64,000 bases of DNA from Ruminococcus sp. YE71 (lineage in GTDB: Bacteria > Bacillota > Clostridia > Oscillospirales > Ruminococcaceae). This document shows, piece by piece, positions 1-64,000 of the stretch. Every line of letters begins with the position of its first letter. Position 1 is the first letter of the stretch. The notes under the pieces were generated by a model. It did not search any database and had not been told where the DNA came from. It saw nothing but the letters and a program-made list of their open reading frames with translations. The position numbers and the translations under genes were made by a program. Location of the stretch: NCBI RefSeq assembly GCF_900119155.1, contig NZ_FPIR01000008.1, positions 62,001-126,000 of the forward strand, read 5' to 3'.

Positions 1-44
1 CCGAAAATTCTATAGAATAGTGACCCGACAACAGGTCTGTATAT

Positions 45-73
45 ATTATACCATTTTTCTCTCGCGTAGTCAA
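45..73 (-). promoter_or_regulatory. Sigma-A promoter reading out of the window
   Basis: On the minus strand a TTGACT -35 box (68-73) lies 17 bases from a perfect TATAAT -10 box (45-50). It would transcribe a gene to the left of the window, so the 1-317 stretch is a divergent promoter region with no coding sequence of its own. Confidence 0.6.
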
Positions 74-230
74 CATTTTTTCACAATTTCATCAATAAAT
101 AAATATGAATTTTTGTGTATAAACTTAAAATATTGAATAATTTTGAATAATCAAATATGTATTTGTTACTGAAATTTTCTCAACGTTAACGTCAATATGC
201 ACAAAAGTAATTGTTGGATGCCGTTAGTGA

Positions 231-260
231 TTGACAAATACTTGCTAAAAATGTTATAAT
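231..260 (+). promoter_or_regulatory. Sigma-A promoter for the PAS-GGDEF-EAL gene
   Basis: A perfect TTGACA (231-236) and perfect TATAAT (255-260) are separated by 18 bases, about 58 bases before the start codon. The ribosome-binding site GGAGG sits at 306-310. The rest of 74-230 is AT-rich and shows nothing else I can name. Confidence 0.75.
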
Positions 261-317
261 AGAGTATGTATAGATTTTTACTTAGAGACAGCATTTTTAC
301 TCGTCGGAGGAATAAAT

Positions 318-3300
318 ATGTTAGAAAACGATATTATATTCAAAAAAATAGCTGAGGCATTGCTTGTTGATTATACGAGCGTTTACTATGTCAATGCTGT
401 CACTAATGAATATCAGTGGTATTCTGCCGATCCCGAGTTCCACTCGCTGCATCTCGAACAGCATGGCAGTGACTTTTTCAAGGATCTCATCACCGATTCC
501 GAAAAGGTCATCTACGAGGACGACAAGCACATCTTTCAGCATGATATACAGAAAGACAAACTTCTCGAAAAGATCGGCAAGGGCGATATGCATAACATCA
601 TCTATCGTCTGATGATCGACGGAAAGCCCGTTTACCATACGCTCCGCCTTATCCGCGGGATGTCCGATGAAAGCGACTACTTCATATTCGGCGTCATCAA
701 CATCGACACCGAATACCGCGAAAAGCTCGAAGCAGAGCGCTTGCAGAACGAGCGCGAGATCTTCGACCAGATAGCAGGAAGCCTTGCGGAACATTACGAT
801 ACGCTCTATTATGTTGACCTCGAAACGAACAGCTACTTTGAATACTCATCCACCGACACTTACAAGAAGCTGAATATCCCCGTCACGGGAGATGACTTTT
901 TTACAGAAAGCGAAAAAAATCTGCGCAGATGCGTATATCCCGACGACCTTGAGAAGGTGCTTGAGATATACAAGAAAGAAACCATATTGCAGAATTTGTC
1001 GGTCAACAGGCTGTTTACCGACTCATACCGCCTGCTCGTTGACGGGGAAGTCATGCACATACGCTGTTCACACATTCTCACCAACGATAAAAAGCATCTT
1101 ATCATATGTATCGAGAACATCAACTCCGAGATCTCGGCGATCGAGGAGCTGAACGAGAGCCGCAGAAAAAGCATAACTTACGGTCAGATAGCACAGAGCC
1201 TTGCCTCCCACTACGACGTTATCTACTACGTGGATATGAAGACAAGGAACTATCAGGAGTTCACGGCAAAATCCATCTACGGTTCGTTCGAGTTTCAGGA
1301 GGACGGCAAGGATTTCTTCTATGAGTCTCACAGATATGCGAGGTCGCTTGTACACCCCGACGACCTGAACAGCGTGCTGTCCGTCCTCAGCCGTGATTAT
1401 CTCATTTCCGCACTTGAAGACAAAAAGCAGTTCAGTCTGGACTACAGGCTGATAGTTGACGGTTCGACACAGTACACTCGCATGACCATCATGTGGTCGG
1501 GCGACAGTGCGCACTTTATCATCGGCGTTGAGAATATCGACGCTGAGGTTCGCAAGAAGATGGCACAGCAGGAAGCCCTCGACCACGCTTCACAGCTCGC
1601 TCTGCGCGACGAACTGACGGGAACGAAGAACAAGAACGCCTACAGAGAGCTTGAAAAGACCGTTCAGAACAGCATATCGAGCAAAAACGGCTGTGACCCC
1701 TTCGCGGTGGCAGTCTGCGACATCAACGGTCTGAAACATATAAACGACACCCTCGGACACAAAAAGGGTGACGAATACATCTGCTCGGCCTGCAAGATGA
1801 TATGCGATATTTTCTCTCACAGTCCTGTTTACAGGATAGGCGGAGACGAGTTCGTTGTATTCCTGCGTGGAAAAGATTATTCGCTCAGGGAAGACCTTAT
1901 GACCGATCTGAGCGCTCAGGTCGGGGAGAATATACGGAAGAAGCAGGGACCGATAGTTGCGGCAGGCATATCAGAGTTCGATCCCGATACGGACACGAAG
2001 ATATCCGATGTATTTGAACGCGCCGACGCAAAGATGTACGAGAACAAAGTACGGCTCAAGGAAAAACAGACCCTTTCCGAGTCGTATTCCGCCGACAGCA
2101 AGGAAATTTATATCCCCCAGCAGAGAAAACACCAGCTCGACGCGCTGTATCAGGCATTCTCGATAATCGCGGAGGGCACGTATATCTACTTCTGCGATAT
2201 GAAGTACGACTATTCCCGATGGTCAAAGTCCGCGGTGGACACCTTCGGTCTGCCCTCGAACTATATGTTCGGTGCGGGTGATATCTGGGAGAAACACATC
2301 CACCCCGAGGACAAGGAATCTTACAGGGCGAGCATAGCAGACCTCTTTTCGGGCAAGTCGAAGGGGCACGATATGCAGTACCGTGCGATGAAGGCAAACG
2401 GGAAGTATGTCGTGTGCACTTGCAGGGGAATAGTCCTCTACGACCACAACGGTGAACCCGACTACTTCGGCGGCATCATCAGAAACCACGGTATTCAGGG
2501 ATATACCGACACCCTCACAGGGCTCAGGAACCAGTACGGCTTCTTCGATGATATCCGCAGCAACCTTATCAGAAATATCGAGATGAAGCTGGTGCTTACG
2601 GGCATCGGAAAATTCTCCGAGATAAATGAGGTGTTCGGCTACCAGTTCGGAAACCTTGTATTGCAGAAGTTCGGCAGATACCTGTTCGACCATGTGAACA
2701 ACACGGGCAGCGTATACCGTCTCGACGGCACAAGATTTGCCGTAATAACGACTCTGTCGAAAGAGGAGATAGCCACACGCTATGAACAGCTCCGCGCACA
2801 TTACCGCGAGGGTATCGACATCAACGGCAAGCACGTCATGCTCGAACTGAATGCAGGAATGCTCAGCGTCGATAACTTCGCGGTGGACCATCAGACCGTC
2901 TACGCCTGCCTGAATTTCGCTTTCGGCGAGTCAAAAACGCGCAGACACGGTGACCTCGTTGAGTTCTACAACGACCTGAACGACGAGAACAAGCACAGGA
3001 TAGAAAAGCTCCACGCCATCAGAGCCTCGATAACTCAGGGGTATGAGGGGTTCTATCTGCTGTATCAGCCCGTTGTCGATGCAAAAACCGAAAAGGTCAT
3101 CGGTGCGGAAGCGCTCCTCAGATGGCGCAGCGATGAATACGGAACAGTCGCTCCCGACCATTTTATCCCTCTGCTCGAAAAAGACCCGCTCTTCCCCGAA
3201 CTTGGCGAGTGGATATTGCGCACGGCGCTCATGACCGCGAAAAAAATTCTGGAGAAGGACCCCGAATTCATAATGAACGTGAATCTGTCCTATACACAGC

Positions 3301-3767
3301 TCGAAAAGCACAATTTTGTCGATATGGTGCTTGATATACTTAAAGAAACGGATTTCCCGAACGAACATCTCTGCCTTGAGATAACCGAACGCTGCCGTCT
3401 GCTGAACATGGAACTGCTCAAAAATGCGGTGACGAACCTGCGGGGCAGGGGAGTGCTCATCGCGCTTGACGACTTCGGCACGGGCTTCTCATCCGTCGGC
3501 ATCGTGAAGAACCTGCCGTTCGATATAATCAAGATAGACCGCAGTTTTGTCAACAGGATAGAAGAGGACGAGAAGGAGCGCGAGCTTATCAAGTCCTTTG
3601 CAGGTGTGGCTTCGACCTTCGGGGCGAAGGTCTGCATCGAAGGCATCGAAACAGCAGGCATGAGAGATATCTTGCAGAATTACAGCGTACACAGTTTTCA
3701 GGGCTACTACTACGCAAAGCCCATCCCCGATGACCAGCTGTTCACAATGATCGAAGAGCACAAATAA
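318..3767 (+). CDS. PAS-GGDEF-PAS-GGDEF(degenerate)-EAL cyclic-di-GMP protein
   Basis: Bifunctional-looking cyclic-di-GMP signalling protein of 1149 residues, cytoplasmic, with no membrane segment. Three related PAS-like units occupy about residues 10-420; each begins with a Tyr-Tyr-Val-(Asp/Asn) stretch and ends near an Asn-Ile-(Asp/Asn) signature. A first GGDEF domain follows with an intact GGDEF motif near residue 508, then another PAS domain (about 640-735). A second GGDEF-like domain has its motif replaced by Asp-Gly-Thr-Arg-Phe (about 801). The C-terminal EAL domain (about 905-1145) keeps AEALLRW, NVNLS, EITE, DDFGTG, KIDRSF and EGIE, so phosphodiesterase activity is likely. The start follows a GGAGG site by seven bases. 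It is probably cotranscribed with the next gene. The sensed signal is unknown. Confidence 0.9.
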   Translation: MLENDIIFKKIAEALLVDYTSVYYVNAVTNEYQWYSADPEFHSLHLEQHGSDFFKDLITDSEKVIYEDDKHIFQHDIQKDKLLEKIGKGDMHNIIYRLMIDGKPVYHTLRLIRGMSDESDYFIFGVINIDTEYREKLEAERLQNEREIFDQIAGSLAEHYDTLYYVDLETNSYFEYSSTDTYKKLNIPVTGDDFFTESEKNLRRCVYPDDLEKVLEIYKKETILQNLSVNRLFTDSYRLLVDGEVMHIRCSHILTNDKKHLIICIENINSEISAIEELNESRRKSITYGQIAQSLASHYDVIYYVDMKTRNYQEFTAKSIYGSFEFQEDGKDFFYESHRYARSLVHPDDLNSVLSVLSRDYLISALEDKKQFSLDYRLIVDGSTQYTRMTIMWSGDSAHFIIGVENIDAEVRKKMAQQEALDHASQLALRDELTGTKNKNAYRELEKTVQNSISSKNGCDPFAVAVCDINGLKHINDTLGHKKGDEYICSACKMICDIFSHSPVYRIGGDEFVVFLRGKDYSLREDLMTDLSAQVGENIRKKQGPIVAAGISEFDPDTDTKISDVFERADAKMYENKVRLKEKQTLSESYSADSKEIYIPQQRKHQLDALYQAFSIIAEGTYIYFCDMKYDYSRWSKSAVDTFGLPSNYMFGAGDIWEKHIHPEDKESYRASIADLFSGKSKGHDMQYRAMKANGKYVVCTCRGIVLYDHNGEPDYFGGIIRNHGIQGYTDTLTGLRNQYGFFDDIRSNLIRNIEMKLVLTGIGKFSEINEVFGYQFGNLVLQKFGRYLFDHVNNTGSVYRLDGTRFAVITTLSKEEIATRYEQLRAHYREGIDINGKHVMLELNAGMLSVDNFAVDHQTVYACLNFAFGESKTRRHGDLVEFYNDLNDENKHRIEKLHAIRASITQGYEGFYLLYQPVVDAKTEKVIGAEALLRWRSDEYGTVAPDHFIPLLEKDPLFPELGEWILRTALMTAKKILEKDPEFIMNVNLSYTQLEKHNFVDMVLDILKETDFPNEHLCLEITERCRLLNMELLKNAVTNLRGRGVLIALDDFGTGFSSVGIVKNLPFDIIKIDRSFVNRIEEDEKERELIKSFAGVASTFGAKVCIEGIETAGMRDILQNYSVHSFQGYYYAKPIPDDQLFTMIEEHK

Positions 3768-3803
3768 CTCGTCAACGATCCACCCGAACGGAGGTACCGA
3801 CCT

Positions 3804-5876
3804 ATGAACGAAAATATCATAGCTGAATTTTTAGAAAAAGTTCTGACGCTTCACACGTTAAATGATCTGAAAGAAGCGGAAGAAAAGCTGTCAGCCGACG
3901 CCGAGAACACCCCTGAATCTATCAGGCTGAGAAATGCCGCGGTCTCGGTCGCCTATGAGCTTATCTCCGCGAGAGAAAAGCAGGCGGCAGAAGAGAAGTC
4001 GATGCTCATCGAGCTTTCCGAGACCGAGAAGAACGAGAGAGCCCTCGTGCAGCGGCTTCTCGATTACAATATGTTCACCTACCATTTCCAGCCCATCGTC
4101 CGCACGGACAACGGCGAGATATACTCATACGAAGCGCTCATGCGCGCCGAGGGGATGCCAGGAATAACGCCTTTCCACATCCTGAAATACGCCGAGCTGT
4201 CCCACAGACTTGGCGATGTCGAACAGTATACCTTCATGAACGTGACGAGGTATATCGACGAACATCCCGATCTGTTCGAGGGGCGAAAGGTGTTCATCAA
4301 TTCGATGCCGAACGTCAAGGTCGATCCCGAGAAGATCCCCCTCATATACAAACAGCTTGAAAAACACGCGGATCATATCGTGGTGGAAATGATCGAGAAC
4401 TCCGAGTTCGTTGACGACAAGCTCGAAAAGATCAAGGAACGGTTCCACGACATTGGTATACCGATAGCCATCGACGACTTCGGGACAGGCTACTCTAACA
4501 TTTCAAACCTGCTGAGATACAGACCTGACTATGTCAAGATCGACCGTTCGCTCATAAGCGGCATCCAGGACAACCCGAACAAGCGGCATCTTGTCCGTGA
4601 GATAATCGACTTCTGCCACGGAAACAGCATCATGGCGCTTGCAGAGGGCGTCGAAAACTCCGACGAACTCAGAACGCTGATACTCATGGGAATCGACCTT
4701 ATACAGGGATTCTATACGGCAAGACCTTCGTCCGAGGTGATGAGGTCGCTGCCTTACGAGATAAAGTCGGAGATAAAGGCGCATCAGCTGGAGAGAAAAG
4801 ACGGTCAGAGAATGAGGGTGTACCAGTCACCCAACGGCGAGATAATCTCACTCGGAAGGCTTCAGAGATCCGATTACAGCAAGATACTGATCGGCACCGA
4901 GTCGTCGGAAGGCACTGCGACCGTTATCGGCGAACCGCAGCTGTACACGGGCGTACATATCGAGGTCGCGGAGGGCTTCAAAGGCATTATCACTCTGGAA
5001 AATGCACACCTTTCAAATCAGGTCGAGCGTCCGAGCATAGACATCGGCGATAACTGCGATGTGACTCTGATGCTCATAGGGGACAACAAGCTGGCGAATT
5101 CGGGCATAAGAGTGCCACCCTCGTCCAAACTGACCTTTGAAGGAAAGGGAAGTCTGACCATTGACCTCGGCAGTTCGGACTATTACGGTATCGGAAACGA
5201 CCTCAAGAGTGCCCACGGCGACATCACATTCGACCAGGACGGAAGCATCATCATCAGTGCGGAGAGCCATTCGGGCGTGTGCATAGGTTCAGGCCTCGGC
5301 GGAAACATCAACATCCGCAGGGGACGCTATGTGATAAGGTCGATGGGTGCGATGAGCATCGGCATCGGTGCCTCGGAAGGCCCCGCAAACATCAGTATTC
5401 TCGGCTGTGATCTTGACGTTGTTGCGACAGGCGCGTACAGTATCGCGATGGGTTCGGTCAGCGGAAACGCGGAGATACACATGATATACTCCAGCATCAA
5501 ATGCCATACCGAAAGCCAGCTCTCGGTGGGGATAGGATCTCTGCACGGTGAGATGTCGAAGATCCATGCCGAAAGCGTGAACATCAATCTGGTCGGAAGT
5601 GCGGACGCGCTGACTGCGATGGGTTCTCTGATAAACGGTTCGGAAATAACCATCGCACGCTCGGGTGTTAAGATCAAGGGCGACGGTTCAAAAGCGATGG
5701 TATTCGGCAGTGCAAATGGCAACACAAAAGTGTTTCTCACGGATGTGGATTTCTCAGCCGAGATGTCCACGGAAATGCGCGTCTGCGCGGTAGCGGATGA
5801 AAGAGATGTCCGCGTTTCGGGCGGCAGATGCCGTGTACATTTTGGCAGCTGGGAGAGCGATAAGCTGATCATATAA
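3804..5876 (+). CDS. EAL-domain protein with C-terminal beta-solenoid-like repeats
   Basis: A 690-residue protein. Residues about 85-325 form an EAL cyclic-di-GMP phosphodiesterase domain with YEALMR (about 109), FINS, an E-x-x-E pair, DDFGTG (about 224), KIDRS and EGVE, so it looks catalytically competent. After a short linker, residues about 345-690 carry roughly eight degenerate repeats of 35-45 residues around a Gly-Ile-Gly-Ser / Ala-Met-Gly-Ser turn followed by a beta strand. This resembles the Gly-Ile-Gly repeats of right-handed beta-solenoids usually seen in secreted proteins, yet there is no signal peptide or membrane segment here. It starts 36 bases after the GGDEF/EAL gene with an ACGGAGG site, so the two are likely one operon. 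The role of the repeat tail is unknown. Confidence 0.85.
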   Translation: MNENIIAEFLEKVLTLHTLNDLKEAEEKLSADAENTPESIRLRNAAVSVAYELISAREKQAAEEKSMLIELSETEKNERALVQRLLDYNMFTYHFQPIVRTDNGEIYSYEALMRAEGMPGITPFHILKYAELSHRLGDVEQYTFMNVTRYIDEHPDLFEGRKVFINSMPNVKVDPEKIPLIYKQLEKHADHIVVEMIENSEFVDDKLEKIKERFHDIGIPIAIDDFGTGYSNISNLLRYRPDYVKIDRSLISGIQDNPNKRHLVREIIDFCHGNSIMALAEGVENSDELRTLILMGIDLIQGFYTARPSSEVMRSLPYEIKSEIKAHQLERKDGQRMRVYQSPNGEIISLGRLQRSDYSKILIGTESSEGTATVIGEPQLYTGVHIEVAEGFKGIITLENAHLSNQVERPSIDIGDNCDVTLMLIGDNKLANSGIRVPPSSKLTFEGKGSLTIDLGSSDYYGIGNDLKSAHGDITFDQDGSIIISAESHSGVCIGSGLGGNINIRRGRYVIRSMGAMSIGIGASEGPANISILGCDLDVVATGAYSIAMGSVSGNAEIHMIYSSIKCHTESQLSVGIGSLHGEMSKIHAESVNINLVGSADALTAMGSLINGSEITIARSGVKIKGDGSKAMVFGSANGNTKVFLTDVDFSAEMSTEMRVCAVADERDVRVSGGRCRVHFGSWESDKLII

Positions 5877-5890
5877 ATGTAAAAATATTC

Positions 5891-5932
5891 AAAAGCCACC
5901 TTTATTCGTAATGAATATAGGTGGCTTTTTTA
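5891..5932 (+). terminator. Rho-independent terminator of the cyclic-di-GMP operon
   Basis: AAAAGCCACC (5891-5900) pairs perfectly with GGTGGCTTTT (5920-5929), followed by a T run. It lies just after the EAL gene stop and immediately left of the inserted element. Confidence 0.85.
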
Positions 5933-5946
5933 CGGTGTTCTCGGAT

Positions 5947-6091
5947 AACAAAATAGTCGGTGCTGACTGCTAAACCAAACACCGACTACATACACAAAAC
6001 ACAAGGGGATTCCTCCGCCTGAGTTCCCCTTGATTATAACACGAAATTTTGATTATGTCAAGAGAGGAAATAAAGGGAGGTGATTATTTTG
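5947..6091 (+). repeat. Left copy of the duplicated element leader
   Basis: The non-coding leader matches 9323-9468 almost perfectly; from about 6000 to the start codon it is essentially identical. It has two stem-loops: TAGTCGGTG/CACCGACTA (5954-5962, 5980-5988) and AAGGGGA/TCCCCTT (6003-6009, 6025-6031). The second loop contains CCTCC, which is complementary to the GGGAGG ribosome-binding site at the leader end. It could be a translational control element, a replication origin, or both. Confidence 0.75.
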
Positions 6092-6331
6092 CTTAACCGT
6101 CCTCGGCTCGATTGTGACTTCTTCGAGCATAGAATGAAGATTCGGCGTTTCAAGTTTCGGCGTGTTCCTCGTCGAGATCGTCTCGGAACTTTCGTGCTTT
6201 ATCACTCCCGAGGCGTTATGATGGGCAGTTATGACAATATGCTTGTCTACAAACGTAAGCTCGGCGGTTACATACGTCCCTATACTGGTGCTCAGACTGT
6301 CAAGTCTATGTCTGACTGGGGAATAGCTTAA
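6089..6331 (+). CDS. Small basic element protein (module A)
   Basis: An 80-residue, very Arg/Lys-rich protein of unknown function. I place the start at the TTG six bases after GGGAGGTG; the in-frame GTG upstream is part of the ribosome-binding site. From about residue 7 it resembles the C-terminal half of the protein at 8465-8848. Shared features are a Cys-Asp-(Tyr/Phe)-Phe start, an Arg-Phe-Lys-Phe-(Arg/Lys)-(Arg/Lys)-Val core, a Gly-Thr beta strand and a Lys-Leu-Gly-Gly end. The gene sits between the leader and module B and is absent from the right-hand copy. Nucleic-acid binding is possible from its charge but is only a guess. Confidence 0.6.
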   Translation: MLNRPRLDCDFFEHRMKIRRFKFRRVPRRDRLGTFVLYHSRGVMMGSYDNMLVYKRKLGGYIRPYTGAQTVKSMSDWGIA

Positions 6332-6357
6332 ATCGGAAATAAAGGGAGGTGATTATT

Positions 6358-6558
6358 TTGCTTAATTGTCAATATTTTGTACCTGATTGCAATCACTGCA
6401 ATTTTTCTGATTGTAAATATCGCAACAAACAAACGGATGATATTACTGCTTGTTATTGTTATCCTAATTGCCCTGACTGTTGCAATGCTTGTAGTGATGA
6501 TGAGGGTGTTTCTTTCTATTGCTCTGTTAAAGATATTGATCTTGATTTTTTTAATTAA
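6358..6558 (+). CDS. Cys-rich small element protein (module B, left copy)
   Basis: About 66 residues with 13 cysteines. They include a Cys-x-x-Cys-x-x-Ser-Asp-Cys-x-Tyr motif that also occurs near the N-terminus of the protein at 8465-8848, which suggests a zinc-binding or disulfide-bonded knuckle. The start is the TTG six bases after GGGAGGTG. A second open frame here would encode a very hydrophobic peptide. Comparison with the copy at 9466-9684 favours the Cys-rich frame: most differences are C/T changes at its third codon positions and every cysteine in the shared part is kept. The function is unknown. Confidence 0.6.
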   Translation: MLNCQYFVPDCNHCNFSDCKYRNKQTDDITACYCYPNCPDCCNACSDDEGVSFYCSVKDIDLDFFN

Positions 6559-6733
6559 GATTGGATATTATTGACAATCCATTGCACTAAATAAAAGTTA
6601 AGACCGCCGAACTGGTAGATTATTACCATTGAAGAAAGTCTCCCTTGCTGCACCTCGGCAGCATGAAAAGGTCACATGAACCGACACGCAGCAGCAAGCA
6701 CTTTTTTTCCTTTTTGGGCTTAGTTGCCACACA

Positions 6734-6881
6734 TCGAGAAAACAAACTCCTGTCAAGGGGAGTGTCTGAAAATAGTTTGTGAAATTTTGCACTCGTACTC
6801 CGTCGCGCTTTGCTCGAAATACTCCTGCAAAAATTCACAAAGTATTTTTAGATGCCCCTTGATAGGAGTTTGTTTTTTCGA
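6734..6881. repeat. 148-base imperfect inverted repeat (long hairpin)
   Basis: The outer 27-base arms, 6734-6760 and 6855-6881, are inverted copies with two differences. The inner arms (about 6761-6791 and 6826-6854) also pair, with small bulges, leaving a 34-base loop. On single-stranded DNA this would fold into one long hairpin. In a rolling-circle element it could be a lagging-strand origin; a MITE insertion is the other simple reading. The rest of 6559-6733 shows no gene I can support. Confidence 0.8.
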
Positions 6882-6908
6882 TATAATGCCATAGCCCAAA
6901 AGGGAAAA

Positions 6909-7304
6909 TCATTCCTCGCTCTGGCTGTCGGTCTGAGTGCTGCCGAGCTTCTTTTCGATGGATTCAAGCCGTTCGGTGATAGGCTCTAACTTATTGTCCA
7001 TCCAATCTTCAATAATCTCTTTCATGCTTGGCTGATTAGAAGAACCGTTCCTCATTTCCTCTCTGTTTCTGATTGTTTCAAGCCCTTCGCCAATTTTATC
7101 GAAGTCTGGCTCTTCACGTCCTGCGAGATAGTCCAAAGAAATATCGCAGTAGTCGGCTATGCTCTTGGCTACCTCAAGGCTCATGTTCGTTTCCCCTCGC
7201 TCATAGCGAGAATATAAACTCGGATTCATTCCGAGCTCTTCGGCAAAGTCTTTCTGAGTTAAGCCCTTTGATACTCTGATATTATAAAGATTGTTCTTGT
7301 ACAT
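6909..7304 (-). CDS. XRE-family HTH transcriptional repressor
   Basis: A 131-residue Cro/CI-type regulator. Residues about 6-62 form the helix-turn-helix domain, with a LTQKDFAEELG helix followed by an SLYSRYERGE recognition segment. The C-terminal half is acidic and predicted helical, probably for oligomerisation. It is transcribed divergently from the rep gene. A 10-base sequence recurs over its start codon, within its own promoter spacer and within the rep promoter spacer, so it probably represses both promoters and sets copy number or dormancy. Its ribosome-binding site GGAGG lies nine bases before ATG. Confidence 0.88.
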   Translation of the reverse strand: MYKNNLYNIRVSKGLTQKDFAEELGMNPSLYSRYERGETNMSLEVAKSIADYCDISLDYLAGREEPDFDKIGEGLETIRNREEMRNGSSNQPSMKEIIEDWMDNKLEPITERLESIEKKLGSTQTDSQSEE

Positions 7305-7407
7305 ATTAGTATACCTCCGTTTAGAATACTATAACACATATTAGTTCATTTGTCTACCTATTTTCAATATTTTGTCCTTTTAGGTATTGACATTTGTACT
7401 TGTTAGT
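7301..7407. promoter_or_regulatory. Three putative XRE operator half-sites
   Basis: ACATATTAGT occurs at 7301-7310 and 7336-7345, and the close variant ACTTGTTAGT at 7398-7407. They overlap the repressor start codon, the repressor promoter spacer and the rep promoter spacer respectively. This arrangement suits autoregulation plus repression of rep. The operator function is inferred. Confidence 0.5.
7328..7356 (-). promoter_or_regulatory. Promoter of the XRE repressor gene
   Basis: On the minus strand TAGACA (7351-7356) and TATAGT (7328-7333) are separated by 17 bases. The central operator-like repeat lies inside the spacer. Confidence 0.6.
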
Positions 7408-7415
7408 GCTATAAT
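7387..7415 (+). promoter_or_regulatory. Promoter of the rep gene
   Basis: A perfect TTGACA (7387-7392), a 17-base spacer and a perfect TATAAT (7410-7415) precede the rep start by about 55 bases. So strong a promoter on a replication gene implies tight repression, probably by the divergent XRE protein. Confidence 0.8.
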
Positions 7416-7469
7416 TGCATATAGGTACATCGTTGTGCCAATAAGTAATTAAAGGAGGAATGTTCAGAT

Positions 7470-8291
7470 ATGAAACATAACACCAAAATCAAGACCTATC
7501 CCGACGGTCACGAAAAAGTAACTATCTGCTCGGTCAAGCTGTTCAACGATGAGAGCAGGGGAGCCGATGAAATGCCCTGTGAGACTGTCTGCAAGCCCAA
7601 GAACATGGATTCCTGCTCACGCTATGACAGCGTTATTCGTGCCAAAAGCAAAGTATTTGACATTGTTGCTATGAACGGATTCACACACTTTGTCACACTC
7701 ACTATTGACCCGAAATATCACAGAGATAATTCAAAGATAGTTCGAGGGATTCTGCGCTGTTTCTGTTCTAACCATGTTCAGCGTGACAACATGACTTATC
7801 TTTTGATACCTGAATATCACAAGGACGGTAAAGCGATTCATTTTCATGGTTTTCTGAAAGGCGATATTGAATACATTTACAGCGGAACGGTCATTATTCC
7901 TGAACGCTCTAAGCCTGTCAAGCTCGATACTGCGAGACGTTACGGAGTACCAGCAGATAAGCAACAGACCGTCTATAATATACCTGCATGGATATACGGT
8001 TATTCTACAGCGGTTCGTCTTGTCGGTGATACTCAGAACGTTGCTAAGTATGTCACGAAGTATGTTACTAAGGATTGCACTAAGATTTTCGGCAACTTCT
8101 ATTTTGCAGGCGGTCGGGAGCTTGTCCGAGACGTTCCGACGACCTTTGCCGACGTTGCTACTCCGCATCTTGTAAAGACTGAGAAACAGTCTTACTGCGA
8201 GCCTTTGAGATGCTCGTTCAAGTATCTTGACAGTTCTGACCCTGACAACTACGCCGAGTTAAAAACGCTTGGCTTGTTGTCGTGCGATTGA
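7470..8291 (+). CDS. Rolling-circle replication initiator (HUH endonuclease)
   Basis: A 273-residue Rep protein. It has the three motifs expected of HUH nickases of the ORF2/G2P or microvirus-VP4 kind: FVTLTIDP (motif 1, about residues 71-78), IHFHGFL with the metal-binding His-x-His (motif 2, about 129-135), and VAKYVTKYVTKD carrying the candidate nicking tyrosines (motif 3). It would nick one strand at a double-strand origin and stay covalently attached to the 5' end during rolling-circle replication. The ribosome-binding site AAAGGAGG and ATG are well placed. There is no helicase domain. Plasmid and filamentous-phage initiators are equally compatible with the motifs. Confidence 0.85.
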   Translation: MKHNTKIKTYPDGHEKVTICSVKLFNDESRGADEMPCETVCKPKNMDSCSRYDSVIRAKSKVFDIVAMNGFTHFVTLTIDPKYHRDNSKIVRGILRCFCSNHVQRDNMTYLLIPEYHKDGKAIHFHGFLKGDIEYIYSGTVIIPERSKPVKLDTARRYGVPADKQQTVYNIPAWIYGYSTAVRLVGDTQNVAKYVTKYVTKDCTKIFGNFYFAGGRELVRDVPTTFADVATPHLVKTEKQSYCEPLRCSFKYLDSSDPDNYAELKTLGLLSCD

Positions 8292-8489
8292 TGCGCGGTG
8301 GCGCGGATTTTCCGCGCCCGCGCTCAACGCCGAAACAGCCTGCATTTATCGGGGTTTGCAGGCACTTGGGGCTACTTGATTATATGCACAAATTTACATC
8401 ACGCAGGCTTACAGCCCACGCCGTTGAAGCGACAGGGCAGTATTTAGCCCGTATTGATTGAAATTTGAAAATTTCCAAACGTTTGGAAA
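8292..8489. other. Candidate replication-origin or regulatory region after rep
   Basis: Directly after the rep stop is a perfect GC-rich hairpin, GGCGCGGA/TCCGCGCC with a TTT loop (8300-8318). It is followed by GCCTGCA/TGCAGGC (8338-8344, 8357-8363) and then a perfect 18-base palindrome, TTTCCAAACGTTTGGAAA (8472-8489). The first hairpin has no T run, so it is a poor terminator. Hairpins next to rep are where double-strand origins often lie; the palindrome could be an operator for the downstream genes. The function is inferred. Confidence 0.45.
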
Positions 8490-8848
8490 GTGAGGTGGTA
8501 CGCACGAAAGAACGTCCTATGCTGTACGGTGAATGTTATTACTGCATCTGCACAGCCTGTTCACAGTCTGACTGTCCGTACAGTCACAGCCTATACAAGC
8601 ATTGTCAGCACTGCCACGACCGTAAACGCAAAATGCCTCGCCTCAGATGCGACTACTTCAAGCACTACATGAAAACACATCGCTTTAAGTTCAAGCGCGT
8701 CACAGAGCCGTTACCGAGCCATTACGGCACGTACATATTACTGACCGACAAACAAGTATACATCGGTGAGTATGACAAGTTGTTGAAGCTGTCCAAACGT
8801 CTCGGCGGTGTGCTTCGCCGTCTTAACATTGTTGATGACACATTTTGA
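8465..8848 (+). CDS. Cys-rich plus basic two-module element protein (module C)
   Basis: Up to 127 residues. The N-terminal part carries a Cys-rich cluster including Cys-x-x-Cys-x-x-Ser-Asp-Cys-x-Tyr, as in the proteins at 6358 and 9466. The C-terminal part (from Arg-Leu-Arg-Cys-Asp-Tyr-Phe onward) resembles the basic protein at 6089, with Arg-Phe-Lys-Phe-Lys-Arg-Val and Arg-Leu-Gly-Gly. It therefore reads as a fusion of modules encoded separately at the left end. The start is uncertain: TTG at 8465 would put an 18-base palindrome inside the gene. A GTGAGGTG ribosome-binding-like site at 8490-8497 suggests a start near 8504, where only a non-standard ACG occurs; ATG at 8519 is the next option. 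The function is unknown. Confidence 0.55.
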   Translation: MKISKRLESEVVRTKERPMLYGECYYCICTACSQSDCPYSHSLYKHCQHCHDRKRKMPRLRCDYFKHYMKTHRFKFKRVTEPLPSHYGTYILLTDKQVYIGEYDKLLKLSKRLGGVLRRLNIVDDTF

Positions 8849-8862
8849 AAGGATTTGATTAC

Positions 8863-9066
8863 ATGGAACAGAAATATTACAGGTCAACTCTTCACGCTCT
8901 GACTATCGCTCTTGAACCTTGGGAGAATTCAAGCGTTCCCGATGATGTTCATGAGAAGATTCTTGAACTGGCTGATCTTTGCTTTAAGCATATCGGCAAC
9001 GGTTTCACATACAAGGTCATATCTGATTGTGAGGGTAATATAGATTTGGAAGAGGTGGACTTATGA
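8863..9066 (+). CDS. Small acidic element protein, unknown function
   Basis: A 67-residue acidic protein with no motif I recognise; its first half looks helical. The start is ATG nine bases after GAAAGGA. Its stop overlaps the start of the next gene (TTATGA), so the two are translationally coupled. It lies downstream of rep and module C in the same orientation. Confidence 0.5.
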   Translation: MEQKYYRSTLHALTIALEPWENSSVPDDVHEKILELADLCFKHIGNGFTYKVISDCEGNIDLEEVDL

Positions 9067-9314
9067 GCATTATAGAAACGTTCATGTTATGCGATACGTA
9101 TGTGGTCAACTTCCTGTGGCTCACGGCTTTCGGTAACGAACATATCATTTCGGTATCGGTCAATGCTCGGGATGAAGTATCTGCTGTCATGCTTGCCACA
9201 AAGTACCTCATGAGCCATTACAGTTTAGCCGTATGCGATAACGTCCGTCTGGTCGATTCCGTGATAAGGTTCGATAATTCTGAGGATACTTGCGCAAGCT
9301 CAAAGGGAGATTGA
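9063..9314 (+). CDS. Small element protein, unknown function
   Basis: An 83-residue protein with no recognised family. It is of mixed alpha/beta character with a Ser-Val-Ala-rich middle and no membrane segment or signal peptide. It overlaps the preceding stop codon by four bases. It is the last gene before the right copy of the leader. Confidence 0.5.
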   Translation: MSIIETFMLCDTYVVNFLWLTAFGNEHIISVSVNARDEVSAVMLATKYLMSHYSLAVCDNVRLVDSVIRFDNSEDTCASSKGD

Positions 9315-9322
9315 CTTTTAAA

Positions 9323-9468
9323 AACAAAATAGTCGGTGCTGACCGCTAAATCAATCACCGACTACATACGAACTAACACAAGGGGATTCCTCCGCCTGAG
9401 TTCCCCTTGATTATAACACGAAATTTTGATTATGTCAAGAGAGGAAATAAAGGGAGGTGATTTTTTTG
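9323..9468 (+). repeat. Right copy of the duplicated element leader
   Basis: It matches 5947-6091, with both stem-loops preserved: TAGTCGGTG/CACCGACTA (9330-9338, 9356-9364) and AAGGGGA/TCCCCTT (9380-9386, 9402-9408). The stems are intact although the first loop has diverged. It leads directly into module B, without module A in between. Confidence 0.75.
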
Positions 9469-9684
9469 CTTAATTGTCAATATTTTGTACCTGACTGCAA
9501 TCACTGCAATTTTTCTGATTGTAAATATCGCAATAAACAAACGGATGATATTACTTCTTGTTATTGTTATCCTAATTGTCCTGACTGTTGCAATGCTTGT
9601 AGTGATGATGAGGGTGTTTCTTTTTATTGTTCTGTTAAATGTATTGACCTTAATTTTCCTTACGACCTTGATTTTCTTCTTTGA
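9466..9684 (+). CDS. Cys-rich small element protein (module B, right copy)
   Basis: About 72 residues, nearly identical to the 6358-6558 product over the first 55 residues and then divergent, with an extra hydrophobic tail. TTG start six bases after GGGAGGTG. All shared cysteines are kept and one Asp has become Cys. Synonymous C/T differences from the left copy support this reading frame over the overlapping hydrophobic one. The function is unknown; it may bind metal. Confidence 0.6.
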   Translation: MLNCQYFVPDCNHCNFSDCKYRNKQTDDITSCYCYPNCPDCCNACSDDEGVSFYCSVKCIDLNFPYDLDFLL

Positions 9685-9812
9685 GTGTTGCTTTTTAAGA
9701 TTGGATATAATTGACAGCCGATTGCACTAAATAAAAGTTTAGCGCAATAGAGAGAAGTAAACAAACCAATAACCACCTCAAATCACATTCCAAAAAAACA
9801 CACAACAAATTC

Positions 9813-9841
9813 TTTACAAACATCGTTCCATATGATATAAT
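9813..9841 (+). promoter_or_regulatory. Promoter of the NRPS-acyltransferase gene
   Basis: TTTACA (9813-9818), a 17-base spacer and a perfect TATAAT (9836-9841), about 40 bases before the start codon. The gene therefore has its own promoter outside the mobile element. Confidence 0.7.
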
Positions 9842-9880
9842 AACATAAAAACCATCAACAGCATTCAGGAGACCGCAATA

Positions 9881-12800
9881 ATGAAAGATACGATCTACCA
9901 ACTTACTTCGGCACAGAAAAACATCTCAGAGCTTCAGGCGTTTTACAGTGACAGCAGCATTTCTACTTTGTGCGGCGCGATTATTTTCGACCAAAAGCTA
10001 AACGCAGAACCACTCAATGAGGCGCTCAGGATACTTGTCAGACGGCACGAATCTCTGCGTCTGAGATTTCGCAGCGAGAACGGCATAACGGTGCAATACG
10101 TTTCGGACGAGTCCGCCGAGATAGGCTTCGAGAAATTTCACTCAGTCGAAGAAATGCGCAGTTTCTGTAGTACACAGGCGGCTGTGCGCTTCGGAACGGA
10201 CGGCGGGATAATGTACCGCCTCACGATCCTTGACCTGCCGGATAAGACCGGGATAATGCTGTGTTGTTCCCATCTTATTGCGGACGCATGGAGCTACAGC
10301 GTGCTTGCACACGACGCCTGGTCGATCTATTCAAGTCTCCTGAATAAAGAGACAGTTGACGATACTGTCCTCAGATATACCGACAGCATCCCGAGATATG
10401 AGGCGTATTTGCAGTCGGATAAGCACATCAAAGATATGAACTTCTGGGCTGATAAGTACAGCTCGGACATCGGTGAAACAGCCGTCAGGAATTGCACTAA
10501 ATTTTCCGATAAAGTCTCAGCAAAACGTTTTGTTACTACGCTTTCGCCGCATATTTACTCGCGTGCTGACTTTTTTTGCAGACAAAACCACATATCTCTC
10601 GCGGCACTTTTCGAGTGCGCCATGACACTTTATATCGCACGGATAAACGCTGCAAAAACCATCACGATCGGCGTTCCCGTACTCGGCCGAAAATCCGTTT
10701 CCGAGAAAAACACCGCAGGAATGTTCGTCTCGACCATCCCGCTCACTGTCACTATTAATGACAGTGATAGCACTATCGGGCTTTGCCGTAAAGTCTTTGC
10801 CGCTCACAAAGAGATATACCGTCACAGAGATCTGCCGTTTGCCGAGATCAAATATGCGGCAAGCGTTTCGGGGCGTTTTTTCAACGTTTTAGTGAGTTTT
10901 CAGAACTCACGCACCAATGTGCCTGCAAAGACAGAATGGTTCTCCAACGGGTATTGCGAACTTCCTCTCGCGGTCCATATTGATGACAGAGACAGCAGAA
11001 ACGACTGCACGCTCACCTTCGATTATCAAACCGAGGTTTTTCGGGACAGCAGAGAGATACACCTGCTTGCAGAGCGGATAAAGCACATCATTACACAGAT
11101 CATCAGCAGAGAAAAAACGGTCTCGGCGATATCGGTCATACCTCATAATGAGTTTGAACTTCTGACTAAGACCTTCAACGATACGTCAGTCGGATATGAA
11201 AAAAACAAGTGCGTCCATCAGGCTTTCAAAGAGATCGCCGCCGTTCGTCCAAATGATACCGCACTGATCTTTCATAAGCAAAAGTTCACATACAGCCGCA
11301 TCGACAAAATGTCGGATTCTCTCGCCGCGTATCTTGCCGTGAAAGGTGCTGCCAAGGGTTCACACATCCCTATCATCGCCCGCAGAAGCCCGTATGTAAT
11401 AATCGCCATGCTCGCCGTGATGAAAACGGGCGCGGCTTATATGCCGATCTCGCCCGACTACCCTGCCGACAGGATCACTCAGATGCTCGGAGCCGCCAAC
11501 GTAAAGACCGTGCTGACCTGCGGCTGTGAGTATGCGGGTTCGGTGGCGCTTGAGACCTTCGACTATTCGGAAAACACAGCAGTGAATCTGCCCGAGATCC
11601 GTCCCGAGGACAGCTGTTATGTCATTTTCACGTCGGGCTCCACTGGCAGACCGAAAGCGATATCCGTCACCCATCGGAACGTCATGAACTACTGTGCGCA
11701 GAACAGGTTCAACGTGTGCGGCGGCATCATCAACGGCGAAAAGCGCATACTTTCGGTGACGGATATTGTGTTCGACATTTTCGTGACCGAGAGCATTCTC
11801 GCGCTGCTTAGGGGCATCACCATCGTTCTTGCCGACGAAGAGCAGACGGTCTCACAGCACGCGCTGAGCCGTCTTGTCACCGAGACAGGTGCGGATATTT
11901 TGCAGACCACACCGACGAAAATGCGAGGATTTATGCTCGATAAGACTGATCTTTCATATCTGCGCTCCTTCCGCAAGATAATTCTTGGCGGCGAAAAGCT
12001 CCCTCCTGCGCTTGTCGGCGAGCTGAAAAACCATACTGATGCCGAGATCTTCAACATCTACGGTCCTGCCGAAACGACCGTGTGGTCAGCGCTGACCGCG
12101 GCGGATGAGCGCGATATCACCATCGGCAGACCCATCGCCAACACCCGCATCTACATCCTTGACGCCGATCGTCAGCTTCAGCCTGTCGGGATCACAGGCG
12201 AGATATGTATCGCGGGGGACGGTGTCAGCCGAGGCTACCTCAACGACCCGGGGCTGACAGCTGAGAAGTTCGTTCACGACCCGTTTCACGGCGGTGTGAT
12301 GTATCGGACAGGTGACATGGGGCTGATGCGCGACGACGGCTGTATCGAGTTCTGCGGCAGGCGCGACGATCAGATCAAGCTGCGCGGACTCAGGATAGAG
12401 CTTGGCGACATCGAAAGCGCGATATGCGGTTTTGAAGGTGTGATGCTTGCAGCGGTAGTCTGCCGAAACGAGCGGCTGATCGGCTTCTACACGTCGGAAA
12501 AACCGCTCGACGAAAGCAGACTGCGCCGTTTTCTGCAAAGGAAACTCCCCTCCCACATGGTGCCGAACCGCTTCAATCGGCTCGAAAAGATGCCGATGAC
12601 GCAGAGCGGAAAGATCGACCGAAGATCGCTCCCGAATGCTGATGCGGCTGTCAGTGTGCGCAAAAAAATCTCGTCCCCGAAAAACGAGACCGAACGCAGA
12701 CTTTGCGGTATAATGGCGCAGATCCTAAAACTGCCGCAGGTCTCTCCCGAAGATGATTTCTTCGAGCTGGGCGGCGACAGTTTCTCGGCTATGGAGTTCG

Positions 12801-13585
12801 CATCAGCTGCCGCAGCCGAAGGCATAGACCTCACTGTGCGGAGCGTTTACGAGCTGCGAACGGTCAGACAGCTGTGCGGTCCGCTCGGCGGCGGTCAGAG
12901 TCTTTCCGACACCGAAAAAATGCTTGAGGAAAAATACCGAGGCTATCCTCAGCGCCGAACAGTCGGCGACCTGATGTTCTTCGACACATTCACGGCTATG
13001 ACGAAAGCGCTCTACCGCTTTCAGGTCGAAGGGCTCGGGAACCTTGACACGAAGGAAAAATACATAATCTGCCCGAACCACGAAAGCGACCTCGACTGTA
13101 TGTGGGTATGGGCGGCGCTCAGCAGGAAGTTCCATCTCTGCGAGACCTGCGCACTTATCGCCGAGGAACACCTTGATGACAGGCTGAAAAGGTTCATTTT
13201 TCGGGTCTCGGGCGGAATACCTATCGACCGCAGAGGGGATTTCGCCCCCGCAGTCCGCCGCGCCGAAAAAGTCCTGATGCAGCAAAAGCGCCTTCTGCTG
13301 ATCCATCCCGAGGGCACACGGACGCGCACGGGCAGGCTCGGCGAGCTCAAAAACGGCGCCGCGCTCATCGCGAAAAAGACGGGGGTAAAGATCGTTCCCG
13401 TCAGGATATGCGGTGCTCGGCAGATCTATCCCGTCAGCCGCAGGTACCCGATGCTGTTCGACAAGTCGGAGATGGGGCGGTTCACGCTGCGTATCTTTTT
13501 TGGCAAGCCCATCGAACCGAAGGGTATGACCGTCACCGAGATCACCGAAAAGATCAGGCGGTATCTCGCATTCAAAAGCCGCTGA
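9881..13585 (+). CDS. NRPS-like C-A-T protein fused to PlsC-type acyltransferase
   Basis: A 1234-residue multidomain enzyme. Residues about 1-430 form a condensation domain whose HHxxxDG motif reads SHLIADA, keeping the second His and the Asp. Residues about 440-920 are an adenylation domain with FTSGSTGRPK, YGPAETT, YRTGD and a GRRDDQIKLRG core. A carrier domain follows with LGGDS (phosphopantetheine Ser near 967). The C-terminal part (about 1035-1225) is a 1-acyl-glycerol-3-phosphate acyltransferase fold with NHESDLD (H-x4-D) and EGTRTR. By hand alignment to GrsA the specificity residues read about D-I-T-Q-I-G-I-V-W-K; I assign no substrate. Probable role: activate an amino acid and transfer it or a lipid to make an aminoacyl or peptidyl lipid. 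No phosphopantetheinyl transferase, transporter or thioesterase lies next to it. Confidence 0.85.
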   Translation: MKDTIYQLTSAQKNISELQAFYSDSSISTLCGAIIFDQKLNAEPLNEALRILVRRHESLRLRFRSENGITVQYVSDESAEIGFEKFHSVEEMRSFCSTQAAVRFGTDGGIMYRLTILDLPDKTGIMLCCSHLIADAWSYSVLAHDAWSIYSSLLNKETVDDTVLRYTDSIPRYEAYLQSDKHIKDMNFWADKYSSDIGETAVRNCTKFSDKVSAKRFVTTLSPHIYSRADFFCRQNHISLAALFECAMTLYIARINAAKTITIGVPVLGRKSVSEKNTAGMFVSTIPLTVTINDSDSTIGLCRKVFAAHKEIYRHRDLPFAEIKYAASVSGRFFNVLVSFQNSRTNVPAKTEWFSNGYCELPLAVHIDDRDSRNDCTLTFDYQTEVFRDSREIHLLAERIKHIITQIISREKTVSAISVIPHNEFELLTKTFNDTSVGYEKNKCVHQAFKEIAAVRPNDTALIFHKQKFTYSRIDKMSDSLAAYLAVKGAAKGSHIPIIARRSPYVIIAMLAVMKTGAAYMPISPDYPADRITQMLGAANVKTVLTCGCEYAGSVALETFDYSENTAVNLPEIRPEDSCYVIFTSGSTGRPKAISVTHRNVMNYCAQNRFNVCGGIINGEKRILSVTDIVFDIFVTESILALLRGITIVLADEEQTVSQHALSRLVTETGADILQTTPTKMRGFMLDKTDLSYLRSFRKIILGGEKLPPALVGELKNHTDAEIFNIYGPAETTVWSALTAADERDITIGRPIANTRIYILDADRQLQPVGITGEICIAGDGVSRGYLNDPGLTAEKFVHDPFHGGVMYRTGDMGLMRDDGCIEFCGRRDDQIKLRGLRIELGDIESAICGFEGVMLAAVVCRNERLIGFYTSEKPLDESRLRRFLQRKLPSHMVPNRFNRLEKMPMTQSGKIDRRSLPNADAAVSVRKKISSPKNETERRLCGIMAQILKLPQVSPEDDFFELGGDSFSAMEFASAAAAEGIDLTVRSVYELRTVRQLCGPLGGGQSLSDTEKMLEEKYRGYPQRRTVGDLMFFDTFTAMTKALYRFQVEGLGNLDTKEKYIICPNHESDLDCMWVWAALSRKFHLCETCALIAEEHLDDRLKRFIFRVSGGIPIDRRGDFAPAVRRAEKVLMQQKRLLLIHPEGTRTRTGRLGELKNGAALIAKKTGVKIVPVRICGARQIYPVSRRYPMLFDKSEMGRFTLRIFFGKPIEPKGMTVTEITEKIRRYLAFKSR

Positions 13586-13588
13586 ACA

Positions 13589-13626
13589 AAAACAGCTCCA
13601 CTAAACTGATAGTGAAGCTGTTTTTT
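13589..13626. terminator. Bidirectional terminator between convergent genes
   Basis: AACAGCTCCACTA (13591-13603) pairs with TAGTGAAGCTGTT (13610-13622) with one mismatch. T runs flank it on both strands, so it can end both the NRPS-like gene and the opposing gene. Confidence 0.8.
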
Positions 13627-13634
13627 CGGCAAAG

Positions 13635-14432
13635 TCAGCTCCTGCGCTGCTGACTTCCCTGCTGTTCATTCTGTTCGGGGTTCGATGCGGAATTGTTGTT
13701 GCAACAGCAGCCCGTGTCAAGCGCCTGCGGAAAGAACTCGCTGGCGGGGAACGCGATCTTGTCGAACAGTTCGCAGGGGCTGTCGGTGTTGGTCGCGCAC
13801 TCCTTACCAGGCATACAGTAGTCGTATGCGGGTATCATGATCGGCACGGGACGCGAGAGCTGTATGATCGCGAAAATGCCGATCGTGATGGTGAGGGTCG
13901 AGTCGGTCTCGGGCGCGACGGGTGGATTGAGGTTCGCATCAAGGCACATCGGCGGAGCGATGCTGACCGAAGCCACGGGCAGAGTGCAGACATCGCAGGA
14001 ACAGCAGGCACAGCCGCTGACGGGGTTGACCGCCTGCTGCTCGGGTGATTCGCCCGAGACGAAACGCTGAGTGCCGCCGTCCGAACCGTAAAGTATGACC
14101 TTCTTCGAGAAGCTCGAAGTGCCGTAAACGATCGAAGGTGTTCCGCCGCCTTCGGGATAGACCTCGATCTCGGCGCGGAAATTGTAGTTCACATCCACCG
14201 TATAGAAGCCCTTGTTGAAAGGCACGCCGTCCACCACGAACCCCACGCTCGGCACGCCTATCGACTTCGCCTTGATGTACGCGGCCTCATTGATAGTCTG
14301 CTGGTCGGCTTCGTCAAAGGCGAACTCAAGATCCTCAAGGCAGTCCTGAGCGCTGCACGAATCGAACACGCGCATAGCGTCTATGCAGACCGCCTCCTTG
14401 AACGGACGGTTGACGTTGAAATTATTATCCAT
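13635..14432 (-). CDS. Conserved-looking Cys-rich hypothetical protein
   Basis: About 265 residues, no signal peptide. The N-terminal region has an Asp-Ser-Cys-Ser-x-x-Asp-Cys-Leu-Glu-Asp segment. The middle looks beta-rich, a Cys-cluster follows (Cys-Ala-Cys-Cys-Ser-Cys-Asp-Val-Cys), and a second cluster Cys-Cys-Cys lies near a Gln/Asn/Ser-rich tail. Similar Cys-rich beta proteins occur in clostridia and some are spore-coat associated, but I cannot assign a family with certainty. Three ATG codons follow the AGGAGG site; the third gives the best seven-base spacing and is used here. It is convergent with the NRPS-like gene and upstream of nothing obvious. Confidence 0.65.
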   Translation of the reverse strand: MDNNFNVNRPFKEAVCIDAMRVFDSCSAQDCLEDLEFAFDEADQQTINEAAYIKAKSIGVPSVGFVVDGVPFNKGFYTVDVNYNFRAEIEVYPEGGGTPSIVYGTSSFSKKVILYGSDGGTQRFVSGESPEQQAVNPVSGCACCSCDVCTLPVASVSIAPPMCLDANLNPPVAPETDSTLTITIGIFAIIQLSRPVPIMIPAYDYCMPGKECATNTDSPCELFDKIAFPASEFFPQALDTGCCCNNNSASNPEQNEQQGSQQRRS

Positions 14433-14519
14433 CATCATTCCTCCTGACTGAATATGTTTTGTGCGTTAAGCGGTAAACGTCCTTGTTATATTCTATTCAC
14501 GCCCGAGGAAAAATGTGCA

Positions 14520-14547
14520 GAAAAAAAGCCGCAGAACTTTCTGCGGC
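14520..14547 (-). terminator. Terminator of the histidine operon
   Basis: GCCGCAGA and TCTGCGGC form a perfect stem around a four-base loop (14528-14547). On the minus strand it is followed by seven T residues, just after hisE. Confidence 0.85.
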
Positions 14548-14554
14548 AGTGATA

Positions 14555-14893
14555 TCAGGTATTCTTATCAGTGGTATGGAACTGCTTTAAGTTGCCGATC
14601 TTTTCGTTGCGCTCTTCGAGGATCTTCTCGACGTCAGCCCAGTCAAGGCCGCGGTCAACAGCCAGCACCATAAGGTGATAGATCAGATCGTTGATCTCGT
14701 TTGCAAGCTCAACGTTGTCGCTGTTCTTAGCGGCGATGATGGTCTCGGAAGCCTCCTCGCCCACCTTCTTGCAGATCTTGTCCACACCTTTCTCGTAGAG
14801 GTAGCAGGTGTAGGACTTCTCGGGAGCGTTGCCCGCGTCGAAATCAGCCTTTCTCTGCTTCAGAACCTCAAAAATCTCCTGATAGACTGTCAT
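14555..14893 (-). CDS. hisE: Phosphoribosyl-ATP pyrophosphatase
   Basis: A 112-residue MazG-like enzyme that hydrolyses phosphoribosyl-ATP to phosphoribosyl-AMP, the second step of histidine synthesis. The metal-binding pattern is visible: a Glu-Glu-Ala-Ser-Glu-Thr helix followed by Glu-Ile-Asn-Asp-Leu. It is separate from hisI, which it follows by two bases, and is the last gene of the operon. Confidence 0.93.
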   Translation of the reverse strand: MTVYQEIFEVLKQRKADFDAGNAPEKSYTCYLYEKGVDKICKKVGEEASETIIAAKNSDNVELANEINDLIYHLMVLAVDRGLDWADVEKILEERNEKIGNLKQFHTTDKNT

Positions 14894-14895
14894 TT

Positions 14896-15249
14896 TTATT
14901 CTTCCTCCTCATTATACATTTCATTGAAAAAGCAGCTGTAACTGCCTGTATGACAAGCCGCGCCTGTCTGCTCAACATTTATCAGCAGCGTGTCGTCATC
15001 GCAGTCGCCGTAGATGCTTACGACCTTCTGCACATGACCGCTCGTTGCGCCCTTGTTCCAGTATTCCTGTCTCGACCTGCTCCAGAACCAGGTGTAGCCT
15101 GTCTCCAGCGTCTTGCGAAGACTCTCCTTGTTCATGTACGCGAGCATCAGCACCGTCTTGGTGTTGACCTCGAAGCATATCGCAGGGATAAGCTCGCTCT
15201 TGACAAAATACTTATCGAGGTCGTTAATGTCGATCTTAACTTTGCTCAT
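14896..15249 (-). CDS. hisI: Phosphoribosyl-AMP cyclohydrolase
   Basis: A 117-residue enzyme that opens the purine ring of phosphoribosyl-AMP. Typical features are AYMNKESL, the WSRSRQEYW segment, the Asp-Cys-Asp-Asp-Asp metal site and the zinc cysteines in [12 protein letters not shown]. It is the stand-alone HisI form. The gene follows the Gly-rich hypothetical protein by two bases. Confidence 0.95.
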
Positions 15250-15251
15250 GA

Positions 15252-15563
15252 TTACTCCTTATTGTCATTATTTTCGTCCTCGCTGTTTTTCACATCATCC
15301 GAGGACTTTTTCTTGCTCTTAGCCGAAAAGACATTTACCGAGCCAAAGCAAAGACCAAGACCCATACCTATCGCCAGTCCAAGCGCAAGATTATCAAGCA
15401 CCAATCCGAAAGAAACACCGAGCGCAGCACCTAAACAAAGACCCAGCCCGACATTGTTAGAGTTTCCTTCATCGTTCTCTTCGGGATCGTTCTTAGCGTT
15501 ATTATCTTTTATCTCTTCATTTTCAGTTTGTTCTTTAAGCTTTTCGTTGTCATTCTCAGCCAT
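15252..15563 (-). CDS. Gly-zipper hypothetical protein with charged tails
   Basis: 103 residues. The first 35 and last 25 residues are Glu/Asp/Asn/Lys-rich and probably disordered. The central 40 residues are hydrophobic with regular Gly spacing (Gly-Leu-Gly-Leu..., Gly-Met-Gly-Leu-Gly), like a glycine-zipper membrane hairpin. No known family recognised. It lies inside the his operon, two bases before hisI, and its composition differs from its neighbours, suggesting a later insertion. Confidence 0.6.
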
Positions 15564-15628
15564 TTCTTCTCACTCTATCCCGAACACAATAAAATCATCA
15601 GAATGATCTTTATATCCGTCTTTGTTCA

Positions 15629-16033
15629 CTATGTCCACAGACTCGTAATGCACATCGGCAGCGACCTGTCCTCAATACTGAAACCGCACTTCTCATAAAA
15701 ATGCGTCTCGTCCTTGTAAGCCACAAGCACAATGCGAAGATAATCCCTGTATTTTTCTTTCGCCATATCGACGAGTGTTCTGCCGACCGTCTGCCCGTGA
15801 TATTCGGGATCGACCAGCAGATAGTGAATGTACGCCGTCATGATGCCGTCGTCGAGTGCGCATATCATTCCTACAAGCTTTTCGCCGTCCCACGCCGAGA
15901 TGACAGTGTCAAAGCCCTGCATAGCCTTCACGAGCTTATCGGGAAAATGCCCCGACGACCACTCCACCGACAGGAACAGCCTTTCGAGCTGTTCTGCGGT
16001 GAAATCATGTGTCATTCTGAATTCTATCGCCAT
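15629..16033 (-). CDS. GNAT-family N-acetyltransferase
   Basis: A 134-residue single-domain acetyltransferase. The acetyl-CoA loop is Val-Asp-Pro-Glu-Tyr-His-Gly-Gln-Thr-Val-Gly-Arg (a Q/RxxGxG/A-type motif), and a late Phe-Tyr-Glu-Lys-Cys-Gly-Phe segment is typical of GNATs. The substrate is unknown. It starts three bases after hisF and is cotranscribed with the histidine genes; a role in histidine synthesis is not expected. Confidence 0.85.
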   Translation of the reverse strand: MAIEFRMTHDFTAEQLERLFLSVEWSSGHFPDKLVKAMQGFDTVISAWDGEKLVGMICALDDGIMTAYIHYLLVDPEYHGQTVGRTLVDMAKEKYRDYLRIVLVAYKDETHFYEKCGFSIEDRSLPMCITSLWT

Positions 16034-16036
16034 GTC

Positions 16037-16792
16037 TTATCTCACGATGATGCCTTTGCTGCGGCAGTCGTCCTTGACCTGACCTACCGTCAGCTCGCGG
16101 AAATGGAACAGGCTCGCAGCCAGAGCCGCCGAGCAGTCGGTCTTGAGGAACGCCTCGGCAAAATCTCCGAGCTTACCCGCACCGCCCGAAGCGATAACAG
16201 GGATGTTAACCGAATCAACGACAGCCTTGAGCATCTTCAGGTCGAAACCGCCGCGCACACCATCCGTGTCGATGGAGTTCAGGCAGATCTCGCCTGCGCC
16301 CAACTGTTCTATCTGCTTGACCCATTCGATAAGGTCGAGCTTCATGTCGATGCGTCCGCCGTTGATGTAAACTGTCCATTTATCAGGACCGATAGCCTTT
16401 GCGTCGATGCCGACACATATGCACTGGCTGCCGAAAATATCAGCGCCGTCCTTTATCAGCTGCGGATTCTGGACAGCCTGAGAGTTCACGCTGACCTTGT
16501 CCGCACCTGCGCGGAGTATCCTGCGGATGTCATCAGCAGTACGGATACCGCCGCCGACCGTCAGCGGCACGAACACGCGTTTTGCGGTCTCACGCACGAC
16601 GTCGAGGATGACTCCCCTGCCCTCGTGGGATGCAGTAATATCGTAGAAAACTATCTCGTCAGCGCCCTGCTTGTCGTACTCGGCCGCGCATTCAACGGGG
16701 TCGCCGACTTCCTTGATGCCCTGGAAATTCACGCCCTTGACGACCTTTCCGTCACGAACGTCAAGACACGGGATTATTCTTTTTGCAAGCAT
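16037..16792 (-). CDS. hisF: Imidazole glycerol phosphate synthase, cyclase subunit
   Basis: A 251-residue TIM barrel that, with HisH, converts PRFAR and ammonia into imidazole glycerol phosphate and AICAR. N-terminal [19 protein letters not shown] with the catalytic Asp, VGGGIRT and the second catalytic Asp in NSIDTDG are present; these mark HisF rather than HisA. It directly follows hisH. No hisA lies in this operon. Confidence 0.95.
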
Positions 16793-17407
16793 TTACCGCA
16801 CCTCCCAGCACATCTTCACGAAATTGTTGAGTATTTTCAGACCTGTCTGTCCGCTCTTCTCGGGGTGGAACTGGCAGCCGAAAACGTGCTTTCCGTCGCC
16901 GACGACCGCAGGGACTCTCGAACCGTACTCGGAGTAAGCGTACAGCACATCATCGGGGCAGAACGCCTTATAGGAATGTACGAAATAGACGTACTCATTA
17001 TCGCCGAGCCCCTCGAAAAGCGGGCAGCTCCGGGTGTACTCCAGCTTGTTCCAGCCCATGTGAGGGATGATGAGGTCATCTTCGGGGATGCGGTCAACGA
17101 AGCCCTTTACCAGTCCGAGACCCTCACAAAGTTCAAATTCATAGCTCTTCTCGAAAAGCAGCTGCATTCCGAGGCAGATTCCAAGAAACGGCTTGCGCTT
17201 AGCCTGCTCCTTGATAACATCGGTGAGTCCGCTCTGACTGAGCTTGCGGGCCGCCGACGGGAAAGCGCCGACACCGGGCAGGATAAGCCCATCTGCCGAT
17301 TTGAGCACCTCAGCGTCCGCAGTCAGGCGGCTGTCAACGCCGAGATGGTCGAGCGCATTTTTCACCGAAAATATGTTTCCTGCGCCATAGTCGATTATTG
17401 CGATCAT
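16793..17407 (-). CDS. hisH: Imidazole glycerol phosphate synthase, glutaminase subunit
   Basis: A 204-residue class-I glutamine amidotransferase feeding ammonia to HisF. The nucleophile Cys lies in GICLGMQLLFE and the His/Glu of the triad in FHPEKS. It abuts hisB upstream and hisF downstream with no gap, so the three are tightly coupled. Confidence 0.95.
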   Translation of the reverse strand: MIAIIDYGAGNIFSVKNALDHLGVDSRLTADAEVLKSADGLILPGVGAFPSAARKLSQSGLTDVIKEQAKRKPFLGICLGMQLLFEKSYEFELCEGLGLVKGFVDRIPEDDLIIPHMGWNKLEYTRSCPLFEGLGDNEYVYFVHSYKAFCPDDVLYAYSEYGSRVPAVVGDGKHVFGCQFHPEKSGQTGLKILNNFVKMCWEVR

Positions 17408-17986
17408 TTATAAAACTCCTTTGGTAGAAAGCACTCCGCCGCCTGTCTTTGACATTGCGTCTTTCAGTGCGTGAGCAAAAGCCTTGAACATCGCTTCGAT
17501 GATGTGGTGATCGTTTTTACCGTATTCCTCGCGCAGATGCAGGGTAATACCGCTGTTCACCGCGAGTGCGCGGAAGAATTCCTCGGTCAGACAGGTATCG
17601 TACTCACCGCATCTGAAATCGGTGAACTGCGCATTGAACGCAAGAAACGGTCTGCCGCTGATGTCGAGGGAGCAGAAGCACAGAGCCTCATCCATCGGCA
17701 CGAAAGCGCTTCCGTAGCGTGCGATGCCCGCCTTGTCGCCGAGCGCTTCGGCGATTGCCTTACCGATGCAGATGCCCACATCCTCAACGGTGTGGTGACC
17801 GTCAACATTCAGGTCGCCCGTGCATCTAACTTCGAGGTCCATGCCGCTGTGAACGCCGAGCGCCGTCAGCATATGGTCAAAGAACCCGATGCCCGTGTCT
17901 ACCGACACTCTGCCCTCGCCGTCAAGCCTCATAAATACTTCTATATCAGTCTCTTTGGTCTTACGTTTGATTTCGGCTGTTCTCAT
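17408..17986 (-). CDS. hisB: Imidazoleglycerol-phosphate dehydratase
   Basis: A 192-residue monofunctional dehydratase without the phosphatase domain found in enterobacterial HisB. The two metal-binding repeats are visible as FFDHMLTALGVHSG / DGHHTVEDVGI and NDHHIIEAMFKAFAHAL. It catalyses the seventh step of histidine synthesis and lies between hisD and hisH. Confidence 0.95.
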   Translation of the reverse strand: MRTAEIKRKTKETDIEVFMRLDGEGRVSVDTGIGFFDHMLTALGVHSGMDLEVRCTGDLNVDGHHTVEDVGICIGKAIAEALGDKAGIARYGSAFVPMDEALCFCSLDISGRPFLAFNAQFTDFRCGEYDTCLTEEFFRALAVNSGITLHLREEYGKNDHHIIEAMFKAFAHALKDAMSKTGGGVLSTKGVL

Positions 17987-18000
17987 AAAACACCTCCGAT

Positions 18001-19299
18001 TTACTTATCCTCAAAACGAACCTTGATAGCGTTCGCGTGAGCGGTCAGACCTTCCTTCTCCGCAACGAGAACGATGTCGTCCTTAGCTTCGCGCAGAGCG
18101 TCCTCGGTGTAGTAGATGAAACTGGAGCGCTTCTCGAAGCTGTTCACGCCGAGGGGCGAGAAGAATCTTGCCGTACCGCTGGTCGGAAGAACGTGGTTCG
18201 GACCTGCATAGTAGTCGCCGAGGGGCTCGGGAGCATAGCTTCCGAGGAACAGCGAACCCACATTGTCGAGTGCGCCGATGTACTCCATCGGGTTCTCGAA
18301 CAGCACTTCAAGGTGCTCGGGAGCGAGACGGTTAGCAATCTCGCAGGCACGCTCGCGGCTGCCGCAGATTATCATAGCGCCGTAATTTGCAAGGGACTCT
18401 GCGATTATTTCGTTACGCTCAAGAGTCGCCATCTGACGTTCAAGCTCCTTCACGGTCTCGTCTGCGACTCTTTCGCTTGTGGTGACGAGTATCGCAGAAG
18501 CAAGTCTGTCGTGCTCTGCCTGGCTCATAAGGTCGGCAGCCACGAACTTCGGGTCTGCGCTGTCGTCCGCAACGATCAGTATCTCGCTCGGACCTGCGAT
18601 CATGTCGATGTCAACAGTGCCGTAAAGCAGCTTCTTTGCGGTCGCAACGAAAATGTTTCCGGGGCCGACGATCTTGTCCACCTTCGGGATCTCCTCGGTA
18701 CCGTAAGCGAGTGCCGCGATAGCCTGCGCACCGCCCGAGAGGAACACTCTGTCAACGCCGCAGAGCGCTGCCGCAACGAGTATATCCTTGTTCGGAGTGC
18801 CGTCTTTGAGCGGCGGAGTCACCATGATGATCTCCTTTACGCCTGCGATCTTTGCGGGAACTGCGTTCATCAGCACGCTGGACGGATAAGCCGCCGTGCC
18901 GCCCGGAACGTACAGACCCACTCTTTCGAGACCGCGTACTCTCTGACCGAGAACAACGCCGTTCGGCTTCGGGTTAACGAAGCTCTGGGACTTCTGTCTC
19001 TCGTGGAAATCTCTGATATTCTCGATGGAATTGAGCAGAGCCTCAACGAAAGTCTGATCCGCTTCGGTCAGCGCGTCGTTGATGACGTCTCTCGGCACCT
19101 CGTAGTACTGCGGCAGCTTGCCGTCGAACTTCTCGGTGTAAGCCTTTACAGCGCTGTCGCCGTTCTGCTTAACGTTCTCGATTATCTCGGAAACGACTGC
19201 TGTGACCTTCTTATCGGTCTCGCCGCTTCTCTTCTCGACCTGCTTGAAGAACTCCTCCTCAGCAGTGCCGTCTGCATATATCTTTCTGATAATATCCAT
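18001..19299 (-). CDS. hisD: Histidinol dehydrogenase
   Basis: A 432-residue NAD-dependent enzyme that oxidises histidinol to histidine in two steps. Clear signatures are GLYVPGGTAAYPSSVLMNA, GPGNIFVATAK and AGPSEILIVAD, the zinc/active-site histidines in QAEHD and the GPNHVLPTSG segment. Length is normal for the family. It is the third gene of the operon, 20 bases after hisG. Confidence 0.96.
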   Translation of the reverse strand: MDIIRKIYADGTAEEEFFKQVEKRSGETDKKVTAVVSEIIENVKQNGDSAVKAYTEKFDGKLPQYYEVPRDVINDALTEADQTFVEALLNSIENIRDFHERQKSQSFVNPKPNGVVLGQRVRGLERVGLYVPGGTAAYPSSVLMNAVPAKIAGVKEIIMVTPPLKDGTPNKDILVAAALCGVDRVFLSGGAQAIAALAYGTEEIPKVDKIVGPGNIFVATAKKLLYGTVDIDMIAGPSEILIVADDSADPKFVAADLMSQAEHDRLASAILVTTSERVADETVKELERQMATLERNEIIAESLANYGAMIICGSRERACEIANRLAPEHLEVLFENPMEYIGALDNVGSLFLGSYAPEPLGDYYAGPNHVLPTSGTARFFSPLGVNSFEKRSSFIYYTEDALREAKDDIVLVAEKEGLTAHANAIKVRFEDK

Positions 19300-19319
19300 T
19301 GTACTATTCCTTTCGTAAA

Positions 19320-19958
19320 TTACAGGTTCGCCTGAACCTTAGCCACGAACTCCTCTATCTCCTGCTGTCTCAGCTTCATGCTTACCATGTTTACGATAAG
19401 ACGTGCCGAGATGGGGCAGATGTCCTCAATGACTTCGAGTCCGTTCTCTTTCAGGGTAGTTCCAGTCTCAACGATATCCACGATACCGTCCGACAGCTCC
19501 AGCAGCGGAGCAAGCTCAACCGAACCCTCGATCTTGACGATCTCAACGTCCATGCCCTTCTTGCTCTCGAAGAAGCTGCGTGCGATGTTCGGGTACTTAG
19601 TGGCGATGGTCTTTACGTTGTAGCCGCCGTAGAACTTCGAGCCCTTCTTGGTCGCCAGCGCGAATTTGCAGCGTCCGAAGCCCAGGTCTACCATCTCGAA
19701 GAACTTGCCCTGCATCTCCATGATGGTGTCCTTGCCCACAACGCCGATGTCGCAGACGCCGTGTTCAACATATGTGATAACGTCGTTCGCCTTTGCGAGC
19801 ACCACCTCGATATTTCCGTCGGGTATCGGCAGTATCAGCTTTCTGCCCTTCTCGCGGACTGCTGTGCAGTCGTAGCCTATCTTCTCGAAAAGTCCCACGG
19901 TATCCTTTTCGAGTCTGCCCTTTGTGAGGGCTATCCTTAACGGTTTATTCATGTTCAT
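19320..19958 (-). CDS. hisG: ATP phosphoribosyltransferase, short form
   Basis: A 212-residue catalytic subunit of the first committed step, joining ATP and PRPP. It is the short form lacking the C-terminal histidine-binding domain, and such enzymes need HisZ; hisZ lies immediately upstream. Visible features are the N-terminal LRIALTKGRLEKDTV and the PRPP loop Asp-Ile-Val-Glu-Thr-Gly-Thr-Thr-Leu. Feedback inhibition by histidine is expected to act through HisZ. Confidence 0.95.
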   Translation of the reverse strand: MNMNKPLRIALTKGRLEKDTVGLFEKIGYDCTAVREKGRKLILPIPDGNIEVVLAKANDVITYVEHGVCDIGVVGKDTIMEMQGKFFEMVDLGFGRCKFALATKKGSKFYGGYNVKTIATKYPNIARSFFESKKGMDVEIVKIEGSVELAPLLELSDGIVDIVETGTTLKENGLEVIEDICPISARLIVNMVSMKLRQQEIEEFVAKVQANL

Positions 19959-19963
19959 TTACC

Positions 19964-21160
19964 TCATACTTCAATGTGCGTGATCTCGTCGCCTACGATA
20001 AAGATCTTATGTATGCCCTTATCCGCGGCATTTTTCTTGGTGTCCTCAAGGTTCGAGAACAGGCTGTTCTCAACGGTCATTCCCTCACGGACAAGGGTCT
20101 GCGCGTAAGCCAGCGCCTCAACAACGTGACCCTTTTCGCCGTAGATCATGCAGTCGGGAGTTTTGGGAGTAGGTGCTTCGCCGAGCTTGCAGATGTAAGT
20201 CGCGATAGCGTCGCAGTTCACACCGAAACCGACCGCAGGGCACTCTCTGCCGAACTCGCTGAGCAGTCCGTCGTAACGTCCGCCCTTGAGAATACTGTCG
20301 CCGATACCTGTGAGATAACCCTTGAACACGATGCCCGTGTAGTAATCGGTATGACGAACGATGCCGAGGTCAACTATTATCTTGTCCTTGTAACCGAGGG
20401 ACGCAAGTCTCTCATAGACTACCTTTACATTGTCGAGGATGGACTTGATCTTCTCATCGGTGTAAAGTGCCGCAGCCTTTTCAAACACGTCCTCGCCGCC
20501 GAAAAGACCCGGCAGCTTTTTGAGGGTATCGGTGATCTCGTTATCGGCGATACCGTCCAGCAGGTCGTTGAGCGCGGGATAGTTCTTCGCGTTGATGAGA
20601 AGTCTTATCTCTTCCTCAGTGCGGCTGTCGATGTTCAGCTTACGGACAAGCTCCTTGAAGTAGCCGATATGACCTATCTCCAGACGGAAATCCTTGCCCC
20701 AGCAGGAGAGTGCGTCAACCGCGATGCAGAGCGCTTCGTAATCGGCGCGTTTTGTGTTTTCGCCGCCGATAAGCTCGATGCCCGCCTGCATGATCTCGTT
20801 GCTTCTGCCTTTGAGCAGTGCATGGTTCTCGAACACCAGCTGATCGTAGTAAAGTCTCAGCGGAAGATCCTCGTCCTTCAGACGGGTCGATGCAAGTCTT
20901 GCTATCGGCACGGTGTTGTCGGGTCTGAGTATCACGAGCCTGTTTTTGGCATCAGTCAGCTTAAAAAGGCTCTCCTGTCTGAACGTTCTCGATGTTCCGT
21001 GGAACAGCTCATAGAATTCCATTCCCGGGGTAACTACCTCGCTGTAGCCAAAGCTCCTGAACAGTGCAGTCAGCTTATTCTCGACCGTGCGTCTTGCAAG
21101 GCACTCTTCAAACAGCAGGTCTCTCGTACCCTCGGGGGTGATAAGATCATATCTTCTCAT
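19964..21160 (-). CDS. hisZ: ATP phosphoribosyltransferase regulatory subunit
   Basis: About 398 residues, a histidyl-tRNA-synthetase paralogue without aminoacylation function that activates and regulates short-form HisG. Class-II motifs are recognisable: TPEGTRDLLF, the motif-2 region around Arg-Pro-Asp-Asn-Thr-Val, and a C-terminal GGRYDGLLSEFG. I start at the ATG after GGAAGGG rather than seven codons earlier. It is the first gene of the his operon, behind a consensus promoter. Confidence 0.92.
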   Translation of the reverse strand: MRRYDLITPEGTRDLLFEECLARRTVENKLTALFRSFGYSEVVTPGMEFYELFHGTSRTFRQESLFKLTDAKNRLVILRPDNTVPIARLASTRLKDEDLPLRLYYDQLVFENHALLKGRSNEIMQAGIELIGGENTKRADYEALCIAVDALSCWGKDFRLEIGHIGYFKELVRKLNIDSRTEEEIRLLINAKNYPALNDLLDGIADNEITDTLKKLPGLFGGEDVFEKAAALYTDEKIKSILDNVKVVYERLASLGYKDKIIVDLGIVRHTDYYTGIVFKGYLTGIGDSILKGGRYDGLLSEFGRECPAVGFGVNCDAIATYICKLGEAPTPKTPDCMIYGEKGHVVEALAYAQTLVREGMTVENSLFSNLEDTKKNAADKGIHKIFIVGDEITHIEV

Positions 21161-21220
21161 TGTATTTCCCTTCCACTTCATTATAGTAAAGTATTAGCAT
21201 GGTAGCAAATGATATATTAT

Positions 21221-21249
21221 ATTTTAACATAGTACAGCATACTTGTCAA
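21221..21249 (-). promoter_or_regulatory. Promoter of the histidine operon
   Basis: On the minus strand a perfect TTGACA (21244-21249), 17-base spacer and TAAAAT (21221-21226). The leader before hisZ is only about 50 bases, too short for a T-box or a clear His-rich leader peptide, so I see no attenuation signal. Confidence 0.75.
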
Positions 21250-21367
21250 GTTGAACCATGAATTTTCTATAACCTCACAGTAAATTTAGCATGAATGCCC
21301 TGTGAGAATTTAGACAAATCAAGGTATCAAATTTAGTACGATACGCACAAATAACACGGTCGGCGCA

Positions 21368-21784
21368 TCAGACAAGTTCGCTCGCGATTACCGCAATCAG
21401 CAGCACTATGCACACTGCCATCACCAGAACAAGGAAGTACTTCCCTGCCCGTGTCGGCATATCCTCTTTCAGGCGGACGTCAGAATCGCCGATGACCACG
21501 ATTTCAACTTCGTCGTTCTCGTTGATGCACCGCGAAGACCGCCTGTCGCTCGAAAGCGCCACAGACCTCAGAACGTTATCCCTGTCGGTAAAATCGACAA
21601 GGAAAACATATCTTGTGACCGTCGGACTTCTCTCTGAGAGCTTTTCTTTATAAACGCTTTTCGACGTAACGACGGCTTTTGTGCGATAACCGTTCTTTTT
21701 GAAGCTGCTGATCGTCCTGTCATAAAAATACACGCCGAAGCCACATAGCGCGATCACGATCAGCAGCACTATTGCAGCACTCAT
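21368..21784 (-). CDS. DUF3592-like small membrane protein
   Basis: 138 residues: an N-terminal membrane helix (about 3-20), a central soluble beta-rich domain of about 85 residues and a C-terminal helix (about 115-135). The layout and the short beta domain with an Asp-x-Val-Glu-Val-x-Val segment resemble DUF3592 proteins; the protein at 37153-37596 has a comparable layout. It starts ten bases after polC and is probably translated from the polC message. The function is unknown. Confidence 0.6.
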   Translation of the reverse strand: MSAAIVLLIVIALCGFGVYFYDRTISSFKKNGYRTKAVVTSKSVYKEKLSERSPTVTRYVFLVDFTDRDNVLRSVALSSDRRSSRCINENDEVEIVVIGDSDVRLKEDMPTRAGKYFLVLVMAVCIVLLIAVIASELV

Positions 21785-21793
21785 GTCTCGTAC

Positions 21794-24700
21794 TCAGAAA
21801 TCAAACAGCGAGACCTGATCCGAATCGGGCAGGTCTCCGAACGCGCCGTTGTTTTTCAGCACTTCGATGACTGATTTGCCGACGCCGCTCTGCTGCTGGA
21901 AATCCTCGATAGAGGTAAAATCTCCGCCCTGCGCCTTTTCATAAAGGGTCTGAGCCGCCGCACCGCCGACACCGCTTATCGCGATGAACGGCAGTCTGAG
22001 CTTTCCGTCCTCTATCTGATAGATGAATGCGTGTGATTTGTAGATATTTACGGGCAGGAACTCCAGTCCCCTGAGCTCCATCTCCAACACAAGCATCAGC
22101 GTGTCGATAACGCCGTCGGTCTTTGCCGTGCGCTCGTCCTTCGGGAGATTTTTCAGACGGAGTATCTCATCCTTGACCATGTGTACGCCCTTGACTGCGG
22201 TCGCCGCATCGAAATCCTCACCTCGTACCGTAAAGATCGAAGCGTAGAATACCAGCGGCTGATGCACCTTGAACCAGCACAGCTTTATCGCCGACGTTAC
22301 GTACGCCGCCGCGTGAGCCTTCGGGAACATATACTTGATCTTCAGACAGCTCTCGATGTACCACTCGGGAACGTTGTGGTCGCGCATATCCTGCTTCATT
22401 TCCTCAGTCAGCAGCTTCGGAGCGTTACCCTTTCGGGTGATCTCCATGATCTTGAATGACAGCGATGGATCGAGGTCGTGATATATCAGATAGGTCATGA
22501 TACTGTCACGCGTTCCGATAACCTCGGATATCGTGCAGGTGCCGTTTTTGATGAGTTCCTGCGCGTTTCCGAGCCATACGTCGGTACCGTGAGAAAGTCC
22601 CGATATCTGCAAAAGGTCGGAGAAATTCTTCGGTTTCGCTTCGAGAAGCATTCCGCAGACGAAGTTCGTACCCATCTCGGGGATGCCGAGAGTTCCCGTT
22701 TTCCACATCAGGTCTTCCTCGGTGACGCCCAGCGCTTCGGGAGAAGTGAACAGGCTGTATACCGCAGGGTCGGACATGGGGATCTCGGTGATGAGCAGTC
22801 CCGAGAATTCTTCAAGGTACTTGTATATCGTCGGCACATCGTGACCCAGCTCGTCGAGCTTGAGTATCGTGTCGTGCAGCGAATGGAAATCAAAGTGAGT
22901 GGTTATAACGTCCGCATCGTCCTTTTCGGCAGGATGCTGAACAGGCGTGAAGTCATAGACCTCGTAATCGCCCGGGATAACTACCATTCCTCCGGGGTGC
23001 TGACCCGTCGTGCGCTTGACATCTACACAGCCGTTCGCAAGGCGCTGCATCTCGGGCTGAGACGCCGACCTGCCGCGCTCTTCCAGATACTTTTTCACGT
23101 AGCCGAAGGCGGTCTTTTCCTGAACACCCGAGATAGTTCCCGCCTTGAAAACGTGGTCCTTACCGAAGAGTTCTTCTGTGTAGCGGTGGGACTGCGACTG
23201 GAAGTCGCCCGAGAAGTTCAGGTCGATATCAGGCGCTTTATCGCCGTGGAATCCGAGGAACGTCTCGAAGGGGATGTCGTGACCGTCACGCAGCATATCC
23301 GTGCCGCATTCGGGGCAGTTCTTCGGCGGCAGGTCGAATCCCGAACCTACCGAACCGTCCTCGATGAACTCACTGTGGCGGCATTTCGGGCAGACATAGT
23401 GCGGCATCAGAGGATTAACTTCGGAGATGCCCGACATCGAAGCAACGAAGGACGAACCAACCGAACCTCGCGAACCTACCTGATAGCCGTGCTGTACCGA
23501 GTTGTATACCAGCTTCTGGGCGATCATGTACAGAACCGCGAAACCGTGCTTTATGATGGATTCGAGCTCACGGTCGAGACGCTTGTACACGATCTCTGGG
23601 ATGTGTTCTTTGTAGTAGTCGGCAACGTGAACGTCGTCCCCCTCGGGAACGGTGATCTCATCGGGTTCACAGTCGCCGTAGACCGAACAGCACTTTCTCC
23701 AGCAGATATCCTGAAGCTCACGCACCGCACCGGGGATGAAAGGCGTGTATGTGCCGTCGGGGAAGGCTTTGAGTCCAGGCTCCACAAGGTCTGCGATAGC
23801 GTTCGTATTCTTCACGACGACCTCGTAAGCCTTTTCCTCGCCGAGATAGCTCAGTTCCCTGAGCATCTGATCGGTGGGCTTGAAGTAGAGGGGGCACTGC
23901 TTGTCCGCATCCTCGAAGCCCTTTGAAGCCATTATTATCGCACGGTATTGCAGGTCACCGGGTTCCATAACGTGAACGTCTCCCGTAGCACATACAGGCA
24001 GACCCATCTCGTCGCCGAGACGCACGATAAAGCGGTTGATATTGCGAAGATCCTCTTCGGTGTTAATACGGTCATACGGCTCCTTTTCGGAAAGCAGCAT
24101 GAAACGGTTGTTGTCCTCGGGCTGTATCTCAAGGTAGTCGTAGAAGGAGGCTATCTGCCTGATGTCCTCGATATTCTCGCCGCGGAGATATGCCTGTATC
24201 AGCTCACCCGCTTCGCAGGCAGACGCTACGATCAGACCCTCGCGGTTCTTGACCAGCTCCGACTTCGGGATACGCGGACGGCGTTTGTAGTATTTCAGGT
24301 TCGAGTCGGAAATGAGCCTGTAAAGGTTTTTCAGACCCGTGTTGTTCTTGACAAGTATGATCTGGTGATATGTTTTCGCCGTCTGCACGTTTTCGGTGTC
24401 GGCAAACAGAGAGTTGAGCATATCGGCAGTGATGACCATATACGGATACTGCTCCATGACCATCTCGGCCAGCTTGACGTAGATGCCCGAAAGCACCTCG
24501 GCATCGTCGCAGGCGCGGTGATGGTTGAAATCGCCCAGCCCGAAATGCTCGGCAACGTTGTTGAGCTTGTGGTGCGGCAGCTCGGGCAGCTGCTTCTGCG
24601 ACCAGAGCACGGTATCGACCTGCGAGAACGGGAACTCTATGCCTGTTCTCTTCGAGGTCTCCCTGATGAAACCGCAGTCGAAGTTGGCGTTATGTGCGAT

Positions 24701-26272
24701 GAGCAGCGGCTTGTCTCCGCAGAATTCCTTGAACTTCGCAAGAGCTTCCGCCTCCTCGGCAGCACCTTTCAGCATATCGTCGGTGATATGGGTAAGCTCG
24801 GTGATGAACTCCGAAAGCTCACGCTTCGGATCGACGAACATCGAGAATCTGTCGATCACCTGCAAGCCTTTCACCTTGACCGCTCCTATCTCGATGATGC
24901 GGTCGTTTACGGGATTTGTGCCCGTAGTTTCAAGGTCGAAAACTATCACCTCATCGGTAAGACGGGTGTGTTCCCAGCCCTTGTATATCTTAATGTCGTT
25001 ATTGACCTCGTAAGCCTCGATACCGAGCAGCAGCTTGAAATCGCCGCCCTCTTTCTTGATGCCCTTTGCGGCACCAACAGCGTCGGGGAATCCCTGAACA
25101 ACGCCATGATCGGTAATGGCGAGAGCCTTGTGACCCCACTTGAACGCCCTCTTTACCAGTGCGCTCGGAGCTGCAAGCGCATCCATCGCAGACATATTGG
25201 TATGGCAGTGGAGCTCGACGCGCTTTTCGCCCTCGTAGGTATCCTTGCGCTCGTTCTTCTTGACCTTCATGATGCTGTCGGGGATGAAGTAGAAATTGTG
25301 GTCGTAATTATCCTCTTCTATCTTGCCCGCTGCCATGATGACAGCTCCCTTTTTCAGCTCGCCGAGTATCTGCTCAAGCTGAGCCTTTTGCAGGGAATTC
25401 CTGCCCTTCTTCGCAAAGCCGAGCATTTTTATCGCAAAGGAAGAAGTGAAGTCGGTAAAGAACAGTGTCGCGATGAGCATTCCGTTCTTGGTCTCCCGCG
25501 AATCTACCGCGAAAACCTCGCCCCATACGACAACTCTTCCCTGAGTCTCGGAAGAAAGCTCTTCCATCGGAGAGATCCTGCTATCGGGCATTATCGGGCC
25601 GCCGAGCAGTACGGTAGCATTCTCCGCGTCGATAGGCAGGTCACCGAAGTTCACGCTGATATTTCTGAATTGCAGCGGTTCGGCAGCTGCCGCGCCGCCC
25701 TTAGCCTGAGGAGCAGGCTTGTTCTGTACGGGCATGGGGTTGTTTATCGGCAGTGTCTTTAAGAACTTCTCCTGCTCGCTCTCAAACGCCTGAGGGTCAA
25801 GGTTCAGCACGCCGTCGAGCTTGATGCTGACGTTTACCGAGAACAGTTCCCTGACAACTGCGGGGAAAGCGTTTGCGATACCTGCTTTTTTGAGCACATC
25901 GCCGCCGCCGTGTTTCAGCCCGACATTGAACTCTGTCCCCGAAAAAGTAACATCCGCGTCATCGAAAAAGCCGTTGACAACGGGGAAAGTCTTTCTGAGG
26001 AAGCAGGTCAGGTCGCCGAAATACTCCGCACAGAGCATATCGGGCGTGTATCTGAGCTTCAGGACGCAGTCGTTCAGCCCGATATTCTTGCGCATCTCGC
26101 GCTCGAAAGCCGAGACTGCGCCGTAAGGAACCAGCTTCGGACACCTGACAGTGAGCTCAAGCACACGCATATCCTCATCATATAACAGCTTCAGCAGCTG
26201 CGATTCGGCAAGCTCATCAGAAACAGCCTGACCAAAGCCTTCCAAAAATTCCTTTAGTGTACATTCTCTCAT
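21794..26272 (-). CDS. polC: DNA polymerase III alpha subunit, PolC type
   Basis: A 1492-residue replicative polymerase of low-GC Gram-positives. Domain order is N-terminal region, OB fold (about 215-330), PHP domain with ELHCHTNMSAMDA, an inserted proofreading exonuclease (VFDLETTGTNPVNDRIIEIG, about 420-590) that splits the PHP domain, a four-Cys zinc finger (Cys-Pro-Lys-Cys ... Cys-Pro-Glu-Cys), and the palm with Pro-Asp-Ile-Asp-Leu-Asn-Phe-Ser. Length is slightly above the B. subtilis enzyme. It follows ispG by 12 bases in a leftward housekeeping block. Confidence 0.96.
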   Translation of the reverse strand: MRECTLKEFLEGFGQAVSDELAESQLLKLLYDEDMRVLELTVRCPKLVPYGAVSAFEREMRKNIGLNDCVLKLRYTPDMLCAEYFGDLTCFLRKTFPVVNGFFDDADVTFSGTEFNVGLKHGGGDVLKKAGIANAFPAVVRELFSVNVSIKLDGVLNLDPQAFESEQEKFLKTLPINNPMPVQNKPAPQAKGGAAAAEPLQFRNISVNFGDLPIDAENATVLLGGPIMPDSRISPMEELSSETQGRVVVWGEVFAVDSRETKNGMLIATLFFTDFTSSFAIKMLGFAKKGRNSLQKAQLEQILGELKKGAVIMAAGKIEEDNYDHNFYFIPDSIMKVKKNERKDTYEGEKRVELHCHTNMSAMDALAAPSALVKRAFKWGHKALAITDHGVVQGFPDAVGAAKGIKKEGGDFKLLLGIEAYEVNNDIKIYKGWEHTRLTDEVIVFDLETTGTNPVNDRIIEIGAVKVKGLQVIDRFSMFVDPKRELSEFITELTHITDDMLKGAAEEAEALAKFKEFCGDKPLLIAHNANFDCGFIRETSKRTGIEFPFSQVDTVLWSQKQLPELPHHKLNNVAEHFGLGDFNHHRACDDAEVLSGIYVKLAEMVMEQYPYMVITADMLNSLFADTENVQTAKTYHQIILVKNNTGLKNLYRLISDSNLKYYKRRPRIPKSELVKNREGLIVASACEAGELIQAYLRGENIEDIRQIASFYDYLEIQPEDNNRFMLLSEKEPYDRINTEEDLRNINRFIVRLGDEMGLPVCATGDVHVMEPGDLQYRAIIMASKGFEDADKQCPLYFKPTDQMLRELSYLGEEKAYEVVVKNTNAIADLVEPGLKAFPDGTYTPFIPGAVRELQDICWRKCCSVYGDCEPDEITVPEGDDVHVADYYKEHIPEIVYKRLDRELESIIKHGFAVLYMIAQKLVYNSVQHGYQVGSRGSVGSSFVASMSGISEVNPLMPHYVCPKCRHSEFIEDGSVGSGFDLPPKNCPECGTDMLRDGHDIPFETFLGFHGDKAPDIDLNFSGDFQSQSHRYTEELFGKDHVFKAGTISGVQEKTAFGYVKKYLEERGRSASQPEMQRLANGCVDVKRTTGQHPGGMVVIPGDYEVYDFTPVQHPAEKDDADVITTHFDFHSLHDTILKLDELGHDVPTIYKYLEEFSGLLITEIPMSDPAVYSLFTSPEALGVTEEDLMWKTGTLGIPEMGTNFVCGMLLEAKPKNFSDLLQISGLSHGTDVWLGNAQELIKNGTCTISEVIGTRDSIMTYLIYHDLDPSLSFKIMEITRKGNAPKLLTEEMKQDMRDHNVPEWYIESCLKIKYMFPKAHAAAYVTSAIKLCWFKVHQPLVFYASIFTVRGEDFDAATAVKGVHMVKDEILRLKNLPKDERTAKTDGVIDTLMLVLEMELRGLEFLPVNIYKSHAFIYQIEDGKLRLPFIAISGVGGAAAQTLYEKAQGGDFTSIEDFQQQSGVGKSVIEVLKNNGAFGDLPDSDQVSLFDF

Positions 26273-26284
26273 CTGATCCCTCCG

Positions 26285-27337
26285 TCAGAGCTTGTCTATC
26301 TCTGCGAGCATTTTTTCGAGCGCTTCCTCCTCGCTCACCTTGTAAAGCTGTTTGCCGTGAGCGAAAAGCACGGCGCATCCGTCGCCGCCCGCGATACCGA
26401 TATCCGCTTCTCCCGCTTCACCGATACCGTTGACAACGCATCCCATCACCGCTACGGTGATGTCTTTATTGCAGTCTTTAAGTGCATTTTCCACCTTGTT
26501 CGCAAGTGCGATAAGGTCTATCTTAGTTCTTCCGCAGGTGGGGCATGACACTATCTTCACGCCGCTCCCCCTGCCTGCCGCTTTAAGGATGTCCTTTGCG
26601 GCATATATCTCGCGGACAGGGTCAGCCGTCAGCGAAACGCGGATAGTCTCGCCGATGCCGTCAAGAAGCAGAGAACCGATGCCCATCGAGGACTTTATCA
26701 GTCCCATGCGCTCCGTACCCGCTTCGGTCACGCCGAGATGCAGAGGGTAGTCATACTTCCCTGCCAGTATGCGGTAAGCGTCCACCATAGTCTTGACGTT
26801 CGAGGATTTGATGGAGATGACGATGTCCTCAAATCCGCATTTTTCAAGTATCTCAACGTGACGCGACGCACTCTCGACAAGCGCTTCGGGAGTCGGAGAA
26901 CCATACTTCGCCAGCAGGTCTTTTTCAAGCGAACCGCCGTTCACGCCGATGCGTATCGGGATATTTCGCTTCTGACAGGCTTCGACGACCGCCTTCACCT
27001 TGTCCTCGCTTCCGATGTTTCCCGGATTGATGCGTATCTTGTCGATACCTGCATCCGCACAGGCAAGCGCTATCCTGTAGTCAAAATGGATGTCCGCAAC
27101 GATAGGCACATCCACAGCCTTTTTGAGCGCACCGACCAGCGGCACCGCATTCATATCGGGGACAGCTGCCCTGATTATCTCGCAGCCTGCGGCTTCAAGT
27201 TCCTTTGCCTGTTTTACGCTTCCTTCGATGTCATGCGCTTCGACATTGAGCATCGACTGGATATATATTTTTTTGCCGTCAAGCGTCAGACCGCCGACTT
27301 TTACGGGTCTGACGTTCCTGTTTGTATTCATGGTCAT
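26285..27337 (-). CDS. ispG: 4-hydroxy-3-methylbut-2-en-1-yl diphosphate synthase
   Basis: About 350 residues. It reductively converts the cyclic MEP-pathway intermediate MEcPP to HMBPP. The N-terminal TIM barrel begins with VKVGGLTLDGKKI, and the C-terminal iron-sulfur domain has its ligands in CPTCGRT and MGCVVNGIGEAGEADIG. I start at the ATG after AAGGGAG, seven codons inside the longest frame. dxr, another pathway gene, lies two genes upstream in the same direction, with rseP in between, a common clostridial order. Confidence 0.95.
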   Translation of the reverse strand: MTMNTNRNVRPVKVGGLTLDGKKIYIQSMLNVEAHDIEGSVKQAKELEAAGCEIIRAAVPDMNAVPLVGALKKAVDVPIVADIHFDYRIALACADAGIDKIRINPGNIGSEDKVKAVVEACQKRNIPIRIGVNGGSLEKDLLAKYGSPTPEALVESASRHVEILEKCGFEDIVISIKSSNVKTMVDAYRILAGKYDYPLHLGVTEAGTERMGLIKSSMGIGSLLLDGIGETIRVSLTADPVREIYAAKDILKAAGRGSGVKIVSCPTCGRTKIDLIALANKVENALKDCNKDITVAVMGCVVNGIGEAGEADIGIAGGDGCAVLFAHGKQLYKVSEEEALEKMLAEIDKL

Positions 27338-27363
27338 GATCTCTCCCTTTCTATGCAAAAGCC

Positions 27364-28437
27364 TTAGTGGAACAGCTTTGTGATGTCGCTGACGGTCACC
27401 ACAAGCATCAGCAGCAGAAGCAGAGCCATGCCGACAAGATGTACGGCACTCTCATACTTCGGGTCTACAGGCTTGCGCCTTACAAGCTCGATGAGCAGGA
27501 AAATCAGTCTGCCGCCGTCAAGTGCAGGCAGCGGAAGAAGATTGAAAAGTCCGATGTTAATGGAGATAAAACCGCCGAGTGTCAGCATATTGTAGCTGAG
27601 ACCGCGCCAGTCGATACCTGTTTTTTCGTTGGTCTGGGAATCTATAACTTCGTCTATCTGCTGTACGATGCCCACTGGACCCGACAGGTCGTTGAGGGAA
27701 TATTTGCCCCTCACCATATCGAACAGCGAGATATAGATAAGTCTGCCGTAGGTCAGCTCCGAGCGGAACGCTTCCGATGTGACGGTAATAGGATTCAGCT
27801 TGATCGGCTTCACCATAAAGTCGATGACAAGATGCTTTTTGTCGCTGCCGTTCTCGTCCTTGTTCATGTCGAAGGTGACGTTTTCAAGATTCATTTTCTT
27901 TCCGTCTCGTCTGACGGTCATGTCGAAAACGCCGTCGCTGTCGTTCTGGAACTGGTAAACGATATCCATCGAAGTGAAGATGCGCATACCGTTCACGCTG
28001 AGTATCTTGTCGCCCTCTTCAAGACCTGTCTCGTGAGAACGTGCGTTATCATAAAACTTTGAGATGGTCGTCGAGGTTATGGCGTCGCTCATGCAGGTGA
28101 CTGCCGCCATAAGTATGAACCCGAGGATCAGGTTCATGACGATACCCGCGCTGACGATAGCTATCTTCGGCAGAGGTTTTTTCTTGCCGAAGGCGCGGCT
28201 GTCGCTGCTTTCGCCGTCCTCGCCTTCCATAGCGCAGAAACCGCCGATCGGGAAAACCCTCAGCGCGTAGAGCGTCTCGCCCTTCTGCTTCTTGAAGATG
28301 GCAGGTCCCATGCCTATGGCGAACTGATTGACCTTAACGCCGCACTTTTTTGCTACCATGAAATGTCCGAGCTCATGGATGACGATGATTCCCTCGAAAA
28401 TGATGAGTGCAAATATTATACTTAGGATCGTTGTCAT
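27364..28437 (-). CDS. rseP: Site-2 intramembrane metalloprotease
   Basis: 357 residues, about four membrane segments. The zinc-binding HELGH is in the first helix (about residue 20), with the third ligand region Leu-Asp-Gly-Gly-Arg near 300. A PDZ domain with GLEEGDKILSVNG lies between. It is expected to cut membrane-embedded anti-sigma factors or signal-peptide remnants. It sits between dxr and ispG, the usual conserved context. Confidence 0.93.
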   Translation of the reverse strand: MTTILSIIFALIIFEGIIVIHELGHFMVAKKCGVKVNQFAIGMGPAIFKKQKGETLYALRVFPIGGFCAMEGEDGESSDSRAFGKKKPLPKIAIVSAGIVMNLILGFILMAAVTCMSDAITSTTISKFYDNARSHETGLEEGDKILSVNGMRIFTSMDIVYQFQNDSDGVFDMTVRRDGKKMNLENVTFDMNKDENGSDKKHLVIDFMVKPIKLNPITVTSEAFRSELTYGRLIYISLFDMVRGKYSLNDLSGPVGIVQQIDEVIDSQTNEKTGIDWRGLSYNMLTLGGFISINIGLFNLLPLPALDGGRLIFLLIELVRRKPVDPKYESAVHLVGMALLLLLMLVVTVSDITKLFH

Positions 28438-28463
28438 AAAATCGTATAGTCTCCTTTGGTCAG

Positions 28464-29609
28464 TTACCCGCCTATCAGTTCACAGGTCAGTGCGCGGGCT
28501 TCGCTGTCAGCTTCAAGAACAGCTTCAAGGCTGTCGCAGGGGCGGTTCCCGACCGTCGAGATAGCGTGCTTCACAAGCTCGCCTATCCTCAGGAAACCGA
28601 TCTTTCCGTCAAGGAACGCCCTGACCGCGACTTCGTTTGCCGCATTTGCGACAGCGGGCATGATTCCGCCCTCGGTTATCGCGCTTATGCAGGCTGTCAG
28701 GCAGTCGAATGTCTCGTAGTCGGGCTTTTCAAAGGTCAGCATACCGTAATCGGTCAGACTGAGCGGCTTTGTCGGGCAATCGAAACGGTCGGGATAGAGC
28801 AGCGCGTACTGTATCGGTATTTTCATGTCGGGAACGCCCATCTGCGCGATCACCGAGAAATCCTTATACTGCACTGCCGAATGCACGACGCTCTGACGGT
28901 GAACGACCACTTCGATCTGGTCGGGGGTGAGCGCGAACAGGTGCATCGCCTCGATGAATTCCAGACCCTTGTTCATGAGCGTCGCCGAGTCGATGGTGAT
29001 CTTGCTTCCCATGCTCCAGTTCGGGTGATTGAGAGCCTGTGCGACCGTGACATCGGCAAGCTCCGAGCGCTTTTTCCCGTAGAAAGGGCCGCCCGAAGCC
29101 GTAAGTATGATCTTGTCGAGCTGTTCGCGCTTGTTGCCCTGCAAGCACTGGAAGATCGCCGAATGCTCGCTGTCAACGGGATAAATCTTCACGCCCTTTT
29201 CGGCAGCCCGTTTCATGACGAGGTCGCCGCCTGCAACGAGCGTTTCCTTATTCGCAAGAGCTATGTCCGTGCCTGCTTCGATAGCCGCCAGAGTCGGTTC
29301 AAGACCAACCATGCCCACCACCGAGTTGAGCATCTTATCCACGCCGTCAAGACGCGCGATGGTCTTCAGACCCTCGCCGCCTGTCAGCAGAGTGACCTTG
29401 CAGCCTTCAAGCTCCTTTTCGAGCTGCGGCAGTTTTGTCTCATCGTAGATGCAGGCATACTCCGCGCCTGTTTTCTTCACCTGTTCGGCAAGCAGTCCGA
29501 CATTTGAGTGAGCCGCGAGCGCCTTTATTTTTATGTTATGCTTCTCGGCAACCTCTAATGCCTGAGTTCCTATCGAACCCGTTGAGCCGAGTATCGTAAT
29601 TGTCTGCAT
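28464..29609 (-). CDS. dxr: 1-deoxy-D-xylulose 5-phosphate reductoisomerase
   Basis: About 381 residues. NADPH-dependent second enzyme of the MEP isoprenoid pathway. The Rossmann motif ILGSTGSIGTQALEV is at the N-terminus; DSEHSAIFQCL and ASGGPF of the active site are present. The ATG after AGGAG (20 codons inside the longest frame) places this motif at residue 5 and is clearly the start. The upstream tfoX-like gene ends just 16 bases before. Confidence 0.95.
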   Translation of the reverse strand: MQTITILGSTGSIGTQALEVAEKHNIKIKALAAHSNVGLLAEQVKKTGAEYACIYDETKLPQLEKELEGCKVTLLTGGEGLKTIARLDGVDKMLNSVVGMVGLEPTLAAIEAGTDIALANKETLVAGGDLVMKRAAEKGVKIYPVDSEHSAIFQCLQGNKREQLDKIILTASGGPFYGKKRSELADVTVAQALNHPNWSMGSKITIDSATLMNKGLEFIEAMHLFALTPDQIEVVVHRQSVVHSAVQYKDFSVIAQMGVPDMKIPIQYALLYPDRFDCPTKPLSLTDYGMLTFEKPDYETFDCLTACISAITEGGIMPAVANAANEVAVRAFLDGKIGFLRIGELVKHAISTVGNRPCDSLEAVLEADSEARALTCELIGG

Positions 29610-29625
29610 GATTATCTCCTGTATG

Positions 29626-29940
29626 TCATTTTCTTTTTTTGCGTTCGGGCACTTCATCGGCAACGGCATTCACAAGCTCGCTGAGAAAAGCCCTGTCGTC
29701 CATCTCCTTCACAAGGAGCATCTCCTTCGCACCCTCATATGGAAGCTCAGATTTTGCATCGGGCATCAGCCGTTTTGCCGACGGAGTGGGTTTTATCAGG
29801 AATCTGTTGTCGTAGATCCCGCCGATTACCTTTCCTCGGCAGTAGATGATATATTCGCCCATCATAGCACGATGGGAAATTTCGCCTGCTTCGGACAGCT
29901 GTTCGAGTACAAACCCGAGGTATTCACTGCTTGATGCCAT
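29626..29940 (-). CDS. TfoX N-terminal domain protein
   Basis: A 104-residue protein matching the TfoX/Sxy N-terminal domain: a helix, then MMGEYIIYCRGKVIGGIYDNRFLIK, then a basic C-terminal tail. In gamma-proteobacteria TfoX activates competence genes, but stand-alone N-domain proteins in clostridia have no proven role. It lies between the cdsA terminator and dxr, and may share a transcript with dxr. Confidence 0.8.
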   Translation of the reverse strand: MASSSEYLGFVLEQLSEAGEISHRAMMGEYIIYCRGKVIGGIYDNRFLIKPTPSAKRLMPDAKSELPYEGAKEMLLVKEMDDRAFLSELVNAVADEVPERKKRK

Positions 29941-29966
29941 CTGAAATGACCTCCTATATAAAGCAC

Positions 29967-29998
29967 TAAAAAGGCTTCATGCGTACATAAAGCCTTTT
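29967..29998 (-). terminator. Terminator after cdsA
   Basis: AAAAGGCTT (29969-29977) pairs with AAGCCTTTT (29990-29998); on the minus strand a short T run follows. It separates the pyrH-cdsA transcript from tfoX-dxr, probably with some readthrough because no promoter is obvious downstream. Confidence 0.7.
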
Positions 29999-30003
29999 GT
30001 TGT

Positions 30004-30843
30004 TTATTTTGTCACGAGCAGACCACAGCTGAACATCCAGTACATGAACGGAGTTACCGTCAGAACGCTGTCAAATCTGTCCATGATACCGCCGTGACCT
30101 GGCATTATCCTGCCGTAATCCTTTATCCCTGCCTGACGCTTTATCACCGATGCGCCCAGGTCGCCCACAAGTCCTATCAGCGAGCAAAGCATTCCTGCGA
30201 TAAACACCGCGATAAGGTTCACATGGACATCCTTGTTGATGAGAGCCCCGTAGACACCTGCGATAGCCAGCAGGAACACGCCGTTGCAGACCGTTCCGCC
30301 TATGAGACCCTCAACGGTCTTTTTCGGGCTGATGACGGGACACAGCTTGTGCTTGCCGAAGAACGTACCTGCGAAGTACGCGCCCGAATCCGCCAGCCAT
30401 GCGCCTGCAAGCGTCAGCACGATAGCGAACACGCCGAACTTCGGGAAATCCATCGGCATACGCTGCAAGCAGGCGAACGAATATGTCACGCCCAGCGTCA
30501 GTCCCAGAAATGTGAATGGTATCGAGTAATTATAGTTGTCATGATTCTTGAGGTACAGCAGCAGAAGCGCCATCACTGCGAAGAACCCGAACAGCCCCGT
30601 ATTGAGACAATCGAGCACGCCCTGTCTGTGTACCATGCCAATCATGATGTCAAGAGCCGAATAACCGAAGCACACACAGCATTCGGGCATATACTTTACC
30701 AGCCCCATAGCCTTGAACAGCTCATAAAGCGCACCTACCGAAAGCCCAGCGAGAACTAAGTCAAGCACAGGCGTATTCGCAAGTATCAATACGACTATCG
30801 CGATAACAAGAGCTACGAGAGCCGATATTATCCTTGTTTTCAT
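30004..30843 (-). CDS. cdsA: Phosphatidate cytidylyltransferase
   Basis: A 279-residue integral membrane enzyme making CDP-diacylglycerol from phosphatidate and CTP. Seven or eight hydrophobic segments are visible, and the C-terminal family signature IMPGHGGIMDRFDS is intact. Last gene of pyrH-frr-uppS-cdsA, followed by a terminator. plsY and gpsA, which supply the same pathway, lie in the next gene cluster. Confidence 0.94.
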   Translation of the reverse strand: MKTRIISALVALVIAIVVLILANTPVLDLVLAGLSVGALYELFKAMGLVKYMPECCVCFGYSALDIMIGMVHRQGVLDCLNTGLFGFFAVMALLLLYLKNHDNYNYSIPFTFLGLTLGVTYSFACLQRMPMDFPKFGVFAIVLTLAGAWLADSGAYFAGTFFGKHKLCPVISPKKTVEGLIGGTVCNGVFLLAIAGVYGALINKDVHVNLIAVFIAGMLCSLIGLVGDLGASVIKRQAGIKDYGRIMPGHGGIMDRFDSVLTVTPFMYWMFSCGLLVTK

Positions 30844-30869
30844 CTAACTAATCATTCCTTTTAAAGCTC

Positions 30870-31619
30870 TTAAACAGAACCGAACCTGCGGTTTCTGTCG
30901 CTGTATGCGATGACCGCTTTTTCAAGGTCAGCAGGTTTGAAATCAGGCCAGAGTATATTGGTGAAGTAATACTCGGCATACGCCGCCTGCCAGATCATGA
31001 AATTGGAGAGTCTCTGTTCGCCGCTGGGACGGATTATAAGGTCAACATCGGGAGCGATGTCGCCGTCCATCTCAGCTGTATAGAGCCTGTTGTTTATCGC
31101 CTGCTCGTCGATATCCTCGGGCGAGATCTTTCCTGCCCTGACATCCTCTGCGAGCCTGCGTGCCGCGTGAACGATCTCGTCCCTGCCGCCGTAGTTTATC
31201 GCAATAAGAAGAGTCATGGCGGAGAAATCTCTCGAATCCTCCTCAACGCTCTTCATCTTCTGCTGCAACACGGGTCTGAGCATCGAACGGTCGCCGATGA
31301 AGCAGATGCGGATATTCTCTTCGATAAAGTCGCGCACCTCATCGAGGTACTTCTCGAAAAGATCCATCAGAGCTTCGACCTCGTCGGCAGGTCTGCGCCA
31401 GTTCTCCGTCGAGAACGCATACACAGTGAAGTATTTCACGCCGAGTTTTTTCGCGTGCCTTGTTATGGTACGGAAAGTCTGAGCGCCTTCTCTGTGACCG
31501 AGCTTTCTCGGCAGTCCGCGCTTTTTCGCCCATCTGCCGTTGCCGTCCATGATTACGCCGATATGGACAGGAACGTTCGTTCCCTCGGGCAGAAGAGGCT
31601 TATTATCTTTAAAAGCCAT
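30870..31619 (-). CDS. uppS: Undecaprenyl diphosphate synthase
   Basis: A 249-residue cis-prenyltransferase that makes the lipid carrier for cell-wall synthesis. The N-terminal IMDGNGRWAKKRGLPR with its catalytic Asp, GHREGA, and the C-terminal DLIIRPSGEQRLSNFMIWQ are present. It lies between frr and cdsA, the standard clostridial order. Confidence 0.96.
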   Translation of the reverse strand: MAFKDNKPLLPEGTNVPVHIGVIMDGNGRWAKKRGLPRKLGHREGAQTFRTITRHAKKLGVKYFTVYAFSTENWRRPADEVEALMDLFEKYLDEVRDFIEENIRICFIGDRSMLRPVLQQKMKSVEEDSRDFSAMTLLIAINYGGRDEIVHAARRLAEDVRAGKISPEDIDEQAINNRLYTAEMDGDIAPDVDLIIRPSGEQRLSNFMIWQAAYAEYYFTNILWPDFKPADLEKAVIAYSDRNRRFGSV

Positions 31620-31640
31620 TATTTACGTGATTCCTTTCGG

Positions 31641-32195
31641 TCAGATGGAGAGGATCTCCTTCTCCTTTTCTGCAACGTAATCGTCGATCTCCTTAACGCT
31701 CTTGTCGGTGATCTTCTGGATCTTCTCCTCGCCCTGCTTCTGATCGTCCTCGGTGATATCGCCGTTTTTCTTCATAGCCTTGATCTTATCGATAGCGTCA
31801 CGTCTGATGGAACGAACGGAGACCTTGCAGTCCTCGCCCATCTTCTTGATCTCCTTAACGATCTCCTTACGTCTGTCCTCGGTGAGCTGCGGGAAGATAA
31901 GGCGGAGCACCTGACCGTCGTTCTGGGGGTTGATGCCCACGTCGGAAGCCTGAATAGCCTTCTCGATCATCTTGAGGGTGGACTTATCCCAGGGAGTGAT
32001 AACGAGTATTCTCGCCTCGCTTACGGAAACAGCAGCAACCTGCGAGATCGGAGTGGGAGCACCGTAGTAGTCGATCTTGACCTTGTCGAGAACGGCAGGG
32101 TTAGCTCTGCCTGCTCTGATAGCTGCGAAATCGTCGAGCAGATGGTTGATGGACTTCTTCATTTTAGTCTTGGCGGTATCGATAATGGTATTCAT
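31641..32195 (-). CDS. frr: Ribosome recycling factor
   Basis: A 184-residue factor that splits post-termination ribosomes with EF-G. It has the usual helical bundle plus small beta domain, with the DDFAAIRAGRANPAVLDKV segment and the Arg-Arg-Asp-Ala helix near the C-terminal third. It follows pyrH by 40 bases. Confidence 0.96.
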   Translation of the reverse strand: MNTIIDTAKTKMKKSINHLLDDFAAIRAGRANPAVLDKVKIDYYGAPTPISQVAAVSVSEARILVITPWDKSTLKMIEKAIQASDVGINPQNDGQVLRLIFPQLTEDRRKEIVKEIKKMGEDCKVSVRSIRRDAIDKIKAMKKNGDITEDDQKQGEEKIQKITDKSVKEIDDYVAEKEKEILSI

Positions 32196-32235
32196 ATAGT
32201 TTATCCTTCTTTCTGATATATTATTCGGGCAGTGT

Positions 32236-32940
32236 TTATTTTACGATAGTTCCGACATTCTCGCCCATGCAGGCATCAAAGATATTGTCGGGACGTGCGA
32301 TATCAAATACAAGGATCGGCAGATTGTTATCCTTGCACATAGCAGCAGCAGTGGAATCCATGACCTTGAGGTCCTTTGCGAGAACGTCTGCAAAAGTGAG
32401 TTCGTCGTACTTCACAGCGTCGTCGAACTTGTGAGGATCCTTGTCGTAAACGCCGTCTACCATCGTAGCCTTGAAAATGATGTCGGCTTCGATCTCGGCT
32501 GCTCTGAGTGCGGCGGCAGTATCGGTCGAGAAGAAGGGGTTGCCTGTTCCGCAGCCGAAGATGACTACTCTGCCCTTTTCAAAGTGGCGCTCAGCCTTAT
32601 TGCGGATATACGGCTCAGCGACCTGGGGCATGGAGATAGCGGTCTGAACTCTTACTTCGATGCCGCAGTGCTCCATACCGTCAGCAACGGCAAGTGCATT
32701 CATCGCGGTAGCGAGCATACCGATATGGTCGGCTCTTGTTCTGTCCATAGCGCCGCTGGATCTGCCTCTCCAGAAGTTTCCTCCGCCTACGACGATGCCG
32801 ACCTGAACGCCTGCATCTACGCACTTCTTGACAGACTGTGCGAGCACATTGATGATGTCGTAGTCAAGACCGGTCTTTTTCTCACCTGCGAGGGCTTCAC
32901 CGCTGAGCTTCAGAAGTATTCTCTTGTATTTGGGTTCCAT
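32236..32940 (-). CDS. pyrH: UMP kinase
   Basis: A 234-residue hexameric amino-acid-kinase-fold enzyme phosphorylating [16 protein letters not shown] at the N-terminus, [10 protein letters not shown] and the TDTAAALRA region are typical. First gene of the pyrH-frr-uppS-cdsA operon behind a good promoter. Confidence 0.96.
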
Positions 32941-33001
32941 AAATCAAACACACTCCTTAACATTTAACATTACACAAGTTTCATAAAACATCTTCTTATA
33001 A

Positions 33002-33030
33002 ATTATACAATATTTTCCCTCGATTGTAAA
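33002..33030 (-). promoter_or_regulatory. Promoter of the pyrH operon
   Basis: On the minus strand TTTACA (33025-33030), a 17-base spacer and a perfect TATAAT (33002-33007), about 60 bases before pyrH. Confidence 0.75.
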
Positions 33031-33061
33031 GGGCTTTTCAGAATTTTCCCGAAAATTTCAT

Positions 33062-33092
33062 GAAAAAAGCAGACCTGCATAACAGGTCTGCC
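33062..33092 (-). terminator. Terminator after gpsA
   Basis: GCAGACCTG (33069-33077) and CAGGTCTGC (33083-33091) form a perfect nine-pair stem followed on the minus strand by a T run. It ends the der-plsY-gpsA cluster. Confidence 0.88.
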
Positions 33093-33097
33093 GATAA

Positions 33098-34102
33098 TCA
33101 TCCGAGGAATTCCTTTTCGGTCTCGTTTTTCGACGGTCTGCCCATGAGTGCCCTGATGGAATCAGAGGCAGCTCTTCCCTCGAACAGGATGGAATAGAGC
33201 TGTTCGGTGATAGGCATCTCGACGCCGAGCTTTCTCGAAAGCTCGTAAGCATTTCTGGTACAGCCGTAGCCCTCAACAGTGCCTACGCGCTCAACTGCTT
33301 CGTCGGGGGAAACGCCCTGACCGATGAGTATGCCTGCGCGTCTGTTGCGGCTGTGCATCGAGCAGCAGGTAACGATAAGGTCGCCGATACCGCTGAGTCC
33401 CGCAAAAGTTGCGGGGTCAGCGCCCATAGCTTCGCCGACAGCGGCTATCTCGCGGATGCCTCTGGTCATAAGCGCAGCCTTGGTGTTGTCGCCGAGTCCG
33501 AGACCGTCGCATACACCTGCCGCAAGGGCGATAACATTCTTGAGCGAACCGCCCAGCTCACAGCCAAGCACGTCGGTGTTGGAATAGATGCGGAAATTCG
33601 CGCTGGTGAGCGTCTGCTGAACATACCTCGACACCTCGATGTCATCGGAAGCAACGGTGACGGTCGTCGGGATACCTCTTGCAAGCTCCTCAGCGTGGGA
33701 AGGTCCTGTCAGGATAGCCACGCGGTTGTTCGGCATACTCTCCTTGGTGACCACGCTCATGGTTTTTAGGGTGCCGTTCTCCAGACCCTTTGCGGTGTTC
33801 ACAACGACCGATTCGGGATCGATGAACTGAACAGCTTCCTCGCACACACTGCGGCAGAAAGCAGTAGGGATGCCAAGGATAACGAGCTCCTTGCCCTTTG
33901 CATCGGAGATGTCGGTGGTGAGCTTTACAGACTTAGGCACTTTGCACCCGGGGAGCTTTGCCTTGAGTTCTCCTGTACGCTCGATCGCTTCGATCTCGTC
34001 ACGGAATTTCGACCACACAGTAACATCATGCCCTGCATTCGCACACATGATCGCGATAGACAGTCCGAAGCCGCCCGAACCTAAAATGATGATCTTTGCC
34101 AT
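33098..34102 (-). CDS. gpsA: Glycerol-3-phosphate dehydrogenase [NAD(P)+]
   Basis: A 334-residue enzyme reducing dihydroxyacetone phosphate to sn-glycerol-3-phosphate for phospholipids. N-terminal Rossmann loop ILGSGGFGLSIA, the NTAKGLE segment, and the catalytic region around Leu-Lys-Asn-Val-Ile-Ala are present. It is the last gene of the cluster, separated from the lipoprotein gene by a repeat-rich gap. Confidence 0.95.
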   Translation of the reverse strand: MAKIIILGSGGFGLSIAIMCANAGHDVTVWSKFRDEIEAIERTGELKAKLPGCKVPKSVKLTTDISDAKGKELVILGIPTAFCRSVCEEAVQFIDPESVVVNTAKGLENGTLKTMSVVTKESMPNNRVAILTGPSHAEELARGIPTTVTVASDDIEVSRYVQQTLTSANFRIYSNTDVLGCELGGSLKNVIALAAGVCDGLGLGDNTKAALMTRGIREIAAVGEAMGADPATFAGLSGIGDLIVTCCSMHSRNRRAGILIGQGVSPDEAVERVGTVEGYGCTRNAYELSRKLGVEMPITEQLYSILFEGRAASDSIRALMGRPSKNETEKEFLG

Positions 34103-34164
34103 AATTGATACTCCTCCGTTCGTGTTATATTTCTCTTTTTTACAGAAAGTGTTCCTGCACTAAA

Positions 34165-34232
34165 TCAGAATTTGCGGGGGTTTAGTGCGGGTCTTCCCCC
34201 AAACCCCCTCACTAAAACTTTTGATACTTTTT
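34165..34232 (-). repeat. Degenerate inverted copy of a dispersed repeat
   Basis: On the minus strand this reads AAAAGTTTTAGTGAGGGGG followed by a G-rich TTTGGGGG stretch, like the core of the repeats at 34340-34459 and 62171-62275. It lies in the gap between the lipoprotein gene and gpsA. Confidence 0.45.
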
Positions 34233-34339
34233 GGCTTGTGGGTATTTCTTCATTAATTTGTGCAGGTCAGAAAGATTATGATTCTTCTGCTATATAGCTT
34301 GCCCCTTGCCAAAAAGACGTTCATGAGTGCAAAAAGCGG

Positions 34340-34459
34340 CGAGAGTCTATCTTACCGAACACATCTATCTGACGACATATTAAAAGTCTTTGGAATGGGG
34401 GCCGCCTTAGCTACGCACGGCAAGGGGAGAACCTTTCTTCAGAAAGGTTTCCCCCGGTT
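34340..34459 (+). repeat. Dispersed intergenic repeat, copy 1
   Basis: CGAGAGTCTATCTTAC...GAACACATC...ACATATTAAAAGT recurs at 62171-62275 with roughly 85 percent identity over the first 60 bases by eye. It ends in a hairpin of the type GGGAGAACCTTTCT / AGAAAGGTTTCCCCC (34424-34455). Together with 34165-34232 it fills most of the 34103-34493 gap, which holds no gene. Confidence 0.65.
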
Positions 34460-34493
34460 AAACCTCAGCCCAGAACACAAACCCCGAATATCA

Positions 34494-34946
34494 TTACTTA
34501 TAGTAGCCAAGGTTTTCGGCCAGTTCTCTGATCTGTTTTTTCGATTCTTTAGGGCCGTAGACCTGAAGAAAAGTATTATTGATACGGACAAACAAAGTGT
34601 AATTAGGGTCTGAGTCGTATTCGTAGATGACATAGTTTGCCTTGTGCTCTTCGTTCGTCAGCGTTATGCCCGACAGCATCAGCTCGATCATCTTATCGGC
34701 AGCTTCCTGATCCTCACCGTAATCAAAGAAAAAGATAGTCCAGTCATTATTCATCACTCCGCCGAAAGAGCTGAAATCCTGCGTCGAATTGACGGCGAAA
34801 GTCTTTTCGTTATAATAATCATTCTGTACAAGATAATCCTTGATCTCATCGACCGATCTTGCACGAAGTGTCTCTTCCGAACAGCCGCACATAACAGCTC
34901 CGATCACAAGAGCCAGAACAATACTAATGATCCTTTTGTAAACCAT
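34494..34946 (-). CDS. Small lipoprotein of unknown function
   Basis: About 150 residues. A hydrophobic signal segment ends in Val-Met-Cys-Gly-Cys, a plausible lipobox, so it is probably anchored outside the membrane. The mature part is acidic with no recognised domain. The ATG after GAGG is chosen; the earlier in-frame ATG overlaps the ribosome-binding site. It follows plsY by 12 bases and lies between plsY and gpsA, which are usually neighbours. Confidence 0.7.
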   Translation of the reverse strand: MVYKRIISIVLALVIGAVMCGCSEETLRARSVDEIKDYLVQNDYYNEKTFAVNSTQDFSSFGGVMNNDWTIFFFDYGEDQEAADKMIELMLSGITLTNEEHKANYVIYEYDSDPNYTLFVRINNTFLQVYGPKESKKQIRELAENLGYYK

Positions 34947-34958
34947 AACGTACCTCAT

Positions 34959-35642
34959 TCAGTTTTCCTCAGACTGTTCGGCTTTCTTTTTCTGTCCGAT
35001 CTTATTTTCGGTGCCTGCACGAAGGCGCTCGATGTTCGGTTTGTGCATATACACGATCATGAAGCCTATTACCGCCGCTACAAGGAAATTCGCGATGTGC
35101 CCAGGGAACTTATCCGCGTTGATGCTCTGATAGATAAGCGTGAACACGGGGTATGTTATCGCCGCACAGATCGAACCGACAGAAACGTATTTTGTGATGC
35201 CGATCAGCAGGAAAAATACCGCAAGCGAAACGGCGCAGGTCAGAGGATCCATTGCGATAAGCGTTGTCGCCGCAAGCAGCACTCCCTTGCCGCCGTGGAA
35301 ACCGTAGTACAGCGGGAACATATGCCCGATTATCGTGAACAGACCCGCGATATAGCCGATGAATATCTGGTCACCGCCGAAAAAGGTCACGCCCACAAGA
35401 TTCGTAACGATAAGCCTTGCCGCAACGACTGCAAGAACGCCCTTGAACAGGTCGCCCAGCAGCGTCACGATGCCGAGACCCTTGCCGTAGACGCGGATAA
35501 CATTGGTCAGACCTGCGTTTCCGCTTCCCTTTTCGCGGATGTCTTCACCTTTCAACACCCGAACCGCGATTATCGCCGAGTTCAGACTGCCACATAAATA
35601 CGAAAGTAATGCTGTTATTATCAAACACAGAGCATACTTCAT
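34959..35642 (-). CDS. plsY: Acyl-phosphate:glycerol-3-phosphate acyltransferase
   Basis: About 227 residues, five membrane segments. It transfers an acyl group from acyl-phosphate to glycerol-3-phosphate, the first acylation of phospholipid synthesis. The conserved SGNAGLTNVIRVYGK and the GGKGV loop are intact. The start is the Met just before the first helix. The C-terminus is unusually charged. Its substrate is supplied by GpsA, encoded two genes downstream. Confidence 0.94.
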   Translation of the reverse strand: MKYALCLIITALLSYLCGSLNSAIIAVRVLKGEDIREKGSGNAGLTNVIRVYGKGLGIVTLLGDLFKGVLAVVAARLIVTNLVGVTFFGGDQIFIGYIAGLFTIIGHMFPLYYGFHGGKGVLLAATTLIAMDPLTCAVSLAVFFLLIGITKYVSVGSICAAITYPVFTLIYQSINADKFPGHIANFLVAAVIGFMIVYMHKPNIERLRAGTENKIGQKKKAEQSEEN

Positions 35643-35736
35643 GTCAACTTCAATCCTCCAATAATTGCTTTTCATTGCTGTTTCCGAGCGCGGTGCTCAG
35701 ACATCGGGATAAAAATCCTCAGCTTCTTTCATATCA

Positions 35737-37071
35737 TCATGCCTTTACATCGTCGCGGTCACGCTCGCGCACCATCAGCACAATGGGCGTGCCGTCGAGC
35801 CCGAAGGTCTCGCGTATCTGGTTCTCAATGTATCTTCTGTACGAAAAATGGAACAGTTCCGCACGGTTGACGAACGCTACGAACGTAGGCGGCTTGGTCG
35901 ATGCCTGCGTCATGTAGTATATCTTCAGACGTCTGCCCTTGTCAGAAGGCGGCTGAACACGCGCCGTCGCGTAGGCGAGCACGTCGTTGAGTCTGCCCGT
36001 CGGGATGCGGACTGCGTTCTGATGAGCGGTGTAGTTTATCTGCTCAAGAAGTTTATCCATGCGGGTGCCGTTTTTGGCCGACACAAACACGAACGGAACA
36101 TAGCTCATGAAGCTGAAATCAACTTCGAGCTTCTTTTTGAACTCGTTCATCGTGTTGGTATCCTTCTCGATAGCGTCCCACTTGTTGACGGCTACAACGC
36201 AAGCCTTGCCCTTCTCGTGGGCGTAACCTGCCACCTTCGAGTCCTGCTCGGTAAATCCGACAGATGCGTCGATGACGATGACCGCAACATCGGCGCGGTC
36301 GACTGCCATATACGACCTCAGAACGCTGTAACGCTCGATGCTTTCGAGGACTTTCGACTTCTTGCGGATGCCTGCCGTGTCGATGAACACGAACTTGCCC
36401 TGCTCGTTCTCGACGTAGGTATCGGTAGCGTCGCGGGTAGTGCCTGCGATGTCGGAGACGATAACGCGCTCCTCGCCGCAAAGACGGTTGATTATCGAGG
36501 ACTTGCCCACGTTAGGCTTGCCTATAACCGCGACCTTTACGACGTCCTCGCCGTAGTCCTCTTCCTCGCCCTCGGGGAGGTTTTTCAGAACTTCGTCAAG
36601 CAGGTCGCCTGTGCCGTGTCCGTGTACAGAGGACACCGCTATCGGGTCGCCGCATCCGAGGTTGTAGAATTCGTAGAACTCGGCAGGGGGTTCGCCGATA
36701 GAATCGCACTTGTTCACGCAAAGAATTATCGGCTTGTTGGAACGTCTGAGCATAGCCGCAACTTCCTCGTCTGTGGCAGTCACGCCGCAGGTGAGGTCGG
36801 TCACGAGGATTATTACGTCAGCACGGGTTATCGCAAGCTCAGCCTGACGGCGCATCTGAGAGAGGATAACATCCTGAGAATCGGGCTCGATACCGCCCGT
36901 ATCTACGAGCATGAACTCATGTCCGAGCCACTCGCACTTTGAATATATTCTGTCACGGGTAACGCCGGGCGTGTCCTCGACTATCGAGAGACGCTGACCG
37001 ATGAGCTTATTGAAAAGCGTGGACTTTCCCACGTTAGGTCTGCCGACTACCGCAACCAAAGGCATAGCCAT
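35737..37071 (-). CDS. der: Ribosome-assembly GTPase Der (EngA)
   Basis: About 444 residues with two tandem GTPase domains: VVGRPNVGKSTLFNKL at the start with NKCD, and VIGKPNVGKSSIINRL near residue 185 with NKWD. A KH-like C-terminal domain follows. Required for 50S subunit maturation. The second of two nearby ATG codons is better spaced from AGGAG and is used here. Confidence 0.96.
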   Translation of the reverse strand: MAMPLVAVVGRPNVGKSTLFNKLIGQRLSIVEDTPGVTRDRIYSKCEWLGHEFMLVDTGGIEPDSQDVILSQMRRQAELAITRADVIILVTDLTCGVTATDEEVAAMLRRSNKPIILCVNKCDSIGEPPAEFYEFYNLGCGDPIAVSSVHGHGTGDLLDEVLKNLPEGEEEDYGEDVVKVAVIGKPNVGKSSIINRLCGEERVIVSDIAGTTRDATDTYVENEQGKFVFIDTAGIRKKSKVLESIERYSVLRSYMAVDRADVAVIVIDASVGFTEQDSKVAGYAHEKGKACVVAVNKWDAIEKDTNTMNEFKKKLEVDFSFMSYVPFVFVSAKNGTRMDKLLEQINYTAHQNAVRIPTGRLNDVLAYATARVQPPSDKGRRLKIYYMTQASTKPPTFVAFVNRAELFHFSYRRYIENQIRETFGLDGTPIVLMVRERDRDDVKA

Positions 37072-37152
37072 AGGTATCATCTCCTATCCGTTTTTTGTAC
37101 TTATAAGAAAAATGTCTTGAAATATCATATCGCCGAGATCGATAAATTATCT

Positions 37153-37596
37153 TCAGTCACCAAAGGTGTACATCACCGCGCCGAGGATAGCTCCGCCGAG
37201 GAAACAGGCTCCGAATATCCCGTCGAACAAGGCACTCGAACGTGACGTCTCGGCGCAGACGCAGGGACGTGTGGACTCGTTTCCGAGTACGTTCCTGCGC
37301 TTTTCGGGGTCGGCATGGACATAAACAGTCACCGTATCACCGACATTCGGAACATATCCCGGCTTTCCCGAAACACATTCGATAATGAGAGTTTCCTGCT
37401 TTCCGTCGAGGAACGCTTCGAGGTAAATGGTCGGCGAATGTCGGCTCGAACCGAGTATCTTCACGACCTTTGCCTGTGCTTCGAGGGGGTACTTCCGCTT
37501 GTAGCCGCCCGCGTAGAAGCGGCTGAGCATCAGAAAGAATATGCCGACCGCCGCCATAAGCGCCATAAAACCGTAGATCACCAGTTCGTCGGGCAT
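37153..37596 (-). CDS. DUF3592-like small membrane protein
   Basis: About 147 residues: an N-terminal membrane helix (about 7-27), a beta-rich soluble part with Val-Gly-Asp-Thr-Val-Thr-Val-Tyr-Val, and a C-terminal Gly-rich hydrophobic segment. The layout resembles the protein at 21368-21784. The start follows GAGGTGA. It lies between the DUF512 radical-SAM gene and der and may share their transcript. The function is unknown. Confidence 0.6.
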   Translation of the reverse strand: MPDELVIYGFMALMAAVGIFFLMLSRFYAGGYKRKYPLEAQAKVVKILGSSRHSPTIYLEAFLDGKQETLIIECVSGKPGYVPNVGDTVTVYVHADPEKRRNVLGNESTRPCVCAETSRSSALFDGIFGACFLGGAILGAVMYTFGD

Positions 37597-37606
37597 CAGC
37601 GTCACC

Positions 37607-38911
37607 TCACCATTCGATTCCAAGCACCGCGTCGAGGTACTCAAAGCCGTCGTTCGCGACGGGAGTCACCTTGACATTCAGCGCGGATATCACGTCGTCG
37701 ATATGCTTGTCGTCGAGGAAGATCGGCTCGTCAGCCTTGAGCATCGCCTTCGAGATCAGAAGTTCGTCGCCGAGATCGAGGGGCTTCAGCTGATCGATCA
37801 GGTCGCCTGCCGTAATCAGACCTGTGACGGTTATTGTCTCGCCGAAAAAGCGGTTTAGGATCGGTACGACCTGCACGGTCACATCCGGGAATGCCGCCAT
37901 GATGTCCTCGGCAAGCGAGCGCTGAACGGGGGCGACAGCAGTTCCGCAGGCGATCGTGACCTTGCGTTTTCCGCCGTCATACTCGGCCATTTCGATAGCC
38001 GAATGAACCTCGTCGATCAGTGAACGGCACAGTCCGACGCCGTTTTCGTACTGGGGGTAATCCTCGTAAAACTCGCCCTCGGGTAGCGGTCTGCCTGCCG
38101 TCAGGTAAAATTCATCGGCGGCAAAAGCCATCTTTGTGCCGAACTCGGCTAAGCATTTTTCCTGCACCTCGCCGATGATGTCGATGACCTCGCCCGCGCC
38201 CTTTGAATCGAAGATGTCGAGATGCGGCAGTCCCTCGCGGAACTTTGTCACACCGACAGGAACGATCGCCACCGACTGGATATGCGGCATCAGCGAATAG
38301 AGGTCGTTCAGCGTGCGGCGAAGTTCATCGCCGTCGTTGTAACCGGGGCAGCAGACGATCTGGCAATTGAGCATAAGTCCGCTGTCAGCGATCATCTTGA
38401 TGTACCGCAGTTTGTCGCCCGCAAATCGGTTGTGCATCATCTTGCAGCGCAGTTCGGGATTGGTCGTGTGGACCGAAACGTTGATGTTGAGTCTCATGTC
38501 GATTATGCGCTGAACGTCACGATCGGTGAGGTTCGTAAGGGTCACGTAGTTTCCCTGCAAAAACGACAGACGTGCGTCATCGTCCTTGAAATAGAGGGTC
38601 TCACGCATTCCCGGCGGCATCTGGTCGATGAAACAGAAGATGCAGTTATTGGAGCAGGAGCGCTTTCTGTCCATCAAAAAGGACTCAAACTGCATACCTA
38701 AGTCATCGTATTCCGACTTGCGGATACGGGTCTTATGCTGCTCGCCCTCACGTTCGTAGACAATGACCGTACTGTTTTCGGCGGCATAAAACATATAATC
38801 GAGCACATCCTCGATCTCGTGCCCGTTTATTGAAATGAGTGTATCTCCCGATTTCAGACCCGCGCGTTCTGCGTGGCTTTTCGGGTCGATGCCTGTGATC
38901 TGGACCGCCAT
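37607..38911 (-). CDS. PDZ-radical SAM-DUF512 protein
   Basis: 434 residues. An N-terminal PDZ-like domain (about 1-60) precedes a radical-SAM core whose cluster ligands are in CSNNCIFCF, followed by a DUF512 domain (from about 245) containing FAADEFYLTAGRPLPEG. This matches the conserved clostridial family often found beside der, plsY and gpsA, as here. Its reaction is not known to me. It probably starts the transcript after the rpmF terminator. Confidence 0.88.
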   Translation of the reverse strand: MAVQITGIDPKSHAERAGLKSGDTLISINGHEIEDVLDYMFYAAENSTVIVYEREGEQHKTRIRKSEYDDLGMQFESFLMDRKRSCSNNCIFCFIDQMPPGMRETLYFKDDDARLSFLQGNYVTLTNLTDRDVQRIIDMRLNINVSVHTTNPELRCKMMHNRFAGDKLRYIKMIADSGLMLNCQIVCCPGYNDGDELRRTLNDLYSLMPHIQSVAIVPVGVTKFREGLPHLDIFDSKGAGEVIDIIGEVQEKCLAEFGTKMAFAADEFYLTAGRPLPEGEFYEDYPQYENGVGLCRSLIDEVHSAIEMAEYDGGKRKVTIACGTAVAPVQRSLAEDIMAAFPDVTVQVVPILNRFFGETITVTGLITAGDLIDQLKPLDLGDELLISKAMLKADEPIFLDDKHIDDVISALNVKVTPVANDGFEYLDAVLGIEW

Positions 38912-38937
38912 GATCTGCTCCTTTTTGCAAAATGAAA

Positions 38938-38964
38938 GGCAGAGAAGGAAAACCCTCCTCTGCC
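38938..38964 (-). terminator. Second hairpin after rpmF
   Basis: GGCAGAGAAGG (38938-38948) pairs with CCTCCTCTGCC (38954-38964) with one mismatch; a T-rich stretch follows on the minus strand. It backs up the terminator at 38994-39011. Confidence 0.55.
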
Positions 38965-38993
38965 CGTAGAAAACACCTTAAATGCTTCTAAAA

Positions 38994-39011
38994 GCTCCGC
39001 TGTCAGCGGAG
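38994..39011 (-). terminator. Hairpin terminator of rpmF
   Basis: CTCCGCT (38995-39001) and AGCGGAG (39005-39011) form a perfect stem with a three-base loop. On the minus strand CTTTTAG follows. It lies 11 bases after the rpmF stop. Confidence 0.6.
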
Positions 39012-39021
39012 GTGAGCATCA

Positions 39022-39204
39022 TCAGTTTTCCTTGCTGATGACCTCTACGCCCTTGTAATAACCGCAGTTCTTGCAAACTCTGTGGGGCGAGGTGAGCTCG
39101 CCGCAGTTTGTGCATCTGCTGAGGGCGGGTGCTTCGAGCTTCCAGACGTTAGAACGTCTCTTGTCACGTCTTGCCTTAGAAGTCTTTCTCTTAGGTACTG
39201 CCAT
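39022..39204 (-). CDS. rpmF: 50S ribosomal protein L32
   Basis: 60 residues, the normal length. [19 protein letters not shown] at the start is the family signature. Two Cys pairs (CTNCGE and CKNCGY) form the zinc-ribbon of the zinc-containing L32 type, so no zinc-free variant is indicated. It follows the YceD gene by 23 bases, its usual partner. Confidence 0.97.
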
Positions 39205-39227
39205 TTTGGCACCTCCTTACCGTCATA

Positions 39228-39701
39228 TCATAAACTCTCACTATGCTCGCAGGCTCCTTCATTTAGATCCTTTCCGCATACGGGACACAAGCCTTTGCAG
39301 TCCTCTTTGCAGAGGATCTTCGTCGGCAGCCCGAGCTTCATATCTGTCAGAGCAAGCTCGCTCACATCAAGCGTCTTATCGGGGCAGACAACATAGTCAT
39401 CGTACTCATAGCCCTCGTCGTCCTCGTTATCGAGAGCGGTCACGAGAGTATGCGATACCTCGAATCTGTATTCCCTTACAAACGCTTTGGTGCACCTGTC
39501 GCAGATTTGTTCAAGCGACGCTGTAACAGTCATATCAAGGGTCACGACCCCTGCGCGGACTTTAACGCTGCCTTTTGCGGCAACAGGCGCGGCAAAGGAA
39601 TCGTAAGGCTCAAGCTCCGCAAGAGTTTCGAGGGATATTTCCGCATCGAAATCGAGGAGCTGTTTCTGACCCTCAAAGATCTGTTTAAGCTGTAAGATCA
39701 T
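39228..39701 (-). CDS. YceD/DUF177 family protein
   Basis: 157 residues. Family features are a central CDRCTKAF and a C-terminal zinc-like motif Cys-Lys-Glu-Asp-Cys-Lys-Gly-Leu-Cys-Pro-Val-Cys-Gly. YceD proteins are almost always encoded before rpmF and are linked to 23S rRNA accumulation. The two genes share the promoter at 39769-39797. Confidence 0.9.
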   Translation of the reverse strand: MILQLKQIFEGQKQLLDFDAEISLETLAELEPYDSFAAPVAAKGSVKVRAGVVTLDMTVTASLEQICDRCTKAFVREYRFEVSHTLVTALDNEDDEGYEYDDYVVCPDKTLDVSELALTDMKLGLPTKILCKEDCKGLCPVCGKDLNEGACEHSESL

Positions 39702-39768
39702 AAACCGATCCCGTTCCTTTCGCCAAATGTAAGCCTACGGAGGTTCACCCGTAAACATCACAAATTAC

Positions 39769-39797
39769 ATTATAAACTAATAGGGCTGATTTGTCAA
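39769..39797 (-). promoter_or_regulatory. Promoter of the yceD-rpmF operon
   Basis: On the minus strand a perfect TTGACA (39792-39797), 17-base spacer and perfect TATAAT (39769-39774), about 65 bases before the gene. Confidence 0.85.
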
Positions 39798-39851
39798 GCC
39801 CTTTTTGGTGATTTTTTCGGAAATTTTGCAATTTCTTTAAAAACCGCCTGA

Positions 39852-40256
39852 TCAGTGGATGAAAGCCTTTACCTTATCGGGCAGCTCTTCGGTGTCAGCC
39901 GATACGGTGAATACGAGCTTAACGTCCTTAGCGAGTACAGAAACCTTCTCAAGCATAGCGCCGAGAGCATCGTAATCTCTGCCGCCGATGCGGAGGATGC
40001 CGTCAACATAGATCTGCTGGATATCGTAGTTGCCTGCGAGCAGACCTGCAACAAAACCATAGAAAGCGTCATAGCTGGTGATACCGAACTCCTCAGCATC
40101 AACGAGTCTTACCTTGGAGGGGATATCGTAGGTCAGCTTCATGCCTCTCTCGATGCATACTACGTAACCGGTAGCCTCTTCGGAAGCCTTAACTATAGCG
40201 TCAACAAGGATCTTGGTCTTGCCTGTGCCCTTTTTTCCGGGAATCAAATTGATCAT
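39852..40256 (-). CDS. Small P-loop nucleotide-binding protein
   Basis: A 134-residue protein. A Walker A motif, GKKGTGKTK, lies at residues 7-15 and a possible Walker B, QIYVDGIL, near 80. It is about half the length of most P-loop NTPases and has no recognised partner domain. It follows pgi by 63 bases in the same direction, so it is probably cotranscribed. I cannot assign a family; an ATP-dependent regulatory role is only a guess. Confidence 0.75.
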   Translation of the reverse strand: MINLIPGKKGTGKTKILVDAIVKASEEATGYVVCIERGMKLTYDIPSKVRLVDAEEFGITSYDAFYGFVAGLLAGNYDIQQIYVDGILRIGGRDYDALGAMLEKVSVLAKDVKLVFTVSADTEELPDKVKAFIH

Positions 40257-40319
40257 AATTGAAACTCCTATCTGTCATATAGACATATATTTTCAGAGCG
40301 CGAACGCTCTTAAAGCCTT

Positions 40320-41651
40320 TTACTTTAACTTTGCCTCAAGCTCAGCCTTCATGGACTCATATCCGGGCTTGCCGAGCAGAGCGAACATATTCTTCTTGTA
40401 GCTCTCAACGCCGGGCTGATCGAACGGATTTACGCCGAGCATATAGCCGGAGATAGCGCAAGCCTTCTCGAAGAAGTAGATGAGCCATCCGATGGTCTCC
40501 TCGTCAACAGCGTCAAGCTCGAGAACGAGGTTGGGAACGCCGCCCTCGGTATGTGCGAGGATAGTGCCCTGATAAGCCTTCTCATTAACGACGCTCATGT
40601 TCTGGTTGGTCAGGAAGTTCAGACCGTCGAGGTTCTCAGCGTCGGGCTGGAGGAACAGGTCGCTTCTCTGAGACTTGATGTTGAGAACAGTCTCGAACAT
40701 GATGCGGCTGCCGTCCTGGATGAACTGACCCAGCGAGTGGAGGTCGGTGGAGAATACTGCGGATGCAGGGAAAATACCCTTCTGATCCTTGCCCTCGCTC
40801 TCGCCGTACAGCTGCTTGAACCACTCGTTCATCATAGCGAACGAAGGATCGTAGCTGATGAGCATCTCAACGCTCTTGCCCTTATTATAAAGAATGTTGC
40901 GGAGAGCTGCATACTTGTAGCAGTCATTATCGTCGTTCTTAGCGTATGCTGCTCTTGCGTTTGCAGCGCCTGCCATCAGCTTGTCGATGTCGATGCCTGC
41001 AACAGCGATCGGCAGCAGACCAACAGCGGTGAGTACGGATAAACGTCCGCCAACGTCATCCGGAACTACGAATGTCTCATAGCCCTCAGTATCGGACAGG
41101 GACTTCAAAGTGCCCTTAGCCTTGTCAGTGGTAGCGAAGATGCGGTTCTTAGCTTCTTCCTTGCCGTACTTATCCTCAACGAGCTTCTTGAAGATACGGA
41201 ACGCAAGTGCAGGCTCGGTAGTGGTACCGGACTTGGAGATAACGTTCACGCAAATATCCTTACCCTCACAGATGGAGAGGATATCGTTGAGATAAGCAGG
41301 GTTGATGCTGTTTCCGACATAGTAGATGTCGGGGGTATCTTTTTTCAGATTATTGTACATCGACGAGCGGAGAGCCTCGATAACAGCTCTTGCGCCGAGA
41401 TACGAGCCGCCGATACCGATAACGATGAAAACATCGCAGGACTTCTTGATGCGCTCTGCGGCAGCATTTATGCGTGCGAACTCCTCTTTGTCATAGTTTA
41501 CGGGGAGATCGACCCAGCCGAGAAAATCAGAGCCTGCACCGCTTCTCGATTCGAGAAGGTCATGTGCAGCAGTAACAAGAGGCTTGATGCGGTCAAGCTC
41601 ATAGTCAGCGATAAACGGCTTTAAGTATTCCGAATTAAGTTTAACAGCCAT
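40320..41651 (-). CDS. pgi: Glucose-6-phosphate isomerase
   Basis: A 443-residue glycolytic isomerase. [20 protein letters not shown] and the sugar-phosphate loop [15 protein letters not shown] are intact, and the length matches the Gram-positive form. It has its own consensus promoter. Confidence 0.96.
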
Positions 41652-41721
41652 GAAATATCTTTCCTTTCAGCGATCCTTTTTGATATACAGATAAACCTAT
41701 ATTTATTTTACCTGTAGTTTA

Positions 41722-41750
41722 ATTATACAATATTTTTTTTGATATTTCAA
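41722..41750 (-). promoter_or_regulatory. Promoter of pgi
   Basis: On the minus strand TTGAAA (41745-41750), 17-base spacer and perfect TATAAT (41722-41727), about 70 bases before pgi. Confidence 0.75.
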
Positions 41751-41794
41751 GGGTTTTCGGGGCAAGGTTGAACATTTGGTGATTCTTAACAATA

Positions 41795-42937
41795 TTATCT
41801 TCCAAAACTAAGCAAATTTAACAACGAACGCCTGACTGCGAAGGCAAGATCGGTGCGTTCTACGGTCTCGGCTGCGATCAATTCGATCGTCAGAAGAGTC
41901 GTATCACCGCTTTTGTAGGTCAGAGTGCCGAGCTTTTGTCCCTTTCTCACAGGAGCAGGTATATCTTCGGGGAGCTCGACGATGGGCTCCGAGCCGGCTG
42001 CAAAACCCGAAGCGGTCACGACTCCCCTGCTGTCGTCGGGTCTGATCCCGACTTTGGGTTTTCTGCCGTTTATGACCTTGATTTTCTTCGGGATTTCCTT
42101 CTTAATTTCGGGTCTGAAAATGCAAAAATTTGCAAAGGTACTGTCAAGTATTTTGCTTGCGTAAGATATTGAGCTTTCGATATCTTTGCAGCCGAGCAGG
42201 ATTGTGCAGATGCTCATATTTCCTTTACTTGCCGCTATTGCAGCACCCACTCCATTCTTTTCCGAAGCACAGACTTTAAAGCCTGTCAGCCCTTTGTGAG
42301 ACCTCACAAGTCTGTTATTATTGACAAGTTGTACATCTTTACATGATAAATTTTCCATCCACGTTATAAAATAGTCTGTAAGGTTTTTATACTTTACAAG
42401 ATTCGAGCATAAAGCAGCGATGTCTCTCGCTGTCGAAGTGGTGTTTTCGTCCATTCCGGTGCAGTCTGCAAAGTGTGTCGAGGTCATCCCGAGACGTGAA
42501 GCCATCGAATTCAGCAGCTCGATATGCTTTTCCTCACTTCCCGAGATGTGCTCTGCAAGGCAGACGCAGGCATCGTTAGCGTTGCCGATTATGATAGATT
42601 TCAGCAGTTCTTCCACGGTTATCTTGTCGCCGACTTCAAGCCATATCTGAGTACCCTGCTCGGAGTTGGCATTCGCGGAGGTTATCGCCACGTCATCAAG
42701 CGAGATACTGCCGTTCTCAAGGCACTCGGCAGCTGCGAGAACGGTCATCAGCTTTGCCATGTGACCCATCGGACGCTGCTCGTCGGCTGACTTTTCATAG
42801 AGCACGGTCATGGTCTGCATTTCAACAACTATCGCACACTCTGCATCGCTCTCGGGGAAGGGTTCGGAAGGCTCTCCTATCGGCTGAACAAACATCACTG
42901 CCGCTGCCGCAGCGGAAAGAAGTCGTTTAATAAGCAT
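41795..42937 (-). CDS. DacF-like penicillin-binding protein with degenerate active site
   Basis: A 380-residue exported protein (signal segment about 5-20) with the D-alanyl-D-alanine carboxypeptidase (peptidase S11) fold and a C-terminal beta domain. The catalytic motifs are altered. SxxK reads His-Met-Ala-Lys in the Gly-His-Met-Ala-Lys-Leu-Met-Thr segment; SxN appears as Asn-Ala-Asn in GNANDAC; KTG appears as Leu-Thr-Gly in HKGLTGFK. The fold-defining surroundings (GTQIWLE, DCTGMDENTTSTARDIA) are kept. The nucleophilic serine is therefore probably missing, suggesting a non-catalytic peptidoglycan-binding or regulatory protein. It reads toward pgi. Confidence 0.8.
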   Translation of the reverse strand: MLIKRLLSAAAAAVMFVQPIGEPSEPFPESDAECAIVVEMQTMTVLYEKSADEQRPMGHMAKLMTVLAAAECLENGSISLDDVAITSANANSEQGTQIWLEVGDKITVEELLKSIIIGNANDACVCLAEHISGSEEKHIELLNSMASRLGMTSTHFADCTGMDENTTSTARDIAALCSNLVKYKNLTDYFITWMENLSCKDVQLVNNNRLVRSHKGLTGFKVCASEKNGVGAAIAASKGNMSICTILLGCKDIESSISYASKILDSTFANFCIFRPEIKKEIPKKIKVINGRKPKVGIRPDDSRGVVTASGFAAGSEPIVELPEDIPAPVRKGQKLGTLTYKSGDTTLLTIELIAAETVERTDLAFAVRRSLLNLLSFGR

Positions 42938-43010
42938 AAGTCACTCTCCTATATATAGTATGGTTTGTCCGTTTTTCATAATAAAAATATGCGGCAGTGT
43001 GCGGTTTTAG

Positions 43011-43026
43011 CACTTTTGCAAAAGTG
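43011..43026. other. 16-base perfect palindrome
   Basis: CACTTTTGCAAAAGTG lies between the divergent DacF-like gene and rplM, upstream of the rplM promoter. It could be an operator or a hairpin; no T run follows. The rest of 42938-43117 is AT-rich with nothing else visible. Confidence 0.5.
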
Positions 43027-43117
43027 AAATGAAAACCGAGAAAGTGAGAGAATCGAAGAAAATAGGAGAGATTTAAAGAGTATGAGGGATATATATTGAA
43101 ATATTTTCAAAAACCTC

Positions 43118-43145
43118 TTGACAAATCCAAAAAATGTGCTATAAT
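43118..43145 (+). promoter_or_regulatory. Promoter of rplM-rpsI
   Basis: A perfect TTGACA (43118-43123), 16-base spacer and perfect TATAAT (43140-43145). Confidence 0.8.
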
Positions 43146-43151
43146 ATATAT

Positions 43152-43205
43152 TGTTGTTTAACACAGACGTTTTATGCACACTAAGTGCAATAGGAAAAAG
43201 GAGGA
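43152..43205 (+). ncRNA. Putative L13-type ribosomal protein leader
   Basis: The short 5' leader of rplM has the sequence ACACAGACGTTTT followed by a GCAC/GTGC hairpin (43176-43188) and then AATAGGAAAAAGGAGG. This order resembles the Firmicutes L13 leader, in which free L13 is thought to repress its own operon. The match is from memory of the motif and was not scored. Confidence 0.5.
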
Positions 43206-43211
43206 AAAACT

Positions 43212-43640
43212 ATGTCAACTTATATGCCCAAGGCAAGCGACATCGAGCGCAAGTGGTATATTATCGACGCTGAGGGGCAGTCCCTCGGACGTGTAGCTGC
43301 AAAGGCTGCACACATTCTCAGAGGCAAGCACAAGCCTACCTATGCTCCCCACGCTGATTGCGGTGATCACGTTATCATCATCAACAGCGACAAGGCAGTC
43401 CTCACCGGCAACAAGCTGAACGCTAAGACCTACAAGTGGCACACCGGTTGGATCGGCGGTCTCAAGGAGATCCAGTATTCCAAGCTGATGGCTGAGCAGT
43501 CCGACAGAGCTATGACTATCGCTGTTACAGGTATGCTCCCCAACACCACTCTCGGCAGAAAGGCTGCTACCAGACTCAGAGTTTACAAGGGTGCTGAGCA
43601 CGACAATGCAGCACAGAAGCCCGTACCTTATGAGTTTTGA
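43212..43640 (+). CDS. rplM: 50S ribosomal protein L13
   Basis: A 142-residue ribosomal protein, normal length. KWYIIDAEGQSLGRVA at the start, the LRGKHKPTYAPH segment and the C-terminal LRVYKGAEHDN region are typical. It has a strong AAAGGAGG site and is cotranscribed with rpsI, the conserved pair. Confidence 0.97.
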   Translation: MSTYMPKASDIERKWYIIDAEGQSLGRVAAKAAHILRGKHKPTYAPHADCGDHVIIINSDKAVLTGNKLNAKTYKWHTGWIGGLKEIQYSKLMAEQSDRAMTIAVTGMLPNTTLGRKAATRLRVYKGAEHDNAAQKPVPYEF

Positions 43641-43660
43641 TCGGAAAGGAGTAATTTAAA

Positions 43661-44062
43661 ATGTACGAATCCAAGAATCCGTATTACTACGGCACAGGCA
43701 GAAGAAAGCACTCGGTTGCAAGAGTTCGTGTATTCGAAGGCACCGGCAAGATCACCATCAACGGCAGAGACATTGACGATTACTTCGGTCTTGAGACCCT
43801 CAAGCTCATCGTTCGTCAGCCCTTCGCCGTAACCAACACCAACGAGAAGTTCGACATCGTTGCTACCGTTTCCGGCGGCGGCGTTACCGGTCAGGCAGGC
43901 GCTATCAGACACGGTCTTTCCCGTGCTCTGCTCCAGTTCGATCCTGAGCTTCGTCCTACCCTCAAGAAGGAAGGCTTCCTCACCAGAGACCCCAGAATGA
44001 AGGAAAGAAAGAAGTACGGTCTGAAGGCTGCAAGACGTGCTCCTCAGTTCTCGAAGCGCTAA
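43661..44062 (+). CDS. rpsI: 30S ribosomal protein S9
   Basis: A 133-residue ribosomal protein. [28 protein letters not shown] and the basic C-terminal tail ending in Ser-Lys-Arg, which reaches the decoding site, are all present. It follows rplM by 20 bases. Confidence 0.97.
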
Positions 44063-44112
44063 CATTTCTTATCCAAGAGATAAAAATTCCCCTTTGGGAA
44101 ACATACGCAAAA

Positions 44113-44146
44113 TCGCCCCGAAGCTCGAAGTTTCGGGGCTTTTGTT
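44113..44146 (+). terminator. Terminator of rplM-rpsI
   Basis: GCCCCGAA (44115-44122) and TTCGGGGC (44132-44139) form a perfect stem followed by TTTTGTT. Confidence 0.88.
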
Positions 44147-44189
44147 ATATACAGTGAATTGGTGAGAATCGGTGAAAATTCGACTGTAG

Positions 44190-44264
44190 CACTCACATAG
44201 CACTCCCATAGCACTCACTTTTTGGAGTGCATTTTTGGTGAGTGCTATGTTGATAAAGTTCTGA
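44190..44264. repeat. Iterated and inverted TAGCACTC repeats
   Basis: TAGCACTC occurs three times in tandem at 11-12-base spacing, followed by an inverted form GGAGTGC and the inverted GGTGAGTGCTATG. One pairing gives CATAGCACTCAC against GTGAGTGCTATG. It lies in the non-coding 44063-44461 gap. The purpose is unknown. Confidence 0.6.
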
Positions 44265-44380
44265 AATTTATTCGAGCAGGGTCTGGACTTTTTAGGGTGT
44301 GCGGAAGATTTGATGCTTACTGTCTATCAAAGCCCCACCTTCACTCAGCACCTTATCATGTGACTTTTCTATTAAATTAA

Positions 44381-44409
44381 AGACTTCTTAAGAATTAATA
44401 TGATATAAT
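44381..44409 (+). promoter_or_regulatory. Possible promoter of the ABC exporter genes
   Basis: A perfect TATAAT (44404-44409) lies about 50 bases before the permease start, but the -35 position holds only AGACTT. The promoter may therefore need an activator. Confidence 0.4.
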
Positions 44410-44461
44410 AGAAGGAGAGAAAACAGCACAACTCTGCTGTGCAAGAAAAGAGGCAGCTGTC

Positions 44462-46810
44462 ATGTTTTTCAGAATACTGAAAAAAGATCTGAAACGCAAA
44501 AAAACAATGAATATTGTGCTCCTGCTGTTCATTATCCTGTCTTCAATGTTCGCTTCTGCAAGCGCAAGCAACATAGCGGCGGTCACGGGTGGAATTGCGC
44601 TTTATTTCGATGAAGCCAATGTTCCTGATTATATCATAAATTATTTAGGCGAAAACGATGCGTATGAAAAAATTGCAGAACTCGACTGCGTGAGTGATCT
44701 CAGGGTCGAGCATCTCCTCTTTATTACGTCCTCAAGCAATTTCAGGTATAAAGGCAAGAAACTCGACAGCTTCATCGGTATCTCGAATATCATCAGCGCG
44801 GATGAAATGGCGATAAACTATTTCGATAAAGACAACAACATCATCAAGGAAGTCGAAAAAGGCACTTTCTACGCTACCGCCCCTTTCACCCACAACACAG
44901 ATATAAAAGAGGGTGACGAGATCGAGATCGATGTATGCGATACCAAAATGAAAATGACCTACGCAGGACGTTTCAAAGGCGCAATCTTCAGCGCACTGCC
45001 GACCGCAAATCCTGTCCTGCTGTTCAATCCCGAAGATTTCAATAAACTAAGTGAAGAAGAGATCGTTCACTTTCAGAATTTCAGAAAGATCTATCTGAAT
45101 TCTACCGACGAAGAAGCAGTAAAGAAGATAGCGGATGAATATGAGGGCGTAAGTCTTTATACAAGAGATAGCTATAAACTTGTCTATCTGTACGATCTGT
45201 TCGCAGCTTACATCATGATGGCTATAAGCATTGTGCTTATGGTAACAGCGTTCGCAGTGCTCAGATTTGCCATCGGGTTCACGATCACCGAGGAATTCCG
45301 CGAGATAGGCGTTATGAAGGCGGTGGGCATCAACAACAAAAGCATCCGCAGCCTGTATATCACAAAGTACTTTGCGATAGCGGTGGTCGGAGCCGCCATC
45401 GGGTTCTTCTGTTCGCTGCCTTTAGCGGACATGATGCTGAAAAACGTTACCGCCAATATGGTGCTCAGCAGCAATACCAACACTATGATCGGCCTTATCG
45501 GAACCGTTGCGGTAGTTATTATCATACTGATGTTCTGCTACCTCTGCACGCGCAATGTCAAGGATCTCTCGCCGATAGATGCGGTAAGAAACGGCCAGAC
45601 AGGCGAACGCTTCGGGAAAAAGAGCGTACTGCATCTCGGCCGCTCGAAGCTGCCATCGACAGGCTTCCTTGCGCTCAACGACATTTTCAGCTCGCCGAAA
45701 CAGTTTGCCATCATCACGGTGATATTCTCCCTCTGCCTGCTTATGATAACCTTGCTATCCAATTTCGCTCTGACGCTAAAGAGCGAAAATATACTCTGGC
45801 TGTTCGATGTACCGACCAGCGAAGCGCATATCCTCGATTCGGATTACCTTGTCGATACGTTATTAGATCAGGTCAACTGCGAAAAGATAATAAACGAGAC
45901 CGAAAAAAAGCTTGCGGATAACGGAATACCCGCAAAGTGTACGATAACCTGCTCAAGCTCGTATAAAGTGACCAAGGGCGACAGATCGGGATCCATCACC
46001 TTCTCGATAACGAAGGGGCATACAGACGACGTTCTTCGAGTGGACGAAGGAAGTGCTCCGCAAAAGCCCGACGAGATAGCCATGACGGTGAGCGCTCTGA
46101 AAAGCCTTGATGCCGAGATAGGCGACACAATAACCGCAGAGATCAACGACAAAAAGTATGATTTCATCATCACGGGAAGATACTCCTCATTCTCTTCAAA
46201 TTCAGCCTTCCTGTACAGGGATTTCGATCTCAGGAATATACCGTCAAACGGCTGTATGGGATTGCAGATACACTTTGAGGGCGACCCCGATACCGAAACG
46301 ATAAACAAGAACATCGAAAAGGTAAAGGAGCTCTGCGACACCAACAAGGTGTACACATCTGCCGAGTTTATAAAGAAATTCACAGGGATCAGCGATACGC
46401 TCAACACCTTCAAGCACATGATGATAATAATAACTGTTATCGTAACGTTACTCATCGTTATCCTGATGGAGCGTTCCTTCATCTCGAAGGAAAAGAGCGA
46501 GATCGCACTGATGAAGGCGATCGGCATCGACAGTTTCAGCATAATATGTCAGCATACCCTAAGATTCACGATCGCGGCTGTCGCTGCCTGCATCATAGAT
46601 TCGATCGTGCTGATACCTCTGAGCAATTTCGGACTGAATAAGATCTGTCTGCTGATCGGCGACGTTTCGGGCATAAAGTGCGACTATAACATTTTGGAAG
46701 TATTCGTTTGCGCTCCGCTTCTTCTCATCGGTATAACTGCCGCGGGCACTTTCCTGACAGCGCTTTACACCAACACCGTCAAGCCGAGCGACACCGCAAG
46801 CATCGAATAA
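44462..46810 (+). CDS. ABC transporter permease with two FtsX domains
   Basis: A 782-residue membrane protein. A first membrane helix (about 15-35) precedes an extracytoplasmic domain (about 40-240). A three-helix FtsX module (about 245-365) carries the coupling stretch ITEEFREIGVMKAVGI, and a second extracytoplasmic domain and second FtsX module (about 650-775) carry FISKEKSEIALMKAIGI. This is the architecture of MacB/BceB-like exporters that use the energy of the next gene's ATPase for mechanical transport or signalling, often against antimicrobial peptides. The substrate is unknown. No two-component gene adjoins it. Confidence 0.9.
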   Translation: MFFRILKKDLKRKKTMNIVLLLFIILSSMFASASASNIAAVTGGIALYFDEANVPDYIINYLGENDAYEKIAELDCVSDLRVEHLLFITSSSNFRYKGKKLDSFIGISNIISADEMAINYFDKDNNIIKEVEKGTFYATAPFTHNTDIKEGDEIEIDVCDTKMKMTYAGRFKGAIFSALPTANPVLLFNPEDFNKLSEEEIVHFQNFRKIYLNSTDEEAVKKIADEYEGVSLYTRDSYKLVYLYDLFAAYIMMAISIVLMVTAFAVLRFAIGFTITEEFREIGVMKAVGINNKSIRSLYITKYFAIAVVGAAIGFFCSLPLADMMLKNVTANMVLSSNTNTMIGLIGTVAVVIIILMFCYLCTRNVKDLSPIDAVRNGQTGERFGKKSVLHLGRSKLPSTGFLALNDIFSSPKQFAIITVIFSLCLLMITLLSNFALTLKSENILWLFDVPTSEAHILDSDYLVDTLLDQVNCEKIINETEKKLADNGIPAKCTITCSSSYKVTKGDRSGSITFSITKGHTDDVLRVDEGSAPQKPDEIAMTVSALKSLDAEIGDTITAEINDKKYDFIITGRYSSFSSNSAFLYRDFDLRNIPSNGCMGLQIHFEGDPDTETINKNIEKVKELCDTNKVYTSAEFIKKFTGISDTLNTFKHMMIIITVIVTLLIVILMERSFISKEKSEIALMKAIGIDSFSIICQHTLRFTIAAVAACIIDSIVLIPLSNFGLNKICLLIGDVSGIKCDYNILEVFVCAPLLLIGITAAGTFLTALYTNTVKPSDTASIE

Positions 46811-46822
46811 GGAGGTAACACC

Positions 46823-47593
46823 GTGAATACTGTACTACAGACCAAGGGTCTCTGCAAGACTTATATAGTGAACAAGCACCAGAACAACGTTCTGAAAAAT
46901 ATCGACCTTACCATTTCTGAAGGCGAAATGGTGGCTGTCATGGGACCTTCGGGTTCGGGCAAATCCACACTGCTCTACTGCGTGTCGGGAATGGACAGAG
47001 TTACCGCGGGTGAGGTCATCTTCAACGGCAGGGACACTTCAAAACTCAAGGACAAGGAACTTGCCGAACTCAGGCTCGACGAGATGGGCTTCATCTTTCA
47101 GCAGATGTACATGATGAAGAATCTGAGCGTGCTTGACAACATCATCCTTCCTGCTGTCCGTTCAAAGAAGAATACCGAGAGCCGCAGGGAAACTGCCGAA
47201 CGCGGACGCGCACTGATGCGAAAGCTCGGTATCGACGACATCGGCGAGAATGACATCAACGAGGTCTCGGGCGGTCAGCTACAGCGTGCCTGCATCTGCC
47301 GAAGCATGATAAACGACCCGAAGATGATATTCGCGGATGAACCTACAGGCGCTCTCAACCGCTCCAGCTCAGATGAGGTCATGAACGAACTGCTCTCCCT
47401 CAACCGCGAGGGAACGACCGTCATGTGCGTGACCCATGACCCGAAGGTCGCGGCAAAGTGCAGCAGAGTGCTCTATCTCGTTGACGGCGGCATCGTCGGG
47501 GAGAAAGAGCTGGGACACTTCGAGGGCGGCGACAAGGAGCTCCGCGACAGGGAAAGAGAGCTCAACAACTGGCTGATGGAACAGGGTTGGTAA
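46823..47593 (+). CDS. ABC transporter ATP-binding protein, MacB/LolD type
   Basis: A 256-residue ATPase partner of the upstream permease. Walker A is GPSGSGKSTLL, the signature is VSGGQLQRACICRSM, Walker B is MIFADEPTGAL and the H-loop is CVTHD. The start is GTG, 12 bases after the permease stop and behind GGAGGTAA. The acidic C-terminal extension of about 25 residues is slightly longer than usual. Confidence 0.94.
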   Translation: MNTVLQTKGLCKTYIVNKHQNNVLKNIDLTISEGEMVAVMGPSGSGKSTLLYCVSGMDRVTAGEVIFNGRDTSKLKDKELAELRLDEMGFIFQQMYMMKNLSVLDNIILPAVRSKKNTESRRETAERGRALMRKLGIDDIGENDINEVSGGQLQRACICRSMINDPKMIFADEPTGALNRSSSDEVMNELLSLNREGTTVMCVTHDPKVAAKCSRVLYLVDGGIVGEKELGHFEGGDKELRDRERELNNWLMEQGW

Positions 47594-47611
47594 TTTTTTA
47601 ACAATTAGCTA

Positions 47612-47640
47612 TAGACAAAGTTTATAGTATATGCTATAAT
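47612..47640 (+). promoter_or_regulatory. Promoter of the TatD-azlCD group
   Basis: TAGACA (47612-47617), 17-base spacer and perfect TATAAT (47635-47640), about 55 bases before the TatD start. Confidence 0.7.
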
Positions 47641-47642
47641 AT

Positions 47643-47677
47643 AAAGTGGCTCTTCGATAACACGGAGAGTCACTTTA
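47643..47677 (+). other. Stem-loop in the TatD leader
   Basis: AAAGTGGCTCT pairs with AGAGTCACTTT with one mismatch, at the very 5' end of the expected transcript. There is no T run, so transcript stabilisation is more likely than termination. Confidence 0.5.
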
Positions 47678-47695
47678 ATGTTACGGGAGAAAAAC

Positions 47696-48475
47696 ATGAA
47701 TATAAAATATTATGATATAGGGCTGAACCTGTTCTGCCGACAGTTCAAAGACCCTGACGGCATAATCGCAGCCGCCGAAAAAGCAGGGGTAAAGTGCATC
47801 CTCACGGGCAGCGATACCGATGAGAACCGCCTTGTGGCAGGTTACGTCGGCGGACACGGCCTGTACGGTACGGCAGGCATTCACCCCCACAACGCCGACC
47901 ATGCCGATGAGAGCGATTTTACGGCTATCAGAAAATACGTCACGGAGAATGAGCGCATCGTGGCTGTGGGCGAATGCGGGCTCGATTACGACAGGATGTT
48001 CTCGACACGCGAGAATCAAATAGCGTGCCTCAGACGTCACATCGAGATATCAGCCGAGACAGGCAAGCCGATGTTCCTGCACGAACGTGACGCTGCCGAC
48101 GACCTTATCGACTGTTTCGAGCCGTTCCCCGAGATATGCTCAAGGTCGGTGGTTCATTGTTTTACGGGCAGACGCGAGACGATAGAAAAATACCTTGAGA
48201 TGGGATTCCATATCGGCATCACGGGCTGGATATGCGATGACAGACGTGCAGGCGACCTTCGCGAAGCGGTAAAGAGCCTGCCTCTCGACCGCGTTCTGCT
48301 CGAAACAGATGCGCCTTACCTCACGCCGCGCAACATCAAAGGGCTCGACCGCACGAACGTTCCGCAGAATATCGTTTACGTAGCACAGGAGCTGGCAAAG
48401 CACATGGGCGTGGACACCGACGAGCTCGAAGCGGCTGCAAAGCGCAATACCGAGCGTGTGTTCGGTATCGGATAA
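47696..48475 (+). CDS. TatD-family metal-dependent hydrolase
   Basis: About 259 residues, TIM-barrel amidohydrolase fold, usually a DNA exonuclease. Present are Gly-Ile-His-Pro-His, VGECGLDYDR, FLHERDA and the C-terminal LLETDAPYLTPR. The expected first metal site, normally His-x-His, reads Asp-Ile-Gly-Leu-Asn, so one metal site may be altered. The start is the ATG after GGGAG. It is followed by azlC at 23 bases. Confidence 0.87.
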   Translation: MNIKYYDIGLNLFCRQFKDPDGIIAAAEKAGVKCILTGSDTDENRLVAGYVGGHGLYGTAGIHPHNADHADESDFTAIRKYVTENERIVAVGECGLDYDRMFSTRENQIACLRRHIEISAETGKPMFLHERDAADDLIDCFEPFPEICSRSVVHCFTGRRETIEKYLEMGFHIGITGWICDDRRAGDLREAVKSLPLDRVLLETDAPYLTPRNIKGLDRTNVPQNIVYVAQELAKHMGVDTDELEAAAKRNTERVFGIG

Positions 48476-48498
48476 GCATGACGGCGGAGTGAGAAAAA

Positions 48499-49191
48499 AT
48501 GAGTTTGACTTTTAAAAAGGGTCTGCTACACGGACTTCCGATAGGCGTGGGGTATCTGTCGGTATCATTCGGATTCGGGATACAGGCTGTCAGATGCGGC
48601 ATCTCGGTCGCGGATGCGTCCATCATTTCCCTGACAAACCTGACCTCGGCAGGACAGGCGGCAGGCATTGACATCATCGCAGCGCAGGGCACACTTGCCG
48701 AAATGGCACTCGTCCAGCTGCTGATAAACCTGAGATACGCGCTGATGGCGCTGTCGCTTTCTCAGAAACTCGACAACAGCTTCGGATTTCTGCATCGGCT
48801 GATAGCTTCCTACGGCATCACCGATGAGATTTTCGCAGTCTGTGTCGGACAGGAAGAACCCGTCACGCCGAAGTATATGTACGGCGTTATCTCGGTGGCG
48901 ACTGTCGGATGGGTGCTCGGAACATTTCTCGGGGCGCTCCTCGGCGAAATACTGCCCGCATCGGTTACAGCCGCCCTCGGGCTGATGCTGTACGGAATGT
49001 TCATCGCGATCATAATACCGCCTGCGAAAAAGCAGCGCAGCGTGCTGGCAGTCGTGATACTCGCGGCTCTGCTCAGCGTACTGTGCAAGTATCTTCTGCC
49101 GATGCTGACCAGCGGATTCTCCATCATCATCTGTGCGGCGGCGGCTTCGGTATTCGGAGCGCTGCTCTTTCCGAGAGAGGAGGACGCGTAA
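48499..49191 (+). CDS. azlC: AzlC-family branched-chain amino acid exporter subunit
   Basis: A 230-residue membrane protein with about seven hydrophobic segments. Its N-terminal GLPIGVGYLSVSFGFGIQA and LINLRYALMALSLSQKL are characteristic of AzlC, the large subunit of the AzlCD exporter. Its stop abuts the azlD start. Confidence 0.92.
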   Translation: MSLTFKKGLLHGLPIGVGYLSVSFGFGIQAVRCGISVADASIISLTNLTSAGQAAGIDIIAAQGTLAEMALVQLLINLRYALMALSLSQKLDNSFGFLHRLIASYGITDEIFAVCVGQEEPVTPKYMYGVISVATVGWVLGTFLGALLGEILPASVTAALGLMLYGMFIAIIIPPAKKQRSVLAVVILAALLSVLCKYLLPMLTSGFSIIICAAAASVFGALLFPREEDA

Positions 49192-49491
49192 ATGAGCATT
49201 GCCATATACATTCTCGTGATGGCAGGGGTGACTTACCTGATAAGGATGCTGCCCTTCACCTTCTTCACGAAGAAGATAGAATCGAGATTCCTGCGCAGTT
49301 TTCTTTACTACGTGCCATACGCCGTGCTCAGCGCCATGACCTTTCCTGCGATATTCTACGCTACGGGCAACACAGTTTCCTCGGCAGTCGGCACGGCAGC
49401 CGCGCTGATACTCGCATTCCTCGATCTTCCGCTGATAGCCGTCGCAGTCGCGGCGTCGGGAACGGCTTTCGTTACGGGGCTTTTTCTATAA
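49192..49491 (+). CDS. azlD: AzlD-family exporter subunit
   Basis: A 99-residue membrane protein with three or four helices, the small partner of AzlC. The ATG immediately follows the azlC TAA, so translation is coupled. The conserved TYLIRMLPFTFF near the N-terminus supports the family. Confidence 0.9.
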   Translation: MSIAIYILVMAGVTYLIRMLPFTFFTKKIESRFLRSFLYYVPYAVLSAMTFPAIFYATGNTVSSAVGTAAALILAFLDLPLIAVAVAASGTAFVTGLFL

Positions 49492-49590
49492 CGCTTTGTT
49501 TGTGCTTTCTGTGGTTTTTCTTTAGGGAGAACCTCCGCCAATAGCATTTCGACTTGAAACAGGTATAATAACGGTAAGAAGGAGCGGCGT

Positions 49591-50193
49591 ATGAGAAAGA
49601 AAACGGAGATTATTACGGCGATAGCTTTTTTGATGCTTTCGGGGTGTGCTTCGGACAGCTCCGAGCCCGTTCAGACCGAAACGGCACCTGCTTCTGCCGC
49701 GTCAGTGACCACTGTCATCGAAACGGAAACGGTCACCGAGACTACTACCGAACTGACCGAACCCGTTTCATCGGCTGCGGAAGAGACAGAAACGAGCGCT
49801 GTTCAGACAGGTCTGCTGTCTTCCGCAGACGACATCGCGCTTTCTGACATCAGCGGTGACGGCAGCTGCTACTCGTTTGAGTACGGCGGCATAAGCTTCA
49901 CGGCGAACTGTCAGCCCGACAACTGGCAGATAGTCGATTCGTACCTCATCACCAACAGAAACGACATGGTGGTGATATGTCAGGCGCTCATCGACATACA
50001 GCCCATCCACGGCAACGACTTCAAAAGCTACAGGACTGCCGAGGACATGGCTGACGAATGGGTGCAGCACAACCTCGCCTATGAGATGCTTCCCGACGGT
50101 CACAGGTGGAAAAGCCGCGCTAAGGACGTAGATTTCGACCCTGCGGATCAGGGAAAGTCAATGTACGAGATGTTCATTTCACGGACAAGCTGA
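49591..50193 (+). CDS. Lipoprotein with Thr/Glu-rich linker
   Basis: 200 residues. The signal ends in Leu-Ser-Gly-Cys, a clear lipobox. Residues about 25-70 are a low-complexity Thr/Glu/Ser linker, and a C-terminal globular domain of about 115 residues follows that I do not recognise. Surface-anchored by inference. An AGGAG site precedes the ATG; a TATAAT lies upstream but without a good -35. Confidence 0.75.
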   Translation: MRKKTEIITAIAFLMLSGCASDSSEPVQTETAPASAASVTTVIETETVTETTTELTEPVSSAAEETETSAVQTGLLSSADDIALSDISGDGSCYSFEYGGISFTANCQPDNWQIVDSYLITNRNDMVVICQALIDIQPIHGNDFKSYRTAEDMADEWVQHNLAYEMLPDGHRWKSRAKDVDFDPADQGKSMYEMFISRTS

Positions 50194-50202
50194 AACGCAT
50201 AT

Positions 50203-50255
50203 AAGCAAAATGATCGGTATTGCCCGAACAGGCGATACCGATCTTCATTTTGCTT
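50203..50255. terminator. Long bidirectional terminator
   Basis: AAGCAAAATGATCGGTATTGCC (50203-50224) pairs with its inverted counterpart at 50231-50255, with a three-base bulge. T-rich sequence on both sides lets it end both the lipoprotein gene and the convergent phosphoesterase gene. Confidence 0.85.
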
Positions 50256-50267
50256 TCCTTTATTCCG

Positions 50268-50933
50268 TTATTCGATAGGAAGGACTCTGTCATAGAGAAC
50301 GCTCACCTTGTCGATGTCCTTGTCAACGTGGAAATGGCCTGCATACCAGCGCTTGAAATCCAGCTCGCGGAGAAGCCACTCAAAGTACCCAGTGAGCTCC
50401 GCATCGTGGACGTCGGGCACTTTGCCGAGACGGATGATGGTGCTTTCGGGGATGTTGTGGGTCAGCACATAATCGACCTTCTTACCGATGCGCTCAAGGG
50501 TCTTTGAGGCGTTGTCGTAGTCTTCCTTCGACGGCTTTTCCTCCTTCCACCAGCTGAAATGCTCGGTGCGCATAGGCTTATCAACAGAGTAAGCTCCTCC
50601 GAAGGCGAAGAAGCTCCTGCCCTCGATAGTGAAGCACTCCCCTCTCATCATGTGGAAGATGTTTCTGCCGACCTGATGGGCTTTGCCGCCGTTCCAGTCG
50701 ATGACAGGATACTGTCCGAGCAGGTCGAAGTTTTCATGATTTCCGTCAACAAACGCGATGGTGAATTTTTCGTCCTGCAAGTGCTTGAGCCTTATCCTGC
50801 TGCTGACATCATCCCATACGAATCCGAAGTCTCCGCAGATAATGAGGGTGTCGCCCTCACCGATCTTGATGTCACGAAGCCTGTAAAGCATTTCGTCATA
50901 ATAGCCGTGGGTATCTCCTGTTACGTAGATCAT
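50268..50933 (-). CDS. Calcineurin-like metallophosphoesterase
   Basis: A 221-residue cytoplasmic phosphoesterase. The metal-binding motifs are Gly-Asp-Thr-His-Gly near the start, Gly-Asp-Phe-Gly near 35, DGNHE and a later THNIP and GHFH. The substrate cannot be read from the sequence. It is separated by 40 bases from the upstream deaminase gene and ends at the bidirectional terminator. Confidence 0.88.
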   Translation of the reverse strand: MIYVTGDTHGYYDEMLYRLRDIKIGEGDTLIICGDFGFVWDDVSSRIRLKHLQDEKFTIAFVDGNHENFDLLGQYPVIDWNGGKAHQVGRNIFHMMRGECFTIEGRSFFAFGGAYSVDKPMRTEHFSWWKEEKPSKEDYDNASKTLERIGKKVDYVLTHNIPESTIIRLGKVPDVHDAELTGYFEWLLRELDFKRWYAGHFHVDKDIDKVSVLYDRVLPIE

Positions 50934-50972
50934 AAATGATCGACCTCCTTCTGAAAAATTTTAAATCGAATA

Positions 50973-51368
50973 TTATTTTATCCACCACTCGGGAGTAAGC
51001 TCGCCGAGGGTCATTATCCTGCCTGTTTCCATATCCATCATGATCTCGATATCCTGATATCTTCCCGGCATCAGCTGGACCATCAGCTCTCGGCAGGCGC
51101 CGCAGGGGGCTCCCGAACTGCCGTCGGGAAGAATAGCGAGCACCTTGTCGATCTCATACTCACCGTTCGTTATCATGTTGAAAATGGCGTTTCTTTCGGC
51201 ACAAATGCCGAGTGTTGAAGCGGTGTCTATGCAGACACCCGTGTATATCTTCCCCGACTTCGACAGCACAGCCGCCGATACCTCGCCGCCCGAAACGTAG
51301 TCCGAGATCTGTCTGAAGCCCTTGACTGCGGCAGCGGCTTCGTACATCTCATTCCAGATCTTATCCAT
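50973..51368 (-). CDS. Cytidine/blasticidin deaminase-family protein
   Basis: About 131 residues. Zinc-dependent deaminase fold with CAERNA and PCGAC. It differs from the bona fide cytidine deaminase at 56569, lacking the usual N-terminal FPVGAA-like segment, so it may deaminate another nucleoside or be a blasticidin-S-deaminase-like enzyme. The GNAT stop overlaps the first ATG; the second ATG is better spaced from AAGGAG and is used. Confidence 0.83.
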   Translation of the reverse strand: MDKIWNEMYEAAAAVKGFRQISDYVSGGEVSAAVLSKSGKIYTGVCIDTASTLGICAERNAIFNMITNGEYEIDKVLAILPDGSSGAPCGACRELMVQLMPGRYQDIEIMMDMETGRIMTLGELTPEWWIK

Positions 51369-51370
51369 CA

Positions 51371-51889
51371 TTATCTCCTTATGATATATCTGTTTACTGT
51401 GAATGTTGTGTTTTTCAGCGGAAAAAGCTCCTCATCGGTGCGGACAAGTTCACCGCCGCATTTTTCGATAACACGGTTTGAACCGATATTCTCACGAACC
51501 GCGTCGATATGTATCCGCTCGTATCCCTGCTCAAAAAGATACCCGACCACCTTTTTGCAGGCTTCGGTCATGATGCCCCTGCCCCAGTATGCCCTTGAAA
51601 GAGCGTAACCGATAACAGGTTCGCCATCGAGATACCCGACCACGTCTATGCCGCCGATCAGCTTATGTTCGCTTTTCAGCTCAACAGCAAAATTCAGACG
51701 TTCGGGCTTTTCGTATTCCTTCACCCACATATCCACGATCGATGCTGACACATCAACGCTCGTGTGGGTGTCCCATGTCAGGTACTTTGAGACCTCGGGG
51801 TCGCTTGCCCAGTTGTCATATACCGCCTGCGCATCCGAAGTCTCGAAGGGTCTCAGCAGCAGACGTTCTGTTTCCAATGTTAATTTCAT
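51371..51889 (-). CDS. GNAT acetyltransferase, RimJ/RimL type
   Basis: About 172 residues. LETERLLLRPFETSDA at the start, GYALSRAYWGRGIMTEA as the acetyl-CoA loop and a late ENIGSNRVIEKCG are typical of the ribosomal-protein-alanine acetyltransferase branch, but substrates of such proteins vary. The ATG after CAGGAG is chosen, far inside the longest frame. It is translationally coupled to the downstream deaminase gene. Confidence 0.87.
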   Translation of the reverse strand: MKLTLETERLLLRPFETSDAQAVYDNWASDPEVSKYLTWDTHTSVDVSASIVDMWVKEYEKPERLNFAVELKSEHKLIGGIDVVGYLDGEPVIGYALSRAYWGRGIMTEACKKVVGYLFEQGYERIHIDAVRENIGSNRVIEKCGGELVRTDEELFPLKNTTFTVNRYIIRR

Positions 51890-52014
51890 AATGTCTCCTG
51901 TTCCGATGCGCGGCTGTTGTGCGGAGATCAGCAAATATTTTTTCAGATTCCTTCTCAAAACAGCACACATCTGTTCTGTAATTATCAATACACCCCGCAA
52001 GTACGATTCAATAA

Positions 52015-52053
52015 CAAAAAAAATGAGCCGATGCCTAAAAAAGCATCGGCTCA
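52015..52053 (-). terminator. Terminator of rplS
   Basis: TGAGCCGATGC (52024-52034) and GCATCGGCTCA (52043-52053) form a perfect 11-pair stem; on the minus strand a long T run follows. Confidence 0.92.
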
Positions 52054-52069
52054 CATCATCAAGCTGGAA

Positions 52070-52417
52070 TTACTTGATAGCTTCCTTTACCTTAGCAGCC
52101 TTACCCACTCTGTCACGCAGGTAGTACAGCTTAGCGCGGCGTACCTTACCGGGTCTTACGATCTCTACCTTCTCAACAGACGGAGAATGTACAGGGAAAA
52201 CTCTCTCGATACCGCAGCCGTGTGCTACTCTTCTTACTGTAAAGGTCTCGCTGATGCCGCCGTGCTTCTTTGCGATGATAGTACCCTCGAAGATCTGGAT
52301 ACGGCTGGGCTTGTCGCCCTCCTTGATCCTTACGTGTACCTTAACAAGGTCGCCGACGTTGAGTACGGGCAGCTCCTTCTTTAAGCTGTCCTGTGCGATG
52401 AGCTTTAATGCGTCCAT
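52070..52417 (-). CDS. rplS: 50S ribosomal protein L19
   Basis: About 115 residues. [21 protein letters not shown], the [15 protein letters not shown] core and a C-terminal [17 protein letters not shown] are the family signatures. The start is the ATG after AGGAGG, ten codons inside the longest frame. Here it stands alone rather than in an rpsP-trmD operon. Confidence 0.97.
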
Positions 52418-52597
52418 TACTAAAACCTCCTGATGATTTTCAGACATTCATACGCCTTACGGCTCATTCACCCGAACGAGCAAGGTCAGAGGACTGTCCG
52501 CTTTAATGTCGTGCTGCGCACCTTTTGCCGCAGCTTGGCATTAACTCCCGTCTGAGAAAGTACAGACGGATGCCGTTTTCACGGCACTTCAAATGCT
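52418..52597 (-). ncRNA. Long structured 5' leader of rplS
   Basis: About 180 transcribed bases separate the promoter from rplS. On the minus strand they contain GTGCCGTGAAAACGGCAT, a CCGTCTG/CAGACGG hairpin and further complementary segments. An L19 leader RNA is known in Firmicutes but is much shorter, so this may be that element plus extra structure or a different regulator. Confidence 0.45.
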
Positions 52598-52602
52598 TAA
52601 CT

Positions 52603-52631
52603 ATTATACCATATTATCCAGCGCATTTCAA
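52603..52631 (-). promoter_or_regulatory. Promoter of rplS
   Basis: On the minus strand TTGAAA (52626-52631), 17-base spacer and perfect TATAAT (52603-52608), within the gap just after the DUF2344 gene. Confidence 0.75.
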
Positions 52632-52638
52632 TAGGCAC

Positions 52639-53352
52639 TTATACAAAATCAGCGCCATTAACCGCAAGAATTTTTGTGCGTGTTGTATATATCTGTTCGG
52701 GCTCACATTCCGCGTAAGCAAAAAACGCGTCAGTAACTACCGAAGTGTTGAGGTTGAACTCCCCGCCCGCGGGAAGACGCAGTTTCAGATGCAGAATATT
52801 CCCGTCAGCTTCGGCGGAAACAACGGTGATATGCGGCTTTATGTCGATAAGCTTCACACCGGGCTGTTTTCTGCCCTTTTTCGGCTTGGTGCGCTTCTCG
52901 ATGAGTATCTCATCCTGCGAGATGAAACCCTCCCACTTCGCAAGCATTTCATCGGCAGAAGAAGACAGCTCCGCTGCAATATCATACTCGGCGGCGGCTA
53001 TCTCGGTATGCTTCATCACCGGACGTGCCGCGTTAACAAAGTACAGACCCTCGGGCATCGAGGAATTCAGCATCTCCACGACCTTGTCGAATGGGATGTC
53101 CTCGGTCAGCGCTACGTCGAGTATTTCGATCCTGCTGTCTGTGCCGAGGGGCAGCGCGAGCGGAAACATAAGGTACGCGTGGGGATTGAAGCCCTGCGTA
53201 TACCATATCGGCACTTTCGCTCGCTTGATGGCACGCTGCATCGTGCGCATGAGATCGAGGTGCGAAATATACCGCGCTCTGCCCTCTTTAGCGAAGGTCA
53301 GGCGGTAATCCCACCGCTCGACTATTAGATTCTGATTTTTTGGCATCAACAT
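52639..53352 (-). CDS. DUF2344 / radical-SAM-linked protein
   Basis: 237 residues. The N-terminal RLTFAKEGRARYISHLDLMRT and the GFNPHAYLMFPLALPLG segment identify the TIGR03936/DUF2344 family, which is always linked to, or fused with, the TIGR03960 radical-SAM protein encoded two genes upstream. A proposed tRNA- or rRNA-modifying pair, but the reaction is not established to my knowledge. No strong ribosome-binding site is visible. Confidence 0.9.
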   Translation of the reverse strand: MLMPKNQNLIVERWDYRLTFAKEGRARYISHLDLMRTMQRAIKRAKVPIWYTQGFNPHAYLMFPLALPLGTDSRIEILDVALTEDIPFDKVVEMLNSSMPEGLYFVNAARPVMKHTEIAAAEYDIAAELSSSADEMLAKWEGFISQDEILIEKRTKPKKGRKQPGVKLIDIKPHITVVSAEADGNILHLKLRLPAGGEFNLNTSVVTDAFFAYAECEPEQIYTTRTKILAVNGADFV

Positions 53353-53381
53353 ATTATCACTACCGTTCGGTCAATAAACGT

Positions 53382-53894
53382 TCATGGCTTTCTGAGGTCA
53401 AGATACATCAGGTCGAAGTCGATGTATTCGCCGTCTATCCTGAAATAGGCGGGCGACCTGCCAAACCTCACGAAGCCGTATTTTTCATATAGATGTATGG
53501 CGGCTGAGTTATCGCTTCTCACTTCGAGGTCGATGATCTCCGTGCCGCTCTCCTCTGCAAAGGCTATGAGCTCTTCCATCAGCATACTGCCGACTCCCCT
53601 GCCCCAGTACGCCTTTCTCACGGCGATACCGAGTTCTGCGCGATGAGACATCCGTCTCGGGAGTGCTGTCAGACTCGCGTCGCCGATTATCTCACCGCCG
53701 AGCACAGCGACAAGCTCCGTGCTTCGTTTATCGGCAAGCACACTTTCCAGATAATCCCTCTCGCTATCGGCTGTTATCGGAAGCCCCTCGGCTCCGAACG
53801 TGAGATTATCGCTCTCGCCGCCGATGGCTTTCAGGTATTCTATCATCGCTTCCGCGTCCGCGGCGGCCGCTTCACGTATAATCAGCTCGCTCAT
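53382..53894 (-). CDS. GNAT acetyltransferase, RimI-like
   Basis: 170 residues. The acetyl-CoA loop is RKAYWGRGVGSMLMEELI and the late segment DNSAAIHLYEKYGFVRFGR is typical of GNATs. Its start overlaps the stop of the radical-SAM gene by four bases, so it is translationally coupled and inserted between that gene and its usual partner. The substrate is unknown. Confidence 0.88.
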   Translation of the reverse strand: MSELIIREAAAADAEAMIEYLKAIGGESDNLTFGAEGLPITADSERDYLESVLADKRSTELVAVLGGEIIGDASLTALPRRMSHRAELGIAVRKAYWGRGVGSMLMEELIAFAEESGTEIIDLEVRSDNSAAIHLYEKYGFVRFGRSPAYFRIDGEYIDFDLMYLDLRKP

Positions 53895-55753
53895 AAGTGC
53901 TGTGTACCTTTGCAGTAAGTTCCGCCGTAGCCGCTGCCGATGCCGCAGCCCGAACAGCCCTCTGCACAGTTGCGGGTCGTCACCGCCTCATGAGCCTTCT
54001 TGTTCTCGCGGATGAGGAATTCCCTCGAAACAAGATAATCAAGGTGCGACCAGGGCATGACTTCATCATATCCGCGGCGGCGGTTTGCGTAAAACTCCCT
54101 GTCGATACCGCACTCGGTGAACGCCTCATCCCAAAGATCGGGGCGGAAATGCTCGTCCCAGCTGTCGAGGGTGCAGCCCTTTTTCCACGCTGTGTAGATG
54201 ACATCGCAGATGCGCCTGTCACCCCTCGCGAGCACCGCTTCGAGCATCGAAACAGGCTGCTGATGGTAGGAGAAACGTATCTTCTTCGACTTGATAGCGT
54301 CGATTATCAGCTTCTGCTTGCGTTCGATATCCTCGGGCATAGCCTGCGGCTCGAACTCGAAGGGCGTGAAGGGCTTCGGCACGAATGTCGCGGTCGAGAC
54401 AGACACCTGAATCGAGCTTGCCCTGACCTCACGCGGAGTCGAGTAGTACAGATCTACGACCTTATGAGCAAGGTCGGCGATACCCAGCACGTCCTCGTCG
54501 GTCTCCTCGGGCAGACCGAGCATGAAATACAGCTTGACCGTACCGTAGCCTGCTTCAAACGCCATCTTGCAGGTGTGCATTATCTCGTCCTCGGTGATGT
54601 TTTTGTTTATGACGTCGCGCAGGTGTTGAGTGCCTGCTTCGGGAGCGAATGTAAGTCCGCTTTTTCGGACACTTGCTATCTTTTCGAGAAGCTCCTCACT
54701 GAACTTGTCGATGCGAAGGCTCGGCAGGGAGAGGTTGATGTTCTCGCTGTCGGTGTAGCCTGCAAGGGTATCGAGAAGCGTTTCTATCTGCGGATGGTCG
54801 CTGGTCGAAAGAGAGGACAGCGACACCTGCTCGTAACCCGTCTGCTCGCAGAGACACTTCGTCTGGTGTTCGATAGTACCGATGCTCTTTTCGCGGAAGG
54901 GACGGTAGATAAAGCCTGCCTGACAGAACCTGCATCCTCTGATGCACCCTCTGAGCACTTCCACAACAGCACGGTCGTGAACGATGGACGTAAACGGAAC
55001 AACAAAGCTCTCGGGGTAGTAGGAATGTTCAAGGTCGGTGATGACACGCTTTTTAACGGTCTCGGGAACGCCCTCGCGGTTCGGCTTCACCGACTCCACA
55101 GTGCCGTCCTCATTGTAGCTGACGTCATAGAAAGAAGGCACATAGATGCCGTCTATCTTCGCGGCTTCGCGCAGGAATTCCTCCTTCGACAGATGCGATG
55201 GCTTCATGCGCTCGTAAAGCTCCATCAGCTCGCAGTTGACCTCCTCGCCCTCGCCGATGATGAACAGATCGAAGAAATCCGCCATAGGCTCGGGGTCACA
55301 TACGCAGGGGCCTCCGCCGACGACTATCGGCGTAAGCTCGTGACGGTCACGCGAATGCACGGGCAGACCTGCAAGGTCGAGCATTTCGAGAACGTTCGTG
55401 TAGCTCAGCTCGTACTGGAGCGTGAACCCGATGAAGTCAAAATCCCGTATCGGGTCAAGACTTTCGAGAGCGTAGAGCGGTATGTCGTTCTCGCGCATCT
55501 TCTGTCCGAAGTCTTTTTCGGGCATGAAAACGCGCTCGCACCACCAGTTCGGACGGCTGTTTTTCAGTCCGTAGAGTATCTTCATACCGAGGTGGCTCAT
55601 GCCGACGTCATACACGTCGGGGAAACAGAACGCAAAGCGCACATTCACCTGCGACTTGTCCTTGACCACCTGACCCAGCTCACCGCCGATATACCGTGCG
55701 GGACGCTGTATTTTCAGCAGGAGCTTTTCTATTTTTTGCTGTATTTCTTTCAT
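53891..55753 (-). CDS. B12-binding-domain/radical SAM protein (TIGR03960 type)
   Basis: 620 residues. An N-terminal B12-binding-like region (FCFPDVYDVGMSHLGMKIL, about 40-190) precedes a radical-SAM core with LRGCIRGCRFCQAGF and GLTFAPEAG. Conserved in clostridia next to DUF2344 and often before rne/rng and rplU, genes not present here. The C-terminus is Cys-rich (Cys-Ala-Glu-Gly-Cys-Ser-Gly-Cys-Gly), perhaps holding a second cluster. Role unknown, probably RNA modification. Confidence 0.9.
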   Translation of the reverse strand: MKEIQQKIEKLLLKIQRPARYIGGELGQVVKDKSQVNVRFAFCFPDVYDVGMSHLGMKILYGLKNSRPNWWCERVFMPEKDFGQKMRENDIPLYALESLDPIRDFDFIGFTLQYELSYTNVLEMLDLAGLPVHSRDRHELTPIVVGGGPCVCDPEPMADFFDLFIIGEGEEVNCELMELYERMKPSHLSKEEFLREAAKIDGIYVPSFYDVSYNEDGTVESVKPNREGVPETVKKRVITDLEHSYYPESFVVPFTSIVHDRAVVEVLRGCIRGCRFCQAGFIYRPFREKSIGTIEHQTKCLCEQTGYEQVSLSSLSTSDHPQIETLLDTLAGYTDSENINLSLPSLRIDKFSEELLEKIASVRKSGLTFAPEAGTQHLRDVINKNITEDEIMHTCKMAFEAGYGTVKLYFMLGLPEETDEDVLGIADLAHKVVDLYYSTPREVRASSIQVSVSTATFVPKPFTPFEFEPQAMPEDIERKQKLIIDAIKSKKIRFSYHQQPVSMLEAVLARGDRRICDVIYTAWKKGCTLDSWDEHFRPDLWDEAFTECGIDREFYANRRRGYDEVMPWSHLDYLVSREFLIRENKKAHEAVTTRNCAEGCSGCGIGSGYGGTYCKGTQHL

Positions 55754-55787
55754 GTTAAATGTCCTTTTTCGCCGTAATGATCCAAGC

Positions 55788-56114
55788 TCACCAGCGCTTC
55801 ATATTCTTCTCAAACTTGCTGACATATGTTCTTTTAAGTTCTTCCGCGGTTATTCCGTAGCAGAGCAGAACATCGTTATAGTACATCAGCACATCTGCCA
55901 GTTCCTCCACAAGATGACTGCGGAGTTCTTCGTCACTGCTTGCGGTCTCGCCGCCGTGTTTTTTCACGATATCTATGACTTCGCCGATCTCTCCGATCAT
56001 CCACAGCAGCTTGTTCTTACCTGTTTCGGGCGAGATCTCTTCCCATTTGTTCTTGTATTTTTCCTGAAGCGACCTCTGCATCCCGAGCATTTCGCCGACA
56101 CTGAAATCTTCCAT
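55788..56114 (-). CDS. MazG-like nucleotide pyrophosphohydrolase
   Basis: About 108 residues. The all-alpha NTP-PPase pattern is visible: an EIGEVIDIVKKHG helix, then HLVEELADVLMYYND with the E-x-x-D metal pair. It probably removes pyrophosphate from an unwanted nucleotide. The ATG seven bases after GGAGG is chosen over two earlier in-frame ATG codons. Confidence 0.85.
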   Translation of the reverse strand: MEDFSVGEMLGMQRSLQEKYKNKWEEISPETGKNKLLWMIGEIGEVIDIVKKHGGETASSDEELRSHLVEELADVLMYYNDVLLCYGITAEELKRTYVSKFEKNMKRW

Positions 56115-56237
56115 CAACATACCTCCGCGGAACACGTTATAAACTCTATATAATTATACCATATTATACGGACCGCTGTCAAGTTTCGCAGGGGCGGGAG
56201 AGAGCGAACGAAAATCTGTAAATTTTTTGTAAAACCC

Positions 56238-56266
56238 TTGCAATCGTAGAAAAACCGTGATATAAT
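56238..56266 (+). promoter_or_regulatory. Promoter of the T-box-controlled pheST operon
   Basis: TTGCAA (56238-56243), 17-base spacer and perfect TATAAT (56261-56266). Transcription would start near 56273. Confidence 0.75.
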
Positions 56267-56272
56267 GTATCT

Positions 56273-56540
56273 GTATGAAACGCTTTGACCGAACACAGTA
56301 AGTCGGCAGAAATGCTTTTTCAGAGAGGGTGCGCCATTGGCTGAAAGCGTCCCCGAAGTCAGTCTGCACGACCGAATTTCATTCGTGAGCGGCTATGCCG
56401 AAACCGCGGACGCGGCAAGTAAGCACAGACGTATACCTGCGTTAAGGGACGTGAGAGTGACAGCTCTCGGGAACGATATGGGTGGTATAACAACGCTTTT
56501 GATGAAGCCTTGTCCCGTATTGGGGCAGGGCTTTTTTAGT
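56273..56540 (+). promoter_or_regulatory. T-box riboswitch, probable Phe (UUC) specifier
   Basis: The leader has an AGAGAGGG stretch with following bulge sequences, then a Stem-I specifier region reading GAATTTCATTCG with a UUC codon. AAGTAAGCACAGACG and the T-box core GGGTGGTATAACAACG (about 56480-56495) follow, then a terminator AAGCCTTGTCCC/GGGGCAGGGCT with a T run (56506-56537). The TGGT in the core fits a tRNA ending in ACCA, as tRNA-Phe does. Uncharged tRNA-Phe would favour the antiterminator and turn on cdd-pheS-pheT. Confidence 0.85.
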
Positions 56541-56568
56541 TCACAGAATACGGAAAGAGGTCGGTTTT

Positions 56569-56949
56569 ATGACAGATAATGAACTTCTCACGCTTGCGGA
56601 AAAGGCTTCCGAAAAGGCATGGTGCAAGTACTCGGGATTCTCTGTCGGTACGGCACTTCTATGTGAGGACGGGACGGTGTTCACAGGGTGCAACATCGAG
56701 AACGGCTCTTATTCGCTGACCATCTGCGCGGAACGTACCGCAATTTTCAAGGCTGTGTCCGAGGGTCACACTTCGTTTTCGGCTATCGCGATAGTCGGCG
56801 GCGCTGACGGCGACCTTTCAGAGCCTTGCTTTCCGTGCGGCGCCTGCCTTCAGGTCATGAGTGAATTCTGCGGCGGAGACTTCCGTATAGTTCTCTCTGA
56901 CGGCGTTTACACGCTGAACGACCTTATGCCGAGAAGATTCGCACTGTGA
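56569..56949 (+). CDS. cdd: Cytidine deaminase
   Basis: 126 residues, the homotetrameric type. [19 protein letters not shown], the zinc motifs CAERTA and PCGACLQVM, and the standard length are all present. It deaminates cytidine and deoxycytidine in pyrimidine salvage. It lies immediately after the Phe T-box terminator and before pheS, so it is probably regulated by tRNA-Phe charging, which is unusual for this enzyme. Confidence 0.95.
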
Positions 56950-56998
56950 CATTTCGCACACGGTATCAATAATGCAATATTTTATTAGGAGGATAAAT

Positions 56999-58018
56999 AT
57001 GAACGAACAGCTGAAAGCTATCGAGGAAAAGGCACGCGAGGAACTCGCGAAAGCCGCTGACCTCAAAGCACTTGACGAGATCAGAGTTAAGTTTCTTGGA
57101 AAGAAGGGCGAGATCACCGCTATCCTGAAACAGATGGGCAAGCTCTCCCCCGAAGAGAGACCCGTTATCGGACAGCTCGCGAACAAGGTACGCGCTGAGA
57201 TCGAGGAGGCACTGACTTCCGCTCAGAACAGCCTGAAGAGCATGGCTGCTGCCAAAAAGCTCGAAGCAGAGCGCATCGACGTTACCCTTCCCGGAAAGGC
57301 TCCGAGACTCGGTACCGCTCACCCGCTCAACGCTACACTTGCAGAGGTCGAAGAAGTATTCCTCGGCATGGGCTTCGACATCGTTGAAGGCCCCGAAGTC
57401 GAGACCGACCACTACTGCTTCGAGGCACTCAATATGCCCAAGCATCACCCCGCACGCGATACTCAGGACACCTTCTACATCAACGAGAACGTGCTGCTGA
57501 GAACTCAGACTTCTTCCGTTCAGATCCGTACAATGGAAAAGATGAAGCCCCCGATACGCATCATCTCTCCGGGACGCGTTTACCGCTCCGACGCTGTTGA
57601 CGCGACCCACTCGCCGCTGTTCCACCAGATCGAGGGTCTCGTTATCGACAAGGGCATCACGATGGCTGACCTCAAGGGCACTCTTGAGCTGCTGCTCCGC
57701 AGGCTCTATGGCGAGGACACCCAGCTGAGATTCCGTCCCCATCACTTCCCCTACACCGAACCTTCCGCCGAGGTAGACCTCATGTGCTTCAACTGCCGCG
57801 GAAAGGGCTGCTCCATGTGCAAGGGCGAGGGCTACGTTGAGCTGCTCGGCTCGGGCATGGTACACCCGAAGGTGCTTGAGGGCTGCGGTATCGACCCCGA
57901 GGTATATTCCGGATTTGCGTTCGGTATCGGTCTGGAGCGCATCACGATGGGCAGATACAGCATCAACGATATGCGTCTGCTCTACGAGAACGATATGCGC
58001 TTCCTGAACCAGTTCTGA
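56999..58018 (+). CDS. pheS: Phenylalanyl-tRNA synthetase alpha subunit
   Basis: About 339 residues. An N-terminal coiled-coil that binds tRNA-Phe, then the class-II catalytic core with [53 protein letters not shown] and [28 protein letters not shown] precedes the ATG. Two membrane-protein genes separate it from pheT, where the two synthetase genes are normally adjacent. Confidence 0.97.
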
Positions 58019-58021
58019 TCT

Positions 58022-58615
58022 ATGAAAGAGCTGCGCAGAAGATATCTCTCATCTGCGAAATTCTATCTGTTCGCGTATGCGATACTGTATTTTCTGCCTG
58101 TACTCATGTGGTACAGGGTCACGAGCCAGCGCTTCCCGACCGTCTCGGGCAGGGTGCTCGTCATATACTCGGCTGTCATGCTCGCTGTCATCGTGACCGA
58201 CGCTGTGACAAGGTATGCAAGGTTCATGCGTCAGGTCAGAGGGCTCACTCCCGGAGAGCTTGAAAGGCTCGTAAATTCCCTCGGGAACTGCCCCTCGTAC
58301 AAAACTCCGCTCGGCATGATATACCTTGCAGACGGAGCATTATACTACACGGGCGGGCACATTCTCCCCTACCCCGAGATCGAGGAGATAGAGCTTCGGA
58401 CAAGCGAGACTGACACAATAAACGTTCATCACATTTACATACACTGCCATGACAGACGGCGCCGATACATTCCCGCAACAGCACGGACGCTCCCAGAGAG
58501 CTTCGATGCAGAGATAAAAAAGAAAAACAGCGGTATAGAAGTGAACAGAACGTTCAAACCTGCTTTCGGCAGGAAGAGAAATACATACAACAAGGAGAAT
58601 ACAAATGAAAAATGA
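58022..58615 (+). CDS. Membrane protein of unknown function between pheS and pheT (1)
   Basis: 197 residues with two membrane helices (about 12-32 and 45-65), then a cytoplasmic part resembling a small beta domain with Asn-Ser-Leu-Gly-Asn-Cys-Pro and Pro-Tyr-Pro-Glu-Ile-Glu-Glu-Ile, and a basic C-terminal tail. It overlaps the next gene by 11 bases. The next protein has the same plan (two helices, Leu-Gly-Asn-x-Pro, Asp-Ile-x-x-Ile), suggesting a tandem duplication. No known family recognised. Confidence 0.7.
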   Translation: MKELRRRYLSSAKFYLFAYAILYFLPVLMWYRVTSQRFPTVSGRVLVIYSAVMLAVIVTDAVTRYARFMRQVRGLTPGELERLVNSLGNCPSYKTPLGMIYLADGALYYTGGHILPYPEIEEIELRTSETDTINVHHIYIHCHDRRRRYIPATARTLPESFDAEIKKKNSGIEVNRTFKPAFGRKRNTYNKENTNEK

Positions 58616-59162
58616 TGTTACCCAATGCTGGTTCTATCAGCTCTGCAAGAAATCCTGTGCAAAAGACGTAGGCTTTATCTTTGTCGGGGCGGCGCTGATA
58701 CTGGTGTGCCTGCTTCTGTTTAAGATAGTTTTCAGCACCTACCAGATAATCGGCATCGTGTTGGGCGGTGCGCTCATAGTCAGCGGTCTTTCGGCTTTCT
58801 TCAAGAAATTGCCGAAGGTCAGAGCTTTTCTTGAGGGTATGCCTGCCGAATGGCTCGCGACACTCGGGAACGTTCCCCCGCAGGACTGGTACAAGACATT
58901 CTACTTCACACAGTATTATCTCTGTATCCCCAGCGAATACATCATGGTGAGATACTCCGACATCACAGAGATTCAGATACAGAGAAAGCTCACGAACAAT
59001 GTGACATCGGGCTACAGCGTGGTGTTCACCATTGCAGGCAGATCGGACTGTCTCAACGTTCCCGTGCTGGACTGGAAGAGCTTCGGCACAGGCGCTGACA
59101 AGCTCGTCGAGGAGATAAACAACCGAAAGCTCGCAATGATGCAGAGCACACAGGAAAACTAA
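58605..59162 (+). CDS. Membrane protein of unknown function between pheS and pheT (2)
   Basis: 185 residues with two membrane helices (about 22-42 and 47-67), then a cytoplasmic domain with TLGNVPPQDW, SEYIMVRYSDITEIQ and a beta-rich stretch. It is related in layout and short motifs to the upstream product. It precedes pheT by 20 bases and is presumably cotranscribed and T-box-regulated. No known family recognised. Confidence 0.7.
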   Translation: MKNDVTQCWFYQLCKKSCAKDVGFIFVGAALILVCLLLFKIVFSTYQIIGIVLGGALIVSGLSAFFKKLPKVRAFLEGMPAEWLATLGNVPPQDWYKTFYFTQYYLCIPSEYIMVRYSDITEIQIQRKLTNNVTSGYSVVFTIAGRSDCLNVPVLDWKSFGTGADKLVEEINNRKLAMMQSTQEN

Positions 59163-59182
59163 TAATGAAAGGATAAATTAAC

Positions 59183-61597
59183 ATGGATCTTTCAATGAGA
59201 TGGCTTGCAGATTATGTTGACTGCAAGTGCGATACAAAGAAATTCTGCGACGAGATGACCCTCTCGGGCTCTAAGGTCGAGTGCTTCGGCGAGGAGGGCG
59301 ACTACCTCTCGAACGTGGTGGTAGGTCACGTCGTTGACATCGTTCCCCACCCCAACAGCGACCATATGTTCATCTGCCAGATCGACGTAGGCGAGGACGC
59401 TCCCGTTCAGATCGTTACGGGCGCTCAGAACGTAAAGAAGGGCGACTATGTTCCTGCTGCAAAGCACAAGTCCACCGTTCTCCACGAGGGCAAACCCGTC
59501 AAGATCACCAAGGGCAAGCTCCGCGGCGAGCCTTCCAACGGTATGCTCTGCTCGCTCGAAGAACTGGGTCTGACCCTGCACGACTTCCCCTACGCTATCG
59601 AGGATGGCATCTTCATCCTTGGCGACGACTGCGACAAGACCGTCGGCATGGACATAAAAAAGGCTATCGGCTTTGACGATACCATCGTCGAGTTCGAGAT
59701 CACCTCCAACCGTCCCGACTGCCTTTCTGTGACAGGTCTCGCACGCGAGGCTGCGGCTACCTTCAACGTTCCCGTGAACATCAAGGAGCCGACCTTCAAG
59801 GGCGTTGACGGCGACATCAACGAGATCATGTCGGTAGAGATCCACAACGCTGACCTCTGCCCGAGATACATGGCAGGCTACGTCAAGAACGTTAAGATCG
59901 GACCCTCCCCGAGATGGCTCCGCGAGAGACTCCGTGCAAGCGGTGTCCGCCCGATCAACAACTTCGTTGATATCACAAACTTCGTTATGCTTGAGTACGG
60001 TCAGCCGATGCACGCTTTCGATCTGAGATACGTTTCGGGCGCAAAGATAAACATCCGCAACGCTAAGGCAGGCGAGAAGATCACCACCCTCGACGGTCAG
60101 GAGCGTGAGCTCTCTGAGGAAATGCTCGTTATCGCCGACGCTGAGAAGCCCGTTGCTGTTGCAGGCGTTATGGGTGGCGAGTACAGCGGCATCATGGACG
60201 ACACCACCGCTGTTGTGTTCGAGTCGGCTTGCTTCGACGGCGCTTCGGTACGCACCACCGCCAAGAAGCTCGGCATGAGGACTGACGCTTCCGCACGCTT
60301 CGAGAAGGGTCTCGACCCCGAGAACACCTACTACGCTCTCCTGCGTGCGTTCGAGCTGGTAGAAGAACTCGGCTGCGGAGAGGTTGTCCGCACCTATATC
60401 GACTGTGACAAGACCGTTAAGAAGGACAAGGGCGTGACCTTCGACCCCGACTGGATCAACGGATTCCTCGGCACCGACATCCCTGCCGCACAGCAGGAAG
60501 AATACCTCACCCGTCTCGGCTTCGAGATCAAGGACGGCAAGGCTTACGCGCCCTACTACCGCATCGACATCGAGTGCAAGTCCGACCTCGCTGAGGAAGT
60601 TGCAAGACTCTACGGCTACAACAACATCCCCGACACTATCATCCGCGGCGTTGCACAGGCTAAGCTCACCCGCAAGCAGCGTTTCGAGCGCACCGTTACC
60701 AACGCGATGCTCGGTATGGGCGTGAACGAGATCACTACCTTCTCCTTCATCAGCCCGAAGTACTTCGACAAGATCAGACTTCCGCAGGACTCCAAGCTGA
60801 GGAACACCGTTGTTATCTCCAACCCTCTCGGCGAGGACACCAGCGTTATGAGGACCACGATCCTGCCGTCCGTGATGGAAGTGCTCGCACGCAACTACAG
60901 CTTCCGCAATCAGGAGTGCTACGCATTCGAGCTGGGCAGCGAATATCTCCCTGTTGAGGGCGAAGTTCTCCCCACCGAGCCCGAGCGTCTCGGCATCGGT
61001 CTGTACGACTCTAACGGCAAGCTGGATTTCTACACCATCAAGGGCATGATCGAGGAACTGTTCGACAAGTGCGGCGCACCCGCTTACGAGGTCGCACGCC
61101 CCACCGAGAACTGCACATTCGGTGAAGTGAGCGCGTTCCACCCCGGAAGAGTTGCTGTTATCACCGCCGAGGGCAAAGAGCTCGCTATCTTCGGTGAGCT
61201 GCACCCCGAGACCTGCGAGAATTACGGCATCGGCTGCCGCGCTTATGCTGCAAAGGTAAACATCCCCGAGCTGATGGAACTCTGCGCTGAGCAGAAGACC
61301 TACAAGCCTCTGCCCAAGTTCCCTGCTGCTACCCGTGACCTCAGCCTTATCTGTGATGACGAGCTCCCCGCAGCCGTTATCGAAAAGACCATCCGCGACG
61401 CGGCAGGCAGCATCCTCGAAAGCGTTACTCTGTTCGACATCTACAAGGGTCAGCAGATCGCTGAGGGCAAGAAGAGCATCTCCTACTCGCTGACACTTCG
61501 CTCTCACGAGGGAACACTGACTGACGACCAGGCTGACAAGACTATGGACAAGGTCATCAAGGCTCTTGCTGCCGAGGGTGCAGAACTCAGAATGTGA
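59183..61597 (+). CDS. pheT: Phenylalanyl-tRNA synthetase beta subunit
   Basis: 804 residues, full length. Domain order: N-terminal region with an EMAP/OB tRNA-binding domain (VVGHVVDIVPHPNSDHMFICQIDVG), B3/B4 editing domain, B5 (about 400-480), catalytic-like domain, and a C-terminal anticodon-binding FDX-ACB domain (KFPAATRDLSLICD). It forms the alpha2-beta2 enzyme with PheS. Confidence 0.97.
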   Translation: MDLSMRWLADYVDCKCDTKKFCDEMTLSGSKVECFGEEGDYLSNVVVGHVVDIVPHPNSDHMFICQIDVGEDAPVQIVTGAQNVKKGDYVPAAKHKSTVLHEGKPVKITKGKLRGEPSNGMLCSLEELGLTLHDFPYAIEDGIFILGDDCDKTVGMDIKKAIGFDDTIVEFEITSNRPDCLSVTGLAREAAATFNVPVNIKEPTFKGVDGDINEIMSVEIHNADLCPRYMAGYVKNVKIGPSPRWLRERLRASGVRPINNFVDITNFVMLEYGQPMHAFDLRYVSGAKINIRNAKAGEKITTLDGQERELSEEMLVIADAEKPVAVAGVMGGEYSGIMDDTTAVVFESACFDGASVRTTAKKLGMRTDASARFEKGLDPENTYYALLRAFELVEELGCGEVVRTYIDCDKTVKKDKGVTFDPDWINGFLGTDIPAAQQEEYLTRLGFEIKDGKAYAPYYRIDIECKSDLAEEVARLYGYNNIPDTIIRGVAQAKLTRKQRFERTVTNAMLGMGVNEITTFSFISPKYFDKIRLPQDSKLRNTVVISNPLGEDTSVMRTTILPSVMEVLARNYSFRNQECYAFELGSEYLPVEGEVLPTEPERLGIGLYDSNGKLDFYTIKGMIEELFDKCGAPAYEVARPTENCTFGEVSAFHPGRVAVITAEGKELAIFGELHPETCENYGIGCRAYAAKVNIPELMELCAEQKTYKPLPKFPAATRDLSLICDDELPAAVIEKTIRDAAGSILESVTLFDIYKGQQIAEGKKSISYSLTLRSHEGTLTDDQADKTMDKVIKALAAEGAELRM

Positions 61598-61673
61598 TTT
61601 TTTCATAAATTGCTGTATTTAACGAAAATATGAACATCAAATTGTGCAATTCGCTTAATATTTTGCAAAACCC

Positions 61674-61702
61674 TTGTACTTTCAAGGGAAATGCGGTATA
61701 AT
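61674..61702 (+). promoter_or_regulatory. Promoter of ireB
   Basis: TTGTAC (61674-61679), 17-base spacer and perfect TATAAT (61697-61702), about 85 bases before the start codon. Confidence 0.65.
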
Positions 61703-61786
61703 ATAAAAGACGCAGAATAAATTTTAGTAAAAGTTCTATATTCAGTTCACGCATCAGACACAGAACAATGTAAGGAGTTGAGCATC

Positions 61787-62029
61787 ATGCACGATACACT
61801 CGAGTTTACAGTCAAAAAAGAAAAAGATGAGAAGATGAAGGAAACACTCGAGGCAGTGTACAGCGCTCTTGTCAAAAAGGGCTACAATCCGATCAATCAG
61901 ATCGTAGGCTACATCCTCTCAGAGGATCCGACCTACATAACCACATATAACAACGCACGCAGTCTCATACGTCATATCGACCGTGATGAACTGTTGCAGG
62001 AGCTCGTAAAGAGTTACCTTGACGTTTAA
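61787..62029 (+). CDS. ireB: IreB-family regulatory phosphoprotein (UPF0297)
   Basis: 80 residues, the family's normal length. The [21 protein letters not shown] core and the [18 protein letters not shown] end identify IreB, which is phosphorylated by the PASTA kinase IreK in enterococci and affects cephalosporin tolerance. The start is the ATG nine bases after AAGGAG. The usual downstream neighbour encoding a Holliday-junction resolvase (ruvX) is absent here. Confidence 0.92.
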
Positions 62030-62054
62030 TAGGTTTTTGGATCAAAGAGCATAG

Positions 62055-62092
62055 AAGCGGTTCAGACTATTCTGTCTGTACCGCTTTTATAA
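62055..62092 (+). terminator. Terminator of ireB
   Basis: AAGCGGTTCAGAC (62055-62067) pairs with GTCTGTACCGCTT (62074-62086), one mismatch, followed by TTAT. Confidence 0.82.
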
Positions 62093-62170
62093 TGCAATCG
62101 ACTTTTTCTTTTGTAATGCCGGCTGTAAGCATCATTTGCGTAATTTATCAGATGGTCTCTCATGAAATGT

Positions 62171-62275
62171 CGAGAGTCTATCTTACGGAACACATCCAAC
62201 TGCCAACATATTAAAAGTTTTAGGAAAGGGGGTTGGGGGATAAACCTTTTTCAAAAGGGTTTTCCCCAATAATAC
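62171..62275 (+). repeat. Dispersed intergenic repeat, copy 2
   Basis: Shares CGAGAGTCTATCTTAC, GAACACATCC and ACATATTAAAAGT with 34340-34459 and ends in a similar hairpin-forming segment (AACCTTTTTC...AAAAGGGTTTTCCCC). It fills most of the 62093-62392 gap, which holds no gene. Confidence 0.65.
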
Positions 62276-62392
62276 CCGCACTTACTCCCCGTAAATTCCT
62301 ATCTGTCACAGGAACGGTTTTGCAAAAAGACTTACAGAGGATATACAAAAGACACATCAGTAGAGTAAAATGTTTATAATGGAGGAAATGAC

Positions 62393-63064
62393 ATGGCATA
62401 CACGATACTTCTTGTTGAGGATGACGCTCAGATACGTGAGCTTATCAGCGACTACTTTAAGGAAAAAGGCGGCTATACGCTTATGACGGCAAAGGACGGA
62501 CTTCAGGGGCTCGACCTTATTTACGAGAATAACTTAGACCTGCTGATGCTCGACATAATGCTGCCCGGTGTTGACGGCTTTTCCATCTGCCGCGAAGTCC
62601 GCGCAAAAAGCATCGTGCCGATACTGTTCCTTACCGCGAGAGGACGCGAAGAGGACATCCTCTACGGCTACGACCTCGGCTGCGATGATTACATAGTCAA
62701 ACCCTTCTCACTCGCGGCTCTTTACGCAAAGGTCGGAGCGCTCATCAAGCGGTCAAAAGGCATGGTGGCAAAACAGGAAATGGTCTGCGGCGGGATAAGA
62801 CTTGACCCCGCGACCTTCACCGTCACCGCCGACGGCAAACAGATAGACCTTCCCCCGAAAGAATACGCCATGCTCAAATACCTCATAGAACACAAGGATT
62901 GGGTAGTAGACCGAGACACACTGCTGACACGGGTATGGGGCGCTGACTACTTCGGAAGCGACAGAGTGGTGGATAATCACATCAAAAAGCTCAGAAAGGC
63001 ACTCGGACCCTGCGGCGGTCAGATAAAAACGGTCATCACCAAGGGCTACAAAATAACAGAATAG
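62393..63064 (+). CDS. OmpR-family response regulator
   Basis: A 223-residue DNA-binding regulator. Receiver domain (about 4-115) with acidic pair Glu-Asp-Asp, phospho-accepting Asp in LLMLDIMLPG (about 53), Thr in FLTARG and Lys in DDYIVKPFS. A winged-helix output domain (about 128-222) has LPPKEYAMLKYLIEH and RVWGADYFGSDRVVDNHIKKLRKAL. It is paired with the downstream kinase, which begins ten bases later. AATGGAGGAA precedes the ATG. Confidence 0.93.
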   Translation: MAYTILLVEDDAQIRELISDYFKEKGGYTLMTAKDGLQGLDLIYENNLDLLMLDIMLPGVDGFSICREVRAKSIVPILFLTARGREEDILYGYDLGCDDYIVKPFSLAALYAKVGALIKRSKGMVAKQEMVCGGIRLDPATFTVTADGKQIDLPPKEYAMLKYLIEHKDWVVDRDTLLTRVWGADYFGSDRVVDNHIKKLRKALGPCGGQIKTVITKGYKITE

Positions 63065-63074
63065 AGTGATATTT

Positions 63075-64000
63075 ATGAAAAAAGACAAGCGCGAGAAACT
63101 GCTGAGAAAACCTCTGAAACGCCGCAGCTATGGGGCTATACTCTTAAAAAGACTCATTCCCTGCCTTATCGTATGCGGCGCACTGTTCCCTTTGGCAATA
63201 TGGGCCGCAGGACAGATCTATATAGCCACGATGCACGAAGGAAATCTGACAAATCAGTACTTTACGGACGAACAGCTTAGAGACGAATACGATCTATACA
63301 ACGGAGATAATTACGAACAAAGAATATTTCACAGCTTATATGTCAAATCAGGTGATTCTTTCGGCATTAACGAAACGGCTTATGAAGTTTATGACAGCGA
63401 TACGGGCGAACTGCTTCTGAGAACAGAACATAAGGGTATTGCTCAGGTAAAAACAGATAACGAAATGACCAAATCTCCCGTGTATTATTACTGCGACAGA
63501 AAATATCTGGGCGATGTTTACGACAAATATCTCGACATCATGGCTAACAAGGACAAAAATGCGCAGATCTCCATGGGATTTGAAGACATCTATATTTCGG
63601 ACGACGGCACTTTCCTTCCCGGAAAAGGTTCGATAAATACACTTTCACCTGAAAGATCGGAAGTAGTTCTCGAAGATGAATACACAGACGATACTTCTTT
63701 CAGCTTCGACCTCACACCCGACAACACAACAGGGCTTACCCATCTGGAATGCGGTATGAACAGGACCTACGCGGGACTTTACGGAATTTCTCCCGACTCC
63801 AATGCATTCAGGATCCTCGATGATAAACTGCCGTTCATGACCGCTACAAATCACAGCAGCTTATTCGGCGAGTTCGATTACGGCTGTGCATACAGCATCA
63901 TCCGCGATAAGGTGCTGCTTCCCAACGGCAAGAGCTATATGATATGCGCCTGCTATTATGATGACGGGTCAGCATATTGCATAAAGTACGCTGTGATGTT
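63075..64000 (+). CDS. Sensor histidine kinase, N-terminal part (runs off the window)
   Basis: An open frame from ATG 63075 to the window end, about 308 residues with no stop. A basic N-terminus is followed by a membrane helix (about 27-50), then a long extracytoplasmic region rich in Asp, Tyr and Ser. The second membrane helix, HAMP and kinase domains would lie beyond the edge. The kinase identity is inferred from the position after an OmpR-family regulator. The sensed signal is unknown. Confidence 0.75.
   Translation, partial: MKKDKREKLLRKPLKRRSYGAILLKRLIPCLIVCGALFPLAIWAAGQIYIATMHEGNLTNQYFTDEQLRDEYDLYNGDNYEQRIFHSLYVKSGDSFGINETAYEVYDSDTGELLLRTEHKGIAQVKTDNEMTKSPVYYYCDRKYLGDVYDKYLDIMANKDKNAQISMGFEDIYISDDGTFLPGKGSINTLSPERSEVVLEDEYTDDTSFSFDLTPDNTTGLTHLECGMNRTYAGLYGISPDSNAFRILDDKLPFMTATNHSSLFGEFDYGCAYSIIRDKVLLPNGKSYMICACYYDDGSAYCIKYAVM

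What the first reader, a model, noticed from the sequence alone, without database searches (positions are those of the whole stretch)
5947..9739. Integrase-less rolling-circle element flanked by its own leader and a Cys-rich gene
An HUH initiator, divergent XRE repressor and a set of tiny proteins lie between two copies of the same leader plus Cys-rich gene, in an intergenic gap between a terminator and a promoter. No integrase, transposase, coat or Zot gene is visible. This looks like an integrated single-stranded-DNA replicon of about 3.1-3.4 kb that relies on a host recombinase or homologous recombination, and it does not fit an ordinary plasmid or filamentous phage.
Basis: partly seen in the sequence, partly recalled or inferred. 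Interest (0 to 1): 0.75.

Follow-up and report, generated by a model that had tools for sequence, protein, structure and literature searches.

The report
Satellite-like phage element at chromosome dif
A 3.1-kb element with a filamentous-phage-type replication gene but no recognisable coat or integrase genes sits at a bacterium's chromosome-dimer-resolution site, which suggests that it borrows the host's Xer enzyme to integrate and another phage's coat to travel.

Summary
Two copies of a module (small-RNA promoter plus Cys-rich gene; aligned blocks 90-97% identical) flank an intact HUH Rep (PF23343), a divergent XRE gene and small ORFs; no integrase or Zot was found. New here: the right-hand repeat ends inside ATTGCACTAAA-TAAAAG-TTTAGCGCAAT (9721-9748). 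This is the only such site in the host genome; the motif occurs in 218 of 396 family genomes (reversed control: 1 row) and has an xer-like gene in the flank of 26 of 34 loci examined. Its left arm and centre recur at 6581-6597, followed by a divergent arm. I read a 3,140-bp unit (6599-9738) inserted at dif by host Xer, with a full dif rebuilt on its right; 5947-6598 would be the right end of an older, related element. Rep relatives include gut inoviruses; 10 of 40 loci around Rep hits hold a dif-like site. G089 carries three tandem copies of an integrase-less 2,906-bp element at its dif. Closest known systems: TLCphi and RS1. Helper packaging is inferred: the host has no Zot gene, but 3 of 13 genomes of the genus do. 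Xer dependence, excision and transfer were not testable here.

The parts
9721..9748 (.). intact dif-like site, ATTGCACTAAA TAAAAG TTTAGCGCAAT (11-6-11, arms 10/11 complementary): right boundary of the element, regenerated dif
   Evidence: 0 mismatches to the family pattern; only site in the window; own genome has one match
6581..6608 (.). hybrid att site: same left arm and centre as 9721-9737, right arm divergent (TTAAGACCGCC, 5/11 to the pattern): left boundary of the element
6599..9738 (+). element unit, 3,140 bp, GC 0.428 against 0.514 for the rest of the window
   Evidence: boundaries inferred from the two att sites
5947..6598 (+). right-end remnant of an older, related element (small-RNA gene, orfA83, cysA, att half-site)
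   Evidence: interpretation inferred
7470..8291 (+). HUH replication initiator (FVTLT, HFHG and YVTKY motifs present)
   Evidence: PF23343; phrog_3419; alignments; model; 123 matches at E<=0.001 among viral protein models
6909..7304 (-). XRE/HTH_3 regulator, divergent from rep
7387..7415 (+). perfect sigma-70 promoter (TTGACA-17-TATAAT, extended -10) in front of rep
6693..6920 (.). long imperfect hairpin between the att site and the XRE gene; candidate origin / packaging signal or bidirectional terminator
   Evidence: I1, I2; 6555-6930 folded as ssDNA, z -9.5; function inferred
8465..8848 (+). orf127: Cys-rich N-terminus plus a domain shared with orfA83; relatives in Zot-bearing loci of the same genus and next to dif elsewhere
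8845..9066 (+). orf73, no family
9063..9314 (+). orf83b, no family above a cut-off
9323..9438 (-). small-RNA gene, copy B: perfect promoter 9438-9410, predicted transcript of roughly 80-90 nt ending in a terminator-like hairpin
   Evidence: transcript not observed
5947..6061 (-). small-RNA gene, copy A: perfect promoter 6061-6033
   Evidence: transcript not observed
9457..9684 (+). cysB, Cys-rich protein (frame from GTG 9457; TTG at 9466 is the likelier start)
6349..6558 (+). cysA, Cys-rich protein in the remnant (92% identical to cysB)
6080..6331 (+). orfA83, homologous to the C-terminal part of orf127 (46% over 61 aa)

Best explanation
A satellite-like inoviral element that integrates at the host's chromosome-dimer-resolution site by means of the host Xer recombinase. 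Rep (HUH) nicks the element and drives rolling-circle replication, with the divergent XRE protein as the likely repressor. The circular form carries a single attP made of one good Xer arm plus the dif centre and a divergent second arm (TLCphi-type). Xer recombines it with dif, giving [left arm-centre-divergent arm] at 6581-6608, the element, and a regenerated full dif at 9721-9748. Because a full dif is rebuilt on the right, another element can insert there, which explains the tandem remnant on the left (5947-6598). Lacking recognisable coat and Zot genes, it would spread only when an inovirus in the same cell supplies the virion. Shown here: the gene content, the repeats, the dif-like site and its uniqueness in the host, the hybrid site, and the relatedness of Rep to inoviral Reps, some of them at dif. 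Inferred: that the site works as dif, Xer catalysis, rolling-circle replication, repression, helper packaging.
For: dif-like motif at the exact end of the repeat; motif in 218 of 396 family genomes, reversed control in one row, one match in the host; a XerC/D-like gene within the fetched flank in 26 of 34 dif loci. A dif-like site lies in 10 of 40 loci fetched around Rep-family hits. Rep relatives in 'phages': 24 records, all bajarodino or Dulem viruses; the two opened are Inoviridae with an annotated Zot. Viral contigs with Rep relatives (33 loci), several with a Walker-A protein that looks like Zot (motif only). Tandem precedent in G089: three copies of 2,906 bp (2894-2905 of 2906 identical) at dif beside xer, with no Zot- or integrase-like ORF seen in the unit. 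Same-genus Zot-bearing loci carrying orf127 relatives: G012 (48%) and G004 (50%), where dif, the Zot gene (25.3 bits, cut-off 20.3), the small-RNA gene and an orfA83 relative lie together. Rep absent from the 12 other same-genus genomes.
Against: No Zot in the host genome, so no resident helper. No circular form seen. The closest Reps in genomes (43-47%) stand beside their own integrase, not beside Zot. The motif is absent (<=2 mismatches) from 178 of 396 family genomes, including 5 of the 8 rows of this genus. In this genus dif is not beside xer (G010, G006; own xer is 31 kb away). GC skew around the site is weak: 0.0003 left, -0.0405 right. The hybrid site's total score (16 of 22) is reached by 15 of 200 random host stretches, so it rests on identity with 9721, not on its score. 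The left edge of the remnant (5947) shows no att half-site.
Confidence: 0.72

Rival explanations
1. A defective inovirus prophage: a full inovirus integrated at dif by Xer and later lost Zot, coat and other genes; it no longer moves.
For: Zot-bearing relatives sit at dif in the family (L060 and L189); no helper in the host; the left copy is truncated.
Against: Rep, XRE and orf127 frames are open and promoters are perfect; the two Cys-gene copies differ by 6 synonymous and 2 non-synonymous codons of 61; the ORFs scanned show no structural-gene family; a similarly structural-gene-free element exists as three near-identical tandem copies in G089.
Confidence: 0.2
2. A rolling-circle plasmid-like replicon integrated by homologous recombination between its Cys module and a resident copy.
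For: 420-650 bp direct repeats flank the unit; the closest Reps travel with an integrase rather than Zot; weak matches to small staphylococcal plasmids.
Against: The right repeat ends inside the only dif-like site of the genome; no DNA match in 72,556 plasmid records at E<=0.01; none of the 24 plasmid Rep matches covers 80% of Rep, and the 20 listed are 25.9-32.7% identical.
Confidence: 0.08
3. The small-RNA-gene-plus-small-ORF-plus-dif module is itself a Xer-mobile cassette (like the dif modules of Acinetobacter plasmids, known to me from recall and a listed abstract) and the Rep element merely lies between two of them.
For: Module present twice here and, as small-RNA gene plus orfA83-like ORF left of dif, in G004 with a different neighbour, polA.
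Against: No dif half-site at the module's left edge; no relative of the small Cys genes was found in the G004 locus.
Confidence: 0.1

Closest known systems
TLCphi (satellite of filamentous phages, Vibrio cholerae)
   Same: Replication module without morphogenesis or virion genes, integrated at dif through host Xer; attP with one good arm plus centre and a divergent second arm (passages of PMC4246890 and PMC5357621).
   Different: Another host group, whose dif arms are near-symmetric and whose dif often lies beside one xer-like gene; the 3.8 kb has no DNA relative in the phage collection beyond one 34-base match to a microvirus; protein-level comparison with TLCphi was not made.
RS1 (satellite of CTXphi)
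   Same: About 3 kb, repressor gene divergent from rep, small ORFs, tandem insertion at dif (RS1 layout recalled). The G089 relative also ends in two inverted dif-like sites, as described for CTXphi attP.
   Different: The element in the window has a single att site, not the paired one; no RS1 gene was compared directly.
Gut inoviruses (bajarodino / Dulem viruses; Enterocloster inoviruses, PMC10061712, passages seen)
   Same: Rep related to bajarodino/Dulem Reps; orf127-type genes in Zot-bearing loci of G012 and G004.
   Different: They carry Zot and other virion genes; the window element has none recognised. Enterocloster sequences were not compared.
Rep-plus-integrase mini-elements (G117, G172, G207, G306)
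   Same: Closest Rep sequences in the genomes searched (43-47% identity).
   Different: They encode a tyrosine integrase next to rep (PF00589 in L054, L055, L057, L058).

Membership tests
IMEX (integrative mobile elements exploiting Xer) | No recombinase of its own | tested here: met
IMEX (integrative mobile elements exploiting Xer) | Inserted at the chromosomal dif | tested here: met
   that the site acts as dif in this host is inferred from uniqueness and from the linkage to xer elsewhere in the family
IMEX (integrative mobile elements exploiting Xer) | Flanked by Xer-type sites, attP a mimic of dif | tested here: met
   9721-9748 full, 6581-6608 one arm plus centre
IMEX (integrative mobile elements exploiting Xer) | Integration/excision depends on host Xer | not testable with these tools
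   needs an xer mutant or an in vitro reaction
Inovirus satellite (TLCphi / RS1 kind) | Inoviral-type replication gene | tested here: met
   the family also occurs in microviruses and integrase-bearing elements
Inovirus satellite (TLCphi / RS1 kind) | No structural or secretion genes | tested here: met
   very divergent coat proteins cannot be excluded by profiles
Inovirus satellite (TLCphi / RS1 kind) | Helper inovirus available | tested here: inconclusive
   0 of 1 in the own genome; 3 of 13 genomes of the genus, the own one included in the 13, have a Zot match over the cut-off
Inovirus satellite (TLCphi / RS1 kind) | Packaged and transmitted by the helper | not testable with these tools
   needs virion DNA
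Inoviridae | Zot/pI-like morphogenesis ATPase | tested here: not met
   and ORF scans
CTXphi-type attP | Two inverted dif-like sites near each other | tested here: not met
   for the window element (such a pair is present in G089)

The most novel reading that the evidence does not exclude
A family of integrase-less inovirus satellites in gut Clostridia-type bacteria that hijack a near-symmetric, often xer-linked dif system in two ways (single-site, TLC-like, in the window; paired-site, CTX-like, in G089), and whose small-RNA-plus-Cys-rich module, shared in part with inovirus loci of the same genus, controls the helper or excludes competitors.
Probability: 0.25. Interest if true: 0.72.

Novelty: new variant of a known kind. 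Interest (0 to 1): 0.55.

Why it matters
The dif-hijacking filamentous phages and satellites that I found described come from Gram-negative bacteria such as Vibrio (listings and passages). Here the same logic appears in what look like gut Clostridia, where 218 of 396 family genomes carry a recognisable dif and 10 of 40 loci with Rep-related genes lie on it. That gives a way to find small inoviruses and satellites that lack an integrase, and makes testable whether one near-symmetric Xer/dif system can serve single-site and paired-site elements alike.

Tried and rejected
Tried without result: a Firmicutes-type dif consensus typed from recall gave 3 forward and 1 reverse matches in the own genome against 2 and 2 for the control and was dropped. 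DNA search of the 3.8 kb gave one 34-base hit in phages and none in plasmids. Viral-contig scans with Rep alone and with orf127 gave no relative; cysB gave one 19-residue match, not followed. A 21-base hairpin pattern gave 0. Rfam: none at gathering threshold; one sub-threshold microRNA-precursor match on the long hairpin was judged spurious. PDB fold search gave no match at E<=0.001, although some low-scoring hits are HUH nucleases. Flank synteny for an empty site: G008 has a 47% homolog of the NRPS but different upstream genes; the G010 dif locus shares one gene with the window, there 20 kb from dif. Rejected: the hydrophobic ORFs overlapping the Cys genes in another frame (copy differences fit the Cys frame); a paired attP in the window element; 5947 as an att site.
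Full report
WHAT IS THERE. Copy A has an extra ORF between leader and Cys gene. Between them lie an XRE gene on the minus strand, a Rep with a Pfam match above the cut-off (PF23343, 41.1 against 27.8 bits), and three small ORFs without a family above any cut-off. Rep has the FVTLT, HFHG and YVTKY motifs, with invariant residues there in eight- and eleven-sequence alignments. An AlphaFold model (mean pLDDT 78.8) has 123 matches at E<=0.001 in a library of viral protein models, among them named ORF2/G2P and microvirus initiators; PDB gave none at that level.

THE SITE. The right repeat runs to 9738. Around it stands ATTGCACTAAA-TAAAAG-TTTAGCGCAAT, 9721-9748: two 11-base arms, 10 of 11 complementary, and a 6-base centre. 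I found it because a DNA search with the repeat hit only its last bases in some other genomes, and these places held perfectly symmetric versions of the palindrome in G010, G334 and G088 and a 10/11 one in G006. The pattern ATTKCRCTAAA-N6-TTTAGYGMAAT with up to 2 mismatches is in 218 of 396 family genomes; by my reading of the rows about 28 of these have two or three matches and the rest one; the reversed control rings in one row (G137). The own genome has exactly one match, which is the window site. Of 34 such loci looked at (30 listed first and 4, not a random draw), 26 have a XerC/D-like gene in the fetched flank of up to 1.5 kb. These are the properties expected of dif. Against it: 178 of 396 genomes lack the motif, including G001, G002, G005, G007 and G012 of the same genus, and in G000, G010 and G006 it is not beside xer. 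The own Xer-like gene (contig C24, about 39825-40820) resembles the XerC and XerD models but stays below their curated cut-offs, as does the G089 one; the two are 49% identical. GC skew is about zero left of the site and -0.04 right of it, compatible with a terminus but weak.

HOW THE ELEMENT SITS IN IT. The left arm and centre recur at 6581-6597 followed by a divergent arm (TTAAGACCGCC). That is what a Xer crossover between dif and a one-armed attP leaves: a hybrid site on the left, the element, and a full dif on the right. The slight asymmetry of the window's dif (A in one arm against G in the other) fits one arm coming from the element; this is inference. The unit is then 3,140 bp, GC 0.428 against 0.514 for the rest of the window. 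The segment 5947-6598 ends in the same arm and centre, so it is read as the right end of an older element into whose rebuilt dif the present one inserted. Its left edge carries no att half-site, so it would be truncated. In the review passages I saw, TLCphi is a satellite with a replication module but no virion genes (PMC4246890) and its attP resembles dif in the XerC arm and the centre but not in the XerD arm (PMC5357621). That is the closest match.

RELATIVES. Rep is single in the host, absent from the 12 other same-genus genomes searched and present in 35 of 396 family genomes, the own one included. I fetched 40 loci around such hits (20, 20), not every hit; one (L208) has no Rep hit at the local threshold; 10 of the 40 contain a dif-like site. 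Some are Zot-bearing (above cut-off in L060 and L189). The closest Reps (43-47%) instead stand beside a tyrosine integrase in the four loci tested (L054, L055, L057, L058). In G089 (L066) three tandem copies of a 2,906-bp element with Rep, XRE and small ORFs, and no Zot- or integrase-like ORF in the unit, lie at a perfect dif beside xer; copies are 2894, 2895 and 2905 of 2906 identical. Each unit ends in two inverted dif-like sites (L066 8878-8906 and 8978-9008, spacers 7 and 9), 88% complementary over 17 nt. Folded as one strand the stretch is very stable (z -9.1), but the predicted fold closes each site on itself rather than on the other. Two inverted dif-like sites are the arrangement described for CTXphi attP. 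The window element does not have such a pair.

LINK TO HELPERS. The host has no Zot gene at E<=1 (that profile rings in 13 of 14 control genomes at this level, over the cut-off in 6, so it is permissive), while 3 of 13 genomes of the genus have a match over the cut-off (scores just over it). In G012 the Zot-bearing locus carries a relative of orf127 (48%). In G004 (L234) dif lies between a Zot gene (25.3 bits) whose neighbouring orf127 relative (50%) abuts dif from the right, and, on the left, the small-RNA gene plus an orfA83/orf127 relative next to polA. Orf127-type Cys-rich genes also stand within about 120 bp of dif in G195, G366, G167 and G160. In the whole search 46 of 386 genomes pass E<=0.1, most of them weakly and probably by chance; 13 rows have E<=0.005, 11 of them outside the own genome, in 9 genomes. 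A satellite that shares genes with inovirus loci of its genus is the simplest reading; transfer itself is not shown.

THE 'LEADER'. In both copies the minus strand has TTGACA-17-TATAAT with extended -10; with that spacer the 64-kb window holds four such perfect promoters: these two, the rep promoter, and one at 39797. G004 keeps the same promoter. The predicted transcript folds into two hairpins, the second followed by a T-run; across the three sequences 4 of 27 predicted pairs change on both sides and 5 are broken in one sequence. Folding z-scores are -4.2 and -2.5 for the two window copies (4 of 200 shuffles fold as well as copy A). The exact start is unknown and may cut the first hairpin short. 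It is a good candidate small RNA gene. The stretch GGCGGAGG is unchanged in all three; its target is unknown. The Cys-gene copies differ at 8 of 61 codons, 6 of them synonymous, so the proteins look maintained.

LITERATURE. The papers listed by the searches (capped lists, titles and abstract beginnings) include none on a dif-integrated filamentous-phage satellite in Clostridia-type bacteria. Of the Enterocloster inovirus paper (PMC10061712) I saw passages; it reports direct repeats as attachment sites, and the word Xer does not occur in the held text. Of the survey of cryptic inoviruses (PMC6813254) I saw the abstract and passages; 'satellite' and 'Xer' have 0 occurrences in the held text. Of PMC3025954 (dif prediction) I saw passages. 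Subscription papers and preprints were not covered.

VERDICT. Observation confirmed; mechanism sharpened to host-Xer insertion at dif; kind: a new variant of the known IMEX/inovirus-satellite theme. Membership in Inoviridae is not met (no Zot); 'works like TLCphi' stands at moderate-to-good confidence, 'is a live satellite' at moderate confidence.

Noticed in passing
L159-L188, L141, L144, L145, L153: The family's dif-like site has near-perfectly symmetric arms and has a XerC/D-like gene in the flank in 26 of 34 loci, reminiscent of the linked single-recombinase systems XerS/difSL and XerH/difH (described in PMC5357621, passages).
   Followed up: partly
L196, L197, L198, L199, L065: Rep-family elements carrying a short recombinase (177-208 aa) that matches only the catalytic Phage_integrase domain. 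L196, L198 and L199 also hold a dif-like site, and in G116 (L065) two 2,544-bp copies are in tandem.
   Followed up: partly
L234 5708-6657: In G004 the small-RNA gene and an orfA83-like ORF stand left of dif next to polA, and a Zot-bearing locus abuts the same dif from the other side in opposite orientation.
   Followed up: partly
L066 8878-9008: Two inverted dif-like sites at the end of each tandem unit in G089: an arrangement like CTXphi attP, in what looks like a Clostridia-type bacterium.
   Followed up: partly
window 5947: The left edge of the older copy coincides with the end of the small-RNA terminator and shows no att half-site; unexplained.
   Followed up: partly
window 6693-6920: Very strong long hairpin (ssDNA z -9.5) that also gives a sub-threshold, probably spurious, microRNA-precursor match in Rfam.
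   Followed up: partly
window 9881-13585: Right neighbour is a 1,234-aa NRPS-like protein with Condensation, AMP-binding, PP-binding and a terminal Acyltransferase domain (Pfam).
   Followed up: partly
own genome: 36 PF00589 (tyrosine recombinase) matches in a 4.07-Mb genome, some with internal stops: many other mobile elements.
   Followed up: no
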